Source: an uncultured Candidatus Saccharibacteria bacterium (lineage in GTDB: Bacteria > Patescibacteriota > Saccharimonadia > Saccharimonadales > Saccharimonadaceae). Taken from it: a stretch of DNA of 40,777 bases. Positions 1-40,777 of the stretch are shown here, one piece after another. Each line of letters begins with the position of its first letter. Position 1 is the first letter of the stretch. The translations under genes and the position numbers were made by a program. Under the pieces are notes generated by a model. That model did no database searches and was not told the origin of the DNA. It was given only the letters and a program-made list of their open reading frames with translations. The stretch is taken from the NCBI GenBank assembly GCA_937858705.1, contig CALLZM010000014.1, forward strand, positions 1 to 40,777. Direction: 5' to 3'.

Positions 1-20
1 TCGATGATAGTGATTTTCAT
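1..20 (-). CDS. gatD: Partial 5' end of GatD-like glutamine amidotransferase
   Basis: Only the first codons are in the window (MKITII). The ATG overlaps the murT stop codon as ATGA, the usual translational coupling. GatD is the glutaminase partner of MurT, and murT-gatD order is the rule in families that amidate lipid II. The call rests on position and six residues. Confidence 0.45.
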
Positions 21-1285
21 GAAATGTGCTCCAATTCCGTTTTGGTGCTAAGAATTTTACGGATAGAAAGCATGGCAGTGTAGGTGCAGTAAATGAGCTT
101 TGGCTGCTTTGGATTAGTAGCAAGCAGTGTGTGCAGTGCTTTTTCGAGTTCTGGTTCGATGCTAGAAGTTGCAATATTGTCGTAGCCTAGCCGCAGTGCC
201 ATGTCGTATGCTCGCACGCCACTAGTGACAGTGACGGTTTTTAGACGGGAAAAGTCGACATCCCATAGCCAGCTCATGTCGCGGCCATCGGCAAAGTTGT
301 CATTTATAGCAATCATGACACTATCCCTATCGCCTGCGAGGTTGAGTGCCAGTTGGAAGCCTTTTGGATTTTTGACAAGGAGGAGCGTCACGGGCGTACC
401 ATTTACGCTAACAGTTTCACCTCGTCCAAATGCTGGCTGAATAGTGCCGAGTGTTTCGACCAGCGCTCCATCGCTGTATTGAATATCATTGGTTTCGAGT
501 ATCTCTTTCGTGAGACTAAGAGCTGCTGCTGCGTTTTGTAAATTATAGACACCTTTAAGAGATGGAGAGGTCGTATAGGTTTTTTCACCTATAGTAAAAT
601 GCACTTCGTTGTCGGTAAAATCCTTTAGCAGCACGCTATTTTGATGGGGAGTATCCTCTTCCTGGATTGAATCTATTTGGTCGGAGCTTGCTATGAGGTG
701 TTTCGTCTGTTCACTCATGCCATAAAATACTGTCTTGGCGGTAAGCTTGGCGGCGATAGCCTGAAGGCGAAAATCGTCTTGGTTGATGACTACGCTATCG
801 GTCGTAGCCAGGGCGACTTTTTCCAGCAGCTTCGCAGTTTTATCTATTTCAGCGAATCTATCGAGTTGGTCGCGCATGACATTGAGCAGTAGGCTATAGC
901 GAGGCTGTACTTTTTCAATGAATCGTACCGCCCAGGCTTCATCGAGTTCTAGCACGGCGATGTCGGCGTTCAGCTTGCCGCGCATGTCGATTTCTCCTAA
1001 TAAAGCGGCAGCAACGCCACGAGGGAAATTACTCCCAGTACGATTGGTGAATACTTTTACTCCATTCGCTTCCAGCAGTTCCGTGACGATTTTTGTTGTA
1101 GTGGTTTTTCCGTTGGTGCCGCTGATGATGACAACGCCCATTGGCAGTGTGCTAAGTATATGCCGCAAAAAATCTGGGTCAATCTTTTCTACCACTAGCC
1201 CTGGCAATGCTGAGCCGCCGCCCCGAAGCGCTGCAACTTTTTTGAATGATTTACCGACGGCGATGGTGAAATATTTCTTGACCAT
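17..1285 (-). CDS. murT: Lipid II isoglutaminyl synthase subunit MurT (Mur ligase/DUF1727)
   Basis: A 422-aa Mur-ligase-type protein. MurT with GatD amidates the alpha-carboxylate of D-Glu in the lipid II stem peptide. The P-loop GTNGKTTTTK lies near residues 56-65, followed by the central ATPase domain. The C-terminal DUF1727 part holds the DGRDMSWLWDVDF stretch that carries the conserved catalytic Asp of MurT. The Cys4 zinc ribbon known from firmicute MurT is absent: the only cysteine visible is near the C-terminus. The ATG at 1285 is chosen over an in-frame ATG at 1315 because a TACAAT box lies 7 nt upstream of it, giving a leaderless start. The gene ends in an ATGA overlap with the gatD-like start. 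Confidence 0.88.
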   Translation of the reverse strand: MVKKYFTIAVGKSFKKVAALRGGGSALPGLVVEKIDPDFLRHILSTLPMGVVIISGTNGKTTTTKIVTELLEANGVKVFTNRTGSNFPRGVAAALLGEIDMRGKLNADIAVLELDEAWAVRFIEKVQPRYSLLLNVMRDQLDRFAEIDKTAKLLEKVALATTDSVVINQDDFRLQAIAAKLTAKTVFYGMSEQTKHLIASSDQIDSIQEEDTPHQNSVLLKDFTDNEVHFTIGEKTYTTSPSLKGVYNLQNAAAALSLTKEILETNDIQYSDGALVETLGTIQPAFGRGETVSVNGTPVTLLLVKNPKGFQLALNLAGDRDSVMIAINDNFADGRDMSWLWDVDFSRLKTVTVTSGVRAYDMALRLGYDNIATSSIEPELEKALHTLLATNPKQPKLIYCTYTAMLSIRKILSTKTELEHIS

Positions 1286-1292
1286 AATAACT

Positions 1293-1298
1293 ATTGTA
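1293..1298 (-). promoter_or_regulatory. Extended -10 box of murT
   Basis: TACAAT preceded by TGG (extended -10), ending 7 nt before the murT ATG, so the transcript would be leaderless. It lies back to back with the plus-strand promoter at 1325-1330. Confidence 0.65.
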
Positions 1299-1324
1299 CC
1301 ACTGTTTTGTGTCATAAGTTATGC

Positions 1325-1330
1325 TACAAT
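1325..1330 (+). promoter_or_regulatory. Extended -10 box of the small membrane gene and clp operon
   Basis: TGC-TACAAT with 6 nt between the box and the ATG at 1337; a leaderless start is predicted. Confidence 0.65.
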
Positions 1331-1336
1331 AAGCGT

Positions 1337-1720
1337 ATGCATATCGTGGGTTTGCTTGGTTGGTGGTATACGGGTGGTCTGAAAACAGCTCTTACGCGAG
1401 TTTTTGATAGACTCGCCAATTTATTTGATTATTTTTCTATTGATATTTTGCTTCGGACGCTATTTGCGCCATTCCGCCAAATTTCTGCTGGCAAGGTTCG
1501 TGGACCAATTGGCGTACAATTACGAGCTTTTGTCGATCGATTGATATCGCGCATCATTGGCGCTATTGTTCGCTCTATGATAATAGTAATTGGCATCGTC
1601 GCTATACTATTCGCTGTTTTGTTGGGTGTACTATATGTAGTCGTGTGGCTTGCCGCGCCAGCGCTACCGGTAGTTGGGTTGAGCTTGATGGCAGTAGGGT
1701 GGATACCATGGCATCTATAG
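1337..1720 (+). CDS. Small membrane protein of unknown function, paired with the Clp-like ATPase
   Basis: A 127-aa protein. The N-terminal 65 residues look amphipathic (WWYTGGLKTALTRVFDRL, then LLRTLFAPFRQ). Two hydrophobic segments follow at about residues 66-95 and 97-122, with little between them. No enzymatic motif is visible. The ATG at 1337 is chosen because it sits 6 nt after a TACAAT box; an in-frame ATG at 1307 lies upstream of that promoter. The stop overlaps the start of the Clp-like gene by 13 nt, so the two are translationally coupled. A partner or membrane platform for the ATPase is inference only. Confidence 0.7.
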   Translation: MHIVGLLGWWYTGGLKTALTRVFDRLANLFDYFSIDILLRTLFAPFRQISAGKVRGPIGVQLRAFVDRLISRIIGAIVRSMIIVIGIVAILFAVLLGVLYVVVWLAAPALPVVGLSLMAVGWIPWHL

Positions 1721-4122
1721 GTTTTAATTATCATAGCTACCGAGCGCACAAGGCTCGCCTAGGGGTAGCGCTGGGCAGCTCTCGCAAATTGTTGTCATTA
1801 CTGTTTTGGGTGATGCTCGCGAGCGGTATAGTTGCTTTGGTGTTGGGCGAACGGTTCGGCTGGCTATTGCTCGGTTTGGCGACGCTGCCGTATATGCTGA
1901 AAGAATGGTATGATGGCGAGCTAAAACACGCACCGAACGGTAAAGGCACTTCGGCTGACGATCATATATCGGCCGATATATTAGGGCGGTTGCCGAAAAA
2001 TCCTTCGCCTCGTGATATCGCTCGAGCAGTCGCGCAAGTGTCTGGCGGCGTGTTTATGGGCGCACGATTTGGCTTGACTCCGGCTCTGATGGAGCAAATT
2101 ACTTCCGAAAATCCTGACGACTCGGCAGCTATATGGGAGGAAGCTGAGGTAATTCGCAGTATGACGGGCTCTGATCGCTACACCGGGAGTGTACTCTCGA
2201 CAGCGTTAATACGACAATTCCCTAACTATCAGCAGCTTATTGGACAGATTTATCTCGATGATGACGATCTCATTGCCGGCGTGGTGTGGCAAAAACATCT
2301 CCGGGAGCTCATCAATAACCATCGACGGCCAGTTCGTACGGGCGGTATCGCTCGAGATTGGTCATTCGGCTATATCCCGATGCTTGAGCGGTTCGGGCAC
2401 AATATCAGCGCTACCGTCATGAATTCGCTTTCAGCGGTAGACTTGGCTTCGCACACTGCCGTCATCGATCAATTGACCGATATCTTTGGCAATGCTGGTC
2501 GCCAAAACGCTGCCTTGGTAGGGCGAACTGGCTCTGGTAGGACGACGGTTATTCACGCATTTGCCAGGCGCTTGCTCGATGCGCAGTCGAAACTGCCAGA
2601 AAGCTTGAAATTTCGTCAGGTGTTTATCCTCGACGCTACTTCTCTTATTGCCGCCGCACCCGGTCGGGGCGAGCTGGAAGAGCTTATCATGCGAGTGTTG
2701 GGAGAAGCCTATAGCGCCAAAAACATCATCATTTGCCTCGATAACGCACAGCTCTTTTTCGAGGAAGGTGTCGGCTCGGTCGACCTGTCGAATACTTTGC
2801 AGCCTATTTTAGAAGCGGGTAATTTACGAGTGATATTGTCTATCGATGAGCAGCAATTTTTACAGATTGGTCAGCGAAATCCAGGTATTGTAAATGCGCT
2901 GAATCGTATCACCGTACAGCCGAGTAATAAAGAAGAGACTATGCGTGTTATGCAGGAGCAGCTTATTTCAAGTGAGTTTGCTCGAAAAGTCACCTATACC
3001 TACCAGGCTTTGAAGGAAATTTATCGTTTGAGCGAGCGCTATGTGCATGATATTGCTCAGCCAGGCAAAGCTATGAAACTATTGGAAGCGGCAGCGGGGT
3101 ATCATGAAAATGGACTAGTGACGATGAACTCCGTACAACAGGCTATAGAAAAAACACTGGATGTAAAGGTGAGCGTGGCGACTGATATTGCCGACCGTGA
3201 TCGTCTATTGAATCTTGAGCAACTCATTCACGAACGAATGATCAACCAAACAAGGGCGGTGCAAGTGGTCAGTGATGCACTTCGAAGGGCGCGCGCTGGC
3301 GTACGAAATGAAAATCGCCCCATTGGTACCTTCTTGTTTTTGGGCCCAACTGGTGTGGGTAAAACAGAACTGGCAAAAGCCTTGGCGGAGGTATATTTTG
3401 GCGGCGAGAATAAAATAGTGCGCCTTGACCTCAATGAATTTGTGCGGCCAGAAGATGTCAGTCGTTTGATCGCCGATGGCGCTACCGATCCGCATAGCTT
3501 GACTGCCCAGGTAATGAAGCAGCCGTTTAGTGTGGTATTGCTCGACGAGATAGAAAAGGCTGCGCCTGAGGTATTGGCGACGCTATTGCAGCTACTCGAT
3601 GAAGGAATTTTGCGCGATATCAAAAACCGTGAAGTGAGTTTTCGCGACGCCATCGTTATCGCTACCAGTAACGCCGGGGCTGATAGAGTGCGAGAATATA
3701 TCGAGCGAGGGTACGATATTCGCCAGTTTGAGGCGCAATTTGTCGATGAGCTCATCAGTTCAAATCAATTTCGGCCAGAATTTTTGAACCGTTTTGATGA
3801 GATATGCGTCTTTACGCCACTGTCTAAGCCAGACCTCTTGCAGGTGATTGACCTCATACTCATTGGTGTTAATAAAACGCTTGAACCACAAAAAATCAGT
3901 GTAGTGGTAGATGAAGCAGGCAAACAATTGCTGGTTGACGCTGGCTACGATCCGCGCCTTGGCGCACGACCAATGCGTCGAGTAGTACAAAAAGCAGTTG
4001 AAAATACTGTAGCCAAGCAGTTACTGGCAGGGAGCATCGAGCCGGGCTCGACAACCACTATAACCGTTGAGCAAATCAGTGAAGCTCTAGGTAGCGCAAG
4101 CGAAAAACTTGACAAAGCATAA
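1708..4122 (+). CDS. Membrane-anchored Clp/Hsp100-like AAA+ ATPase with degenerate first ATPase domain
   Basis: An 804-aa protein with ClpA/B/C architecture. Two hydrophobic segments (about residues 30-50 and 53-68) replace a free N-terminus and predict membrane anchoring. An unrecognised helical region of about 120 residues follows. The first AAA+ domain has a Walker A with Arg for Lys (GRTGSGRT, 272-279) and a Walker B with Asp-Asn (345-346) in place of Asp-Glu. The second domain is intact: GPTGVGKT at 546-553, LLDEIEK with Asp613/Glu614, sensor ATSNAG, and the D2 small-domain signature GYDPRLGARPMRR. I see no IGF/IGL ClpP-docking loop between sensor 1 and the RPEFLNRFDE motif, so a disaggregase or remodelling role seems likelier than proteolysis. 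The ATG at 1708 is preferred; the longer frame reads back through the preceding gene. Confidence 0.82.
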   Translation: MASIGFNYHSYRAHKARLGVALGSSRKLLSLLFWVMLASGIVALVLGERFGWLLLGLATLPYMLKEWYDGELKHAPNGKGTSADDHISADILGRLPKNPSPRDIARAVAQVSGGVFMGARFGLTPALMEQITSENPDDSAAIWEEAEVIRSMTGSDRYTGSVLSTALIRQFPNYQQLIGQIYLDDDDLIAGVVWQKHLRELINNHRRPVRTGGIARDWSFGYIPMLERFGHNISATVMNSLSAVDLASHTAVIDQLTDIFGNAGRQNAALVGRTGSGRTTVIHAFARRLLDAQSKLPESLKFRQVFILDATSLIAAAPGRGELEELIMRVLGEAYSAKNIIICLDNAQLFFEEGVGSVDLSNTLQPILEAGNLRVILSIDEQQFLQIGQRNPGIVNALNRITVQPSNKEETMRVMQEQLISSEFARKVTYTYQALKEIYRLSERYVHDIAQPGKAMKLLEAAAGYHENGLVTMNSVQQAIEKTLDVKVSVATDIADRDRLLNLEQLIHERMINQTRAVQVVSDALRRARAGVRNENRPIGTFLFLGPTGVGKTELAKALAEVYFGGENKIVRLDLNEFVRPEDVSRLIADGATDPHSLTAQVMKQPFSVVLLDEIEKAAPEVLATLLQLLDEGILRDIKNREVSFRDAIVIATSNAGADRVREYIERGYDIRQFEAQFVDELISSNQFRPEFLNRFDEICVFTPLSKPDLLQVIDLILIGVNKTLEPQKISVVVDEAGKQLLVDAGYDPRLGARPMRRVVQKAVENTVAKQLLAGSIEPGSTTTITVEQISEALGSASEKLDKA

Positions 4123-4191
4123 GCGTATATGCTATAGTAAAATATAGCCGAACACCACATCGGAAGTTTTTCAGTTACGCGAGTACGCGAC

Positions 4192-5955
4192 TTACTTGCC
4201 GCTTTGTGGGAACAAGAACTTCAAATAGTCTTTTACCATGCGTGCGCCAGAAATGATAGGTAAGTAGGCTATGAGCTGCTTGTGGACATTTTCAACGAGG
4301 AGGTGGTCATCCGCAAGGATAGCACCAGCGGCTCGCATATTGCTGTAGAGTGATTCTACCTCTTCGTGATAATTCTTGCCAACGACTTCAAGGCAGGCGA
4401 TTGGTTTGATGTCGGCCACGCCACCATCGCTAGTGCTGATGAGCATTTTGAGATTGGCGATATCTTTTTCCCATGAGGTACCACAGGCTTCAAGGCCAAT
4501 GATCGGTACATTTATGGCGGTATCGGCACCTATGGCCAAAGCACGGCCAAGCTCTTCATCGTAATCTTGTATGTAATGCACGCGGTTTCGTAGCTCTTCA
4601 TCTTGGTCGATCTGCCCAAGGATATTGCGCAAACGGTCGTACATGACAAAATCGCCTTGGTGTACCTTGCCCGCCAATATGTAGTGGGCATTGTGTTCTA
4701 CTAAAATTCGCTTCAGTTCTTCGGTATCTTCAAACGGCATGAATGGTCGTTTGTAGTCGGCGAAACGGCGTTTGAAGTCGAACAGAATCGCCTCTTCCGG
4801 TATGTGAACAGGGTTGCCGTATTGGTCCATGCGGCGGCCCAAGATGTCGTTCATGGTTTGGCGAGCAAGTTTTTTCAAGCTGCGGATTTCGTCGGCGGTG
4901 ATAGTGGCTATTTTTGCTTCATAATCTTCGGTTGGAAGGCCAAATTTATCGATGATATCTTTTTCCTGATAGAGTTTGAGGGTTTCTGGTAACACCCAAG
5001 TTTCCATATCGATACCATTGGTGACGGCATGGAATTTTACCTTATCGCCATTTTTATCACGGAAGTTAGCTACTTGGGCGTGAAGGCGACTTACGCCATT
5101 TTTGGCCTCAGTTAGCTCGATAGCGAGAATGTTTGGACGAATGAAATCACCATGGAATTGGTCGGATACCCAGCCACGAACAGCGCGGCTTTTGATGTTT
5201 GGCATAACATAACGGTCGAACTGCGAGCGAGAGAACTCGGCTTCGGCGGCTTGCACAAGCGTATGATTTGTGTACAGTGTGTGCTTACGAACATATACGA
5301 TGGCTTCGTAGAGGTTCATACCGTTCGAACAGAGCTCATCGAGGCGGGCAAGAGCAGCAAAAATGGTCGCTGTTTCGTTGAGCTGAATGACAGCTGGTTT
5401 GATACCGGCGACTTTTAGGGCTTTGTAGCCACCAAAGCCAAGAGCCACTTCTTGGTATAGGCGATGGTCACCACTGCCGAGCCCTTGGTATAACTCACCA
5501 AAGTTTGACTCGCCAATCGTGATAAACTGTGTCGAGCCAAGCTGTTTGCGGAAAATATCGAGTTCGGTGCCAAAGCCGTGATCGGTGGTGATGGTGACGG
5601 TGTCGATATACTCGAAGCCGTATTTTCGCGGCGATACAGGGATGGAATATTCTGACTGTGCGAGGCCATTGATGGTTTGGTGTAGCTCTGAGCGGTAGAA
5701 AGGCGTAACTACGACAAATGGAATGTCGAGCTGCTGAGCAACGCGGCGGGTATCGGCCGCCAAAACACCAAGGCCACCACCGCCTTTGATGCCGTTTTCT
5801 TTGTCGTAAATTTCCATTGTCCAATATACATATGGACGAGTATCCGACAACTGATGAGTGAGTGACTGGCGGTTGATCGCTTCATAAAAATCAGAAGCGT
5901 CCTCAATATCTTGCGGTTGATAATTTGTGTTGTTGCGATATATATTTTGATCCAT
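4192..5955 (-). CDS. glgP: Short-form alpha-glucan phosphorylase
   Basis: A 587-aa GT35 enzyme releasing glucose-1-phosphate from alpha-1,4-glucans using pyridoxal phosphate. Family motifs include GGGGLGVLAADT near residue 60, TLYTNHTLVQAAEAEFS, NGVSRLHAQV and VTNGID. The PLP segment starts EACGTS (about 489) and continues to NLKM with the likely Schiff-base Lys near 503, then TSDGG. It holds about five extra residues (WEKDIA) compared with the usual GTS-x-MK spacing. The length fits the short bacterial/archaeal branch rather than the roughly 800-aa form. The start is supported by an AAAAGGG stretch 4 nt upstream and by a TGC-TATACT promoter at 5993-5998, so unlike many neighbours this mRNA has a leader of about 30 nt. 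Confidence 0.88.
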   Translation of the reverse strand: MDQNIYRNNTNYQPQDIEDASDFYEAINRQSLTHQLSDTRPYVYWTMEIYDKENGIKGGGGLGVLAADTRRVAQQLDIPFVVVTPFYRSELHQTINGLAQSEYSIPVSPRKYGFEYIDTVTITTDHGFGTELDIFRKQLGSTQFITIGESNFGELYQGLGSGDHRLYQEVALGFGGYKALKVAGIKPAVIQLNETATIFAALARLDELCSNGMNLYEAIVYVRKHTLYTNHTLVQAAEAEFSRSQFDRYVMPNIKSRAVRGWVSDQFHGDFIRPNILAIELTEAKNGVSRLHAQVANFRDKNGDKVKFHAVTNGIDMETWVLPETLKLYQEKDIIDKFGLPTEDYEAKIATITADEIRSLKKLARQTMNDILGRRMDQYGNPVHIPEEAILFDFKRRFADYKRPFMPFEDTEELKRILVEHNAHYILAGKVHQGDFVMYDRLRNILGQIDQDEELRNRVHYIQDYDEELGRALAIGADTAINVPIIGLEACGTSWEKDIANLKMLISTSDGGVADIKPIACLEVVGKNYHEEVESLYSNMRAAGAILADDHLLVENVHKQLIAYLPIISGARMVKDYLKFLFPQSGK

Positions 5956-5992
5956 GATGCCCTTTTTGGATGTTTATGAAATACTTGTGCTT

Positions 5993-5998
5993 AGTATA
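5993..5998 (-). promoter_or_regulatory. Extended -10 box of glgP
   Basis: TGC-TATACT on the minus strand about 37 nt before the start codon; the leader carries a purine-rich SD-like stretch. Confidence 0.5.
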
Positions 5999-6061
5999 GC
6001 ATGAAAGCGGAAAAACAAATAGCGGTATTTGCCATATCTACTCGAGCTCTATCGATGGTGG

Positions 6062-6067
6062 TAAAAT
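6062..6067 (+). promoter_or_regulatory. Extended -10 box of the S66 peptidase gene
   Basis: TGG-TAAAAT ending 7 nt before the GTG start at 6075. Confidence 0.55.
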
Positions 6068-6074
6068 AGAGCAT

Positions 6075-7115
6075 GTGAAAGAGTTTCAGAGACTTCCCAA
6101 GCTTCAACTGGGCGACCAAGTTGGTATCATCTCGCCATCTGCTGGACTGCCTGGTTTATTTCCGTGGGTGCAAGATTTGGGGCTGGAACGAATGCGCGAT
6201 GTTTTCGGCCTTACGCCCAAAGAATATCCGACGACACGCCAGATGGGCTCGTCGCTAGAAGACCGCGCAAGAGATGTCATGGCGGCATTTGCCGACTCGA
6301 AAAATAAAGCGGTGTTTGCTTCTATCGGCGGCTCCGATCAGATAAAGCTTATCAAATACCTCGACCCGCAAGTATTCATCGACAACTCGAAGCCATTTTT
6401 CGGCTTTAGCGACAACACGCATTTACACAATTTTCTCTGGAACTTGGGTATACCGTCGTATTATGGCGGTGGCGTGATGAATCAATTTGGTATGAACGGC
6501 AGCATGTTTGATATGACGGTCAATTCCATACGACATGCACTATTTGATGAGGGTGAGTTCGAGCTGGAAGTAGCGAGTGAGTATAACGACATAGGTTTGG
6601 GCTGGGACGATAGAGAGAATCTCAAAAAACAACGCTTTTTGGAGCCAAATGAAGGTCTGATATGGAATGGCGACAACGATGCGGAGGGTATTTTATGGGG
6701 CGGATGCGTCGAGAGCCTCATAGTGCAAGTCGCTACCGCACTGTATTTACCAAAAGATGAAGCGTTAGACGGCACAATTCTAGTGCTAGAAACCGCTGAA
6801 GATATACCAGAACATTGGATTATGAAATATCTGCTGACTGGTTTTGGTGAGCGAGGGTGGTTTGACAAATTTCAAGCTGTTTTGGTTGGTCGTCCTAAAG
6901 CCTGGGAGTTCAATAAGCAAAATACCACCGAATGGAAGGCTGCTTACAAAAAAGAGCAGCAACAAACAGTTATCGATACAGTTCGGCAATACAACAAGGA
7001 AATTCCAATCGTACAAAATCTTGATATCGGACATACTGATCCGCAGGTCGTATTGCCATTTGGGCATAAGGCTCGTGTGTTGGCGAGTGAACGCAAGGTG
7101 TGCTTGAATTACTGA
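6075..7115 (+). CDS. S66-family peptidase (LD-carboxypeptidase/MccF-like)
   Basis: A 346-aa serine peptidase of the LdcA/MccF family. Members cleave the L,D bond of muropeptide tetrapeptides or, in MccF, inactivate microcin C-type compounds. Visible features: GDQVGIISPSAG near residue 18, IGGSDQIKLIKYLD (nucleophile-elbow region, about 83-97), FFGFSDNTHLHNFLW, LETAEDIPEHW (the likely catalytic Glu), and GHTDPQVVLPFG near residue 320 with the catalytic His. The long middle segment and the His motif resemble the MccF-like branch more than classical LdcA. The start is GTG at 6075, chosen because it lies 7 nt after a TAAAAT box; the ATG at 6073 is out of frame. There is no signal peptide, so the protein acts in the cytoplasm, in muropeptide recycling or self-protection. 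Confidence 0.85.
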   Translation: MKEFQRLPKLQLGDQVGIISPSAGLPGLFPWVQDLGLERMRDVFGLTPKEYPTTRQMGSSLEDRARDVMAAFADSKNKAVFASIGGSDQIKLIKYLDPQVFIDNSKPFFGFSDNTHLHNFLWNLGIPSYYGGGVMNQFGMNGSMFDMTVNSIRHALFDEGEFELEVASEYNDIGLGWDDRENLKKQRFLEPNEGLIWNGDNDAEGILWGGCVESLIVQVATALYLPKDEALDGTILVLETAEDIPEHWIMKYLLTGFGERGWFDKFQAVLVGRPKAWEFNKQNTTEWKAAYKKEQQQTVIDTVRQYNKEIPIVQNLDIGHTDPQVVLPFGHKARVLASERKVCLNY

Positions 7116-7127
7116 GTGGCATAAAGA

Positions 7128-7290
7128 AGTTTATTTTCAACAAAAAGTGCAACATTGTGAACTCCAAGAATTGCCCTTGGAATTGTAGTAGCAAATCACC
7201 TTTTTCTCATCTGTTGGAGGTACGACCTTCTGGAGCTCTTCTGGAGCCGTGAACTTCAGAAAGGCATTGTAGTTTTTGATTAACCGCCCA
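7128..7290 (-). pseudogene. Possible remnant of a minus-strand coding region
   Basis: Most of the 193-nt gap between the peptidase and the next plus-strand gene. Minus-strand translation gives a protein-like tail (FLKFTAPEELQKVVPPTDEK, then CYYNSKGNSWSSQC) ending at TGA. No in-frame start exists between this tail and the promoter of the plus-strand gene. It may be the truncated 3' end of a lost gene, or chance. Confidence 0.2.
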
Positions 7291-7296
7291 AAATGA

Positions 7297-7302
7297 TAAA
7301 AT
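7297..7302 (+). promoter_or_regulatory. Extended -10 box of the 7309 operon
   Basis: TGA-TAAAAT, 6 nt before the ATG at 7309. Confidence 0.55.
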
Positions 7303-7308
7303 AGGACT

Positions 7309-7761
7309 ATGGGTATGGGCCAATATTTATACCGCGAAAGCTGGCTTGACGACGACGATGTTGAGATTGTCGTGAAAAAAGCCGGCAAGGCTGTTCCGCT
7401 GACAAATCCTAGCGAGTTGGTGGAGGAGGTGGCCGAATGGCGCAAGGCCTACCAAATTCACTATTGGTTTCAGAAATCTTATACAGCTGAGGGCGGCGGC
7501 GAGATTGATGATGACACACGGGTTTATGCTGATGTGGAAGATATCAAGGAGCTGCTGAATGTGGTAGGCGCTGTATTGAAAGATAAAAGCAAGGCGAGCG
7601 AATTACTGCCATACAACTCTAAAAACGACAAAGGTTCCTACAGCGAGCACTACTACTGGCAGCTGGAAGATACGAAAGAGATGCTCGAAAAAGTAGTCGA
7701 GCAGCATGACAGCCGTGTGCTGAGCGGGTCGTCGTATTATCGGTACGAGGTATCGCAGTAG
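7309..7761 (+). CDS. Uncharacterised phage-type protein, possible partner of the downstream nuclease
   Basis: A 150-aa acidic soluble protein. The pattern EWRKAYQIHYWF, then YADVEDIKELLNVV, then VLKDKSKASELLPYNS and YYWQLEDTKEMLEK matches, from memory, a widespread uncharacterised phage/prophage family whose members share RKaNaIHkWF and a SELLPT element. No catalytic motif is evident. Start: ATG 6 nt after TAAAAT. It is followed after 7 nt by the CdiA_C-like nuclease gene, so the two are probably co-transcribed. An antitoxin or immunity role is speculation from position and acidity. Confidence 0.55.
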   Translation: MGMGQYLYRESWLDDDDVEIVVKKAGKAVPLTNPSELVEEVAEWRKAYQIHYWFQKSYTAEGGGEIDDDTRVYADVEDIKELLNVVGAVLKDKSKASELLPYNSKNDKGSYSEHYYWQLEDTKEMLEKVVEQHDSRVLSGSSYYRYEVSQ

Positions 7762-7768
7762 GTAATTT

Positions 7769-8155
7769 ATGCCCAAAAAGAAATACGAAGTCATCGTCAA
7801 AACTAGCATCGATGACGCACCAGAAATCCATGAAATGTCGGCTGCGCTTATCTTGGCGTATCACTTCAAAACCGATGTTATCTTCTTGCGTGTGCAGCAT
7901 GGCAGAACGCCAGATGTAGATATAAAAGGCACAAAATGGGAAATCAAAAGTCCACTCGGCGATGGCAGACGAACGATTGACAACAACTTCAGCGAAGCTC
8001 GCGGACAATCAAAGAATATTGTCATCGACTTGCGCCGCACCAAAATGCACCAAGCAAAAGCAAATGCTCGCATACGGTATTACCTATCAACCCCGCATAA
8101 CTTTAAACAAGTACTTGTAATCACTAAAAACAAAAAAGTGGTTGTCATTTTGTAG
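7769..8155 (+). CDS. Stand-alone CdiA_C-like PD-(D/E)XK nuclease domain protein
   Basis: A 128-aa basic protein. The core reads PDVDIKG then TKWEIKSPLGDG, then an NNFSEARGQSKNIVIDLRR segment. This is the pattern of the CdiA C-terminal tRNase fold found in contact-dependent inhibition toxins and in some phage minor-head proteins: an Asp (49 or 51), then Glu58-x-Lys60, then a helix with A-x-x-Q-S and an IVIDL strand. Here the domain stands alone, without a secretion scaffold or signal peptide. It is 7 nt downstream of the acidic 7309 protein. Nuclease activity is inferred from the preserved D...ExK; the target is unknown. Confidence 0.6.
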   Translation: MPKKKYEVIVKTSIDDAPEIHEMSAALILAYHFKTDVIFLRVQHGRTPDVDIKGTKWEIKSPLGDGRRTIDNNFSEARGQSKNIVIDLRRTKMHQAKANARIRYYLSTPHNFKQVLVITKNKKVVVIL

Positions 8156-8185
8156 CAACTGTGCTATTATAAAAATACAAAAGGC

Positions 8186-8365
8186 GTGCAAGATACTGAA
8201 CTGAATCAAGCGCGTCTTTTACTTTTGATACCATACATCTATGGATGCATTTTTGGGATTACATTAGCAGCTATCGTCTTATGTATGTTTTGGCGTTCTG
8301 AAACACATAAGCCAGATCCTTGTGAATTACGGTGGAATGCCGTAAAGGCGAGGCGGAATAGATAA
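8186..8365 (+). CDS. Short single-span membrane ORF
   Basis: A 59-codon ORF with a GTG start and one hydrophobic segment (about residues 12-34) followed by a short basic tail ending KARRNR. A TATTAT box lies at 8165-8170, 15 nt upstream. There is no convincing SD and I recognise no family. The ORF sits right after the nuclease gene and may be a small accessory or a decayed gene. Confidence 0.35.
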   Translation: MQDTELNQARLLLLIPYIYGCIFGITLAAIVLCMFWRSETHKPDPCELRWNAVKARRNR

Positions 8366-8547
8366 AAGCCGATAAGCTCAAACAGGAAGGCGCTGAGCTG
8401 ATAACGGTAGTTTTGCCGATATTAAACAGGCATTGTTGCAAATTGAAGGATTGAACCTGTTTCTAAAATCCAAAAAGGCGCAGCCTACGGCTGCCCCAGA
8501 AATTTCTCCCCCCTTTGGCATTTGGGTTTTGCTGCGCAAAACGCTAG
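8366..8547. other. Gap with hairpins and possible decayed coding sequence
   Basis: From 8366 to about 8480 short protein-like stretches appear in two different frames (KADKLKQEGAELIT, then FADIKQALLQIEGLN), suggesting a frameshifted remnant. Two hairpins follow: GCAGCC/GGCTGC at 8480-8494 and a perfect GTTTTGC/GCAAAAC at 8526-8542. Read on the minus strand, the first is followed by a T-run. Confidence 0.35.
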
Positions 8548-8570
8548 AAAAAGCCGCCCATGGGGGCGAC
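8548..8570 (-). terminator. Intrinsic terminator downstream of tRNA-Arg
   Basis: On the minus strand a 7-bp stem (GTCGCCC with GGGCGGC, one G-U) with a 4-nt loop is followed by TTTTT. Confidence 0.6.
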
Positions 8571-8593
8571 CGTTTTCCGAAAAGTTCTTTCTT

Positions 8594-8669
8594 GGTGCCC
8601 CGAGTTGGATTCGAACCAACGGCCTTAGGCTTAGAAGTCCTCTGCTCTATCCAGCTGAGCTATCAGGGC
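8594..8669 (-). tRNA. tRNA-Arg (anticodon TCT), CCA encoded
   Basis: The acceptor stem GCCCTGA pairs with TCGGGGC (one G-U). The D-arm GCTC/GAGC, T-arm GTTGG-TTCGAAT-CCAAC, anticodon loop CTTCTAA and an encoded CCA are all present. The anticodon stem is weak: GAGGA faces GCCTA, leaving mismatches at positions 27-43 and 31-39. The decoded codon is AGA. Confidence 0.9.
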
Positions 8670-8724
8670 AAGCCAATTCCAATTATACTATACAATTTAT
8701 CTCTGGTAAAATAGTACCTTTTGT

Positions 8725-8730
8725 TATAAT
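8725..8730 (+). promoter_or_regulatory. Extended -10 box of the DUF87 ATPase operon
   Basis: TGT-TATAAT, 8 nt before the ATG at 8739. Confidence 0.6.
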
Positions 8731-8738
8731 ATGAACCT

Positions 8739-10721
8739 ATGAGCAGCTCCAAAAAATACCTTGGTTGTACCTTTTGGTTTGAGGCGTATTTGCAAAAATC
8801 GACGCTCGATGGACAGATGTGGGACAATACACTCGAAGGTTTGTTGCAGCACATTGGTCTCATGCGGACATTGAAAATTATCGTTACTATACAAGATAAT
8901 ATGGTTCGCTATTATTTTGGGGCGAACAAAGACCTTACTGAGATGTCGAATGTTCTCGATAAGATATCGTTTCGACCAATTGCGCCAGAAAATATTACCG
9001 TTCCAGTAGCTACCACTCAAGAACGGCTGGTAGCGTTTGTGACAGGCGGTAATTTACTTGATCTTCGCGAAAGAATCAGTGCTAACAGAGGCCATAAGCT
9101 AGAATGGTCATTATTCACACTGCGGCAAACCGCCCCCAATGCAGTGTATTGTAGCGTAGACTTGGTGTTCGCTCGGGCAAACGGCGAATATTCTTTTAGC
9201 CGCAAACGATTTTTCAACTTGCCAGGGCGTTTGATCGCAGTCAACTTTCGGGAGAATGAAAAATACGGCTATCAAAAGTTTGCCCATCACCTCGATATTA
9301 AAAAAAGTTTGCATATTTTCAGAAGCGACAATCACCAAGCGCTCATGGAAGTGCAAACCTATCCGTATTTGCCGAAAAATGCTTATTTCGACCTGACTAG
9401 CTATGACTTCGATAAACATTCGTTCATCATCGGTGCGACGGGGAGTGGCAAGTCAAAGTTTATAAGCTTGTTCATTGACCGGTTGTTGTCGTCGCCCTAT
9501 GCACACAATTACCGAGTGGTAGTAGTGGATCCTCATGCGTCGCTCGAGCATGACATCGGTGGCATGCATGGAGCGAGCGTCATCAATTTTCGTTCGCGCG
9601 ATGATAGCACTGGGTTGTTTGCCGAAGAAAATACTGACATATCGGCATCGACCGAACTAACGGCGACACTATTTAAGTCGCTTTTGGGAAGTCTATATAA
9701 CTCGCAAGTCGATAGGGTGGTTCGCTATAGTTTGACCTGTCTTATGACGGCGCAAACGATGTCGCTTGGCAACCTGAAACGGTTTCTTATCGATGAAGCG
9801 TATCGAGCTAATATATTGAGACATATCGAAGTGTATATACCGCACAATGTCGGGCAATATATGACGGCAGAATATCCAAAGCTGATGCACGAACGATATA
9901 GTGAAGTAGTTGTGCCGATTGTCGAACTCATAGATGAAATAGAGCTGCAAGCGGGTGGCGAGCCTACGGATACATCGAAGTCTCTGGCGACTGTTGTAAA
10001 GGCAAATCCGCTGACTATTTTCTCGCTCAATAAGGTAGGCATGGGCGAAAAGGTTATCAAAACGGTGTCTGGACTATTGATTCAGCAGCTCTTTCTACTG
10101 GCGCAGGCACGGCAATTCAACGAAAAGATTATTCTCATCATCGATGAAGTATCGGTGGTGCAAAACCCGACCATTGCGCAAATACTTGCAGAAGCCCGAA
10201 AATACAATATGTTTGTCTTTTTGGCGCAGCAATATTTTGGGCAGGTAGATAAAACACTGCAAGATGCCATTTTTTCCAATGTGAGTAACTATTTTGTCTT
10301 TAAGGTTTCTGAGGCAGATGCTCGAGCCATAGAAGGGAATATTACTATGGAATTGCCACGAAAAATGACCATGGAGGCATCGTGGGTGGTGAGAGATACT
10401 GAAGATTTGAAGGTGCCTATTCTTACCTCGCTTGACCCGAGAGACTGCGTCGTTCGTATATCGAGCGAGGGAAAAGTGTTACCGGCATTTAAGGCGAAAA
10501 CGCTTGACTATCAAGCACAGCCAGCCAAACCGCAGGAGGCACGAGATCTTACAAGCTATCGCAAGCAGCATTTGCCGGAAAAATATCGAGAATCGACAGA
10601 GATGAGCGGTAAGGTGAGTTTGGCGAGTAAGCCGCAGGAATTGCAGCCAGTTGAACCGAACTTAATGGAAGTATTGGCGCATCAATCATCGCGACGAAAT
10701 CAAAGAAAGGGCAGAAGATAA
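8739..10721 (+). CDS. DUF87/VirB4-like P-loop ATPase (conserved CPR type)
   Basis: A 660-aa protein of the HerA/FtsK superfamily. About 225 N-terminal residues carry no recognised motif. Then comes a Walker A, IIGATGSGKSKF (about 230-241), and later a Walker B, IILIIDEVSVV (about 463-473). This is followed by EARKYNMFVFLAQQYFGQVD, the sensor/helicase-like region typical of VirB4/TraG-type motors. The C-terminal 90 residues are rich in Q, K and E and probably disordered. There is no transmembrane segment. Family relatives pump DNA or protein. In CPR genomes such ATPases are near universal and often annotated as type IV secretion or pilus-related, but the substrate here is unknown. The stop overlaps the next start by 1 nt (TAATG). 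Confidence 0.75.
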   Translation: MSSSKKYLGCTFWFEAYLQKSTLDGQMWDNTLEGLLQHIGLMRTLKIIVTIQDNMVRYYFGANKDLTEMSNVLDKISFRPIAPENITVPVATTQERLVAFVTGGNLLDLRERISANRGHKLEWSLFTLRQTAPNAVYCSVDLVFARANGEYSFSRKRFFNLPGRLIAVNFRENEKYGYQKFAHHLDIKKSLHIFRSDNHQALMEVQTYPYLPKNAYFDLTSYDFDKHSFIIGATGSGKSKFISLFIDRLLSSPYAHNYRVVVVDPHASLEHDIGGMHGASVINFRSRDDSTGLFAEENTDISASTELTATLFKSLLGSLYNSQVDRVVRYSLTCLMTAQTMSLGNLKRFLIDEAYRANILRHIEVYIPHNVGQYMTAEYPKLMHERYSEVVVPIVELIDEIELQAGGEPTDTSKSLATVVKANPLTIFSLNKVGMGEKVIKTVSGLLIQQLFLLAQARQFNEKIILIIDEVSVVQNPTIAQILAEARKYNMFVFLAQQYFGQVDKTLQDAIFSNVSNYFVFKVSEADARAIEGNITMELPRKMTMEASWVVRDTEDLKVPILTSLDPRDCVVRISSEGKVLPAFKAKTLDYQAQPAKPQEARDLTSYRKQHLPEKYRESTEMSGKVSLASKPQELQPVEPNLMEVLAHQSSRRNQRKGRR

Positions 10722-11422
10722 TGGACGAAAAAATAGCGAAGAAAATACTAGATGAAACAATTGGCCAGATTTTTCGGTATCAAAATCCGCTCAGTTTAGA
10801 GCAAGCTATGTTGCAGTTTGCCTTTGATGTTCGACTGCCGCAGCAGGTGTACGATGTCAAGACGAACCAGCCTACCTGGACGGCATCGATGGGGCAGAAT
10901 CGCTATGCCACTATGCAGGGCATGCAGAAAATGATTGAAGGTGATGGCAATATGCGTCCAGCTAGGAATCTGACGAATCTTCAAGATGTTTTGGGTGCGT
11001 GGAATGAGATTAACTTTACCTCAACTGACAGGCAAATTGGTTCAAAAAATGTTGCTGAGTCGGACGGCGTGTATCATTCGGATGGCGTGTACCGATCGGT
11101 CGATATTCGTAAGTCGAACAATATTTTATTTAGCGATGGCGTCGATGGCTGCGACCATGTTGTGGCAGGGCAAACTTCAAAACGCTGTAATTTCGTGGTA
11201 CGAGTAGAAGATAGCAAAGATATTGTAAACAGCTTTAATATCATTTGGTCGAGTAAAATTGCTAACAGTATGTTTATCCAAGATTGTTACGACCTCGACG
11301 AATGTCTTTTCTGTTCAAATATTGCTGGCAAGCGATTTTGTATCGCTAACATGCAATATGAAGAAGCGGAATATCGTCGGATTAAAGATATTGTGGCGCG
11401 GTGGGTTTTACAGAGCGCTTGA
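10721..11422 (+). CDS. Conserved CPR hypothetical protein with repetitive centre and ECLFC motif
   Basis: A 233-aa protein. Residues about 20-65 are helical. The centre has short beta-type repeats (YHSDGVYRSVDIRKSNNILF and similar), suggesting a parallel beta-helix. The C-terminal part carries DLDECLFCSNIAGKRFCIAN followed by MQYEEAEYRRIK. That cysteine-bearing signature recurs in CPR proteins often mis-annotated as CaiB/BaiF. The start is fixed by the TAATG overlap with the ATPase gene, so the two are co-translated and probably act together. The function is unknown. Confidence 0.65.
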   Translation: MDEKIAKKILDETIGQIFRYQNPLSLEQAMLQFAFDVRLPQQVYDVKTNQPTWTASMGQNRYATMQGMQKMIEGDGNMRPARNLTNLQDVLGAWNEINFTSTDRQIGSKNVAESDGVYHSDGVYRSVDIRKSNNILFSDGVDGCDHVVAGQTSKRCNFVVRVEDSKDIVNSFNIIWSSKIANSMFIQDCYDLDECLFCSNIAGKRFCIANMQYEEAEYRRIKDIVARWVLQSA

Positions 11423-11440
11423 GGTGCATAAGATTATAAC

Positions 11441-11478
11441 AAAGTAAAAACCGTACGCATTGGTACGGTTTTTACTTT
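11441..11478. terminator. Bidirectional intrinsic terminator
   Basis: A perfect 16-bp inverted repeat (AAAGTAAAAACCGTAC and its complement) around a 6-nt loop. The stem contains the A/T runs, so it can serve both the ATPase operon (plus) and tRNA-Gly (minus). Confidence 0.8.
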
Positions 11479-11552
11479 GGTGCGGGTGGAGAGAATCGAA
11501 CTCTCGTCTCAAGTTTGGAAAACTTACATACTAACCGTTGTACTACACCCGC
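11478..11552 (-). tRNA. tRNA-Gly (anticodon TCC), CCA encoded
   Basis: The acceptor GCGGGTG/CACCCGC, D-stem GTAC/GTAT, anticodon stem TAAGT/ACTTG with loop TTTCCAA, T-loop TTCGATT and a terminal CCA are all visible. Confidence 0.93.
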
Positions 11553-11590
11553 ATGAAGTGTTGCTGCTAGCTATTATAGCAGATTTTTGG

Positions 11591-11596
11591 TATGCT
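11591..11596 (+). promoter_or_regulatory. Extended -10 box of the 11603 gene
   Basis: TGG-TATGCT, 6 nt before the ATG at 11603. Confidence 0.5.
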
Positions 11597-11602
11597 AACA
11601 CT

Positions 11603-11941
11603 ATGAAATTTGATCAATTTATTCGTCCTGGTCAGGGAAAGCCTTTGCATAGCAATGGGTTAACTGGTAGCTCGCTTGGCTCAGCGGGCGGTGCTGGATT
11701 TGGAGTGAGGAAGCAAGTCGATGGTCGAAGAAGTAGAGTTGTCGGCAGATATGCTGAGTCAAAGCTTGCAAATATGGAGAGTCAACGCGAGGAATATCGC
11801 GATAGTAGGTCGGCAGGAAGCAAAATAGATATTGTGCGGCCAACTCGAAATGATGGCGCGGCTGTAGGTTCTCAACCGCCATCACGATCCACTGGTCCGC
11901 GTCGATTCACCGAACCAACGCCGAGACCTCGACCAAACTAA
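11603..11941 (+). CDS. Small basic, low-complexity protein of unknown function
   Basis: A 112-aa protein rich in G, R, S and P, probably disordered; it ends in PTPRPRPN. There is no signal peptide or membrane segment. The ATG at 11603 is chosen because it lies 6 nt after TATGCT; the longer upstream frame only translates the tRNA-Gly antisense. No family is recognised. It is followed by the tRNA-His promoter. Confidence 0.5.
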   Translation: MKFDQFIRPGQGKPLHSNGLTGSSLGSAGGAGFGVRKQVDGRRSRVVGRYAESKLANMESQREEYRDSRSAGSKIDIVRPTRNDGAAVGSQPPSRSTGPRRFTEPTPRPRPN

Positions 11942-11942
11942 C

Positions 11943-11971
11943 TTAACAATAGTCTGGCAGTCTGGTATAAT
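11943..11971 (+). promoter_or_regulatory. Promoter of tRNA-His
   Basis: -35 TTAACA (11943-11948), 17-nt spacer, extended -10 TGG-TATAAT (11966-11971); the tRNA starts 18 nt after the box. Confidence 0.65.
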
Positions 11972-11988
11972 AATGTGAGTTCAAATAT

Positions 11989-12066
11989 GGCGACTGTAGC
12001 TCATTTGGTTAGAGCGTCGGGTTGTGGTTCCGAAGGTAGAGGGTTCGATCCCCTTCAGTCGCCCCA
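11989..12066 (+). tRNA. tRNA-His (anticodon GTG), with G-1 and CCA encoded
   Basis: The acceptor GCGACTG/CAGTCGC is extended by G-1 (11989) facing C73 (12063), the tRNA-His hallmark. The anticodon loop is TTGTGGT, the T-arm is regular, and CCA lies at 12064-12066. Confidence 0.93.
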
Positions 12067-12075
12067 CACTAAAGC

Positions 12076-12099
12076 ACCTAGGTAGATCCTAGGTTTTTT
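12076..12099. terminator. Intrinsic terminator between tRNA-His and murA
   Basis: A 7-bp stem ACCTAGG/CCTAGGT with a 5-nt loop, followed by six T on the plus strand; it lies between convergent genes. Confidence 0.7.
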
Positions 12100-12113
12100 A
12101 GTTGGGGAAAAGG

Positions 12114-13640
12114 CTACCATTCGGTGATGGTAACGATATCGGCGCCAATTTCGTTCAGGCGGTTGGCAAAATCTTCATAACCACGATTGATATTATAAAC
12201 ATTGCGAAGGATAGATTTGCCAGGAGCCGCTAGCATAGCAAGAAGTATGACTACTGAAGGCCGCAGAGCTTCTGGCGCAACAAGATCCGCTGGCTTCCAT
12301 TTGGTTGGGCCGCCAATGTATACGCGGTGCGGGTCGATCATTTCCACTCTTGCGCCCAGCTTGGTCAGCTCGGTAAAGTAAATAGCTCTATTTTCATAAC
12401 TCCAATCGTGCACCAATGTCCTGCCAGTTGCTACGGTGGCAATAAGCCCCAGAAATGGCAGGTTATCCATATTTACACCAGGAAACGGCATGCAGTGGAG
12501 CTTATCTTTTGGTGCGACAAGTTGTGATTCTTCAAGGGTGATATCAACCAGGCGAGTACGACCATTATCGGCGACATATTCGGGCGATTGCTTATATTGC
12601 AAGTTCATTTGACTTAGTATTGCCAACTCTAGCTCGGTAAATTCGATGGGTACTCGTGTGATAGTAATGGGCGACTGAGTGACGATGCCGGCAGCAATGA
12701 GACTCATCGCCTCTATAGGATCTTCACTCGGTGAATAGTCGATATCTTTATTGATGTGTTTTTTACCACGAATTTTTAGAACCGTTGTGCCGATACCTTC
12801 AATCCTAACTCCTAATTTTTCTAAGAAAAAACACAAATCTTGTACCATATAGTTGGGGCTAGCGTTACGAATAGTCACCTCGCCGTCGTATAACGCAGCA
12901 GCCATAATGACATTTTCGGTAACGGTGTCACCCCTTTCAGTAAGAAGAATCGTCTTTTCAATTTTTTGAGGGGTAACAGTGGCGCTGTAGTGATGGGTTT
13001 TTGCCTCGACTGCCAGGCCAAATGGAGCCAACCCCGCTAGGTGCGGCTCGACAGTTCTGGTGCCAATACTGCACCCACCAGCAAAAGGCAGTTCGAAGCT
13101 GGAGTATTGGTGTAAGAGTGGTCCGAGAAACATCAGTACAGTACGAGTTCGTTTTGCTGCTGCTTCGTCCATATTTTCGAGTTTTAACACTTTTGGCGGG
13201 GTAATCTCTAGGTCGTTGCCAGGAAGCCACTTCATTTTTACGCCAATACTTTCGAGCACCTCGATGATACGATTTACTTCTTCAATGCGCGCAACTTTCC
13301 GTAGAGTAGTCTTGCCTTTGTTGAGCAAGCTGGCGCATAGTAAGGCGACAGCAGCATTTTTACTGGTTTTCACGCGTATATTACCGCTTAGCTTACGACC
13401 ACCGTTTATAACAAAGTTGGTTTTGCCAGAGTTGTTGAGGGTAATTATATCACTAGACAGCACTTCGCCAATTCGTGCGACCATATCGAGGCTGATATTT
13501 TGCTTGCCCTTCTCGATACGGTTGATGGCTGATTGACTGGTGCCAATGGCAATTGCCAACTCTGTTTGGGTCATGTGCTTGCTGGTGCGAATTTGCTGAA
13601 TCAGTGAACCGATTTTCTCGAGATATGTTGGCTGCTTCAT
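12114..13640 (-). CDS. murA: UDP-GlcNAc 1-carboxyvinyltransferase MurA with N-terminal XRE DNA-binding domain
   Basis: A 508-aa fusion. Residues about 8-65 form an XRE/Cro helix-turn-helix (MTQTELAIAIGTSQSAINRIEKGK). From about residue 75 a complete MurA follows, catalysing the first committed peptidoglycan step by transferring enolpyruvate to UDP-GlcNAc. Catalytic features are kept: a Lys-Asn pair (TSKNAA, about 93-94), the nucleophile loop AGGCSIGTRTVEPH with Cys190 (equivalent to E. coli Cys115, so fosfomycin-sensitive type), FPGVNMDNLPF with the general-base Asp, and NRGYEDF with the conserved Arg. The usual MurA is about 420 aa; the extra length is the HTH. Start: ATG 7 nt after TATATT. 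Its promoter contains a perfect inverted repeat, consistent with autoregulation. Confidence 0.93.
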   Translation of the reverse strand: MKQPTYLEKIGSLIQQIRTSKHMTQTELAIAIGTSQSAINRIEKGKQNISLDMVARIGEVLSSDIITLNNSGKTNFVINGGRKLSGNIRVKTSKNAAVALLCASLLNKGKTTLRKVARIEEVNRIIEVLESIGVKMKWLPGNDLEITPPKVLKLENMDEAAAKRTRTVLMFLGPLLHQYSSFELPFAGGCSIGTRTVEPHLAGLAPFGLAVEAKTHHYSATVTPQKIEKTILLTERGDTVTENVIMAAALYDGEVTIRNASPNYMVQDLCFFLEKLGVRIEGIGTTVLKIRGKKHINKDIDYSPSEDPIEAMSLIAAGIVTQSPITITRVPIEFTELELAILSQMNLQYKQSPEYVADNGRTRLVDITLEESQLVAPKDKLHCMPFPGVNMDNLPFLGLIATVATGRTLVHDWSYENRAIYFTELTKLGARVEMIDPHRVYIGGPTKWKPADLVAPEALRPSVVILLAMLAAPGKSILRNVYNINRGYEDFANRLNEIGADIVTITEW

Positions 13641-13647
13641 ACTTTAC

Positions 13648-13676
13648 AATATATCACAGATGATATATTTTTTCAA
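13648..13676 (-). promoter_or_regulatory. murA promoter with palindromic operator
   Basis: -35 TTGAAA (13671-13676), 17-nt spacer and -10 TATATT (13648-13653), then 7 nt to the ATG. A perfect inverted repeat (ATATATCA/TGATATAT, 4-nt centre; 13649-13668) covers the -10 and most of the spacer, where a bound repressor would exclude RNA polymerase. The XRE domain of MurA itself is the obvious candidate ligand. Confidence 0.75.
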
Positions 13677-13692
13677 GTCTACTGCATAGTGC

Positions 13693-13698
13693 TACAAT
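13693..13698 (+). promoter_or_regulatory. Extended -10 box of glyA
   Basis: TGC-TACAAT, 28 nt before the start; the short leader carries a strong SD (AAGGAGG, 13712-13718), unlike the leaderless neighbours. Confidence 0.6.
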
Positions 13699-13726
13699 AG
13701 AATAGAGCAACAAGGAGGTAAAAACT

Positions 13727-15007
13727 ATGCAGGACGATCCAATTTTTGGGTTCATTACAGATGAAGAGCAGCGTGAGCGAGATGGCTTAGAGCTGATACC
13801 AAGTGAAAATTATGTGAGCAGGGGAGTGCTAACGGCCTTAGGCAGTGTATTTACCAACAAATACTCCGAAGGCTATCCAGGCAAGCGATATTACGGTGGC
13901 CAACAATACACTGACCAAGTAGAACAGCTAGCAATTGATAGAGCAAAGAAGTTGTTTGGAGCCGATCACGCCAATGTGCAACCTCATAGTGGTGCACCTG
14001 CCAATGAAGCAGTATATAGCGCATGGCTCGAGCCAGGCGATACGGTGCTTGCTATGGATTTGAGCCACGGTGGGCACTTAACCCATGGAGCGCCGGTTAC
14101 CAGGAGTGCTCAGCTATACAACTTTGTGCGTTACAAGATGAAAAATATTGCTACTGGTGAGATAGATTACGACGAACTGCGAAAACTGGCATTGAAGCAC
14201 AAGCCAAAGATTGTTTTGGCTGGCTTTAGCGGCTATCCTCGCGAACTTGACTATGCGAAATTTGCCGAAATAGGCAATGAAGTAGGGGCGCTACTTATGG
14301 CAGATATGGCGCATGTAGCAGGGCTTATTGCTGGTGGTGTAGCAAAAAACCCGTTTGACTATGGTTTTCATGTTATTACTACCACGACGCACAAGACACT
14401 CAGGGGCCCTAGGGGCGGCATGATTTTGAGTAAAGGTATAGTAAGTAATCCGCTGAAGAAGCCAGAGAAAACCTTAGAAAATATTCCAACCCTTATAGAC
14501 CGGGCGGTGTTTCCTGGTATGCAAGGTGGTCCGCATATGCATAGTATTGCTGCTAAAGCAGTTGCTTTTGGCGAAGCATTGCAGCCAGAGTTTAAGAAGT
14601 ATGCTCAGCAGGTGGTGAAAAATGCCAGTGTTCTCGCAGATGAGCTCAAGAAGCGCGGGTTTGTTCTCGTAACTGGCGGTACGAGTAACCATCTTATTCT
14701 CGTGAATGTGCAAGAAAGCTTTGGCATAGATGGTAAGGCAGCTGAAGAAGCACTCGATGCGATAGGCTTGACGCTGAATAAGAATGCCATTCCGGATGAC
14801 CCCAATCCACCATTTCGTCCAAGTGGTATTCGCCTTGGCACTCCGGCTCTCACTACAAGGGGGCTAGCGGAGGAGCATATGTCGATGATTGCTGAGTGGA
14901 TGCTGAATGCTATCGAGGCTCGTGATAATACCGAAGTGCTTGCTGCTATTCACGCAGAAGTTACTCGTTTCGCACGGCAGTTTCCATTGCCAAGTGATCG
15001 CGCATAG
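13727..15007 (+). CDS. glyA: Serine hydroxymethyltransferase
   Basis: A 426-aa PLP enzyme of fold type I that interconverts serine and glycine and supplies one-carbon units to tetrahydrofolate. The PLP-lysine motif TTTTHKTLRGPRGG is intact near residue 225. Other family landmarks are NYVSRGVLTALGSVFTNKYSEG, YYGGQQYTDQVE and ADMAHVAGLIAGG. The length is standard. The start is set by an ideal SD (AAGGAGG) 8 nt upstream. A strong hairpin terminator follows. Convergent pilin genes lie beyond it. Confidence 0.97.
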   Translation: MQDDPIFGFITDEEQRERDGLELIPSENYVSRGVLTALGSVFTNKYSEGYPGKRYYGGQQYTDQVEQLAIDRAKKLFGADHANVQPHSGAPANEAVYSAWLEPGDTVLAMDLSHGGHLTHGAPVTRSAQLYNFVRYKMKNIATGEIDYDELRKLALKHKPKIVLAGFSGYPRELDYAKFAEIGNEVGALLMADMAHVAGLIAGGVAKNPFDYGFHVITTTTHKTLRGPRGGMILSKGIVSNPLKKPEKTLENIPTLIDRAVFPGMQGGPHMHSIAAKAVAFGEALQPEFKKYAQQVVKNASVLADELKKRGFVLVTGGTSNHLILVNVQESFGIDGKAAEEALDAIGLTLNKNAIPDDPNPPFRPSGIRLGTPALTTRGLAEEHMSMIAEWMLNAIEARDNTEVLAAIHAEVTRFARQFPLPSDRA

Positions 15008-15021
15008 TCGAGCTGTGCTAG

Positions 15022-15057
15022 ATACTAAATATGCCACATCCGTGGCATATTTAGTAT
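15022..15057. terminator. Bidirectional terminator between glyA and the pilins
   Basis: A perfect 16-bp inverted repeat (ATACTAAATATGCCAC arm) with a 4-nt loop; the A/T-rich stem base works in both directions. Confidence 0.8.
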
Positions 15058-15069
15058 AAATACTAGTTC

Positions 15070-15531
15070 TTAGCAACCTGTACCGAGAGTGGTATTGTCT
15101 GATTCTCCACCAGCAACCCAGCTAATACGAGCACCAGTGCCACTATTACATTGTGTGTATTGCACGGCGTTTTGATCTACGGCAGTAGTAGTTCGGATAC
15201 TGTTAGGATTGTCGATTTTTGCCTCTTGTGGCCCAAGTGCTGGGGTGCCGTTAGCGGTGCAACCCGCAGTACCGACGCCACTTCCTGATCCAGTAGCGTT
15301 TGTATGATTTAAGGCAAAATTACAGTAGGTTGGGTAGCCTGTCTGTACGGTGTTCCACGCTTCTGCTTTTTTAGCAATCTGTCCTGTGAGCGATTTGGCG
15401 GCACTTATTTTGCCTCGGTTTTGTATACCGTTATACGCCACAATCGAAATGGTCGCAAGAATCGCAATCACGACGATGACGATCAGAAGCTCAACGATGG
15501 TGAAACCGCGAGATTTGATATTGTTTGACAT
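15070..15531 (-). CDS. Type IV major-pilin-like prepilin (copy A)
   Basis: A 153-aa prepilin. The leader MSNNIKSRG is followed by FTIVELLIVIVVIAILATI, a class III cleavage site (G|FTxxE) and the pilin N-terminal helix. The globular part is rich in G, T and N and has several Cys, the last at the C-terminus, suitable for disulfides. The start lies downstream of a promoter at 15576-15604 and a G-rich SD-like stretch. The first 23 codons and the upstream leader are identical at nucleotide level to copy B (98 nt, 15464-15561), then the globular parts diverge, suggesting a recent duplication or conversion with a variable surface domain. Confidence 0.9.
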   Translation of the reverse strand: MSNNIKSRGFTIVELLIVIVVIAILATISIVAYNGIQNRGKISAAKSLTGQIAKKAEAWNTVQTGYPTYCNFALNHTNATGSGSGVGTAGCTANGTPALGPQEAKIDNPNSIRTTTAVDQNAVQYTQCNSGTGARISWVAGGESDNTTLGTGC

Positions 15532-15575
15532 ATTAATTTGTGCCCCCTGCTTTATTAAATAATGGTTATGTTTTT

Positions 15576-15604
15576 ATGATAGCACTGAATGGGAGGAGGT
15601 GCAA
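15576..15604 (-). promoter_or_regulatory. Promoter of pilin copy A
   Basis: -35 TTGCAC (15599-15604), 17-nt spacer, extended -10 TGC-TATCAT (15576-15581). The spacer reads GGGAGGAGG on the plus strand, an interrupted version of the G tract in copy B. Confidence 0.65.
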
Positions 15605-15626
15605 GAGGGGAGCACCACGAGAAATG

Positions 15627-15654
15627 AAATGAGCGGCCTTACGGCTGCTCATTT
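15627..15654 (-). terminator. Terminator of pilin copy B
   Basis: A 12-bp stem (AAATGAGC extended by GGCC, one mismatch) with a 4-nt loop, 23 nt after the copy B stop codon. Confidence 0.6.
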
Positions 15655-15677
15655 ATGCTGTTGTTTGACGCCGATCT

Positions 15678-16154
15678 TTAAGAAGTTGCAGTACAGCCCG
15701 TCCCTGCCGTGGTTGTGGCTGTGGCTGCTCCAAGCGTTTTTAGTACCGCAACTGGGGTAGATGCTGCGAAGTCCCAGTGCCAAATACAAGCACCACCAGT
15801 TCTCTGTCGATAGACGATTGATTCGCCATTATTGTAGGTTGCTGCCGCACCAACTCCACCTGTGCCGGTACCAGATACATATGCTTTCACTGCTGCAGTG
15901 TTATCGAGCTTTGCTTCAGGCACATCGGCATGAGTAAAGCCAGCTGCATCTACTGGATAAGAGCTCATAACAGTGTTGTAGGCTTCGGCTTTCTTTGCAA
16001 TTTGGCCAGAGAGTGAAGCTCCCGACGATGTCTTGGCCCTATTCTGGATACCGTTATACGCCACTATCGAGATAGTTGCCAAAATGGCAATCACGACGAT
16101 GACGATCAGAAGCTCAACGATGGTGAAACCGCGAGATTTGATATTGTTTGACAT
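15678..16154 (-). CDS. Type IV major-pilin-like prepilin (copy B)
   Basis: A 158-aa prepilin with the same leader and N-terminal helix as copy A (MSNNIKSRG|FTIVELLIV). The globular domain differs, with AKLDNTAAVKAYVSGTG, then YRQRTGGACIWHWDF and a C-terminal GTGC. The related YNNGESIVYRQR and YKSGKAVVYRL elements link it to the 16247 pilin. It has its own terminator and promoter. The promoter spacer contains an uninterrupted run of nine G, a possible phase switch. Likely a pilus fibre subunit; which paralogue is the major one cannot be told from sequence. Confidence 0.9.
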   Translation of the reverse strand: MSNNIKSRGFTIVELLIVIVVIAILATISIVAYNGIQNRAKTSSGASLSGQIAKKAEAYNTVMSSYPVDAAGFTHADVPEAKLDNTAAVKAYVSGTGTGGVGAAATYNNGESIVYRQRTGGACIWHWDFAASTPVAVLKTLGAATATTTAGTGCTATS

Positions 16155-16198
16155 ATTAATTTGTGCCCCCTGCTTTATTAAATAGTTGTTATGTTTTT

Positions 16199-16227
16199 AT
16201 GATAGCACTGAATGGGGGGGGGTGCAA
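16199..16227 (-). promoter_or_regulatory. Promoter of pilin copy B with poly-G spacer
   Basis: -35 TTGCAC (16222-16227), spacer of exactly 17 nt, extended -10 TGC-TATCAT (16199-16204). The spacer includes nine consecutive G (16214-16222, the last overlapping the -35). Slippage would change the -35/-10 spacing. Confidence 0.65.
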
Positions 16228-16246
16228 GAGGTCCATGTAGCTTTAG

Positions 16247-16699
16247 TTAACAGCCACCACCGAATGAGACACCGATAGGGTTTGCCGCAGTATTTTTCGT
16301 ATAGTCCCAGTAGTAAGTCATCCCGCCATTGCTGCATAGGCGGTACACAACTGCCTTGCCACTCTTGTAAGTATTTTGGTTGCTCGCCCCATTGGTACCA
16401 CTACCGTTTACCCACGATATGAAGGCAGAAGTATCGGTAAGCTTGGCTTCAGCAACAGTTGTGGTTTGCAGGTTTGTAAGTGTTGGCCAGGTAGAATAGA
16501 CGGAGTACCATCCTTTTGCTTTGAGGGCTCCCTGTGAAGCAAGCGTTTCTCCCGATGCTGTCATATTGTTATTCTTGGCAGAATTGTAACTTGTTACTAC
16601 GAGGGCGGTGATGATGGCAACGACGGCGATAACAATCACTAGCTCAACAACAGTGAAGCCGGTGGATGCGTTTTGTCGATGACGAAGTAAACTTGACAT
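16247..16699 (-). CDS. Type IV prepilin-like protein
   Basis: A 150-aa prepilin. The 14-residue leader ends in ASTG, followed by FTVVELVIVIAVVAIITALVV. The globular region resembles copy B (VAEAKLTDTSAFISWVNGSG, then YKSGKAVVYRLCSNGG, C-terminal GGGC), with a probable disulfide pair. It starts 5 nt after the stop of the large minor pilin, so it is the last gene of a four-gene operon running from 19668 to 16247. Confidence 0.88.
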   Translation of the reverse strand: MSSLLRHRQNASTGFTVVELVIVIAVVAIITALVVTSYNSAKNNNMTASGETLASQGALKAKGWYSVYSTWPTLTNLQTTTVAEAKLTDTSAFISWVNGSGTNGASNQNTYKSGKAVVYRLCSNGGMTYYWDYTKNTAANPIGVSFGGGC

Positions 16700-16704
16700 A
16701 TGGG

Positions 16705-18735
16705 TTATCCTGCAATGAAAGTTATGTTATCGAGAGATATCCAGCCGTTGGTGATGCCAGAATCGGTCAGTATGATATCTCCATTGGTGTTAACATCTAC
16801 CCTGACGCTTTTCTCGGCATTGCTATTTACGCCCAGGCCAATTATTCTTGTGCTTGGGCGGAAGCCCGTGGGGAGGTTGGCGATAGTAGTTGGGTTTGTG
16901 ATGGTACCACTCTTGATCATTCCCGATAGAGTAACAATATTTCCAGATTTTGTGTAAGACGGCGGCGCATATCCGCCAGTTCCGTAGTCTACCCAACCAT
17001 TTTGGAGTGTTAAGTTGGTAATTGTGCCAGTGTAAGCACCGGAGTAGTAGGCGATACTTGGTGCGAGCCAGCTCACTAAGTAGTTTCTCCAGGACAGTTT
17101 AGATCTTTGGTTGGCATCTTGAACGGTTATAGCAGTTGATGCCTGGCCTCCATGGTCATGAACGGGGAATAGCCTCGAGTATACACTTCTAGTTGCGGTA
17201 GTTGGGAAGTGAGAAATGAGATCGTAGTTAGGAGGGGTGCCAGAGATATTTTTCTTAATAAGTCCTTCAATATGCACTCTGTTTGTTGGGTCAACACAAG
17301 CTCGTAGCGGTCCCCATGAACTACCGTAGTTGGCCCAGTTGGAAGAAGCATAAGTGAGGTTCGACCAAGTGCAGCTAGAACCAGTTGGCATGAATCGAAT
17401 ATTGTCCAGTGATATCCAGCCCGTATTGCCATTTCTGTATAGTATAGAGCCGTCAGTGAGGATATCTATGCGCCCTGTAGTATTCGATCCATTTTTTGTG
17501 AGATAAATATTCCTCTGGCTGGGGCGGTATCCTGGAGGGAGGACGGCTATGACATCATTTTCTGGTACACTGCCCGTTTTCTTGACAAGGCCGCGCAAAA
17601 ATATTTCGCCATTGGTTGCTTTTGTAAAACCGAGTGCATATCCTGCTGAATAGATCTCCCAGTCGTTATCTAAGTTTAAACCGTCCCATAAAGGTGTCTT
17701 AGCTGAATAACTAACGGCACTCGATGATCCTGCGATATTTTTTGCCGTCACCTCTACCGATACTTGCTTATCATGCCCAGCATTGACGGTGTATTCAGTT
17801 TCAATGCTGTTTGATAGGCCATTTTGCCATGCGCCGCTATCGATCCGATAGCGAAAATCATAAAAGTTTGAGCCAGGTAATCCACTCCAATCAAAGGTAA
17901 CTGTAGCGGGTCCTAGGAATGTATGGGTGATCTGCGGGCTGGTGGGTGCTACGGCCAAATCCTTGGTGGGATTGATTTTTGTAGCACGAACCGCAGCAGT
18001 GACATCTATAGAATCACCAGCGATAGTAGAGCTACTAGTGAGGCTTACTTGAATGGAGTCAGCTTGGAGAATCTGTGACCCAGTGACGGCTGTAGTGCTA
18101 CTAGGGCTAGAGTAGTAAGTAGTGGTTATGGCGCTGACATTTTTTAGCACCTCAGTATCTTCAGCTGGACAAGCAGTAGTTATTACTTTGCACGACTTTT
18201 TTTGCCACGGCGTATCGCATACTTGGTTAGAATCATTGGTGTTATAGCTTGGAACAACGGTTCGCTTCTTGAGCGTTGTGCCGTCTATGAAATAGATAAT
18301 TAGTATTTGCAGGGGATTATTCAGCTCTTTATTGCCTGAACATGCGAAAGGCTGGTTGTTGTAATACACTTGTTTTCGGGCGGAGTTGTAGGGGTTGTTG
18401 GTAGTGGCATTTTGTTGCAGTATAAGATATTTGCTTGTATCATTAAAATCACCCGATCCGTTGAATCCGTTATTGACACCTTGAGGAGAAGCGATATTGG
18501 TTGTTTTAGTGAGTGCTCCGGTGCTGATACGAATATCTTGCTCAATTTGATCGAGGGCTGCCTGGACGCTAAAAGTAGCATCGACTCGTGCTTTTGATTT
18601 TATGGCATCGCCAGTGAGAATAGTCAAGAATCCGATGACAATACCAATCGTTATCATAACAAGGGGGACTACTACCGCTACTTCCACTAGTGTGAACCCA
18701 CGGTTTTGCCTGTGACTATCGTGTAAGGATGGCAT
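16705..18735 (-). CDS. Large minor prepilin (PilW-like) with fibronectin-like domain and three C-terminal tail-fibre-like modules
   Basis: A 676-aa prepilin. The leader MPSLHDSHRQNRG precedes FTLVEVAVVVPLVMITIGIV. Residues about 35-265 resemble the PilW/PilV-type minor-pilin head with a likely disulfide loop (CDTPWQKKSCKVITTAC). A fibronectin-III-like segment follows (about 270-360). The C-terminal part of about 320 residues consists of three related modules of 100-110 aa. Modules 1 and 3 share GLVKK/GMIKSG, then LPPGYRPS/LPTGFRPS, a dG-strand, and GWISLDNI near the end; module 2 is more diverged. Such modules, as I remember them, occur in phage tail-fibre and spike tips. A pilus-tip adhesin is the natural reading, by inference. 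The start is the ATG at 18735 inside the preceding gene (20-nt overlap). Confidence 0.82.
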   Translation of the reverse strand: MPSLHDSHRQNRGFTLVEVAVVVPLVMITIGIVIGFLTILTGDAIKSKARVDATFSVQAALDQIEQDIRISTGALTKTTNIASPQGVNNGFNGSGDFNDTSKYLILQQNATTNNPYNSARKQVYYNNQPFACSGNKELNNPLQILIIYFIDGTTLKKRTVVPSYNTNDSNQVCDTPWQKKSCKVITTACPAEDTEVLKNVSAITTTYYSSPSSTTAVTGSQILQADSIQVSLTSSSTIAGDSIDVTAAVRATKINPTKDLAVAPTSPQITHTFLGPATVTFDWSGLPGSNFYDFRYRIDSGAWQNGLSNSIETEYTVNAGHDKQVSVEVTAKNIAGSSSAVSYSAKTPLWDGLNLDNDWEIYSAGYALGFTKATNGEIFLRGLVKKTGSVPENDVIAVLPPGYRPSQRNIYLTKNGSNTTGRIDILTDGSILYRNGNTGWISLDNIRFMPTGSSCTWSNLTYASSNWANYGSSWGPLRACVDPTNRVHIEGLIKKNISGTPPNYDLISHFPTTATRSVYSRLFPVHDHGGQASTAITVQDANQRSKLSWRNYLVSWLAPSIAYYSGAYTGTITNLTLQNGWVDYGTGGYAPPSYTKSGNIVTLSGMIKSGTITNPTTIANLPTGFRPSTRIIGLGVNSNAEKSVRVDVNTNGDIILTDSGITNGWISLDNITFIAG

Positions 18736-19111
18736 GAGATACTTTCTCGGTAGCACCGCTGCTATTTTTGTATTCTACATAGGCCGTGATTCGTTTTAGA
18801 GTAGTGGTCGTACCGTAAGGACAAGAGATAACCACTCTTAACTGAGGGCTGGCGAGCCCTGAATTACTGCTTGGTAAGAGAGAATTAGCATTTACGGGAC
18901 CAGAGGCAGTACAGTTATTGACTGTTTGGTCGGCATATTGTCGTAATGCTTGGTAAGCATAGTTACTGGCGATGGCTTGTTCACGACTTTCAGTGCTGTT
19001 ATTGAGCACTATACCGTACACTTGATATGCTCCAGCGATAAAGAGCACTGCGATAAAGAGTGTAATAAGTACTTCGACTGCTGTAAAACCAATTTGCTGC
19101 TGGTGGTTCAT
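18716..19111 (-). CDS. Minor prepilin (PilV-like)
   Basis: A 131-aa prepilin with a short leader, MNHQQQIG, and then FTAVEVLITLFIAVLFIAGAY. The head has two Cys (NNCTASG, VISCPYG). The size, and the position between a PilE/FimT-like gene and a PilW-like gene, match minor-pilin operons that prime pilus assembly. It overlaps the previous gene by ATGA and the next by 20 nt. Confidence 0.82.
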   Translation of the reverse strand: MNHQQQIGFTAVEVLITLFIAVLFIAGAYQVYGIVLNNSTESREQAIASNYAYQALRQYADQTVNNCTASGPVNANSLLPSSNSGLASPQLRVVISCPYGTTTTLKRITAYVEYKNSSGATEKVSHAILTR

Positions 19112-19668
19112 CGGTTTTTGCTCGTTATTTTTTGTATGGTATTGTCGACTTCTGAGCGATAATATAGGTTAAAAGCTCGGCATTCACTGGAAGGTAAATT
19201 ACATAGTACATAGGTGTCGCTACTGTTAAGAGCGAGTGGTTGATAGATGAAAGTATTCAGCGCTGGCGTTTGCGCAGTGGCAGTTCTGGCGACGGCTATG
19301 CTGTATCCGGTTGCGCCTGGGGCTTTCAGGTTTTTACTATCGAAGCCATCGTTGCCGAATAATGCCTCGAGTTTTACGATGTTGATCGGCCACGGATTGG
19401 CTGTCGAGTCGGCAGTACAGCCAGTATTACAGCTATCGGCGATAACACTAACTCTAGGATAAGTACCAGCTTCGACGGGAGGAGCAGTATTGCCATGACT
19501 ATACATACTTTCTAGATAGCGAGCGATGTTTTCGGCTTTTGTTCTTCGTTCGGTATCTCTGGCGTTTTGTTGAGTTTGGCTAAATCGAGCTACACCGATG
19601 GCCGCTAAGATACCAATAACAGTGATAACGATAACTAACTCAACGATCGAAAATCCACGGCCCTTCAT
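19108..19668 (-). CDS. Prepilin, first gene of the minor pilin operon
   Basis: A 186-aa prepilin. The leader MKGRG is followed by FSIVELVIVITVIGILAAIGV, then a RFSQTQQNARDTERRTKAEN helix typical of pilin/pseudopilin N-terminal domains. The head has two close Cys (SCNTGC) and a later pair (LCNLPSSEC). The ATG lies 8 nt after a TATGCT box, so translation is probably leaderless. It couples by ATGA to the next prepilin gene. Confidence 0.87.
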   Translation of the reverse strand: MKGRGFSIVELVIVITVIGILAAIGVARFSQTQQNARDTERRTKAENIARYLESMYSHGNTAPPVEAGTYPRVSVIADSCNTGCTADSTANPWPINIVKLEALFGNDGFDSKNLKAPGATGYSIAVARTATAQTPALNTFIYQPLALNSSDTYVLCNLPSSECRAFNLYYRSEVDNTIQKITSKNR

Positions 19669-19676
19669 TAGTATTT

Positions 19677-19682
19677 AGCATA
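19677..19682 (-). promoter_or_regulatory. -10 box of the minor pilin operon
   Basis: TATGCT ending 8 nt before the ATG at 19668. No TGN extension is visible. Confidence 0.45.
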
Positions 19683-19704
19683 TGCTTTTTTGGACAAAAA
19701 AGCA
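19683..19704. terminator. Hairpin after murB
   Basis: A perfect 9-bp stem (TGCTTTTTT/AAAAAAGCA) with loop GGAC, just after the murB stop. No separate T-run follows on the minus strand, but the stem itself is A/T-rich. Confidence 0.45.
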
Positions 19705-19707
19705 AGG

Positions 19708-20727
19708 TTAAATCTCGAGTGGCTCTTGCTCAATGCCAATGCGAAACATATCGCGAACTGCCTGAATGATTTCTTGGCGAGCAGCTGCAAGGTCGGCATA
19801 GCTGGTAGCCGATTCGTTGATAAGTACCAGAGCGTTTTTATCGTGAATGCGCATACCGTGTAGTAGTTTCCCCTTTAGGCCAACTTGTTCGATAAGCCAC
19901 CCGGTAGGTACTTTGTGCTGGTTGTTTGGCATATCGTATGCTGGCATATCGGGAAATTCTTTCATGATATCTTGATAGAGCCAATCATCGATAATAGCAT
20001 TTTTGAAGAACGAGCCTGTATTTGGCCGTTCCTGCGGATCGGGGAGCTTATCGGCACGAATTGCTACGACGGCATCGCGAATAATTTGCGGTGAGTAGAG
20101 AGATACATGGTGCTCTTCAAAATAGTTTTCGATAGCAGTGTAAAATGGCGGTTCAGGGGGATTTTTTGAAAGGCGAATAGTCACGGCAACAATAGCATAT
20201 TGATGTGCAGCCGAACCTCTAAATATACTGTGACGGTACGAAAAACCGCAATCGTCGTTCGAAAGAGTTACAAATTGCTGTGATGGTATGTGGTAGGCAT
20301 CGACGGCCTCGATAGCTTCCGATACCTCTTGGCCGTAGGCACCAATATTTTGCACTGGCGCTGCGCCAACTGTACCAGGAATTGCCGATAGCGCCTCAAT
20401 ACCACTGAGCCGCAGCTCAACCGTTTTTCGTACTGTTTCATCCCAATTCTCCCCTCCGCCAATCTTGATAGCGGTGTAGCTAGGAGTATCTTCTATGACT
20501 TGCCAGCCCATGATGCGATTGCGAATAACTAAACCGTTAAACCCCTCATCTCGAGCAATAGTATTGCTACCGCCACCGAGGATAAAGATAGGAAGTTGTT
20601 GTCCGCTAGCTCGTTCACATAACTCCATCATGTCTTCGGGCGAATGAGCTTCAGCCATAAACCGTGCCTTACCTCCAAGACGCATAGTGGTATAGGTTTG
20701 AAGCGAGATGCCAGTATGAATTTCCAT
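19708..20727 (-). CDS. murB: UDP-N-acetylenolpyruvoylglucosamine reductase
   Basis: A 339-aa FAD-dependent reductase completing UDP-MurNAc synthesis after MurA. Visible motifs: FILGGGSN (FAD diphosphate), SAIPGTVGAAPVQNIGAYGQE, CGFSYRHSIFR with the Tyr/Arg pair of type I MurB, and RPNTGSFFKN with the proton-donor Ser. The length and the GFSYR segment fit the E. coli-like type I branch. The ATG at 20727 is preferred over the longer frame at 20772 because a TGG-TATTAT box lies 8 nt upstream and the extra residues have no counterpart in MurB. It is divergent from the phosphoribosyltransferase gene. Confidence 0.93.
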   Translation of the reverse strand: MEIHTGISLQTYTTMRLGGKARFMAEAHSPEDMMELCERASGQQLPIFILGGGSNTIARDEGFNGLVIRNRIMGWQVIEDTPSYTAIKIGGGENWDETVRKTVELRLSGIEALSAIPGTVGAAPVQNIGAYGQEVSEAIEAVDAYHIPSQQFVTLSNDDCGFSYRHSIFRGSAAHQYAIVAVTIRLSKNPPEPPFYTAIENYFEEHHVSLYSPQIIRDAVVAIRADKLPDPQERPNTGSFFKNAIIDDWLYQDIMKEFPDMPAYDMPNNQHKVPTGWLIEQVGLKGKLLHGMRIHDKNALVLINESATSYADLAAARQEIIQAVRDMFRIGIEQEPLEI

Positions 20728-20735
20728 ATATGGTA

Positions 20736-20741
20736 ATAATA
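20736..20741 (-). promoter_or_regulatory. Extended -10 box of murB
   Basis: TGG-TATTAT, 8 nt before the ATG. Confidence 0.55.
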
Positions 20742-20779
20742 CCACATGCGGCATACTTCTATTTATAGACACTGTTCTA

Positions 20780-20785
20780 TATACT
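20780..20785 (+). promoter_or_regulatory. -10 box of the phosphoribosyltransferase operon
   Basis: TATACT ending 7 nt before the ATG at 20793; this spacing selects that ATG over the one at 20787. Confidence 0.5.
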
Positions 20786-20792
20786 AATGTGT

Positions 20793-21365
20793 ATGCTTAA
20801 AAATTATACAAAACTTGCATCGGCAGAAGAGATTGACCAGATGATTGGCGGGTTGGCTCGAAAAATCATAGCAGACTATCCTGAAACATCGCCGCTATTT
20901 GTGGTGTTGCTCCGAGGCGCTGCGCCATTTGCTAGTAAATTGGCGTTTGCTTTGACCAGGATTGAACCGAACTATCATCCAGACTTAGATTATATGCTCG
21001 TGAGTACCTATGGTAAGGATCATCATGCCAAGGAGCCTGTCATAGTTGCCGATCTTGCTCCAGACACACAGGTGGCTGGAAGAACAGTTATCGTTCTTGA
21101 TGATGTGATTGATTTGGGTGTGACCTCTGATTTTGTAAAGGAAATACTCGTAGAGCGAGGCGCTCAAGAGGTGAAATTGGCAGTGTTTGCCTCAAAAGCA
21201 GTACCATCACGACAATCTCAGGCGGACTACTGCTGTATGGCCGTTGGCGACAAATGGTTAGTAGGGTTTGGCCTCGATGATGCTACTGTGGCACATGAAG
21301 GATATCGCTGGCTCGATGAGCTGTATGAAATAAAAAAGAAAATATCGCTGGAAAACCAGTCATGA
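20793..21365 (+). CDS. Purine-type phosphoribosyltransferase (Hpt-like)
   Basis: A 190-aa type I PRTase. The PRPP loop is VIVLDDVIDLGVTS (about 104-117), the hypoxanthine-PRTase pattern of an acidic pair followed by D-x-G-x-T. The N-terminal LFVVLLRGAAPFASKLAFAL and the C-terminal WLVGFGLDD fit HPRT, which converts hypoxanthine or guanine plus PRPP to IMP or GMP. Substrate choice is not certain from sequence. Purine salvage is expected in an organism with a reduced genome. It is coupled by ATGA overlap to the MFS gene. Confidence 0.8.
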   Translation: MLKNYTKLASAEEIDQMIGGLARKIIADYPETSPLFVVLLRGAAPFASKLAFALTRIEPNYHPDLDYMLVSTYGKDHHAKEPVIVADLAPDTQVAGRTVIVLDDVIDLGVTSDFVKEILVERGAQEVKLAVFASKAVPSRQSQADYCCMAVGDKWLVGFGLDDATVAHEGYRWLDELYEIKKKISLENQS

Positions 21366-23041
21366 TGCATCATCTCTCAACTAAAACGAAGCTCATAGTC
21401 ATGGGCGCAACCATGAGCGCGCTCTTCTTGGTGGCGCTGGACCAGACTATCATTGCGACTGCACTGACTGCCATTGTTGAAGAATTTGGGAGCTATTCGA
21501 GCCTTGGCTTTATCGTTACTGCGTATTTGTTGATGACGACAGTGACCGTTCCTCTTGCTGGTAAGCTTGGCGACATGTATGGCCGCAAGCCGCTCCTGAT
21601 CACTGGAGTAGCTATATTTACCATCGGCTCGTTGCTGAGTGGCATGGCGCCATCGATTGAATGGCTTATCGCATGGCGAGCGCTTCAGGGTATTGGCGGA
21701 GGTATTATTACCGCGAATGCGTTTACTATTGTTGGTGATCTTTTTGCGCCTCGAGAACGCGGTAAATGGCAAGGGCTTATCGGTGCAGTATTTGGTATGA
21801 GTTCGGTCATCGGACCACTATTGGGCGGTTGGCTAACTGATGGGCAGGTACTTTTTGGTATGACGACAAATTGGCGTTGGACATTTCTGATCAATGTGCC
21901 GATCGGTATTATCGCTACTATTCTCATCGCTCGGTTTTCTCCAAAAATCAAGCATGACAGTGTCCATAAACCAGATTATTTGGGGGCACTTTGTATCACC
22001 GTTGCACTATCGGCATTAGTACTAGCGGTCGACAATACAGAGATTATCTTTAGCTCACTGATTGATGGCGGAGTGAGCCTCGGTTTGATAAAGGGAATAC
22101 TCTTCACGGTGGCGATTGTGGCGGCTGCAGCGTTCATTCAAACTGAGCGAAAAGCCAAACAGCCTATTTTGCCGCTGCGATTTTTCAAAAATCGTACTTA
22201 TAGCCTCATTATCATCGCGTCGCTACTATTTGGAGCTGCGTTTATGGGCGCGATTTTGTACCTAACGCAATTTAATCAGCAGGTGTTTGGTGCTGACGCA
22301 TCAGGTGCGGGATATATGTTACTGCCAATGGTGGGAGGTATGATGGTTAGCTCTATCACTATTGGTCGATTGATTAGTCGAATTGGCAGGTACAAGCAGT
22401 TTATTATTGCTGGTTTTGCGATGACGACGCTCAGTGTGCTAGCATTGCTGACAATGCAGCCAGACTCACCGTATTGGCACGAAGCGCTTATTATGGTGCT
22501 AGCAGGGCTTGGTATGGGCATGTGTATGCCGATTTTAAGCCTTGCAGTGCAAAATGAGTTTACGCAAAAAGATCTTGGTGCGGCAACGGCGAGTGTTCAG
22601 CTTTTCCGGGGGCTTGGCTCGACCGTCGGTACGGCGCTATTTGCTGGCGTACTAACGGCTAGCTTCATGCAAAGTATTGGCGCTCCAGAATCGATTGCAT
22701 ATGTTGCAACACTAAAGAAATCACCTGAATCTGCCAAAATGCTTGAAGGAGAGATCAATGCCGATACGCTACTCCAAATAAATATGCGTAAAGAAGCTAT
22801 CACTAAAGGCGCCGAGGAGAATTTTGCGACGATGCCATCAGGCGTAGCCGAGCCAGCACGACAGCAATTCAGCGAACAGCAACAGGAATTTAGTGATAAA
22901 GTAGTCCGGGCGTTTACAGATGCGTTGCATCATATCTTTGCTATCGGGGCTGTTCTGATGGCAATTGCCTTGGTGGCTGTTAGCTTTATCAAAGACAAGA
23001 AGTTGCGAGATGCACCAACACGGGCGACTATTGGTGAGTAA
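21362..23041 (+). CDS. MFS drug exporter, DHA2 (14-TM) family
   Basis: A 559-aa membrane protein. Motif D1-like LDQTIIATALTAIVEEF lies in the first membrane segment. Motif A is GKLGDMYGRKP, motif B-like is WRALQGIGGG, and motif C is GAVFGMSSVIGPLLGGWL, characteristic of DHA2 antiporters (EmrB/QacA type). About 14 hydrophobic segments are visible, plus a soluble loop rich in E, Q and K (about 455-520) before the last segment. Proton-driven multidrug export is the family role; the substrate is unknown. It is co-transcribed with the phosphoribosyltransferase through an ATGA overlap. Confidence 0.88.
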   Translation: MMHHLSTKTKLIVMGATMSALFLVALDQTIIATALTAIVEEFGSYSSLGFIVTAYLLMTTVTVPLAGKLGDMYGRKPLLITGVAIFTIGSLLSGMAPSIEWLIAWRALQGIGGGIITANAFTIVGDLFAPRERGKWQGLIGAVFGMSSVIGPLLGGWLTDGQVLFGMTTNWRWTFLINVPIGIIATILIARFSPKIKHDSVHKPDYLGALCITVALSALVLAVDNTEIIFSSLIDGGVSLGLIKGILFTVAIVAAAAFIQTERKAKQPILPLRFFKNRTYSLIIIASLLFGAAFMGAILYLTQFNQQVFGADASGAGYMLLPMVGGMMVSSITIGRLISRIGRYKQFIIAGFAMTTLSVLALLTMQPDSPYWHEALIMVLAGLGMGMCMPILSLAVQNEFTQKDLGAATASVQLFRGLGSTVGTALFAGVLTASFMQSIGAPESIAYVATLKKSPESAKMLEGEINADTLLQINMRKEAITKGAEENFATMPSGVAEPARQQFSEQQQEFSDKVVRAFTDALHHIFAIGAVLMAIALVAVSFIKDKKLRDAPTRATIGE

Positions 23042-23112
23042 CCACGCACGATTATAGAATATCGATGTAAATAAAACTACATTCAAAACCGAGAAATAAA
23101 CAGATACAAATA

Positions 23113-23141
23113 TTGACTTTTTTGTCTCACTATGCTATAAT
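23113..23141 (+). promoter_or_regulatory. Consensus-like sigma70 promoter
   Basis: -35 TTGACT (23113-23118), spacer of 17 nt, extended -10 TGC-TATAAT (23136-23141). One of the best promoters in the window, yet no large gene follows before the terminator at 23443. Confidence 0.8.
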
Positions 23142-23147
23142 GAAAAG

Positions 23148-23442
23148 ATAGGCTTGACTCAAAATGCTTCATTTTGGTAAGATACTCTTTGTGTCTGGTG
23201 GCGTTTAGCTCATTGAGGAGAGAAATAAAAGGTCGAATCAACGTCTTATGGTAGCCAGGCAAGTACTAAATAAAGGAGTACAAAACACATGCCAATCGCA
23301 ATCGATTTTGCACCTTCACGGGGCAAAAGGGTCGCAGTGGATGTGGTGCCTGCCAAATGGCAGCTGTATATCGCTCAATAATTAGCGTGTACGCTACGGC
23401 TCTCATGATAGGATAATATCCTAGGGCCAAATCCAAAAAAAG
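23148..23442 (+). ncRNA. Predicted short transcript with long leader (candidate regulatory RNA or small-protein mRNA)
   Basis: Bounded by the strong promoter at 23113-23141 and the terminator at 23443-23470, about 300 nt. It contains a small hairpin (CAAAAT/ATTTTG, 23159-23175), about 140 nt of leader before a 30-codon ORF with an SD, and a second small hairpin (AGGATA/TATCCT, about 23409-23422). It matches no RNA family I recognise; it is not tmRNA, RNase P or 6S by visible landmarks. Confidence 0.45.
23289..23381 (+). CDS. 30-aa small ORF with Shine-Dalgarno
   Basis: Starts MPIAIDFAPSRGKR and ends KWQLYIAQ. An AAAGGAG sequence lies about 10 nt before the ATG. There is no hydrophobic segment. 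It could be a real small protein or a leader peptide. An alternative overlapping 45-codon frame from 23248 lacks a usable SD. I recognise no family. Confidence 0.4.
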   Translation: MPIAIDFAPSRGKRVAVDVVPAKWQLYIAQ

Positions 23443-23470
23443 AAAACACCCCAAGGCACCGGGGTGTTTT
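23443..23470. terminator. Bidirectional terminator
   Basis: A 10-bp perfect stem AAAACACCCC/GGGGTGTTTT with an 8-nt loop; a T-rich tract follows on the minus strand (dsbA-like gene) and TTTT ends the stem on the plus strand. Confidence 0.8.
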
Positions 23471-23492
23471 ATATTGTCTATTGTTCTGCAGG

Positions 23493-24236
23493 TTATTCTT
23501 CGGTGACCTCGATGCCAGCTTTTTTGAACTCTGGCATAAGAATGAGTTTGATAAGATCGTCTGGGCTGGCGTAAATAGGGGTGGTATCTCGAGCTGCAGG
23601 AACGATCTTGCCGTCTTTGACATGCTGATCAACCTTTTTACCATTGATGAACAGTGAAGGGGTGCCCGTCACGCCACGGCTTTTGCCTATTGCTTGGTCG
23701 AAGTCGATTTTCTTGGATACAGCCTGAGAAGTCATGTCTTTTGCGAACTTTTCTTTATCGAGGCCGAGGTTAACAGCATATTCGGTGAATGTCTGGGCTC
23801 TTTCATTGGCATTGAGCCCCTGCCAGGCGGATTGGTTGGCAAACAGGACATCGTGCATTTCCCAATACTTATTTTGCAGACCAGCAGCTTCAGCGGCAGC
23901 GGCAGCGGCTCTGGCATTTGGGTGAAGGCTTGGAATAGGGAAGTTGCGGAATACGAAGCCTATTTTGTCTTTGTATTTTTCGGCCACTTGCTTTATGACT
24001 GGCGCGGACTGGGCGCAGCCAGGGCATTGATAGTCGGCATATTCAAATAGAAGCACCTTTGAGTCTGCTTTGCCAAGAACATGATCGCCAATTTGGCCAT
24101 TTTTCTCTGATGGTCCCTGAACGGTCGCAGCGTCAATGCTAGATACATCTATTTTCTCTCCCTTTGATAGAAATATTAAGCCACCGATGAACGCAACGAC
24201 TAGGCAGGCAAAAATTATCCAGGTTTTTTTAGTCAT
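23493..24236 (-). CDS. Membrane-anchored DsbA-like thiol oxidoreductase
   Basis: A 247-aa protein. An N-terminal membrane anchor (about residues 6-24) is followed by a DsbA/thioredoxin-fold domain. The active site CPGC is at 71-74 within YADYQCPGCAQ, and the cis-Pro loop is GVTGTPSLFINGKK. The helical insertion between them is of normal size for the DsbA_4/BdbD-like group. It acts outside the membrane, introducing disulfides, and the cysteine-containing pilins are plausible substrates. Start: ATG with a clear SD (AAAGGAG) about 11 nt upstream and an untranslated leader. It ends at a shared bidirectional terminator. Confidence 0.9.
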   Translation of the reverse strand: MTKKTWIIFACLVVAFIGGLIFLSKGEKIDVSSIDAATVQGPSEKNGQIGDHVLGKADSKVLLFEYADYQCPGCAQSAPVIKQVAEKYKDKIGFVFRNFPIPSLHPNARAAAAAAEAAGLQNKYWEMHDVLFANQSAWQGLNANERAQTFTEYAVNLGLDKEKFAKDMTSQAVSKKIDFDQAIGKSRGVTGTPSLFINGKKVDQHVKDGKIVPAARDTTPIYASPDDLIKLILMPEFKKAGIEVTEE

Positions 24237-24334
24237 GAGTGTATACCTCTCCTTTGAATTTACACAGTTATGATACTATTCTAGTGTATCACTATTGGTT
24301 AAGCTATGCCACGATAGAAATGGACGACAAATGA

Positions 24335-24340
24335 TACAAT
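24335..24340 (+). promoter_or_regulatory. Extended -10 box of the CBS protein gene
   Basis: TGA-TACAAT within GACAAATGATACAAT, 6 nt before the ATG. The same 15-nt block recurs before aspS. Confidence 0.65.
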
Positions 24341-24346
24341 ACATAC

Positions 24347-25357
24347 ATGATATGGATAGCAATTATATTGATAGTGGGGTTGATTTTGGTGGCCTCAATC
24401 GAGCCGCAGGGTAGTAAGTTGAGTGATTTTGAGTCAAAACGACGGATTGATAATGATGATTTAGAGGCGCTTCTTGACTATCGTAGAGGTAGTACCCGTG
24501 AATATTTACTCACTTGGCGACAGGTTGTTGTCGCCTGGTTGTTGGTGATTATTTCGGCGTTACTGGTTGTAGCGGAAGGCTGGGGCTTTGGTGTTTTGTG
24601 GGGTATGATTATTTCACTTGTGTATGGTCGACTAGCTTCACTCGCTGTCATCCGACGATTTACGCAGAGGTATTATGAACGATTTGAGTCGACCATGCTG
24701 TCTTTTGCTGAAGCGACCAAGCGATATATTGGCCCATTTCGTAGCTGGTTTGGCGCCCAGAGCCGACAGATTGAGATTGGCTCACGAGATGAATTGCAGT
24801 TTATTATCGATACTGCTACTAATTCTGTTCTTGCAAAAGATGAACGACAAACTATGCTGAGCGCTCTTGATTTTAAGGAAAAAAAGGTGAGCGATTATAT
24901 GACGCCGCGGAGTGTTGTCGATACTATTGGTGTTAGCGAATTGCTTGGTCCGCTGGTTCTCGATGATCTGCACAAAACTGGTCACAGTCATTTTCCAGTA
25001 ATAGATGGAGATATCGATCACATTGTCGGGATGCTGCATATTCAGAACTTATTTGCGCTGAAAAATCGCGAATCATTGTCGGTACGCGAAGTTATGGACA
25101 CACAAGTGTTTTATATTCGCGAGGACCAGTCCCTCGATAAAGCTTTAGGCGCATGCATTAAAAAACGCCGTTCGTTGCTTGTGGTAGTAAATCAGTATCG
25201 TGAAACGGTAGGGGTGATTACGGTTGAGGATATCATCGAACAACTGATTGGCCGTAAGATTATCGATCAGTTTGATGAATACGATGACCTCCGTGCAGTC
25301 GCCGAAACCAATCCAAGGAAGAACAATTTGCCCAAACGAGGCGAAGATATAGCGTAA
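24347..25357 (+). CDS. CBS-domain membrane protein (CNNM/CorC-like)
   Basis: A 336-aa protein. There are hydrophobic segments at about residues 2-18, 58-74 and 78-95. A CorC/HlyC-like linker follows (LSALDFKEKKVSDYMTPRS), where the MTPR motif marks the start of a CBS pair. Two CBS units fill about 175-305 (HSHFPVIDGDIDHIVGMLHI and VVVNQYRETVGVITVEDIIEQLIG). Family members are adenosine-nucleotide-responsive and linked to Mg/Co efflux. The membrane part is shorter than a full DUF21 domain, and the C-terminal CorC domain is missing. Leaderless start 6 nt after TACAAT. Confidence 0.82.
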   Translation: MIWIAIILIVGLILVASIEPQGSKLSDFESKRRIDNDDLEALLDYRRGSTREYLLTWRQVVVAWLLVIISALLVVAEGWGFGVLWGMIISLVYGRLASLAVIRRFTQRYYERFESTMLSFAEATKRYIGPFRSWFGAQSRQIEIGSRDELQFIIDTATNSVLAKDERQTMLSALDFKEKKVSDYMTPRSVVDTIGVSELLGPLVLDDLHKTGHSHFPVIDGDIDHIVGMLHIQNLFALKNRESLSVREVMDTQVFYIREDQSLDKALGACIKKRRSLLVVVNQYRETVGVITVEDIIEQLIGRKIIDQFDEYDDLRAVAETNPRKNNLPKRGEDIA

Positions 25358-25372
25358 TAGCTCGACAAATGA

Positions 25373-25378
25373 TACAAT
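25373..25378 (+). promoter_or_regulatory. Extended -10 box of aspS
   Basis: TGA-TACAAT, 7 nt before the ATG, in the same CGACAAATGATACAATA context as the preceding gene. Confidence 0.65.
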
Positions 25379-25385
25379 AACAGAT

Positions 25386-27134
25386 ATGCAAACGCGAATA
25401 TATACAGAACAAACACCTCATAAAGTAGGCGAAACTATTACGGTTGCTGGCTGGGTGCAGTCAAGGCGTGACCATGGTGGTTTGATTTTTATCGATCTGA
25501 GAGATCATACTGGCTTAGTGCAGCTGGTGGTAAACCCTGATGATGCGGCACTATTTGCAGTAGCTGAAAGCCTTCGTGATGAATTTGTTATTTCTGCTGT
25601 GGGCGAAGTGAAGGAGCGGGGCGAAGGACTGGCGAACCCGAACATTGCGAGTGGGGCAGTCGAAATCGCGGTGCATGATCTCACGATTTTGAACCGTGCC
25701 CAGGCCTTACCCATCCAGCCATTTTCTGAAGCACAGGCAAACGAAGAGTTGCGCTTGAAATATCGCTATCTTGATCTGCGTCGCCCAAAAATGCAAACTA
25801 TGCTAAAGAAGCGCGCGCAGATGTTTTCGCGTATTCGCGAGTTCATGGAAGGGCACGACTTTACTGAAGTCACGACACCTATCCTGGCAAATTCTAGCCC
25901 TGAAGGTGCGCGTGATTTTCTTATCCCGAGCCGTCTCCATGAAGGGAAATTTTATGCTTTGCCGCAAGCGCCTCAGCAATTCAAGCAGTTGCTGATGGTA
26001 GGCGGTGTATCTCGGTATTACCAATTGGCGACCTGTTTTCGCGATGAAGATCCACGGGCCGATCGTTTGTATGGTGAATTCTATCAGCTTGATGCCGAGA
26101 TGAGTTTTGTCGACGATGGCGAAACGGTCCGGTCTGCCTTCGACCCACTCATTAAGCAGCTCTCGACTGAATTTGCTGGTAAAAAACTATTATCTGAGAA
26201 GATACCGCGCATTCCCTATATTGAAGCAATGGAAACATATGGTTCTGACAAGCCAGACTTGCGCTTTGGGATGGAACTGGTTGAACTAACTGATGTATTT
26301 TCAACAACAGAATTTGGTGTATTTAAACATGCCGAATGCATTAAAGCGATTTGTGTTAAAAATGGCGCTTCCTTGAGTCGTAAGCAAATCGACAGGTTTA
26401 CCGATAGTGCGAAAAGTGAAGGTGCTGGTGGATTGGCCTATATCACCTACGAGGAAGGTGAGGCAAAAAGTCCTATCGCTAAATTCTTGTCAGAGACTGA
26501 GCTTGAAGCCGTCAAATCAAAACTTGGCGCAACAGATGGCGATGCGATTTTCTTCGGTGCCGATAAGCGAAATATCGTAAATAAAGTACTTGGCAAGCTT
26601 CGCAGTGAATTTGCCGATCATTTTGAGCTCAAAGATCCAAATGTTATCGCTCTCGCATGGATTATCGATTTTCCGTTCTATGAATGGGATGAGTCGCGCC
26701 AAAAGGTTGATTTCGGTCACAATCCATTTTCTATGCCGAAGGGCGGTTTGTCGGCGCTTGAGGGTGTTGAAACCGACGATGACAAGCTGGCTATTGTCGC
26801 CGACCAATACGACATGGTCATGAATGGGTATGAAATTTGTTCTGGTGGTGTCCGCAACCACAATCCAGAGGTGCTCTACAAAGTCTTTGGCCTATTGGGT
26901 TATGATGCAAACTATGTTGAGGCTAAGTTTGGTGCTATGTTGAATGCCTTCAAGTACGGCGCACCACCACACGCTGGCTGTGCTTTTGGCGTCGACCGTA
27001 TGTTTATGGAGCTCATGAACGAGTCAAATATTCGTGAAGTCATCGCTTTTCCAAAAAATGGTTCTGGCGTCGATGTGATGATGAATTCGCCGTCGGCCGT
27101 CGAATCAGCGCAGCTAAAAGACTTAGGGCTGTAA
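25386..27134 (+). CDS. aspS: Aspartyl-tRNA synthetase, bacterial type with GAD domain
   Basis: A 582-aa class IIb synthetase. The OB-fold anticodon domain spans about 1-110 (VGETITVAGWVQSRRDHGG). Motif 2 lies around FRDEDPRADRLYGEFYQLD. The GAD insertion spans about 290-400. Motif 3 is GAPPHAGCAFGVDRMFMEL near the C-terminus. The large GAD domain defines the bacterial form. The size is normal. Leaderless start at 25386. Whether it is discriminating or also charges tRNA-Asn cannot be decided here. Confidence 0.96.
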   Translation: MQTRIYTEQTPHKVGETITVAGWVQSRRDHGGLIFIDLRDHTGLVQLVVNPDDAALFAVAESLRDEFVISAVGEVKERGEGLANPNIASGAVEIAVHDLTILNRAQALPIQPFSEAQANEELRLKYRYLDLRRPKMQTMLKKRAQMFSRIREFMEGHDFTEVTTPILANSSPEGARDFLIPSRLHEGKFYALPQAPQQFKQLLMVGGVSRYYQLATCFRDEDPRADRLYGEFYQLDAEMSFVDDGETVRSAFDPLIKQLSTEFAGKKLLSEKIPRIPYIEAMETYGSDKPDLRFGMELVELTDVFSTTEFGVFKHAECIKAICVKNGASLSRKQIDRFTDSAKSEGAGGLAYITYEEGEAKSPIAKFLSETELEAVKSKLGATDGDAIFFGADKRNIVNKVLGKLRSEFADHFELKDPNVIALAWIIDFPFYEWDESRQKVDFGHNPFSMPKGGLSALEGVETDDDKLAIVADQYDMVMNGYEICSGGVRNHNPEVLYKVFGLLGYDANYVEAKFGAMLNAFKYGAPPHAGCAFGVDRMFMELMNESNIREVIAFPKNGSGVDVMMNSPSAVESAQLKDLGL

Positions 27135-27205
27135 TTTTTCTCTCATTCAGTAACATCTCTTTTCAGATTGATAGTATCGGTCGGTAGCTGTTTTTTAGTA
27201 CGAAG

Positions 27206-27391
27206 CTACTGTCCTTTCGGTGTATTTTTTCGCTGTTCAAGAAATGCAGCGATAAGGCCGACTATCAAAACGATAGCCGCTACATAGAGGAGGCCATTGA
27301 TAAGCCATGCAGCCACGCGAAACACAAGGCTTACCGCCCATGCGCCAACGATAATGACTGCGATGATGAAGATGAGTCGAGATGCTTTCAT
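27206..27391 (-). CDS. Small two-span membrane protein
   Basis: A 61-aa protein with two hydrophobic helices (about 4-24 and 28-50) and a basic tail (EQRKNTPKGQ), resembling lmo0937/DUF5670-type small membrane proteins by layout only. The start lies 6 nt from a TATACT box that is shared, as a palindrome, with the divergent mutY-like gene. Function unknown. Confidence 0.65.
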   Translation of the reverse strand: MKASRLIFIIAVIIVGAWAVSLVFRVAAWLINGLLYVAAIVLIVGLIAAFLEQRKNTPKGQ

Positions 27392-27394
27392 GTT

Positions 27395-27408
27395 TTTAGT
27401 ATACTAAA
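27395..27408. promoter_or_regulatory. Palindromic bidirectional promoter
   Basis: The 14-bp perfect palindrome TTTAGTATACTAAA contains overlapping TATACT boxes on both strands (27400-27405 plus, 27398-27403 minus). Each ends exactly 6 nt before its start codon (GTG 27412; ATG 27391). Confidence 0.65.
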
Positions 27409-27411
27409 TGA

Positions 27412-28227
27412 GTGCGAAAACAGCAATTTCAAGAGTTATTACAGCGAAAAGGTTGTGAACTATATCGTGATATGCCATGGCGGCAAGATACACGGCCGTA
27501 TTATATATTGGTGAGCGAGCTCATGCTTCAGCAAACGCAAGTAGCTAGGGTTGTGCCAAAGTTTGAGCGGTTTATCGCCCAGTTTCCAGATGAAACGACA
27601 CTAGCGGATGCGAGTTTAGCAGAGGTGTTGGTACAGTGGCAGGGTCTGGGCTATAATCGCCGGGCGAAGTTTTTGTGGCAAGCTGCACAGATGGTGGTAC
27701 GGGAGTATAGTGGCCAATTTCCTCGGGATATACAAGGGCTATTGAGTTTGCCTGGTGTAGGTAAGAATACCGCCGGTGCAATAATGGCCTATGCGCATAA
27801 CCAGCCAAGTATTTTTATCGAAACCAATATCCGTACTGTATATATTCACCATTTTTTTCAAGACGCAACTACAGTGACCGATACAGAGATTGCTAAAAAG
27901 CTCCAAGCGACACTTGACTGTGAGAACCCACGAACATTTTACTGGGCCTTGATGGACTATGGTGCATACCTGAAGTCGCAAGGTATCAAGACAAATAGTC
28001 GCTCGCAGCAGTATAAAAAACAATCAAAACTCGAAGGGAGTATTCGTCAAGTTCGTGGGCAGATTGTTAAGGCGCTGGCTGAGCATACTCAGCTTTCACA
28101 GCGAGACCTACGGAGGCTTCTTGAAGCTGATGATCGATTTGATATAGCTATGCAAGGACTCATAAGAGATGGGATTATCTGCGTAGAGCATGACGAGGCT
28201 ACGCTATGCAGCCAGAAAATGATATAA
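27412..28227 (+). CDS. mutY: MutY-like A/G-specific adenine glycosylase lacking the iron-sulfur cluster
   Basis: A 271-aa HhH-GPD glycosylase. PWRQDTRPYYILVSELMLQQTQV carries the MutY catalytic Glu (Glu36), and WQGLGYNRRAKFL and LLSLPGVGKNTAGAI (the HhH motif) follow. The position of the catalytic Asp of the superfamily holds Glu137 (FIETNIRTVY). After MDYGAYLKSQ, where MutY normally has the C-x6-C-x2-C-x5-C cluster loop, no cysteines are found, so the [4Fe-4S] cluster is lost. The NUDIX-like C-terminal domain is also missing; instead about 50 residues form a winged-helix-like tail. The family removes A mispaired with 8-oxoG. Start: GTG 6 nt after TATACT. Confidence 0.85.
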   Translation: MRKQQFQELLQRKGCELYRDMPWRQDTRPYYILVSELMLQQTQVARVVPKFERFIAQFPDETTLADASLAEVLVQWQGLGYNRRAKFLWQAAQMVVREYSGQFPRDIQGLLSLPGVGKNTAGAIMAYAHNQPSIFIETNIRTVYIHHFFQDATTVTDTEIAKKLQATLDCENPRTFYWALMDYGAYLKSQGIKTNSRSQQYKKQSKLEGSIRQVRGQIVKALAEHTQLSQRDLRRLLEADDRFDIAMQGLIRDGIICVEHDEATLCSQKMI

Positions 28228-28228
28228 T
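28223..28228 (+). promoter_or_regulatory. Extended -10 box of the 28235 operon
   Basis: TGA-TATAAT, 6 nt before the ATG, inside the 3' end of the mutY-like gene. Confidence 0.6.
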
Positions 28229-28234
28229 GAACCT

Positions 28235-28753
28235 ATGCAAAAGGTTGTTATATTGCTCAGTGTGCTAGGAGTATCTCTGGCGCTTGCTATGCCAGTTTTG
28301 GCAAGAGATTTCGTATTGAGCGATCAGCAGATTGAAGATATTCGTGCGAGCTGCGTGAAGTCGCAGGCTGCTTTGAAGCGAGTTCATACCTCTGATGCGC
28401 TGTTACGGGTTAATATCGGCCAGCGATATGAAAATATTTCGCTTCGACTGATGGCCCCGCTCAATAGCCGGATAGCGCTAAATGGTCTCGATGTAGTTGA
28501 TCTAGCAACGACGACCACTAGCTATAACCAAGAGCTGAAAGATTTCGTAAAAAACTATCGTGAATATGAAACAACAGTCGCAAATGCTCTCAAGCTGAAA
28601 TGTAGCGAGCAGCCTGTTGAATATTATTCATTAGTGGACGCATCCCGTGAAGGCAGGGCGTTTGTACGGGCAAATATGGTACGGCTAGACCAGCTAATTA
28701 AGCAATATCGTAGCCAGGTGAGTGATTTTAGCCAGAAGCGAGATCTCAAATGA
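28235..28753 (+). CDS. Secreted helical protein of unknown function
   Basis: A 172-aa protein with a signal peptide (VVILLSVLGVSLALAMPVLA, cleavage after ALA at about 23). The mature part is mostly helical, with two Cys (ASCVKSQ, LKCSEQP), and may be a small helical bundle exposed at the surface. Leaderless start. An ATGA overlap links it to the next membrane-anchored protein, and the same operon continues into tsaC and trmB. I recognise no family. Confidence 0.65.
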   Translation: MQKVVILLSVLGVSLALAMPVLARDFVLSDQQIEDIRASCVKSQAALKRVHTSDALLRVNIGQRYENISLRLMAPLNSRIALNGLDVVDLATTTTSYNQELKDFVKNYREYETTVANALKLKCSEQPVEYYSLVDASREGRAFVRANMVRLDQLIKQYRSQVSDFSQKRDLK

Positions 28754-29127
28754 ACCACCTTGACGAACTGAAACATGAAGCGAAGACTATGAGCTCATGG
28801 CGGCAAAACAAGTTCTTGCTTTTCGTGTTTGGCTCGATCGTAATAGCGCTTTTTTTGGTATTTATTGCTATGAGAATGTACATCAGTAGTGGCGCATCTC
28901 AGCTTGACTTGAGTTTACCAGCGTACAATGAGGTGCGTGATCAGATTGATGTAAAAGAAGAGACGAAGAGCTTCTCGCCAACCGGTCCTATAAATGCTGA
29001 GGTCATGGAAGAGTTCTTGCGATTGTTTGATGAGCAATCCCAGCGCGTTGTGGGTGTCGATGGCTTTAATGACCAGGCCCTGAGTAACAAGTCGCTTGAA
29101 TTACAGGATATCAATAAGGGTCAGTAA
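28750..29127 (+). CDS. Single-pass membrane protein of unknown function
   Basis: A 125-aa protein. The N-terminal cytoplasmic stretch of about 22 residues is followed by a membrane segment (LLFVFGSIVIALFLVFIAM, about 24-42) and an acidic extracytoplasmic tail. It follows the secreted 28235 protein by ATGA overlap and precedes tsaC with a TAATG overlap. The pair may form a surface complex, by inference. Confidence 0.6.
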   Translation: MNHLDELKHEAKTMSSWRQNKFLLFVFGSIVIALFLVFIAMRMYISSGASQLDLSLPAYNEVRDQIDVKEETKSFSPTGPINAEVMEEFLRLFDEQSQRVVGVDGFNDQALSNKSLELQDINKGQ

Positions 29128-29687
29128 TGTACTATCAGCTTGTTGATTCGCTTCTTGATGATGCCGTCATCTCTGCACTAAAGAATGGTGATATTATTGT
29201 GTTGCGGACGGACACTCTATACGGGGTGTTGGCTCGTGCTAATGATGATCGGGCGGTAGAGAAGGTGTATGCAGCCAAGCGGCGATCGCAAGATAAGTCA
29301 TCTATCGTATTGATCTCTTCTGTCGACCAATTGTATGATCAACCTACAGAGACGGAAAAGCAACTGATGGAGAGCGTGTGGCCTGGCCCGAATAGCGTGA
29401 TTGTGAAGGGCACTCGGGCGCCTTTGTGGCTGCGGCGAGACAATGGTTCGGTGGCATATCGGTTGCCAGATTATGCAGAACTACAACAGCTTATAGATCA
29501 AGTTGGTCCGCTCATTGCCCCGAGCGCAAACCCTGAAGGGCATGTTCCGGCTACGACTATCCAAGAAGCTATCGATTACTTTGGTGATTCAGTAGCAGTG
29601 TTTGTTGACGGCGGCATAGTTGAGTCGGCCAAACCGTCGGGTTTGTATCGGGTGAACGATAGTGGGGAAGTCGAGAAGGTTCGATGA
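29127..29687 (+). CDS. tsaC: Threonylcarbamoyladenylate synthase (Sua5/YciO/YrdC family)
   Basis: A 186-aa YrdC-domain protein making the TC-AMP intermediate for t6A37 in ANN-decoding tRNAs. Visible are VLRTDTLYGVLARANDD (substrate pocket), KRRSQDKSSIVLI, VWPGPNSVIV, VAYRLPD and PLIAPSANPEG. It is the short TsaC form without the Sua5 domain. It starts at the TAATG overlap with the membrane protein and ends in an ATGA overlap with trmB, so both tRNA-modification genes are coupled. Confidence 0.9.
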   Translation: MYYQLVDSLLDDAVISALKNGDIIVLRTDTLYGVLARANDDRAVEKVYAAKRRSQDKSSIVLISSVDQLYDQPTETEKQLMESVWPGPNSVIVKGTRAPLWLRRDNGSVAYRLPDYAELQQLIDQVGPLIAPSANPEGHVPATTIQEAIDYFGDSVAVFVDGGIVESAKPSGLYRVNDSGEVEKVR

Positions 29688-30463
29688 TCGATCCAAAAGA
29701 GTTTATCATCACCAGAAAGCGCAAAAAATATAAATTTGCCAAGTTTGCAAATGCAAGAAATTGTTTTGAGTTCGATGAATGGCTAGCCATGCGACGACAA
29801 AACGACAACGAAAGCATCTCAATTTGCGCCGGGCCTGGCCCGGCGCAAACAGGGGTGACTCGTGGTCAAAGTGCGCCGGGCCTGGCCCGGCGCAAAGTGG
29901 ATGTGGTAGAGGTTGGTGCTGGGACGGGGTTGTTTGTAGTGGAGCTGGCGGCGAGATATCCAGAGACGGTATTTGCGGCGGTGGATGTCAAAGCAGACCG
30001 GCTGCAAAAGGGTGCGTATGAAGCGCTGGAGCGGAATCTTGCAAATGTTTATTTTATCCGCGCTCGTGCCGATCAGGTAGATGAACTATTCGAGCCTCAT
30101 TCACTTCAGGGAATTTGGTTGACCTTTTCCGATCCATTTCCAAAAAAGCGCTCGGCTGGCCGTCGCCTCACTCATTCAACATACTTACGCAAATACGCCG
30201 ACCTATTGTGCTTGAGGCCTGGCCTCAAGCAGGATTCTGGTCGGGGCGGGCTGTATATCAAGCATGACAATCTGGAGTTTTTTCAGTGGAGTTTGGAGCA
30301 GCTGGTTGCGCAAAAGTGGCGGATCGACGAGTTGAGTTTCGACCTTCACGAATCGGAGCTGTCAAATGACTATAAAATTCTCACATCGTACGAGCAGCGC
30401 TGGCTTGAAGAGGGGCGAATAACGCAGTTTGTGCAAGCTTTGCCTCCTCGTGCCGACAGATGA
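29684..30463 (+). CDS. trmB: tRNA (guanine-N7)-methyltransferase-like protein with palindromic insertions
   Basis: A 259-aa SAM-dependent methyltransferase expected to make m7G46 in tRNA. The SAM motif is VVEVGAGTGLF (about 76-86) and the TrmB signature FSDPFPKKRSAGRRL lies near 149-163, followed by LYIKHDN. Compared with a usual size of 210-240 aa it carries extra residues at two places, each coinciding with GC-rich DNA palindromes: residues about 47-71 (CAGPGPAQTGVTRGQSAPG) before the SAM motif, and about 176-184 (LCLRPGLKQDSG). The insertions keep the frame and probably sit in loops. Confidence 0.85.
   Translation: MIDPKEFIITRKRKKYKFAKFANARNCFEFDEWLAMRRQNDNESISICAGPGPAQTGVTRGQSAPGLARRKVDVVEVGAGTGLFVVELAARYPETVFAAVDVKADRLQKGAYEALERNLANVYFIRARADQVDELFEPHSLQGIWLTFSDPFPKKRSAGRRLTHSTYLRKYADLLCLRPGLKQDSGRGGLYIKHDNLEFFQWSLEQLVAQKWRIDELSFDLHESELSNDYKILTSYEQRWLEEGRITQFVQALPPRADR
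29823..29849. repeat. Intragenic palindrome 1 in trmB
   Basis: Perfect 13-bp arms (TTTGCGCCGGGCC and complement) around one T; the core is GGCCTGGCC. Confidence 0.8.
29872..29894. repeat. Intragenic palindrome 2 in trmB
   Basis: Perfect 11-bp arms (TGCGCCGGGCC and complement) around one T. It repeats palindrome 1 after a 22-nt gap. Confidence 0.8.
30210..30230. repeat. Intragenic palindrome 3 in trmB
   Basis: Perfect 10-bp arms (GCTTGAGGCC and complement) around one T. It has the same GGCCTGGCC core but different, still complementary flanks. Confidence 0.8.
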
Positions 30464-30469
30464 TACAAT
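30464..30469 (+). promoter_or_regulatory. Extended -10 box of the mazG-like gene
   Basis: TGA-TACAAT, 6 nt before the ATG; it starts right after the trmB stop. Confidence 0.6.
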
Positions 30470-30475
30470 AAACCT

Positions 30476-30817
30476 ATGCAAATAAATGATTATACAAAAA
30501 CAGCACTATCTACTTTGGGTGATGAGCATGCGTACGGTGAGGTAACACCAAAACTTATGGCGCAAGTATTGGGGCTTGTTGGGGAAAGTGGCGAAGTAGC
30601 CGAGAAGTTTAAAAAGATATTGCGAGATAAGCAAGGAAAACTTTCTGAGGAAGAGAAAAAAGAGCTCGTGAAGGAGCTAGGCGATATATTGTGGTATATC
30701 AATGCTGTGGCTCACCTGCTGGGTTCAAATCTTGAAGAGGTGGCTAAGGCAAATAACGAAAAGTTGGCGAGTCGTAAAAACCGTGGTGTTCTGAGCGGCA
30801 GCGGAGATAACCGCTAG
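30476..30817 (+). CDS. MazG-like nucleotide pyrophosphohydrolase
   Basis: A 113-aa single MazG domain. The Mg-binding pattern is visible: LGLVGESGEVAEKFKK (E-x-x-E) and later KELGDILWYINAVAHLLG (E-x-x-D), ending in the NEKLASRKNRG tail common to this group. Such enzymes hydrolyse NTPs or dNTPs to monophosphates for pool cleaning. Leaderless start. Its stop overlaps the murC stop on the other strand in a shared CTAG. Confidence 0.88.
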   Translation: MQINDYTKTALSTLGDEHAYGEVTPKLMAQVLGLVGESGEVAEKFKKILRDKQGKLSEEEKKELVKELGDILWYINAVAHLLGSNLEEVAKANNEKLASRKNRGVLSGSGDNR

Positions 30818-32070
30818 TCGGTCAATTGTTGGCGAGCCCAGCTATCAATAGTGCCAGCACCCATGAGAAGGACAAGCGCTCCATTTTGGCGCAGTGTGGT
30901 GATGTTTTGCCACAGCTCATCATTCAGTTCAGCAAAGTGCACGGCTTGGCGATTTACTAGATGGGCAGAAAGCTCTGATGGCGTGAGAATCGGGAGATTT
31001 GGATCTTCCCGAGTGAGATAAGTAGGGAGCCAGTATATCGTATCTGCCGATAGCATACAATCAGTATATTGGTCTCGTATTTCATGTTGGCGAATATTTT
31101 GATGAGGCTGATAGACCAACGCCACTTGCTGGGAAATCTCTTTTGCCATTTGTAGCGTGGCGGCAATTTCTGCGGGGTGATGACCGTAGTCGCTATAGAG
31201 GTTGTCTGCAAGCTTTTCGAACCGACGGTCAGTGCCGGGAAACTGGTTGATGATTTGAAGATTTTTGACAGATTCTCCGAGCTGTAATTGTTCTAGGGCG
31301 GCTAGTACCAGCGTGGCGTTTTGGCGATTGTGTAAGCCAGCTAATTGTAAATCATTTACAATAGTATTTATCTCTGTAAAATGAGCATTTTGGCGTGGAC
31401 TAGCCAGTGTTGCGATATCTTTTTGCCAAGCAATAGTCTGGTGTGATTGATGGGTGAACTGCTGGAAGGCCGTCAAGTACTCAGCCTCCGTAGGATAAGT
31501 GTCCGGATGATCGTAGTCGATGGCCGTAATGAGGCTAATGTATGGATGAAAATGTAAGAAATTTTTATCAAATTCGTCGCATTCGTATATAAAATACTGG
31601 CTATCGGGCGAAAACATACCACTTGATCCAAAACTAAGCGTAGTGCCAACGAGGTAGCTTATGGGGAGGCCTAATTGCTGTATTACCCATATCATCATGC
31701 CAGTCGTAGTAGTTTTACCATGCGTACCAGCGATAGCGATAAGCTTTTGTCCACTTTCTTTGATGATGTGTGCGATGAGTCCGTCTCGTTTCGAGATCGT
31801 AATGCCGAGCTGGCTTGCCATTTGCAGTTCTGGATGGTCTAGCGGTAGAGCAGCGGTGTAGACAAACCAGTCGATCGGTGCCCGTGCATGCTCCATCTCA
31901 AGCTGATCACCACTTTGGTCGAAATAGATTGATATGCCACGGGCCTCTAGTCGCTTAGTGACGAGACTTGGCGATACATCAGAGCCATAAACTTCATGAC
32001 CGGCATCTTGTGCAGCTTGTGCGAGTGGTCCGATAGCCACACCGCCTATACCAGAGAAATATATCTTCAT
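30814..32070 (-). CDS. murC: UDP-N-acetylmuramate--L-alanine ligase (MurC/Mpl type)
   Basis: A 418-aa Mur ligase. The Rossmann start is MKIYFSGIGGVAIGPLA, the P-loop is IAGTHGKTTTTG (about 109-120), the central ECDEFDKNFLHFHP matches the MurC/Mpl DE-x-D block, and YGHHPAEI near 290 is a MurC/Mpl hallmark. It adds L-Ala to UDP-MurNAc (MurC). The Mpl alternative, recycling of tripeptide, cannot be fully excluded, but no second murC is visible. The ATG at 32070 follows a TATAAT box by 6 nt; an upstream in-frame ATG at 32097 precedes that promoter. Confidence 0.88.
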   Translation of the reverse strand: MKIYFSGIGGVAIGPLAQAAQDAGHEVYGSDVSPSLVTKRLEARGISIYFDQSGDQLEMEHARAPIDWFVYTAALPLDHPELQMASQLGITISKRDGLIAHIIKESGQKLIAIAGTHGKTTTTGMMIWVIQQLGLPISYLVGTTLSFGSSGMFSPDSQYFIYECDEFDKNFLHFHPYISLITAIDYDHPDTYPTEAEYLTAFQQFTHQSHQTIAWQKDIATLASPRQNAHFTEINTIVNDLQLAGLHNRQNATLVLAALEQLQLGESVKNLQIINQFPGTDRRFEKLADNLYSDYGHHPAEIAATLQMAKEISQQVALVYQPHQNIRQHEIRDQYTDCMLSADTIYWLPTYLTREDPNLPILTPSELSAHLVNRQAVHFAELNDELWQNITTLRQNGALVLLMGAGTIDSWARQQLTD

Positions 32071-32076
32071 ATTTCC

Positions 32077-32082
32077 ATTATA
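32077..32082 (-). promoter_or_regulatory. -10 box of murC
   Basis: TATAAT, 6 nt before the ATG. Confidence 0.6.
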
Positions 32083-32166
32083 TACGATGACTCTCAATCT
32101 AGTAGAGGTTTAGAATATAGCAATAATTTGCTACACTATATCTACAAGGAGCATGGTGGGAAGATT

Positions 32167-32796
32167 ATGAGCAGTAAAAAAGAGCCTTTGAGGTGGTTTG
32201 AAAAATGGCGACAAGTGAAAACTTGGCAGCTGTTGGCATTGATGGTGCTATTTTTCTACATATCGGCAACTTTTTTGCGTCTCAATAATGTTGGCATGGA
32301 TGAACGGCGCAGCGCGGTGGTCTCGGCTGACAAGGTGGGTGATGCCGATGTTATTCAGAATAGATTGTACGATTTACAACAATATAGTCTTTCTCACATG
32401 AATGCCACAACGGGCGATATCTATTTGAAGTATAAATATGGTCGAGATGTGGAGGTACTTGTAAAAGAAGTAGAAGAATCAAACAAGCCATATAAGAATA
32501 TTTTTAAAGAATCGGATACGATATGTAAGGGGCGATTCTACGGATATTCACAGGAATATGTACAATGTGTAAATAGTGAACTTGCAAAATATCCTAGTAT
32601 GAAAAATCCTATTACGGATATCGCTTTTCCAAATCCCGATCTTTATAAACATAGCTTTCTTTCACCTCTGTGGTCATTTGATTTTGCTGGTATATCAGTG
32701 CTAGTTCTTTTCGTTCTCATCATAGCAGTCGTAGTGAAAATTATCACTAGTGTTGTACTAATAATTATGCTAAAAAGGCAGTATCGGCAAGTTTAG
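32167..32796 (+). CDS. Two-span membrane protein of unknown function
   Basis: A 209-aa protein with membrane segments at about residues 21-37 and 174-203 flanking an extracytoplasmic domain of about 135 residues with two Cys (TICKGR, QCVNSE). This is a topology seen in sensor or anchoring proteins. The ATG at 32167 is chosen because a GGTGGG and an AAGGAG lie upstream and the longer frame crosses the murC promoter. I recognise no family. Confidence 0.6.
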   Translation: MSSKKEPLRWFEKWRQVKTWQLLALMVLFFYISATFLRLNNVGMDERRSAVVSADKVGDADVIQNRLYDLQQYSLSHMNATTGDIYLKYKYGRDVEVLVKEVEESNKPYKNIFKESDTICKGRFYGYSQEYVQCVNSELAKYPSMKNPITDIAFPNPDLYKHSFLSPLWSFDFAGISVLVLFVLIIAVVVKIITSVVLIIMLKRQYRQV

Positions 32797-32799
32797 GTG

Positions 32800-32828
32800 T
32801 TGACAGAGGCCACTTGAGGCGATACTCT
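32800..32828 (+). promoter_or_regulatory. Sigma70-type promoter of the 32866 gene
   Basis: -35 TTGACA (32800-32805, perfect), 17-nt spacer, -10 TACTCT (32823-32828). A leader of about 30 nt with the SD AGGAGG follows. Confidence 0.7.
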
Positions 32829-32865
32829 AGAGATGTAAGATCACATAATAGGAGGTAAAGACAAC

Positions 32866-33072
32866 ATGGCTTACAAGCACACAAATTCAAAGGGCGTAAC
32901 TTATTACTTGCATAAAACAGATGTCACTCTTCGAGGCGGCAAGTCACAAACTATCTACTTTTTCGCTAAGGTAGAAAAGAATGATAAGGGTGAACCAACT
33001 GATTTGCCAGCAGATCGCGTAGTAAAAGAAAACCCACGCAACGGTTTCTTGACAGTTTCTAAGAAAAAATAG
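32866..33072 (+). CDS. Small basic conserved protein, probably highly expressed
   Basis: A 68-aa basic soluble protein: YKHTNSKGVTYYLHKTDVTL, GGKSQTIYFFAKVEK, and a C-terminal NPRNGFLTVSKKK. The pattern is of short beta strands; there are no Cys and no membrane segment. It recurs in Saccharibacteria as far as I remember, without assigned function. It has its own perfect -35, a strong SD (GGAGG, 11 nt upstream of the ATG) and a terminator, an expression set-up typical of an abundant protein. A nucleic-acid-binding role would fit the charge but is unproven. Confidence 0.75.
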   Translation: MAYKHTNSKGVTYYLHKTDVTLRGGKSQTIYFFAKVEKNDKGEPTDLPADRVVKENPRNGFLTVSKKK

Positions 33073-33124
33073 TTGCAATATAAGCACTGCCGTTGTACCA
33101 TAAGAGTACAAACAAACAGGTGCC

Positions 33125-33160
33125 AACCCCCGGTCTAAGGCCGGGGGTTATTGATTTTTT
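33125..33160 (+). terminator. Intrinsic terminator of the 32866 gene
   Basis: A 9-bp stem AACCCCCGG/CCGGGGGTT with a 7-nt loop, followed by ATTGATTTTTT. Confidence 0.8.
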
Positions 33161-33173
33161 ATATGAAATGTGC

Positions 33174-33179
33174 TACAAT
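33174..33179 (+). promoter_or_regulatory. Extended -10 box of the 33187 gene
   Basis: TGC-TACAAT, 7 nt before the ATG. Confidence 0.6.
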
Positions 33180-33186
33180 ATTAAGC

Positions 33187-33984
33187 ATGACTAGAAACGG
33201 TTCTGGCAAGCTTAACGGCATCCCTTATGGAAAGGTTCGTCCTGGAGGGCTTGTTGACTATCCGGTAGTTGCAGGTACGGGCACTCGAGAAAAGCCAACA
33301 ACTACACACATATCGAAATCTACTAATTCGGGTGAAAAACAACGAACGGAGCAGCAAGAACACTTGCGGGTTATGCTGGAAGAGCATGGCTTTATACCGA
33401 CGAGCAATGAAGAGCTTTCCATGGCTTACTCTATCCATTCGGTCTACGAGCGTCATTTGGGCGCCGCTAGCTATCTAAACAGGATACTTTTACATCAAAA
33501 TAAATCGGTTTCACAAAATCCTCGAGAGGCATTATTTAAAAAAGTAGACAATACGGCGGGATATATCTGTGGATCGAAAAATGCATTGGCTGCGTTCGAT
33601 GGTATTATCGATAGAACGCTCAATAGCCCGTTTACGAATAACGGCGAGAACGGGACGGAGTCTCTAGTAGAGGAAATGGCCGGTGAATCGGTGTCGATTG
33701 TGGGGCTGAGAGCTATAATGCGAGATAGGAAGGTTGCCGAGTTGTTGACCAGTCATGAATCTCAGAGACTAAAGCTCGAAAACCCTACTAGCCGATATGA
33801 TATTCGGAAAAGTTTTACCGGTATGAGTCACAGCGAGCTATTGTCGCGAGCACTTGCTGTACAAGGGCAGATGGAAAAAAGACTGGAATTTTGGATTAAA
33901 GCATTGAGGCAGTTTGAGGACCATCGCGCAGTTACACCCAAGGTGCGTATGCATTTGCAGCGGCTCGGTTTGTCGGAAAAATAA
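33187..33984 (+). CDS. Hypothetical helical protein
   Basis: A 265-aa soluble protein. The first 60 residues are polar and probably disordered; the rest is mainly helical (EEHGFIPTSNEELSMAYSIH, then LLSRALAVQGQMEKRLEFWIK). There is no signal, membrane segment or catalytic motif. The ATG at 33187 is selected by the TACAAT box 7 nt upstream. It stands alone between two terminators. I recognise no family. Confidence 0.5.
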   Translation: MTRNGSGKLNGIPYGKVRPGGLVDYPVVAGTGTREKPTTTHISKSTNSGEKQRTEQQEHLRVMLEEHGFIPTSNEELSMAYSIHSVYERHLGAASYLNRILLHQNKSVSQNPREALFKKVDNTAGYICGSKNALAAFDGIIDRTLNSPFTNNGENGTESLVEEMAGESVSIVGLRAIMRDRKVAELLTSHESQRLKLENPTSRYDIRKSFTGMSHSELLSRALAVQGQMEKRLEFWIKALRQFEDHRAVTPKVRMHLQRLGLSEK

Positions 33985-34003
33985 AACACTCCAAATCGGA
34001 GTG
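33976..34003 (-). terminator. Terminator downstream of tRNA-Met
   Basis: A perfect 6-bp stem CACTCC/GGAGTG (33987-34003) with a 5-nt loop. On the minus strand it is followed by TTTTATTTTT. Confidence 0.65.
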
Positions 34004-34009
34004 CTATTG

Positions 34010-34085
34010 TGGTGGGGGTGGCTGGGATTGAACCAGCGACCAACAGGTTATGAGCCCGCTGCTCTGACCGCTGAGCTACACCCCC
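34010..34085 (-). tRNA. tRNA-Met (elongator type, anticodon CAT), CCA encoded
   Basis: The acceptor GGGGGTG/CACCCCC, D-stem GCTC/GAGC, anticodon loop CTCATAA, T-loop TTCAATC and an encoded CCA are present. The fully paired position 1-72 distinguishes it from the initiator at 34627. A tRNA-Ile with CAU modified to lysidine cannot be excluded by anticodon alone. Confidence 0.9.
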
Positions 34086-34131
34086 ACGAGGGTTTACTTG
34101 CCATATTATAGCTTAAATTTTCGTTTAGCGC

Positions 34132-34137
34132 TACAAT
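34132..34137 (+). promoter_or_regulatory. -10 box of the 34151 gene
   Basis: TACAAT, 13 nt before the chosen ATG. Confidence 0.5.
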
Positions 34138-34150
34138 AGTGACAGTAATT

Positions 34151-34600
34151 ATGAAAAGAAACATCAACCTCAATCGGCTATGGTACAAGCTGAAGCACCA
34201 GTATTTTACACTTAACCATGCGGTTATAGCGGTTGCGGCACTCATGGCTATTGGCTGGGCATGGGGGTCAATATCAGTCATGCAGCGCAATTATGAGCTC
34301 CAGCGAAAGCTTGATACGAAGGAGCGGCAATTGCAGTTGGTGCAACTAGAAGTAGAGCTGGCGAAATACCAAAAACGATATCATGAAAGTAATGAATTTA
34401 AAGAACTAGCAGCGAGGCAGTATCTTGGCTTGGCAAATCCTGGTGAAAGTGTCATGTTTTTGCCGCCAAATAGCCAAAAAGTGCTCGATGAGTCAAAAAC
34501 CGAGCAGCAGCGGCAAACTGTTGCGGCACCGGAGCTATCGAATATTGAGCAATGGGTGAATTTTTTGCTGGGTCGAAACACGAGGGTTGCAGAAGAGTGA
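34151..34600 (+). CDS. FtsB/DivIC-like septum formation protein
   Basis: A 149-aa bitopic protein. A cytoplasmic stretch of about 23 residues is followed by one membrane segment (HAVIAVAALMAIGWAWGSI, about 23-41), then a coiled coil (YELQRKLDTKERQLQLVQLE and following) and a LAARQYLGLANPGE segment like the conserved end of FtsB/DivIC. A C-terminal tail of about 40 residues is poorly ordered. The family scaffolds the division septum with FtsL and FtsQ. The ATG at 34151 is preferred over the GTG at 34139, which would lie only 1 nt after the -10 box. Confidence 0.65.
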   Translation: MKRNINLNRLWYKLKHQYFTLNHAVIAVAALMAIGWAWGSISVMQRNYELQRKLDTKERQLQLVQLEVELAKYQKRYHESNEFKELAARQYLGLANPGESVMFLPPNSQKVLDESKTEQQRQTVAAPELSNIEQWVNFLLGRNTRVAEE

Positions 34601-34615
34601 TTTTTTTGCTACAAT
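34587..34615 (+). promoter_or_regulatory. Promoter of tRNA-fMet
   Basis: -35-like TTGCAG (34587-34592), 17 nt, extended -10 TGC-TACAAT (34610-34615); the tRNA begins 12 nt later. Confidence 0.6.
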
Positions 34616-34626
34616 AACTATCGTAT

Positions 34627-36262
<1,636 letters not shown>

Positions 36263-36455
36263 CTTTGGAACCAGTATACACTAATTGTTCTTTTGCTAAC
36301 AGATGTAGAGAATGAATAAGCTCTCTTACCTGGTCGTCATTCATAGATTTTGCCGCTGAGCCTAATATTCTCCGAGCTTTCTGAACACTGACGACAAGTG
36401 AGCCTACTTTCACAGGACTGTTGTCGTCTGAATGCAGCTTGTAAACCATATCTTT

Positions 36456-36461
36456 ATGGTA
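36456..36461 (-). promoter_or_regulatory. -10 box of the accessory/recombinase operon
   Basis: TACCAT, 6 nt before the ATG at 36449. Confidence 0.4.
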
Positions 36462-36503
36462 TGTTTGCAGGAGTCTAAAATCTCTGGGGTATATTTAGGC
36501 TAT

Positions 36504-37109
36504 TTATAGCCCCTCGACAATGTTACGATAGTATTTCCTAAAATCGTTTTCACTCATCGTTGGTGGTTTACCCTCATAACCCTCAAGTTTTTTGTGGGAG
36601 TAGTCGTCGAATATATCCGCCATCTTTCTACCATTGAGTACGTACTGGCGATGTATGCAAAACGCCAGCTCTGGGTTTATAGACTGCTTGCCACCAGTGC
36701 CACCAATCTCTCGCTGTACGTCTTTTACGGCTTTCCAAACAGCTTTAATATCCGCCAGTGTTGTCTTGTGGCTAAAACGCATTACAACTTCATCACCATC
36801 CTGTTTGATGTGTGGCATATACTTCATACCATACGCCGCTGGAGCCTTGGCTGTGAGTAGCAGTCGTAGTGCGTTCTCTTTGCTTATATTGAACACCTCG
36901 CTTACCTCGTCGGCACAGGAGTATACTTTACGAGCATTCTCATCATCGCCCTCGACTCGCTTGAGTAGTCCGTATATGCCCATAAATACATTCTTAAGGT
37001 GCTTTTGCTCAATTGCTTCAAACTCTGAACTACGTCGTATATTCGCTAAAAGCACGTCCTGATTTCCCCTCAGGTTGGGGAGGTATGTGTGGTGGGTTTT
37101 GTCGGACAT
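36504..37109 (-). CDS. Element-encoded protein of unknown function next to the hairpin array
   Basis: A 201-aa soluble protein rich in K, R and E. The N-terminal half is helical (SEFEAIEQKHLKNVFMGIYG), the middle has DEVSEVFNISKENALRLLL, a possible helix-turn-helix, and the end reads GYEGKPPTMSENDFRKYYRN. There is no membrane segment. The ATG at 37109 is chosen because TATAAT lies 9 nt upstream; the longer frame to 37205 runs through two hairpins of the array. Its promoter sits at the edge of the hairpin array, making it a candidate hairpin-binding or replication protein. This is inference only. Confidence 0.5.
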   Translation of the reverse strand: MSDKTHHTYLPNLRGNQDVLLANIRRSSEFEAIEQKHLKNVFMGIYGLLKRVEGDDENARKVYSCADEVSEVFNISKENALRLLLTAKAPAAYGMKYMPHIKQDGDEVVMRFSHKTTLADIKAVWKAVKDVQREIGGTGGKQSINPELAFCIHRQYVLNGRKMADIFDDYSHKKLEGYEGKPPTMSENDFRKYYRNIVEGL

Positions 37110-37118
37110 AGTGCCTTT

Positions 37119-37124
37119 ATTATA
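37119..37124 (-). promoter_or_regulatory. -10 box of the 36504 gene
   Basis: TATAAT, 9 nt before the ATG at 37109 and 8 nt from hairpin 1 of the array. Confidence 0.55.
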
Positions 37125-37132
37125 CCCGAACT

Positions 37133-37425
37133 GCCTACCTGCTTCGTAGTAGGCGAGAGGCTGTTTACCGTCTTGCTTTGTAGACGGTGGCGGCACTGAT
37201 TTCACATCTTGCTTCGTAGATGTATTACAGAGGTTATCTATCTTGCTTTGAGGATGGACGTACCCCTGTTACTGATTGATGTAGCATTTACATCATAAAT
37301 GTACAGCCTCACCCATAAAGCTATCAGTAACTACCGCCTCCGCCTGCTTGCTTTGTAGCAGGCGAGGTATCTTGCTTCGTAGATACCTCATCATAGTTTC
37401 ACATCTTGCTTTGTAGACGTGAAAC
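37133..37425. repeat. Array of seven hairpins with constant 10-nt loop and variable stems
   Basis: Units: 37133-37154, 37167-37188, 37204-37223, 37238-37257, 37341-37364, 37364-37389, 37396-37425. The plus-strand loop is TTGCTTTGTA or TTGCTTCGTA in five units, CTGCTTCGTA in unit 1 and TTGCTTTGAG in unit 4. Stems are 5-10 bp, differ in sequence and remain complementary: for example GCCTAC, ACCGTC, CGCCTGC and GAGGTATC each face their own reverse complement. Unit 4 has a G-U pair and unit 7 one A-C mismatch. Between units 4 and 5 lies a nested structure: GTTACTGAT/ATCAGTAAC (37268-37331) enclosing TGATGTA/TACATCA (37277-37295). The 220-nt stretch without a gene (37206-37427) holds nothing else. 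Confidence 0.85.
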
Positions 37426-37427
37426 CA

Positions 37428-38330
37428 CTAGTAACAGGACTTACTTCTATACTCGCTTTGAGATGCATTGTAGCTCGCATACGCATTATTCTGCTGCGTA
37501 ACTAACGGTGATTTCTCTGTCGTAAGTCGCTGCCGCTCGCTGCTTCGCCAGGCGTCGAGCTGGCCTTGTGTTCCTGTAAATCCTGGCGGTCGTGCAGTCG
37601 ATATATTTCGTAGCTGCGTATCGATCGCATTTACTTTATTTCGTGCCTCCTGATAACTTGCATACAAACTGTCTACCTCCGCTTTTTTAGCAGAACACCA
37701 CTGGGTATCTACTGCTGGCTGAGTGCTGCTGTTGCCTTGCGATGGATTGCTATGGTTACTTGGATTGCTTGGTATACTTGAGCCATTCCCTGAGGGGCTA
37801 GAGTCTGAACTATATTGACTAGAGCTGCCTGAGCTTGATGGCGTGTAATCGTAGGAGTTATTAGATAGATATGTGTCTTTGTACTCATCAGACGAGTCAA
37901 TAGCACTCTTACGAGCCGACTCGATGGATAGGCGATTGGTTGCACTATTTTCATCAGGGTATGTATCGTAGCACGCTAAATGTGCGTCATATCCAGCTAT
38001 GAGTTTTGGGTAGAAGTTAGGGTCGCTCTCCTCTGGCGTTTCGTGGTTGTTCCACGCATCATCTACGCACTGCTCTAGTTGTGTCATCTCATTACTGTTT
38101 GGCTGTGATGTGTTTGCCGTATGTACCGTCTCGTCTGATTGATTGCCCAGGTAGGCATACGCTCCGTACCCAATACCAGTAATGACAATAAGGGCGATAA
38201 GAACCTTAAATAATGGCTTAAACTTTTCAAACTTACTATCCTCAAACCCTGAGGCAAAATCATTATCAATAAAGCTACTGCCTCCAGTAGGCTTTACGTC
38301 TTCGCTGCGTCTCTTGTTTTGTATTTTCAT
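37428..38330 (-). CDS. Membrane-anchored protein with Ser-rich linker
   Basis: A 300-aa protein. A cytoplasmic N-terminus of about 40 residues is followed by one membrane segment (LFKVLIALIVITGIGYGAYAYLG, about 40-62). A domain with two or three Cys follows (EQCVDDAWNNHETPEE, AHLACYDTYP), then a serine/asparagine/proline-rich linker (about 165-210), and a C-terminal helical part (WCSAKKAEVDSLYASYQEAR) ending SKSCY. The four or five Cys could form disulfides outside the cell. It starts 2 nt after the preceding gene, so the two form an operon. Surface exposure or entry exclusion is conceivable; no family is recognised. Confidence 0.6.
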   Translation of the reverse strand: MKIQNKRRSEDVKPTGGSSFIDNDFASGFEDSKFEKFKPLFKVLIALIVITGIGYGAYAYLGNQSDETVHTANTSQPNSNEMTQLEQCVDDAWNNHETPEESDPNFYPKLIAGYDAHLACYDTYPDENSATNRLSIESARKSAIDSSDEYKDTYLSNNSYDYTPSSSGSSSQYSSDSSPSGNGSSIPSNPSNHSNPSQGNSSTQPAVDTQWCSAKKAEVDSLYASYQEARNKVNAIDTQLRNISTARPPGFTGTQGQLDAWRSSERQRLTTEKSPLVTQQNNAYASYNASQSEYRSKSCY

Positions 38331-38332
38331 AT

Positions 38333-38623
38333 TTATAGCCCCCTAGCTCCTGTTCTTAGCTTGTATGCATTGAAGTAATTGTCTGTAGATATTTCATAAC
38401 CAGGCGTGCCGAGCTTATCACAGCCTGCTTCGGCCTCACTCCAGCCCTCACGCTTTGCTTCGGCTCTACACTCGACCCTTGCACTAGTAACTCGCAGGGC
38501 GTCGTTATAGTCTGCTTTATCTTTAGCTTGTGAGAAGAGTAGCCAGCCAACCAGCACGATAGCACCGATAACAAACCAAGCCCAAACAGCACCCTTATCT
38601 TTTTGCACGTATTTCGTCTGCAT
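38333..38623 (-). CDS. Small single-pass membrane protein
   Basis: A 96-aa protein with a membrane segment at about residues 12-30 (VWAWFVIGAIVLVGWLLF), then a charged extracytoplasmic part with two Cys (RVECRAEAK, EAGCDKLG). The ATG at 38623 is favoured by a GGAGG 12 nt upstream; the ATG at 38635 is too close to that SD. It forms an operon with the 37428 protein. Unknown function. Confidence 0.5.
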   Translation of the reverse strand: MQTKYVQKDKGAVWAWFVIGAIVLVGWLLFSQAKDKADYNDALRVTSARVECRAEAKREGWSEAEAGCDKLGTPGYEISTDNYFNAYKLRTGARGL

Positions 38624-38707
38624 AGCAACGGCCATCCTCCGTATTACTCGATAGTGAAATAATGACAGCAAACTAAAAAGCTCGCCACCAGTGAAGCCGA
38701 AGCTCCC

Positions 38708-38779
38708 ATAACCGTTTCCAGTTATGACTATCGCAAAATAGAACTCTGATGACGAGCTGTTATTTTGCGATAGATTTTT
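38708..38779. repeat. Two hairpins between divergent element genes
   Basis: A small hairpin CATAAC/GTTATG (about 38708-38726) is followed by a 13-bp perfect inverted repeat (CTATCGCAAAATA arm, 38728-38740 and 38761-38773) with a 20-nt loop, then ATTTTTG on the plus strand. It could be a terminator-like structure, an operator or a small RNA. No plus-strand gene precedes it. Confidence 0.6.
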
Positions 38780-38844
38780 GACAACCGTGCCGCCAGTAGC
38801 GGGTTAGGTTGTATGGGGTTATTATAGCATTCAATAGGGTATTG

Positions 38845-38850
38845 TATGAT
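38845..38850 (+). promoter_or_regulatory. -10 box of the 38857 operon
   Basis: TATGAT, 6 nt before the ATG at 38857. Confidence 0.45.
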
Positions 38851-38856
38851 ATAGAT

Positions 38857-39525
38857 ATGACTAGACAAAAAGCGGATAACGATGACTTAGCAGAAATCTC
38901 GGAGGTGTTGATAGATAAAGCATCAAAGGGCTTCCTCGATGCCTTTCTGGGTGAAAATGCAGCTGATTTTATAGAGTCGGTCCCAGCTGGTAAATTAACG
39001 TTAGCTATCGGTAAGCTCTTTGTTTCTGCGAAAGACCACCATAGGACCAAGATGCTTCGAGCATTCCTGAGTGGTATGCAGAGTGGGGGCAAATCATTTG
39101 ATGAGTTCAAAGAACTAGATGAGAATATGAAAAATGATTTACGTGGACTCGTGCTCGCACAATTAGATCTGCAGACGGATGAACGACAAGCAGAAGCAGT
39201 GGGTCTTATCGTAGATGCATACCTAGCTAAGAAAGTGGATTGGCTGATTTTTATCGGCATTGCTTCCGAGATAAAGAATACAAACCCACTGCTATATTAT
39301 TTCTCCGTCGATAGTTTGATGATTGACAAGATGCACACAAACTTCGGTAAACCTGTAATCAAGGGTAATGTAAAGCTGTTGCCAGCGGTTTTTTACAGTA
39401 CTTCCGCAACGGAAGGCAGTCACGGCTGGAGTGCAGTACCAGGGACAGTAGATCACCCTACGGCAATGGGAGAGGCATTCTTTAAGTATGTTTATGAACC
39501 AATGTCTGAAAAGTATCAGATATGA
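38857..39525 (+). CDS. Unrecognised protein, first gene of a two-gene element operon
   Basis: A 222-aa soluble protein. The first 130 residues are helical (KLTLAIGKLFVSAKDHHRTK, then QLDLQTDERQAEAVGLIVDA), the last 60 more strand-like, ending HPTAMGEAFFKYVYEPM, which resembles a winged-helix end. The layout recalls prophage-borne helical proteins with a C-terminal LG element, but I cannot name a family. The ATG at 38857 lies 6 nt after TATGAT; the upstream frame crosses that box. It is coupled to the next gene by ATGA. Confidence 0.55.
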   Translation: MTRQKADNDDLAEISEVLIDKASKGFLDAFLGENAADFIESVPAGKLTLAIGKLFVSAKDHHRTKMLRAFLSGMQSGGKSFDEFKELDENMKNDLRGLVLAQLDLQTDERQAEAVGLIVDAYLAKKVDWLIFIGIASEIKNTNPLLYYFSVDSLMIDKMHTNFGKPVIKGNVKLLPAVFYSTSATEGSHGWSAVPGTVDHPTAMGEAFFKYVYEPMSEKYQI

Positions 39526-40280
39526 TTGACCAGGAACGATTACATACAACTATCTTTGCAAAGCAGACGACAGAAGATAGTAAAAGTATGGCTCTAAGGT
39601 TGCAGGCGGCACAAAAAGCGGGTGAGCAATTAAAGTCCAGCGAACGAGAGGAGTATATCCACCAGGTGGCAGACTCTTTCCTGGAGATACAAGATGCTGT
39701 TGATTGCCTAGATATGGCAGAGGTGTTTTTAAAAAGCTACTCCGTATCGAAATCTTGGAAGGATCGTTATGATCAACACCACTACTTTCGATATCACTAT
39801 GAGTCTTGGGTATTAAATGCAATTAAAGTTTATGAGAGGATACTCATTCTCGTTAATAGTGTTTACTGGCTAGAAATACCCCACAAAGAAATTACATTTT
39901 TAACAGTTTCACAGCACCCGAAGCTGCAGAATACAAAGACACTACTGTTGCTAAATAAAGTACACGGTGCGTTGAGTCAATTGCAGGCTCTCAAGAACAC
40001 TGTTTTCCATCGTTATGCGTATACAGATGATGATCTGCGAACGATCAAGATATTTAGTATGCTGGCTAGGCACGGTAAGGATAAGGAACGAGTACAATTT
40101 GCCAATATAGCAAAAGTACAAATGAGATCGATTTACTTACCAGAAAAGCGTAAAGAAATAGAGAGTAACAATAAACAGATACTTAAGATCGTAGACTCGA
40201 TCTTCAACGCACTTGAACTACCTTACATCGAGCGTAGAGACGCCCTTGATAGTACCTTGCAGCTAAAACAAAAAACTTAG
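39522..40280 (+). CDS. Unrecognised helical protein, possible HEPN-like fold
   Basis: A 252-aa protein, almost entirely helical. RYHYESWVLNAIKVYERILILVN and LNKVHGALSQLQALKNTVFHRYAY recall the layout of HEPN (Cthe2314-like) proteins, where the second motif is R-x4-6-H; here a Lys or nothing stands in for the Arg, so RNase activity is doubtful. It follows the 38857 gene with an ATGA overlap; together they may be a defence or toxin-antitoxin-type pair carried by the element (speculative). Confidence 0.5.
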   Translation: MIDQERLHTTIFAKQTTEDSKSMALRLQAAQKAGEQLKSSEREEYIHQVADSFLEIQDAVDCLDMAEVFLKSYSVSKSWKDRYDQHHYFRYHYESWVLNAIKVYERILILVNSVYWLEIPHKEITFLTVSQHPKLQNTKTLLLLNKVHGALSQLQALKNTVFHRYAYTDDDLRTIKIFSMLARHGKDKERVQFANIAKVQMRSIYLPEKRKEIESNNKQILKIVDSIFNALELPYIERRDALDSTLQLKQKT

Positions 40281-40285
40281 AACGG

Positions 40286-40768
40286 CTACAGCCAAAGGGC
40301 TTTTTCCTTGTCGGTAAGTAGTACGTATTTATATTGGTCTAATTTATCTAGGTATATGGTTTTAGCAAAAGCAATATTCTCTTGTGGAGATGCCATATTC
40401 TCCATCGGAGCTAGCCACGGCTGAAGGCTTTTTCCATTATCTAAAGTCTCGCTCAGTGACTTGGCTGCAACATCGCAAATGACTCGTAAGCTCTCATACG
40501 TATCTGAGCTATTATCGGTCAGCTTATTCTCTACCCTCACCAATGTGAAGTCTACTAGGTAACGCTTTTGATTAGACGAGCCGCCCCAGACCCTCAAAAT
40601 AGGTTGATCTGCTTTGAAGTAGGTAGTCCAGTATGCTCGGTTTTCGTACTCAACTTTAGATAGCCGAATTGGCTCTATAGACTTGTCTTGTAGTTGGTAT
40701 GAAAATTCATTACCAATTGTAAATTTGTCACTGTCATATTTGTAGAATGGTAAACCAAGTAATATCAT
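40286..40768 (-). CDS. Hypothetical protein
   Basis: A 160-aa soluble protein, convergent with the 39522 gene after 5 nt. Strand-rich first half (FSYQLQDKSIEPIRLSKVEY, YLVDFTLVRVENK), helical second half ending DQYKYVLLTDKEKALWL. No motif recognised. The ATG at 40768 is preceded by only 9 nt of window, so an upstream start is possible. Confidence 0.45.
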   Translation of the reverse strand: MILLGLPFYKYDSDKFTIGNEFSYQLQDKSIEPIRLSKVEYENRAYWTTYFKADQPILRVWGGSSNQKRYLVDFTLVRVENKLTDNSSDTYESLRVICDVAAKSLSETLDNGKSLQPWLAPMENMASPQENIAFAKTIYLDKLDQYKYVLLTDKEKALWL

Positions 40769-40777
40769 ATATTAATA

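Follow-up and report, generated by a model that had tools for sequence, protein, structure and literature searches.

The window, the whole stretch of 40,777 nucleotides analysed here, contains a murA gene whose product combines a MurA enzyme with an XRE-type HTH domain (XRE-MurA). The gene lies divergent to glyA, and a perfect inverted repeat in the space between them overlaps the murA promoter (Table 1).

Table 1. Features of the murA–glyA region of the window (window positions; forward strand +, reverse strand −).
Feature	Position	Strand	Basis
XRE-MurA fusion gene, 508 aa	12114..13640	−	Single ORF with Pfam and NCBIfam matches
MurA domain, residues 75–505	12126..13418	−	Profile match, catalytic residues, Foldseek
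XRE / HTH_3 domain, residues 14–61	13458..13601	−	Pfam HTH_3, 44.9 bits (cut-off 23)
Predicted recognition helix SQSAINRIEK, residues 34–43	13512..13541	−	Alignment and model
murA start codon, 7 nt past the −10	13638..13640	−	
Perfect inverted repeat, 9-bp arms, 4-bp spacer; proposed XRE-MurA operator	13648..13669	.	
murA −10 TATATT, preceded by TG (extended −10)	13648..13653	−	
murA −35 TTGAAA	13671..13676	−	
Likely glyA promoter TTTTCA-17-TACAAT, TG before the −10	13670..13698	+	
glyA Shine-Dalgarno AAGGAGG	13712..13718	+	By eye
glyA, serine hydroxymethyltransferase; divergent neighbour, possible second target	13727..15007	+	

HTH_3 and EPSP_synthase (Pfam PF00275; residues 79–495, 151 bits, above the cut-off) match in the same open frame, which bears out the fusion of an XRE domain to MurA claimed in a preliminary description of this DNA. 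The NCBIfam model NF006873 identifies the protein as MurA (317.6 bits, cut-off 297); with the murA profile TIGR01072 it scores 296.5, under the cut-off of 392.7. Residues K93, N94, C189, R194, D391, R417, R459 and R485 are unchanged across 34 fusion sequences in an alignment that includes solved MurA, and we take them to match K22, N23, C115, R120, D305, R331, R371 and R397 of E. coli MurA. The AlphaFold model (mean pLDDT 88.6, pTM 0.81) has two confident domains connected by a low-confidence linker (residues 64–70), and in Foldseek it aligns best with crystal structures of MurA (TM by target about 0.91). A profile search of the genome found this protein as the sole EPSP_synthase-family match, together with MurB and seven Mur-ligase-like matches. 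Since there is no second EPSP-family match and these other Mur proteins are present, XRE-MurA is, judged from sequence, very probably the functional MurA of its genome.

The HTH helices of the model (residues 4–19, 24–31, 35–42 and 50–59) follow the helix order of XRE domains. In and after the recognition helix, S34, Q35, S36, A37, R40, E42, G44, Q46 and N47 are invariant in the 34 fusions. By sequence, the closest natural relatives of known structure are C.AhdI, C.BclI, CylR2 and HipB(Lp). The C proteins of restriction systems act as XRE dimers on their own promoter, which they activate and repress via two sites. C.AhdI and C.BclI are the nearest solved relatives but lack an enzyme domain; assignment of XRE-MurA as the C protein of a restriction-modification system was rejected because its HTH is fused to MurA, and a scan of 20 other proteins of the window found no restriction-modification genes.

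The palindrome has the sequence AATATATCA-CAGA-TGATATATT and covers the murA −10 plus most of the spacer; in the reading of the murA strand the −10 falls within the right arm. The promoter TTGAAA-17-TATATT given in the preliminary description holds on the reverse strand, as does the perfect palindrome placed there over the −10 and spacer, except that the arms are 9 bp, not 8 bp. No Shine-Dalgarno sequence was seen between the −10 and the ATG. The start codon lies at the expected transcript start, from which we infer that the murA transcript is probably leaderless or nearly so. Most relatives likewise have the murA start codon at this position, suggesting a conserved leaderless or near-leaderless mRNA. 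Because the palindrome is upstream of the expected transcription start it would act as DNA and not as RNA, and an RNA hairpin was ruled out on the same ground. The palindrome is not significant on its own: 8-bp inverted repeats are common in the window (24 overlapping matches, compared with an average of 4.6 in simulated windows). The exact palindrome with up to three mismatches occurs once (0.31 expected in shuffles). As repeats as such are common, its weight comes from conservation in relatives.

Upstream regions of murA were read in 148 genomes (109 from the family, 21 from the rest of the order and 18 from beyond the order), and the best match to TATAYC-N6-GRTATA within 150 bp upstream was scored (maximum 12). 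Two loci, L155 (replaced by L293) and L174 (the same gene as L005), were excluded before counting, and L125, which has SQPA in the helix, was counted as having an intact HTH, giving 132 intact loci and 16 with no HTH or a decayed one. A palindrome scoring at least 11 lies just upstream of murA in 105 of the 132 intact loci, compared with 0.6% of shuffled upstream regions, and in none of the 16 others, where the maximum is 9; the loci are related by the tree and not independent, so that a Fisher p for the association of site and HTH overstates it. Twelve further intact loci carry a respaced form, TATKCA-N5-TGATATA, which was defined only after the data had been seen. By eye, ten of the remaining 15 have a repeat with at least one change, L158 has a repeat with a 5-bp spacer, and the site is missing despite the HTH in L161, L163, L164 and L167. 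Within the family, an XRE-MurA match was found in 114 of 121 genomes, most matches extending through the HTH, and the site is present in 49 of 55 HTH-bearing genera. The arms are kept at XRE-MurA through the whole order and beyond, so that the proposed circuit withstands the refutation by non-conservation that the preliminary description had set for it. In relatives the distance from the site to the start codon is mostly 8–13 nt. Some loci (L261, L276 and L277) keep the palindrome despite a longer leader, the site in L276 being further upstream, which indicates that it tracks the promoter rather than the start codon. At the Y/R position the arms do not covary beyond expectation (three double changes among 125 sites).

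Exact two-arm sites are also rare across the genomes. The 910-kb genome contains a single match to the two-arm pattern. Half-sites alone are common, with 34 TGATATAAT in genome G000 against one two-arm site. TATATCR-N4-TGATATA was found in 74 of 121 family genomes, its backward control almost never. Among the two-arm sites listed for these 121 genomes, 57 of 87 lie 9–65 bp upstream of an XRE-MurA match; of the 30 listed elsewhere, 21 (on 20 stretches) were examined: 15 fall within ORFs of 80 aa or more, and by eye these 21 revealed no shared second target. The rarity of two-arm sites, their concentration at murA and the placing of most of the others examined inside ORFs fit a regulator with nearly a single target. 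A scan of viral DNA for the palindrome matched 63 stretches; on one viral contig (L035) four copies of the pattern are closely spaced at 677–848.

A tree was built from 93 MurA domains, excluding L167 and L171 for their short length; in it a long branch separates the XRE-MurA subfamily from the other sampled Patescibacteria MurAs. Canonical MurA has the same fold and catalytic residues, but no HTH. The earliest branches of the subfamily have neither HTH nor palindrome. Both are also missing in genus g54, which is nested in the family (support 100/92 with g59 and g10), and in the f30/f72 group, where the HTH is decayed in some copies and gone in others, the palindrome is missing too. Most simply, these sequences suggest a single gain of the HTH, before f37/f30 split from the order, and its renewed absence in g54 and f30/f72. 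The g54 murA now closely follows an upstream gene (pilin-like by eye), and because murA has moved behind another gene the loss of the site may be just part of the loss of the promoter. In L280 and L286 (f30) a decaying HTH is still joined to MurA, a snapshot of loss. Genus g10 keeps the HTH, yet three of its four members lack the site (L161, L163 and L164); its HTH is perhaps a changed or idle regulator. All four g10 loci (L161–L164) have RN for QN after the helix, and some have longer N-termini. Loci with the RN change include three g10 members and L158, where the site is missing, but also L136, L140 and L162, which still score at least 11. A helix-to-site code was rejected, since helix changes do not map cleanly onto changes in the site. 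Two opposed XRE-MurA copies near a contig end (G109:C2:3-1040 and 2766-4271) are either a duplication or an assembly artefact.

At 65 of 71 loci glyA, which the preliminary description did not mention, adjoins murA; the two genes are divergent in nearly all of these (in L232 glyA lies downstream). Among order-level loci glyA adjoins murA in 19 of 21. In the window the glyA −35 abuts the palindrome; in relatives whose glyA −10 is 9–12 bp from the palindrome, the glyA −35 must lie inside it. Joint control of murA and glyA is plausible from this arrangement. Since L233 keeps the palindrome and no glyA was found there, murA looks like the main target.

We propose that XRE-MurA is both a working MurA and the repressor of its own gene, to which we assign a probability of about 0.83. 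The conservation of the site with an intact HTH, its absence where there is no HTH and the invariance of the recognition helix argue for this. Two XRE domains, presumably as a dimer, would bind TATAYC(A)-N4-(T)GRTATA; the bound protein would cover the extended −10 and spacer of a promoter that drives a leaderless or nearly leaderless mRNA, and would shut out RNA polymerase. More enzyme would then mean less murA transcription. In many relatives the same site overlaps the divergent glyA −35, and both genes may be repressed together. The interpretation in the preliminary description is partly supported: its autorepression circuit is well supported by comparison, the arms being conserved with the HTH and absent where it is absent or decayed.

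On a different account, the palindrome would be a two-way promoter made of two extended −10 elements placed back to back and read by RNA polymerase only, and the HTH would have another binding partner or none. The half-site TGATATA does double as a good extended −10, which makes this a serious alternative; a weak + strand promoter is predicted over that half-site, and murA and glyA are divergent. However, the final T of a −10 is found in the left arm at only 34 of 105 sites, versus 73 of 105 for the murA-side arm, and at 50 of 105 loci, against 2.3% of shuffles, the glyA strand carries a separate extended −10 farther to the left. The free position of TGN in these further-left elements is A in 14, C in 14, G in 13 and T in 9, whereas the palindrome arms have purine only. 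A two-way promoter also fits poorly with the absence of the palindrome wherever the HTH is missing, with its retention in L233, and with the left half-site being better conserved (81–100%, mostly >95%) than the murA −35 (50–68% at TTG). We consider it improbable, and disfavoured in that it accounts for the data less well than autorepression. That the palindrome is the operator of another XRE regulator, with the HTH on MurA in some other role, appears very improbable. Other XRE-like proteins do occur in these genomes as weak matches, but where MurA has lost its HTH, in a group nested in the tree, the site is gone too; away from murA it is uncommon, and the 21 such copies examined by eye revealed no shared second target. 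The abundance of 8-bp repeats in the window could suggest an AT-rich promoter that merely looks palindromic; yet the site recurs in different families and even outside the order, its flanks varying while a 4-bp spacer is favoured, which leaves this a negligible chance, and the counts at intact loci, in shuffles and at loci without an intact HTH refute it in practice.

Autorepression by XRE-MurA might in addition respond to substrate, gating by UDP-GlcNAc, PEP or UDP-MurNAc being conceivable. MurA closes upon substrate binding, and the preliminary description suggested that its substrate state could be sensed by the enzyme. UDP-GlcNAc or PEP would close MurA and free the HTH from DNA, so that murA would be induced as precursor accumulates. 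PutA offers an analogy, being gated by its substrate according to one account (PMC8249747), but the low-confidence linker of the model suggests that the two domains of XRE-MurA are independent. We regard substrate gating as possible but somewhat doubtful.

XRE-MurA resembles the trigger enzymes: an enzyme and a DNA-binding domain are joined in one protein, and a conserved operator-like site is tied to the HTH (105/132 versus 0/16 loci). NadR has an XRE-type HTH ahead of an enzyme, but enzyme and targets differ from those of XRE-MurA; the DNA-binding domain of PutA is an RHH. Both are E. coli trigger enzymes in the same account, which describes PutA as binding nowhere but in the spacer that separates its gene from a divergent neighbour, where it represses transcription (PMC8249747). 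As an enzyme with its own DNA-binding domain and a site in a divergent spacer, PutA is the nearest working model; it differs in serving proline catabolism and in its membrane switching, whereas XRE-MurA has an XRE domain and stands at the entry to peptidoglycan synthesis. BirA represses the bio genes and is rarely autoregulated, and homologues lacking the DNA-binding domain have no regulon (PMC5343134). It is likewise an anabolic enzyme with an N-terminal DNA-binding domain, and the loss of sites where the domain is gone is an evolutionary parallel; BirA targets the bio genes, whereas the main site of XRE-MurA is at its own gene. A search of titles and abstract openings, with thin coverage of subscription papers and preprints, found no paper on an HTH-MurA fusion, a weak negative.

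MurA, the target of the antibiotic fosfomycin, is essential, and the controls known for it act, to our knowledge, at the protein level. In XRE-MurA, regulation of the entry to cell-wall synthesis seems to have been built into the enzyme by an order of host-dependent bacteria. Such a circuit of one protein and one site is directly testable in vitro, and a genetic system is now available for Saccharibacteria (PMC10633639).

Elsewhere on the contig, further cell-wall genes encode a MurT-like ligase (17–1315), an LD-carboxypeptidase (6075–7115), MurB (19708–20772) and a Mur ligase (30814–32097). Three adjacent ORFs at 15070–16699 (−) are pilin-like by eye, and two of them are nearly identical in their N-terminal 40 residues, which suggests a recent duplication. 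A serine recombinase (34661–36262, −) and a HEPN-domain protein (39522–40280, +) perhaps belong to a mobile element.

Follow-up and report, generated by a model that had tools for sequence, protein, structure and literature searches.

Why should a gene for a tRNA-modifying enzyme carry three perfect palindromes inside its reading frame? The gene in question is trmB, and it lies in a stretch of 40,777 nucleotides (the window) from an uncultured Candidatus Saccharibacteria bacterium. An earlier note, made from the letters of the window alone, had described three odd palindromes in this gene, each centred on a T and built on a common core. It placed them where the protein has extra residues and likened them to the Rickettsia palindromic elements (RPEs) that invade genes in frame. 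All three were found where they had been described (Table 1): each is perfect and odd, has a central T and the core GGCCTGGCC, and leaves the frame open.

Table 1. Features of the trmB region, in window positions
Feature	Position	Strand	Evidence or remark
Host gene trmB, tRNA (guanine-N7)-methyltransferase, 259 aa	29684..30463	+	PF02390, E 1.3e-25; NCBIfam TrmB, E 3.2e-38
Palindrome 1, TTTGCGCCGGGCCTGGCCCGGCGCAAA, arms 13 bp, read as CAGPGPAQ	29823..29849		DNA hairpin -16.5 kcal/mol, z -4.8
Palindrome 2, TGCGCCGGGCCTGGCCCGGCGCA, arms 11 bp, read as APGLARR	29872..29894		DNA hairpin -15 kcal/mol, z -5.1
Palindrome 3, TGCTTGAGGCCTGGCCTCAAGCA, arms 11 bp, type-B arms, read as CLRPGLK	30209..30231
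Site 1, net 102-nt segment without counterpart in orthologues	29787..29888	+	Protein and nucleotide alignments; placement alignment-dependent
Site 2, net 27-nt segment without counterpart in orthologues, matches palindrome 3	30216..30242	+	Placement alignment-dependent
GGCCTGGCC outside the family, WPGP codons of sua5/yrdC	29380..29388	+	Arm just 4 bp; PF01300

The window contains three odd palindromes whose arms reach 10 bp or more; 30 dinucleotide-preserving shuffles contain none. As single-stranded DNA, each of those in trmB folds much better than shuffled sequence (z about -5), and palindromes 1 and 2 together form a single long hairpin of -42.3 kcal/mol (z -10). These two are near-identical as DNA and yet are read in different frames (CAGPGPAQ versus APGLARR), which excludes a repeated protein motif.

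A small dispersed family

Is the palindrome confined to trmB? The genome, 910,258 bases in 31 contigs, contains GGCCTGGCC 12 times and the reversed control pattern 0 times. Nine of the 12 occurrences are a 23-bp palindrome of the form TGC-NNNN-GGCC-T-GGCC-NNNN-GCA. The family is sharply bounded, with nine copies at 0 to 1 mismatch, no additional one at 2, and chance matches only at 3, although copies were located by pattern search alone and degenerate ones may be missed. They are spread over three contigs, with three in trmB, two in truB, two in the spacer between ruvB and a gene for a RAYT-like transposase (described below), and two intergenic (loci L001 and L005). The truB copies stand 33 bp apart, centre to centre, and the arms of one have decayed. 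The other occurrences of the core, at 29380 in the Sua5/YrdC gene and at L003 and L006, were rejected as members, being ordinary coding sequence without arms. A common dimer spacer was also ruled out: the spacers of paired copies measure 10, 24, and 44 nt and differ in sequence, and no fixed dimeric unit is evident.

The copies differ in their arms, which are of type GCCG, TTGA, TCTA, or TCCA, each with its matching complement. Among nine distinct copies from three genomes, both sides have changed in 4 of 11 pairs, and the covariation score is 0.311, versus 0.125 in shuffles and at most 0.10 when the alignment is slid. The compensated changes that the earlier note had seen between copies are thus real. 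They arrive in 4-bp blocks, probably through few events rather than many independent substitutions, and the selecting agent is likely to be recognition by the transposase. In the commonest arm type all six frames lack stop codons, which should make survival in frame easier; the TTGA and TCTA types do contain stops.

In-frame insertions in trmB and truB

The earlier note had proposed aligning TrmB orthologues and had taken the same residues without any palindrome as grounds for rejecting its idea; that outcome did not occur. None of the 29 aligned orthologues, two of the same genus included, has the residues of either site. They are shorter by about 34 residues at site 1 and by 9 at site 2: in the numbering of the window protein, they pass straight from about position 34 to 69, with a further gap of nine residues at about 176 to 184. 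Counted in nucleotides, the net differences amount to 102 and 27. The 102 nt of site 1 take in most of the pair formed by palindromes 1 and 2, plus about 38 nt upstream that neither palindrome nor spacer explains. At site 1 a few ordinary additional residues are present in some orthologues, so as many as about ten of the residues at that site need not be part of the element. In truB, an insert of 17 residues (51 nt) sits at the palindrome pair and is found in 0 of 29 TruB orthologues. Open reading frames run through five palindromes in two genes.

Where do the inserts fall in the proteins? In an alignment to solved TrmB, site 1 precedes strand one of the methyltransferase fold and site 2 falls in the turn leading into the KTDN/KHDN strand, and in an alignment to solved TruB the insert falls in the loop following the DAEGQ/DADGQ segment; we take these to be the strands and loops concerned. 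A single-sequence AlphaFold model of TrmB (pLDDT 36) was discarded, and loop placement rests on the alignments to the solved proteins. On the evidence of these alignments, the copies in trmB and truB were inserted at loops, in frame, and are specific to this lineage. The likeness to RPE-style invasion is borne out by this comparison, and the same family has also entered truB in frame.

A transposase partner beside ruvB

What might move such an element? The open reading frame at L004, 1373-1987, beside the two ruvB-side palindromes, encodes an IS200-like Y1 transposase (PF01797, E 5.6e-9, above the cut-off). Its sole NCBIfam match is REP_Tyr_transpos, the REP-associated tyrosine transposase (RAYT) family, at E 6e-10, and at 39.2 bits versus 80 this match misses the curated cut-off. 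The HUH motif NHVHLL and the Y motif RYIHRNP can be read directly, and the invariant histidines and tyrosine are common to the related protein of genome G077; the tyrosine of the Y motif is presumably the catalytic one. A search of the PDB by sequence found no relatives of the protein.

As the earlier note had suggested, related genomes were searched for the palindrome. Among 150 relatives, the family is confined to the genome under study and G077, which belongs to another genus and holds an exact copy of the 23-mer of palindrome 3. The closest transposase is also that of G077 (contig JAPUDS010000005.1, Candidatus Saccharibacteria), at 73% identity, with the rest at 59% or less; it, too, lies next to ruvB and is flanked by palindromes on either side. 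A scan of genome contigs turned up a further transposase, 62% identical, in UBA1949; it likewise adjoins ruvB and is flanked on both sides by palindromes with arms of the TCTA type. Beside this gene stands CTCTAGGCCAGGCCTAGAG, which has the arm type of the intergenic copy in L001. In the genome of the window the adjoining palindromes lie on the 5' side only. At this conserved place between RAYT gene and ruvB, the arms differ, with compensation, across three genomes, and palindrome and transposase co-occur and co-vary.

The association extends beyond these three. At RAYT loci, odd palindromes number 2.24/kb within 200 bp of the gene versus 0.031/kb farther off, an enrichment of about 70-fold. 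They occur near the gene in 14 of 29 loci, and the more distant RAYTs have other palindromes of their own; one distant genome, UBA10108, has its own version in seven copies. No perfect palindrome with an arm of at least 8 adjoins the second Y1 transposase gene in the genome under study (L007).

Several details of these loci deserve mention. In all three genomes the RAYT gene has a promoter-like pair, TTGCNC and TATAAT, whose 17-bp spacer is the palindrome itself; the TATAAT lies 12 nt before the ATG (L004, about 1985-2030; L138 and L139, about 4940-5000). This arrangement suggests self-control by the transposase. The spacer between the RAYT gene and ruvB (L004, 1999-2088) contains palindrome, 44 nt, and palindrome in the genome under study, versus a single palindrome in the other two. 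In G077, two paralogous places (L045 and L046, around 1501-1523) share long flanks and the palindrome, with T at the centre of one versus A at that of the other, as though a single flip or mutation of the hairpin had separated them.

Relation to known systems

In canonical REPs the foot of the stem bears the conserved tetranucleotide GT[AG]G. A GTAG, GTGG, or CGTC tag at that position was found in 0 of 14 copies, in either orientation; one GTGG lies 6 nt away. With no GTAG or CGTC tag, the palindromes are not canonical REPs. They nonetheless have much in common with GTAG REPs and their RAYTs, together called REPtrons (Nunvar 2010, PMC2817692; Di Nocera 2013, PMC3733652): a palindrome of 20 to 40 bp (here 23 to 27 bp) that is dispersed, flanks one Y1 transposase gene, comes partly in pairs, undergoes compensated change beside a RAYT that keeps its place, and is occasionally intragenic. 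RAYTs and their REPs have been reported to co-vary in the manner seen here (PMC2817692). The differences are the absent tag, the perfect odd symmetry about one central base, and numbers: GTAG REPs are mostly extragenic and of high copy number, whereas here there are only nine copies, five of them in genes. The palindromes work like a REP/RAYT system, and membership among the GTAG REPs fails on the tag.

Untagged relatives have been published, namely, TnpAY1 subclass 2.6 (PMC6006769) and RAYTs flanked by self-complementary terminal repeats (PMC3733652). These resemble the present case in that untagged secondary structures or self-complementary repeats flank the gene and have genomic copies; no mention of Saccharibacteria was found in the report on subclass 2.6. 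RPEs (PMC3767692) are likewise palindromic repeats in open frames that keep the frame and are missing from orthologues of other lineages, and they strike tRNA-related genes, truB among them (PMC3733652). RPEs, however, are rickettsial and 100 to 150 bp long, whereas the units here are 23 to 27 bp, linked to a RAYT, and leave net inserts of 27, 51, and 102 nt. The sequences look unrelated. CGTC REPs (PMC3733652) are also short palindromic repeats, some of them intragenic, and an element of genome G044 (described below) resembles them; the window element differs in having no CGTC tag and in having a transposase partner.

How might the palindromes have spread?

The palindromes are best seen as copies of one small, dispersed REP-like element, and the protein that mobilizes it is very likely the RAYT-like HUH/Y1 transposase beside ruvB. 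Characterized RAYTs bind REP hairpins in single-stranded form and cut them (PMC8266576). The family, its association with the transposase, its covariation, and its lineage-specific insertions are observed; the steps that follow are inferred by analogy. The RAYT would recognize the single-stranded GGCCTGGCC hairpin, cut, and rejoin, and new copies, single or paired, would be seeded in the process. With so much of this 0.9-Mb genome coding, many copies would land in genes. The survivors would be copies between genes or in frame in tolerant loops, where the inserted peptides are probably tolerated passengers. The best reading is one of untagged REP-like elements that a RAYT mobilizes and that surface loops of the proteins tolerate. 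Counting against it are the absent tag, a transposase below its curated cut-off, a total of only nine copies, the unequal spacers, and the roughly 38 of 102 nt at site 1 that go unexplained.

Could another enzyme be responsible? The palindromes might be RPE- or MITE-like elements that were moved by a different protein or copied by recombination, with the copies at the RAYT gene incidental. Such systems have precedents, as Di Nocera 2013 reports CGTC REPs without any associated transposase (PMC3733652) and related genomes hold unrelated in-frame palindromic repeats with no transposase identified for them. The presence, absence, and arm type of the palindrome nevertheless follow the RAYT over three genomes, and further RAYTs of the group are flanked by different palindromes of their own, which leaves this alternative unlikely.

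A second possibility, and a distinctly less probable one, is that the hairpins are retained in trmB and truB for regulation, whether as mRNA elements (attenuation, ribosome pausing, or mRNA protection) or as sites for DNA-protein contact. The RNA of the trmB region is indeed very stable (z -4.9) and the trmB hairpins are intact, but no aligned orthologue has them, an Rfam search of the region returned no family, and the sites coincide with insertions of unrelated repeats in other genera. Gly/Pro/Ala/Arg-rich loops do exist in proteins, and the palindromes could in principle be ordinary low-complexity protein sequence that is palindromic in DNA by chance; this is refuted by near-identical DNA read in different frames, by the recurrence of the same 23-mer elsewhere in the genome and in another genus, by the shuffles, and by the orthologues, and merits hardly any credence. 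Equally little can be said for an artefact of metagenome assembly, even in a genome of 31 contigs and with palindromes able to hamper assembly, given frames open through five palindromes in two genes and a family that recurs on three contigs as well as in a genome assembled independently.

Unrelated repeats in the same loops of other genera

Are the TrmB linker and the TruB loop peculiar to this one element? Two distant TrmB orthologues, from genomes G008 and G022, have other extra segments in that linker. That of G008 is a 111-bp hairpin element with 16 matches in its genome, itself included, and that of G022 is a CATCCTGAG-type hairpin repeat with 6 matches. The TruB loop holds a 28-bp palindrome, CTGGATTCCGGGTCAAGCCCGGAATGAC, in G044 (48 copies in the genome) and a hairpin repeat in G003 (7 matches, mostly partial). 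The inserts of G008, G003, and G022 fold as long hairpins, and that of G044 is palindromic by sequence. These repeats come from four related genera, and together with the window family they make five unrelated repeat families, three in the TrmB linker and three in the TruB loop, one being in both.

These repeats have entered other genes as well. The G008 repeat, whose peptide resembles ARLSKDGERVSDEPRDDGREERRG, is in frame in recognizable housekeeping genes at 10 of 15 loci: trmB, recG, a Mur ligase, transketolase, pheT, a LepA-like GTPase, undecaprenyl diphosphate synthase, metG, typA, and a glycosyltransferase. Of the 40 copies examined in G044, six lie in frame within recognizable genes, encoding TruB, Obg GTPase, an exonuclease III-type nuclease, TsaD, Pgi, and cysteine desulfurase (some named by eye within a Pfam family). 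The G022 repeat is in frame in rnhA and, by eye, in the genes for ribulose-phosphate 3-epimerase and pheT. These are single-genome observations, mostly from draft genomes.

Palindromes inserted in frame are best known from Rickettsia, for which it was left open whether shared insertion sites are hotspots or the trace of one ancient insertion (PMC3767692). The presence of five unrelated families at one or other of these two places, the TrmB linker and the TruB loop, in different genera favours the hotspot reading for those loops. truB is already known as a target of REPs in S. maltophilia, E. litoralis, and S. alaskensis and of RPE-1 in R. conorii (PMC3733652). A broader proposition, which we regard as evenly balanced, is that Saccharibacteria are under continual in-frame invasion of essential genes by at least five unrelated palindromic families, one of them moved by an untagged RAYT with the palindrome in its own promoter, and that the TrmB and TruB loops are recurrent landing sites across genera and even phyla.

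How much of this is new? Intragenic REPs and RPEs in open frames (PMC3767692) were already known. A search of a library of open-access papers found no report of such elements in Saccharibacteria, and as far as those papers show, untagged RAYT-linked palindromes in this group, trmB as a target, and the separate arrival of unrelated repeats in the same loops are new. The RAYT partner offers a plausible and testable mechanism for the trmB and truB elements, and the inserts account for odd extra peptides of a kind that misleads annotation and alignment. More generally, Saccharibacteria provide natural experiments in which reduced genomes gain protein segments from mobile DNA.

Two further observations concern the window itself. 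Positions 15410-15608 and 16033-16231 are direct copies of 199 nt, 91% identical and 623 bp apart. At 28219-28241 and 30460-30482, near-identical TATAAT/TACAAT-AACCT-ATG sequences stand right before gene starts and resemble leaderless promoters.

Follow-up and report, generated by a model that had tools for sequence, protein, structure and literature searches.

The mobile element at one end of a contig from an uncultured Candidatus Saccharibacteria bacterium, a minute parasite, carries seven hairpins that present an almost constant 8-nt loop on differing but covarying stems. We propose that they are repeated protein-binding RNA hairpins of an element family, which would act together as a multi-site docking or titration RNA. 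We give this reading a probability of about 40%. The hairpins are found at positions 37133-37425 of the window, i.e. the whole 40,777-nucleotide stretch of DNA that was analysed, on the minus strand, which is the sense strand of the flanking genes. A first-pass annotation had placed seven hairpins there, all of which we recovered, unit 4 being degenerate and weak.

The features of the region are as follows, with scores for the units from a covariance model of the hairpin (R1).

34627-34704: tRNA-Met, overlapped by the end of the integrase gene
34661-36262, minus strand: large serine integrase gene (PF00239, PHROG integrase)
36504-37109, minus strand: p201 gene (201 aa), no family match, candidate hairpin partner
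37119-37124, minus strand: TATAAT, the -10 box of the p201 gene, with the same box here in all three array elements
37133-37154, minus strand: unit 1, loop ACGAAGCA, stem GCCUAC/GUAGGC, R1 30.7 bits
37167-37188, minus strand: unit 2, loop ACAAAGCA, stem ACCGUC/GACGGU, R1 34.9 bits
37203-37224, minus strand: unit 3, loop ACGAAGCA, stem of 5-6 bp, R1 32.7 bits
37237-37258, minus strand: unit 4, degenerate loop CTCAAAGCAA with AACAGGGGTA ahead, R1 28.6 bits
37266-37273, minus strand: TAACAGGG-type motif upstream of unit 4, invariant across the three array elements
37268-37331, minus strand: larger inverted repeat or central domain, between units 4 and 5
37341-37364, minus strand: unit 5, loop ACAAAGCA, stem CGCCUGC/GCAGGCG, R1 35.8 bits
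37364-37389, minus strand: unit 6, loop ACGAAGCA, stem of 9 bp, R1 30.8 bits
37396-37425, minus strand: unit 7, loop ACAAAGCA, stem including one G-U pair, R1 34.9 bits
37428-38330, minus strand: gene of a 300-aa membrane protein, upstream of the array
38693-38810, minus strand: LOOT RNA (RF03000), 67.3 bits, at the same place in both other array elements

Constant loops on covarying stems

The loop core reads C-U-[ACRAAGCA]-A-G on the minus strand, the eight loop nucleotides being closed by U-A and C-G, and the stems in the window are 5 to 9 bp long. Successive units are spaced by 34, 36, 34, 105, 24 and 34 nt, and the 105-nt gap contains the larger inverted repeat that the first pass had described as enclosed in the array. 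With 34-nt spacing, the units do not share a common reading frame. We rejected the array as a coding sequence, as an upstream extension of the p201 frame exists in the window but not in the other array elements (open frames of 254, 204 and 201 aa across the three).

Within the window units, 45 of the 49 stem positions are paired (Watson-Crick or G-U); when arms are reassigned between units, the best of all 1854 reassignments pairs 37 positions and the mean is 25.5. Pairing in the first eight units amounts to 82.5%, versus 58.9% when shuffled, and their covariation score is 0.696 versus 0.234, a value reached in none of 500 shuffles. All slid versions of the same units score 0.2 or less. The larger set of 16 hairpins from seven elements behaves alike, with 80.6% of positions paired versus 56.4%, a covariation score of 0.606 versus 0.182 (0/500 shuffles as high), and slid versions at 0.15 or below. 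Relative to dinucleotide shuffles, the region folds with z-scores of -7.7 on the minus strand and -5.8 on the plus strand, and its largest set of perfect same-loop hairpins is four, versus zero or one in 2000 such shuffles. The array of a related element, L089, folds as a whole no better than its shuffles (z -0.15).

The initial description of a constant loop on covarying stems is thus borne out. The statement that the stems differ completely was too strong: the arms of units 1 and 5 differ at one and two of seven positions, and those of units 3 and 7 at three and none, while differences between units reach five of seven. These two pairs are recognizable duplicates, so duplication accompanied by compensatory change has produced part of the array. 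The stems are accordingly related to one another, with compensatory differences. Simple duplication without covariation had been named as an outcome that would speak against selected structure; duplication is indeed seen in part, and the stems nevertheless covary.

Wobble pairs bear on the strand. U-G pairs in the sense orientation, found in unit 7, in L088a and where the loops of unit 1 and L088b are closed, are more frequent than A-C combinations in that orientation, of which there are two, both in unit 4. This excess gives mild support to an RNA of the minus strand, the counts being small.

Related arrays and a single hairpin within a gene

We searched R1 against 295 genomes of the family, in which larger groups were represented by a sample. 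The motif was found beyond the window, and all matches above 26 bits fall in one gene neighbourhood. All the relatives that carry it belong to one family-level group, on fragmentary contigs; since the genome searches sampled the larger groups, further members probably exist. Two other elements have arrays, L088 (genome G463) and L089 (G435), with two to three clear units each. Both show the order of the window, namely LOOT RNA, membrane-protein gene, array, p201 gene and integrase gene at a tRNA, and their p201 homologues are 60 and 63% identical to that of the window. Aligned, the three arrays read hairpin, middle hairpin, TAACAGGG, hairpin. The three clear units of L089 all carry the same A to G change at loop position 5 on different stems, as could be expected of a trans-acting factor that holds the loops alike; gene conversion could have the same effect. 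The central domains of L088 and L089 share a D-arm-like string, GGTAGAGCT, with no tRNA match. For the window we rejected a tRNA mimic in this domain, its score of 19.8 bits being below the gathering score and the match absent from relatives.

Four further elements harbour a single hairpin, within the first 20 codons of a gene for a protein of ~150-164 aa: L050/L021 (G036), L051 (G352), L052 (G034) and L090 (G015). This gene lies between the membrane-protein gene and a p201-family gene, except in L051, which has the hairpin and no p201. An operator-like position near the start codon thus recurs among these elements. All four genes, one of which is far diverged, agree at each of the six hairpin codons (T-A-T-K-Q-A), versus 12 of 39 codons for the other conserved residues (P=0.002). 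The motif ACAGRGGTA precedes the hairpin in L050, L051 and L052, and it is also present in L234, though not in L090. L234 belongs to a fifth element, from G410, with a 164-type gene and a p201 that is 56% identical to ours; its site has ACAGAGGTA and, after it, a hairpin of 7 bp whose loop is not the usual one (shuffle frequency 0.005). Covariation, codon-level identity and the hairpin kept in G410 together argue for selection on structure and loop.

Unit 4 (CTCAAAGCAAG) matches the single hairpin of the 164-aa gene in both its position and its upstream motif. The single-hairpin elements yielded no LOOT RNA. In L049, a paralogous element of the genome to which the window belongs, the gene is present but lacks the hairpin stretch, and there is no p201.

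Other searches returned little. Elsewhere in the window's own genome the exact 11-base loop core turns up just twice, each time without a stem, and we therefore rejected a host-wide regulon. Of the matches inspected from a wider loop search in 60 relatives, a single one was a real hairpin, the rest being at about control level. In viral contigs we found neither a two-loop array nor an exact copy of the coding hairpin, and no relative of p201 or the membrane protein; the 87 matches to a motif-plus-loop pattern in them resemble chance and were set aside. The phage and plasmid collections searched gave no match. Three head-to-tail 55-nt repeats with a TTTGCTTTGTGG core were seen at L078 1501-1638, in an unrelated genome (G151), and their structure differs.

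A proposed docking RNA, p201 and the competing explanations

In the window the array is intergenic and part of a mobile element, as the first pass had deduced; it lies between the membrane-protein and p201 genes of an element with a serine integrase gene at tRNA-Met. It ends, again as described there, at the promoter of the 201-aa gene, whose TATAAT box is separated from the ATG by 9 nt. A TATAAT stands 1-13 nt before the start codon in each of the seven p201-family genes examined. This gap, seen in L052, L050, L090, L234 and the window, implies leaderless or near-leaderless mRNAs. Because the box separates the array from the p201 start in all three array elements, the array is not the 5' leader of p201. 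Thus, of the suggested 5' or 3' mRNA locations, the former does not hold for p201; by its placement, the array would either follow the membrane-protein gene on its 3' side or form an RNA of its own.

A p201-family gene adjoins the hairpins in seven of the eight hairpin-bearing elements, in keeping with the linkage suspected for the protein encoded at 36504, and on this ground p201 is the leading candidate reader. That it may bind RNA is a guess from adjacency. Pfam, NCBIfam, PHROGs and PADLOC gave no family for it, and its structure model, of poor quality (pLDDT 55.5), resembles no fold in the PDB; it may yet have a remote fold. Loop and p201 do not diverge in step: the p212 protein of L090, only 26% identical, goes with an unchanged loop, unlike the 56% identical p201 of G410, which is paired with a different one.

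A constant loop on interchangeable stems indicates that the loop is read by something in single-stranded nucleic acid. We infer that this is RNA, considering the shared strand with the genes, the U-G wobbles (in small counts) and the operator-like place of the coding hairpin. In the docking or titration model, the octaloop ACRARRCA closed by U-A and C-G would be the part recognized in each hairpin; the stem would merely present it and so could drift by paired changes. The ancestral state was probably one hairpin located ~30 nt into the ~150-164-aa gene preceding p201. Array elements would have lost the 164-type gene but retained its hairpin site, together with the ACAGGGGTA motif, as unit 4; duplication would then have added more hairpins and produced a multivalent transcript 3' of the membrane-protein gene. 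Descent of unit 4 from the coding site, followed by gene loss and duplication, appears to be the simplest history. A protein, with p201 as the leading candidate, would bind the loops. In the upstream mRNA, the single copy close to the 5' end would then serve as an operator for translation or stability, and the many copies would dock or titrate the loop-binding protein, as CsrB-type RNAs do for CsrA.

We consider somewhat unlikely the more ambitious proposal of a previously undescribed RNA-based control system of Patescibacteria elements, with p201 as an RNA-binding family that has a loop-specific hairpin code, using a single mRNA operator in some elements and a multivalent array by LOOT in others. 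The hairpins offer a clean natural case of loop-constant, stem-covarying units whose number rises from a single copy within a gene to an array of seven, in bacteria whose mobile elements are almost unstudied. A defined RNA ligand of the form stem-ACRAAGCA-stem would provide a handle on the function of the orphan p201 family, and the array would be a second structured RNA next to the orphan LOOT RNA.

Among the roles offered by the first pass, RNA docking or titration is the likeliest. We judge rather improbable a single-stranded DNA function, in which the array would be an origin or a site for primase loading or transfer, and a replication protein of the element would read the loops while the strand is unpaired. 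The elements integrate, so that they should also pass through an excised DNA stage. At L128 5269-7210, a distant p201 homologue adjoins an AAA_25 replicative-helicase-like gene and a LOOT RNA, a neighbourhood that may hint at a link of the p201 family with replication. Rolling-circle origins typically have nick sites with a conserved loop on stems that vary between replicons, usually with one site per origin. Seven sites would be unusual for an origin, and neither p201 nor the other flanking genes matched a Rep or HUH family in this element, which is truncated by the contig end. A hairpin within a conserved reading frame is also easier to understand as an mRNA structure, and the sense-strand wobbles weakly favour RNA.

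The hairpins could instead be a mutational by-product of tandem duplication and quasipalindrome correction by template switching, with loops alike by descent and no selection. Quasipalindrome correction perfects imperfect hairpins, and the duplicate pairs 1/5 and 3/7 fit such a process. We find it quite unlikely, since the coding hairpin is codon-identical even in a far diverged gene, loops are retained across elements despite the turnover of flanks and stems, and the site in G410 still holds a hairpin, with an altered loop.

Type III antitoxins are tandem RNA repeats (PMC8860590). Most units here are spaced 34-36 nt and directly precede a small gene of no known family, and such repeats might neutralize its product; the ~35-nt tandem units of ToxI, AntiQ and CptI before a gene for a ~200-aa protein are a fair likeness. 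However, the repeats are not near-identical, their stems differing between units, some elements have one hairpin inside another gene, p201 matched no toxin family and the gene has its own promoter box. We thus regard a type III-like toxin-antitoxin system as very unlikely.

A guide-RNA array, with stems as spacers, is largely excluded. TIGR arrays, found in Patescibacteria, consist of tandem units of ~36 nt in which variable sequence flanks a constant loop repeat; dual-repeat TIGR arrays alternate edge and loop repeats with ~9-nt spacers, and no obvious covariation is seen between TIGR spacers A and B (PMC12045711). Our array shares the ~36-nt unit length, the constant loop repeat and the variable flanks, but it has one repeat type only and its flanks covary strongly and are complementary to one another. 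Dual spacers and box C/D motifs are features of the stem-loop TIGR units. The Nop domain (PF01798) gave no match in the whole genome, with control archaea positive; the poor p201 model leaves a remote Nop fold possible. CRISPR arrays combine near-identical long repeats with unrelated spacers, in contrast with a shared core of only ~12 nt around which the flanks pair, and the first pass had rightly seen no CRISPR fit.

Other structured elements and the host element

The array is set apart from every known family tested here. Rfam gave nothing above the gathering score over 37133-37425. As also foreseen, it does not resemble intrinsic terminators, there being no GC-rich stem followed by a T run within it. 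A cassette-recombination role finds no support here. Integron attC sites have R and L boxes, flank gene cassettes and work with IntI; compared with them in spacing, gene content and integrase type, the units are 24-36 nt apart with mostly no gene between them and the integrase is serine-type.

CsrB and RsmZ present the same short loop on many hairpins to one RNA-binding protein, which also has single sites in target mRNAs. By analogy, our array would work most like such docking RNAs, with several hairpins (seven in the window, two to three clear ones in L088 and L089), one short loop and putative protein binding. Nevertheless, it is element-borne and has the 8-nt ACRARRCA loop, without the CsrA-bound GGA motif or CsrA.

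The LOOT RNA is likewise structured and, in each of the three array elements, precedes the membrane-protein gene. It differs from the array in being a separate RNA that is widespread in the phylum (83 of 380 genomes sampled). There are up to seven copies per genome, and several of those inspected are in integrase-bearing elements. Same-loop arrays were not found at the other LOOT loci fetched, which are short, by a strict test that also missed L088 and L089.

The host element is best read as a member of a family of tRNA-integrated, serine-integrase mobile elements of Saccharibacteria. It runs off the contig end; an att copy of the tRNA end was not found in the window, and the other boundary was not located. 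A HEPN_Cthe2314-type gene (39522-40280, plus strand), divergent from the LOOT operon and adjoining a 238-aa gene of no assigned family, is possibly element cargo. The second, related element of the same genome (L049, contig C21, 3363-9661) contains an integrase as well as remnants of a second one, a protein consisting of an FtsK gamma domain only, and a membrane-protein homologue of 304 aa. Small proteins with this DNA-binding domain and no motor are encoded at L051 10359-11000, L050 3526-4146 and L049 7086-7421, where they adjoin membrane proteins in single-hairpin or related elements.
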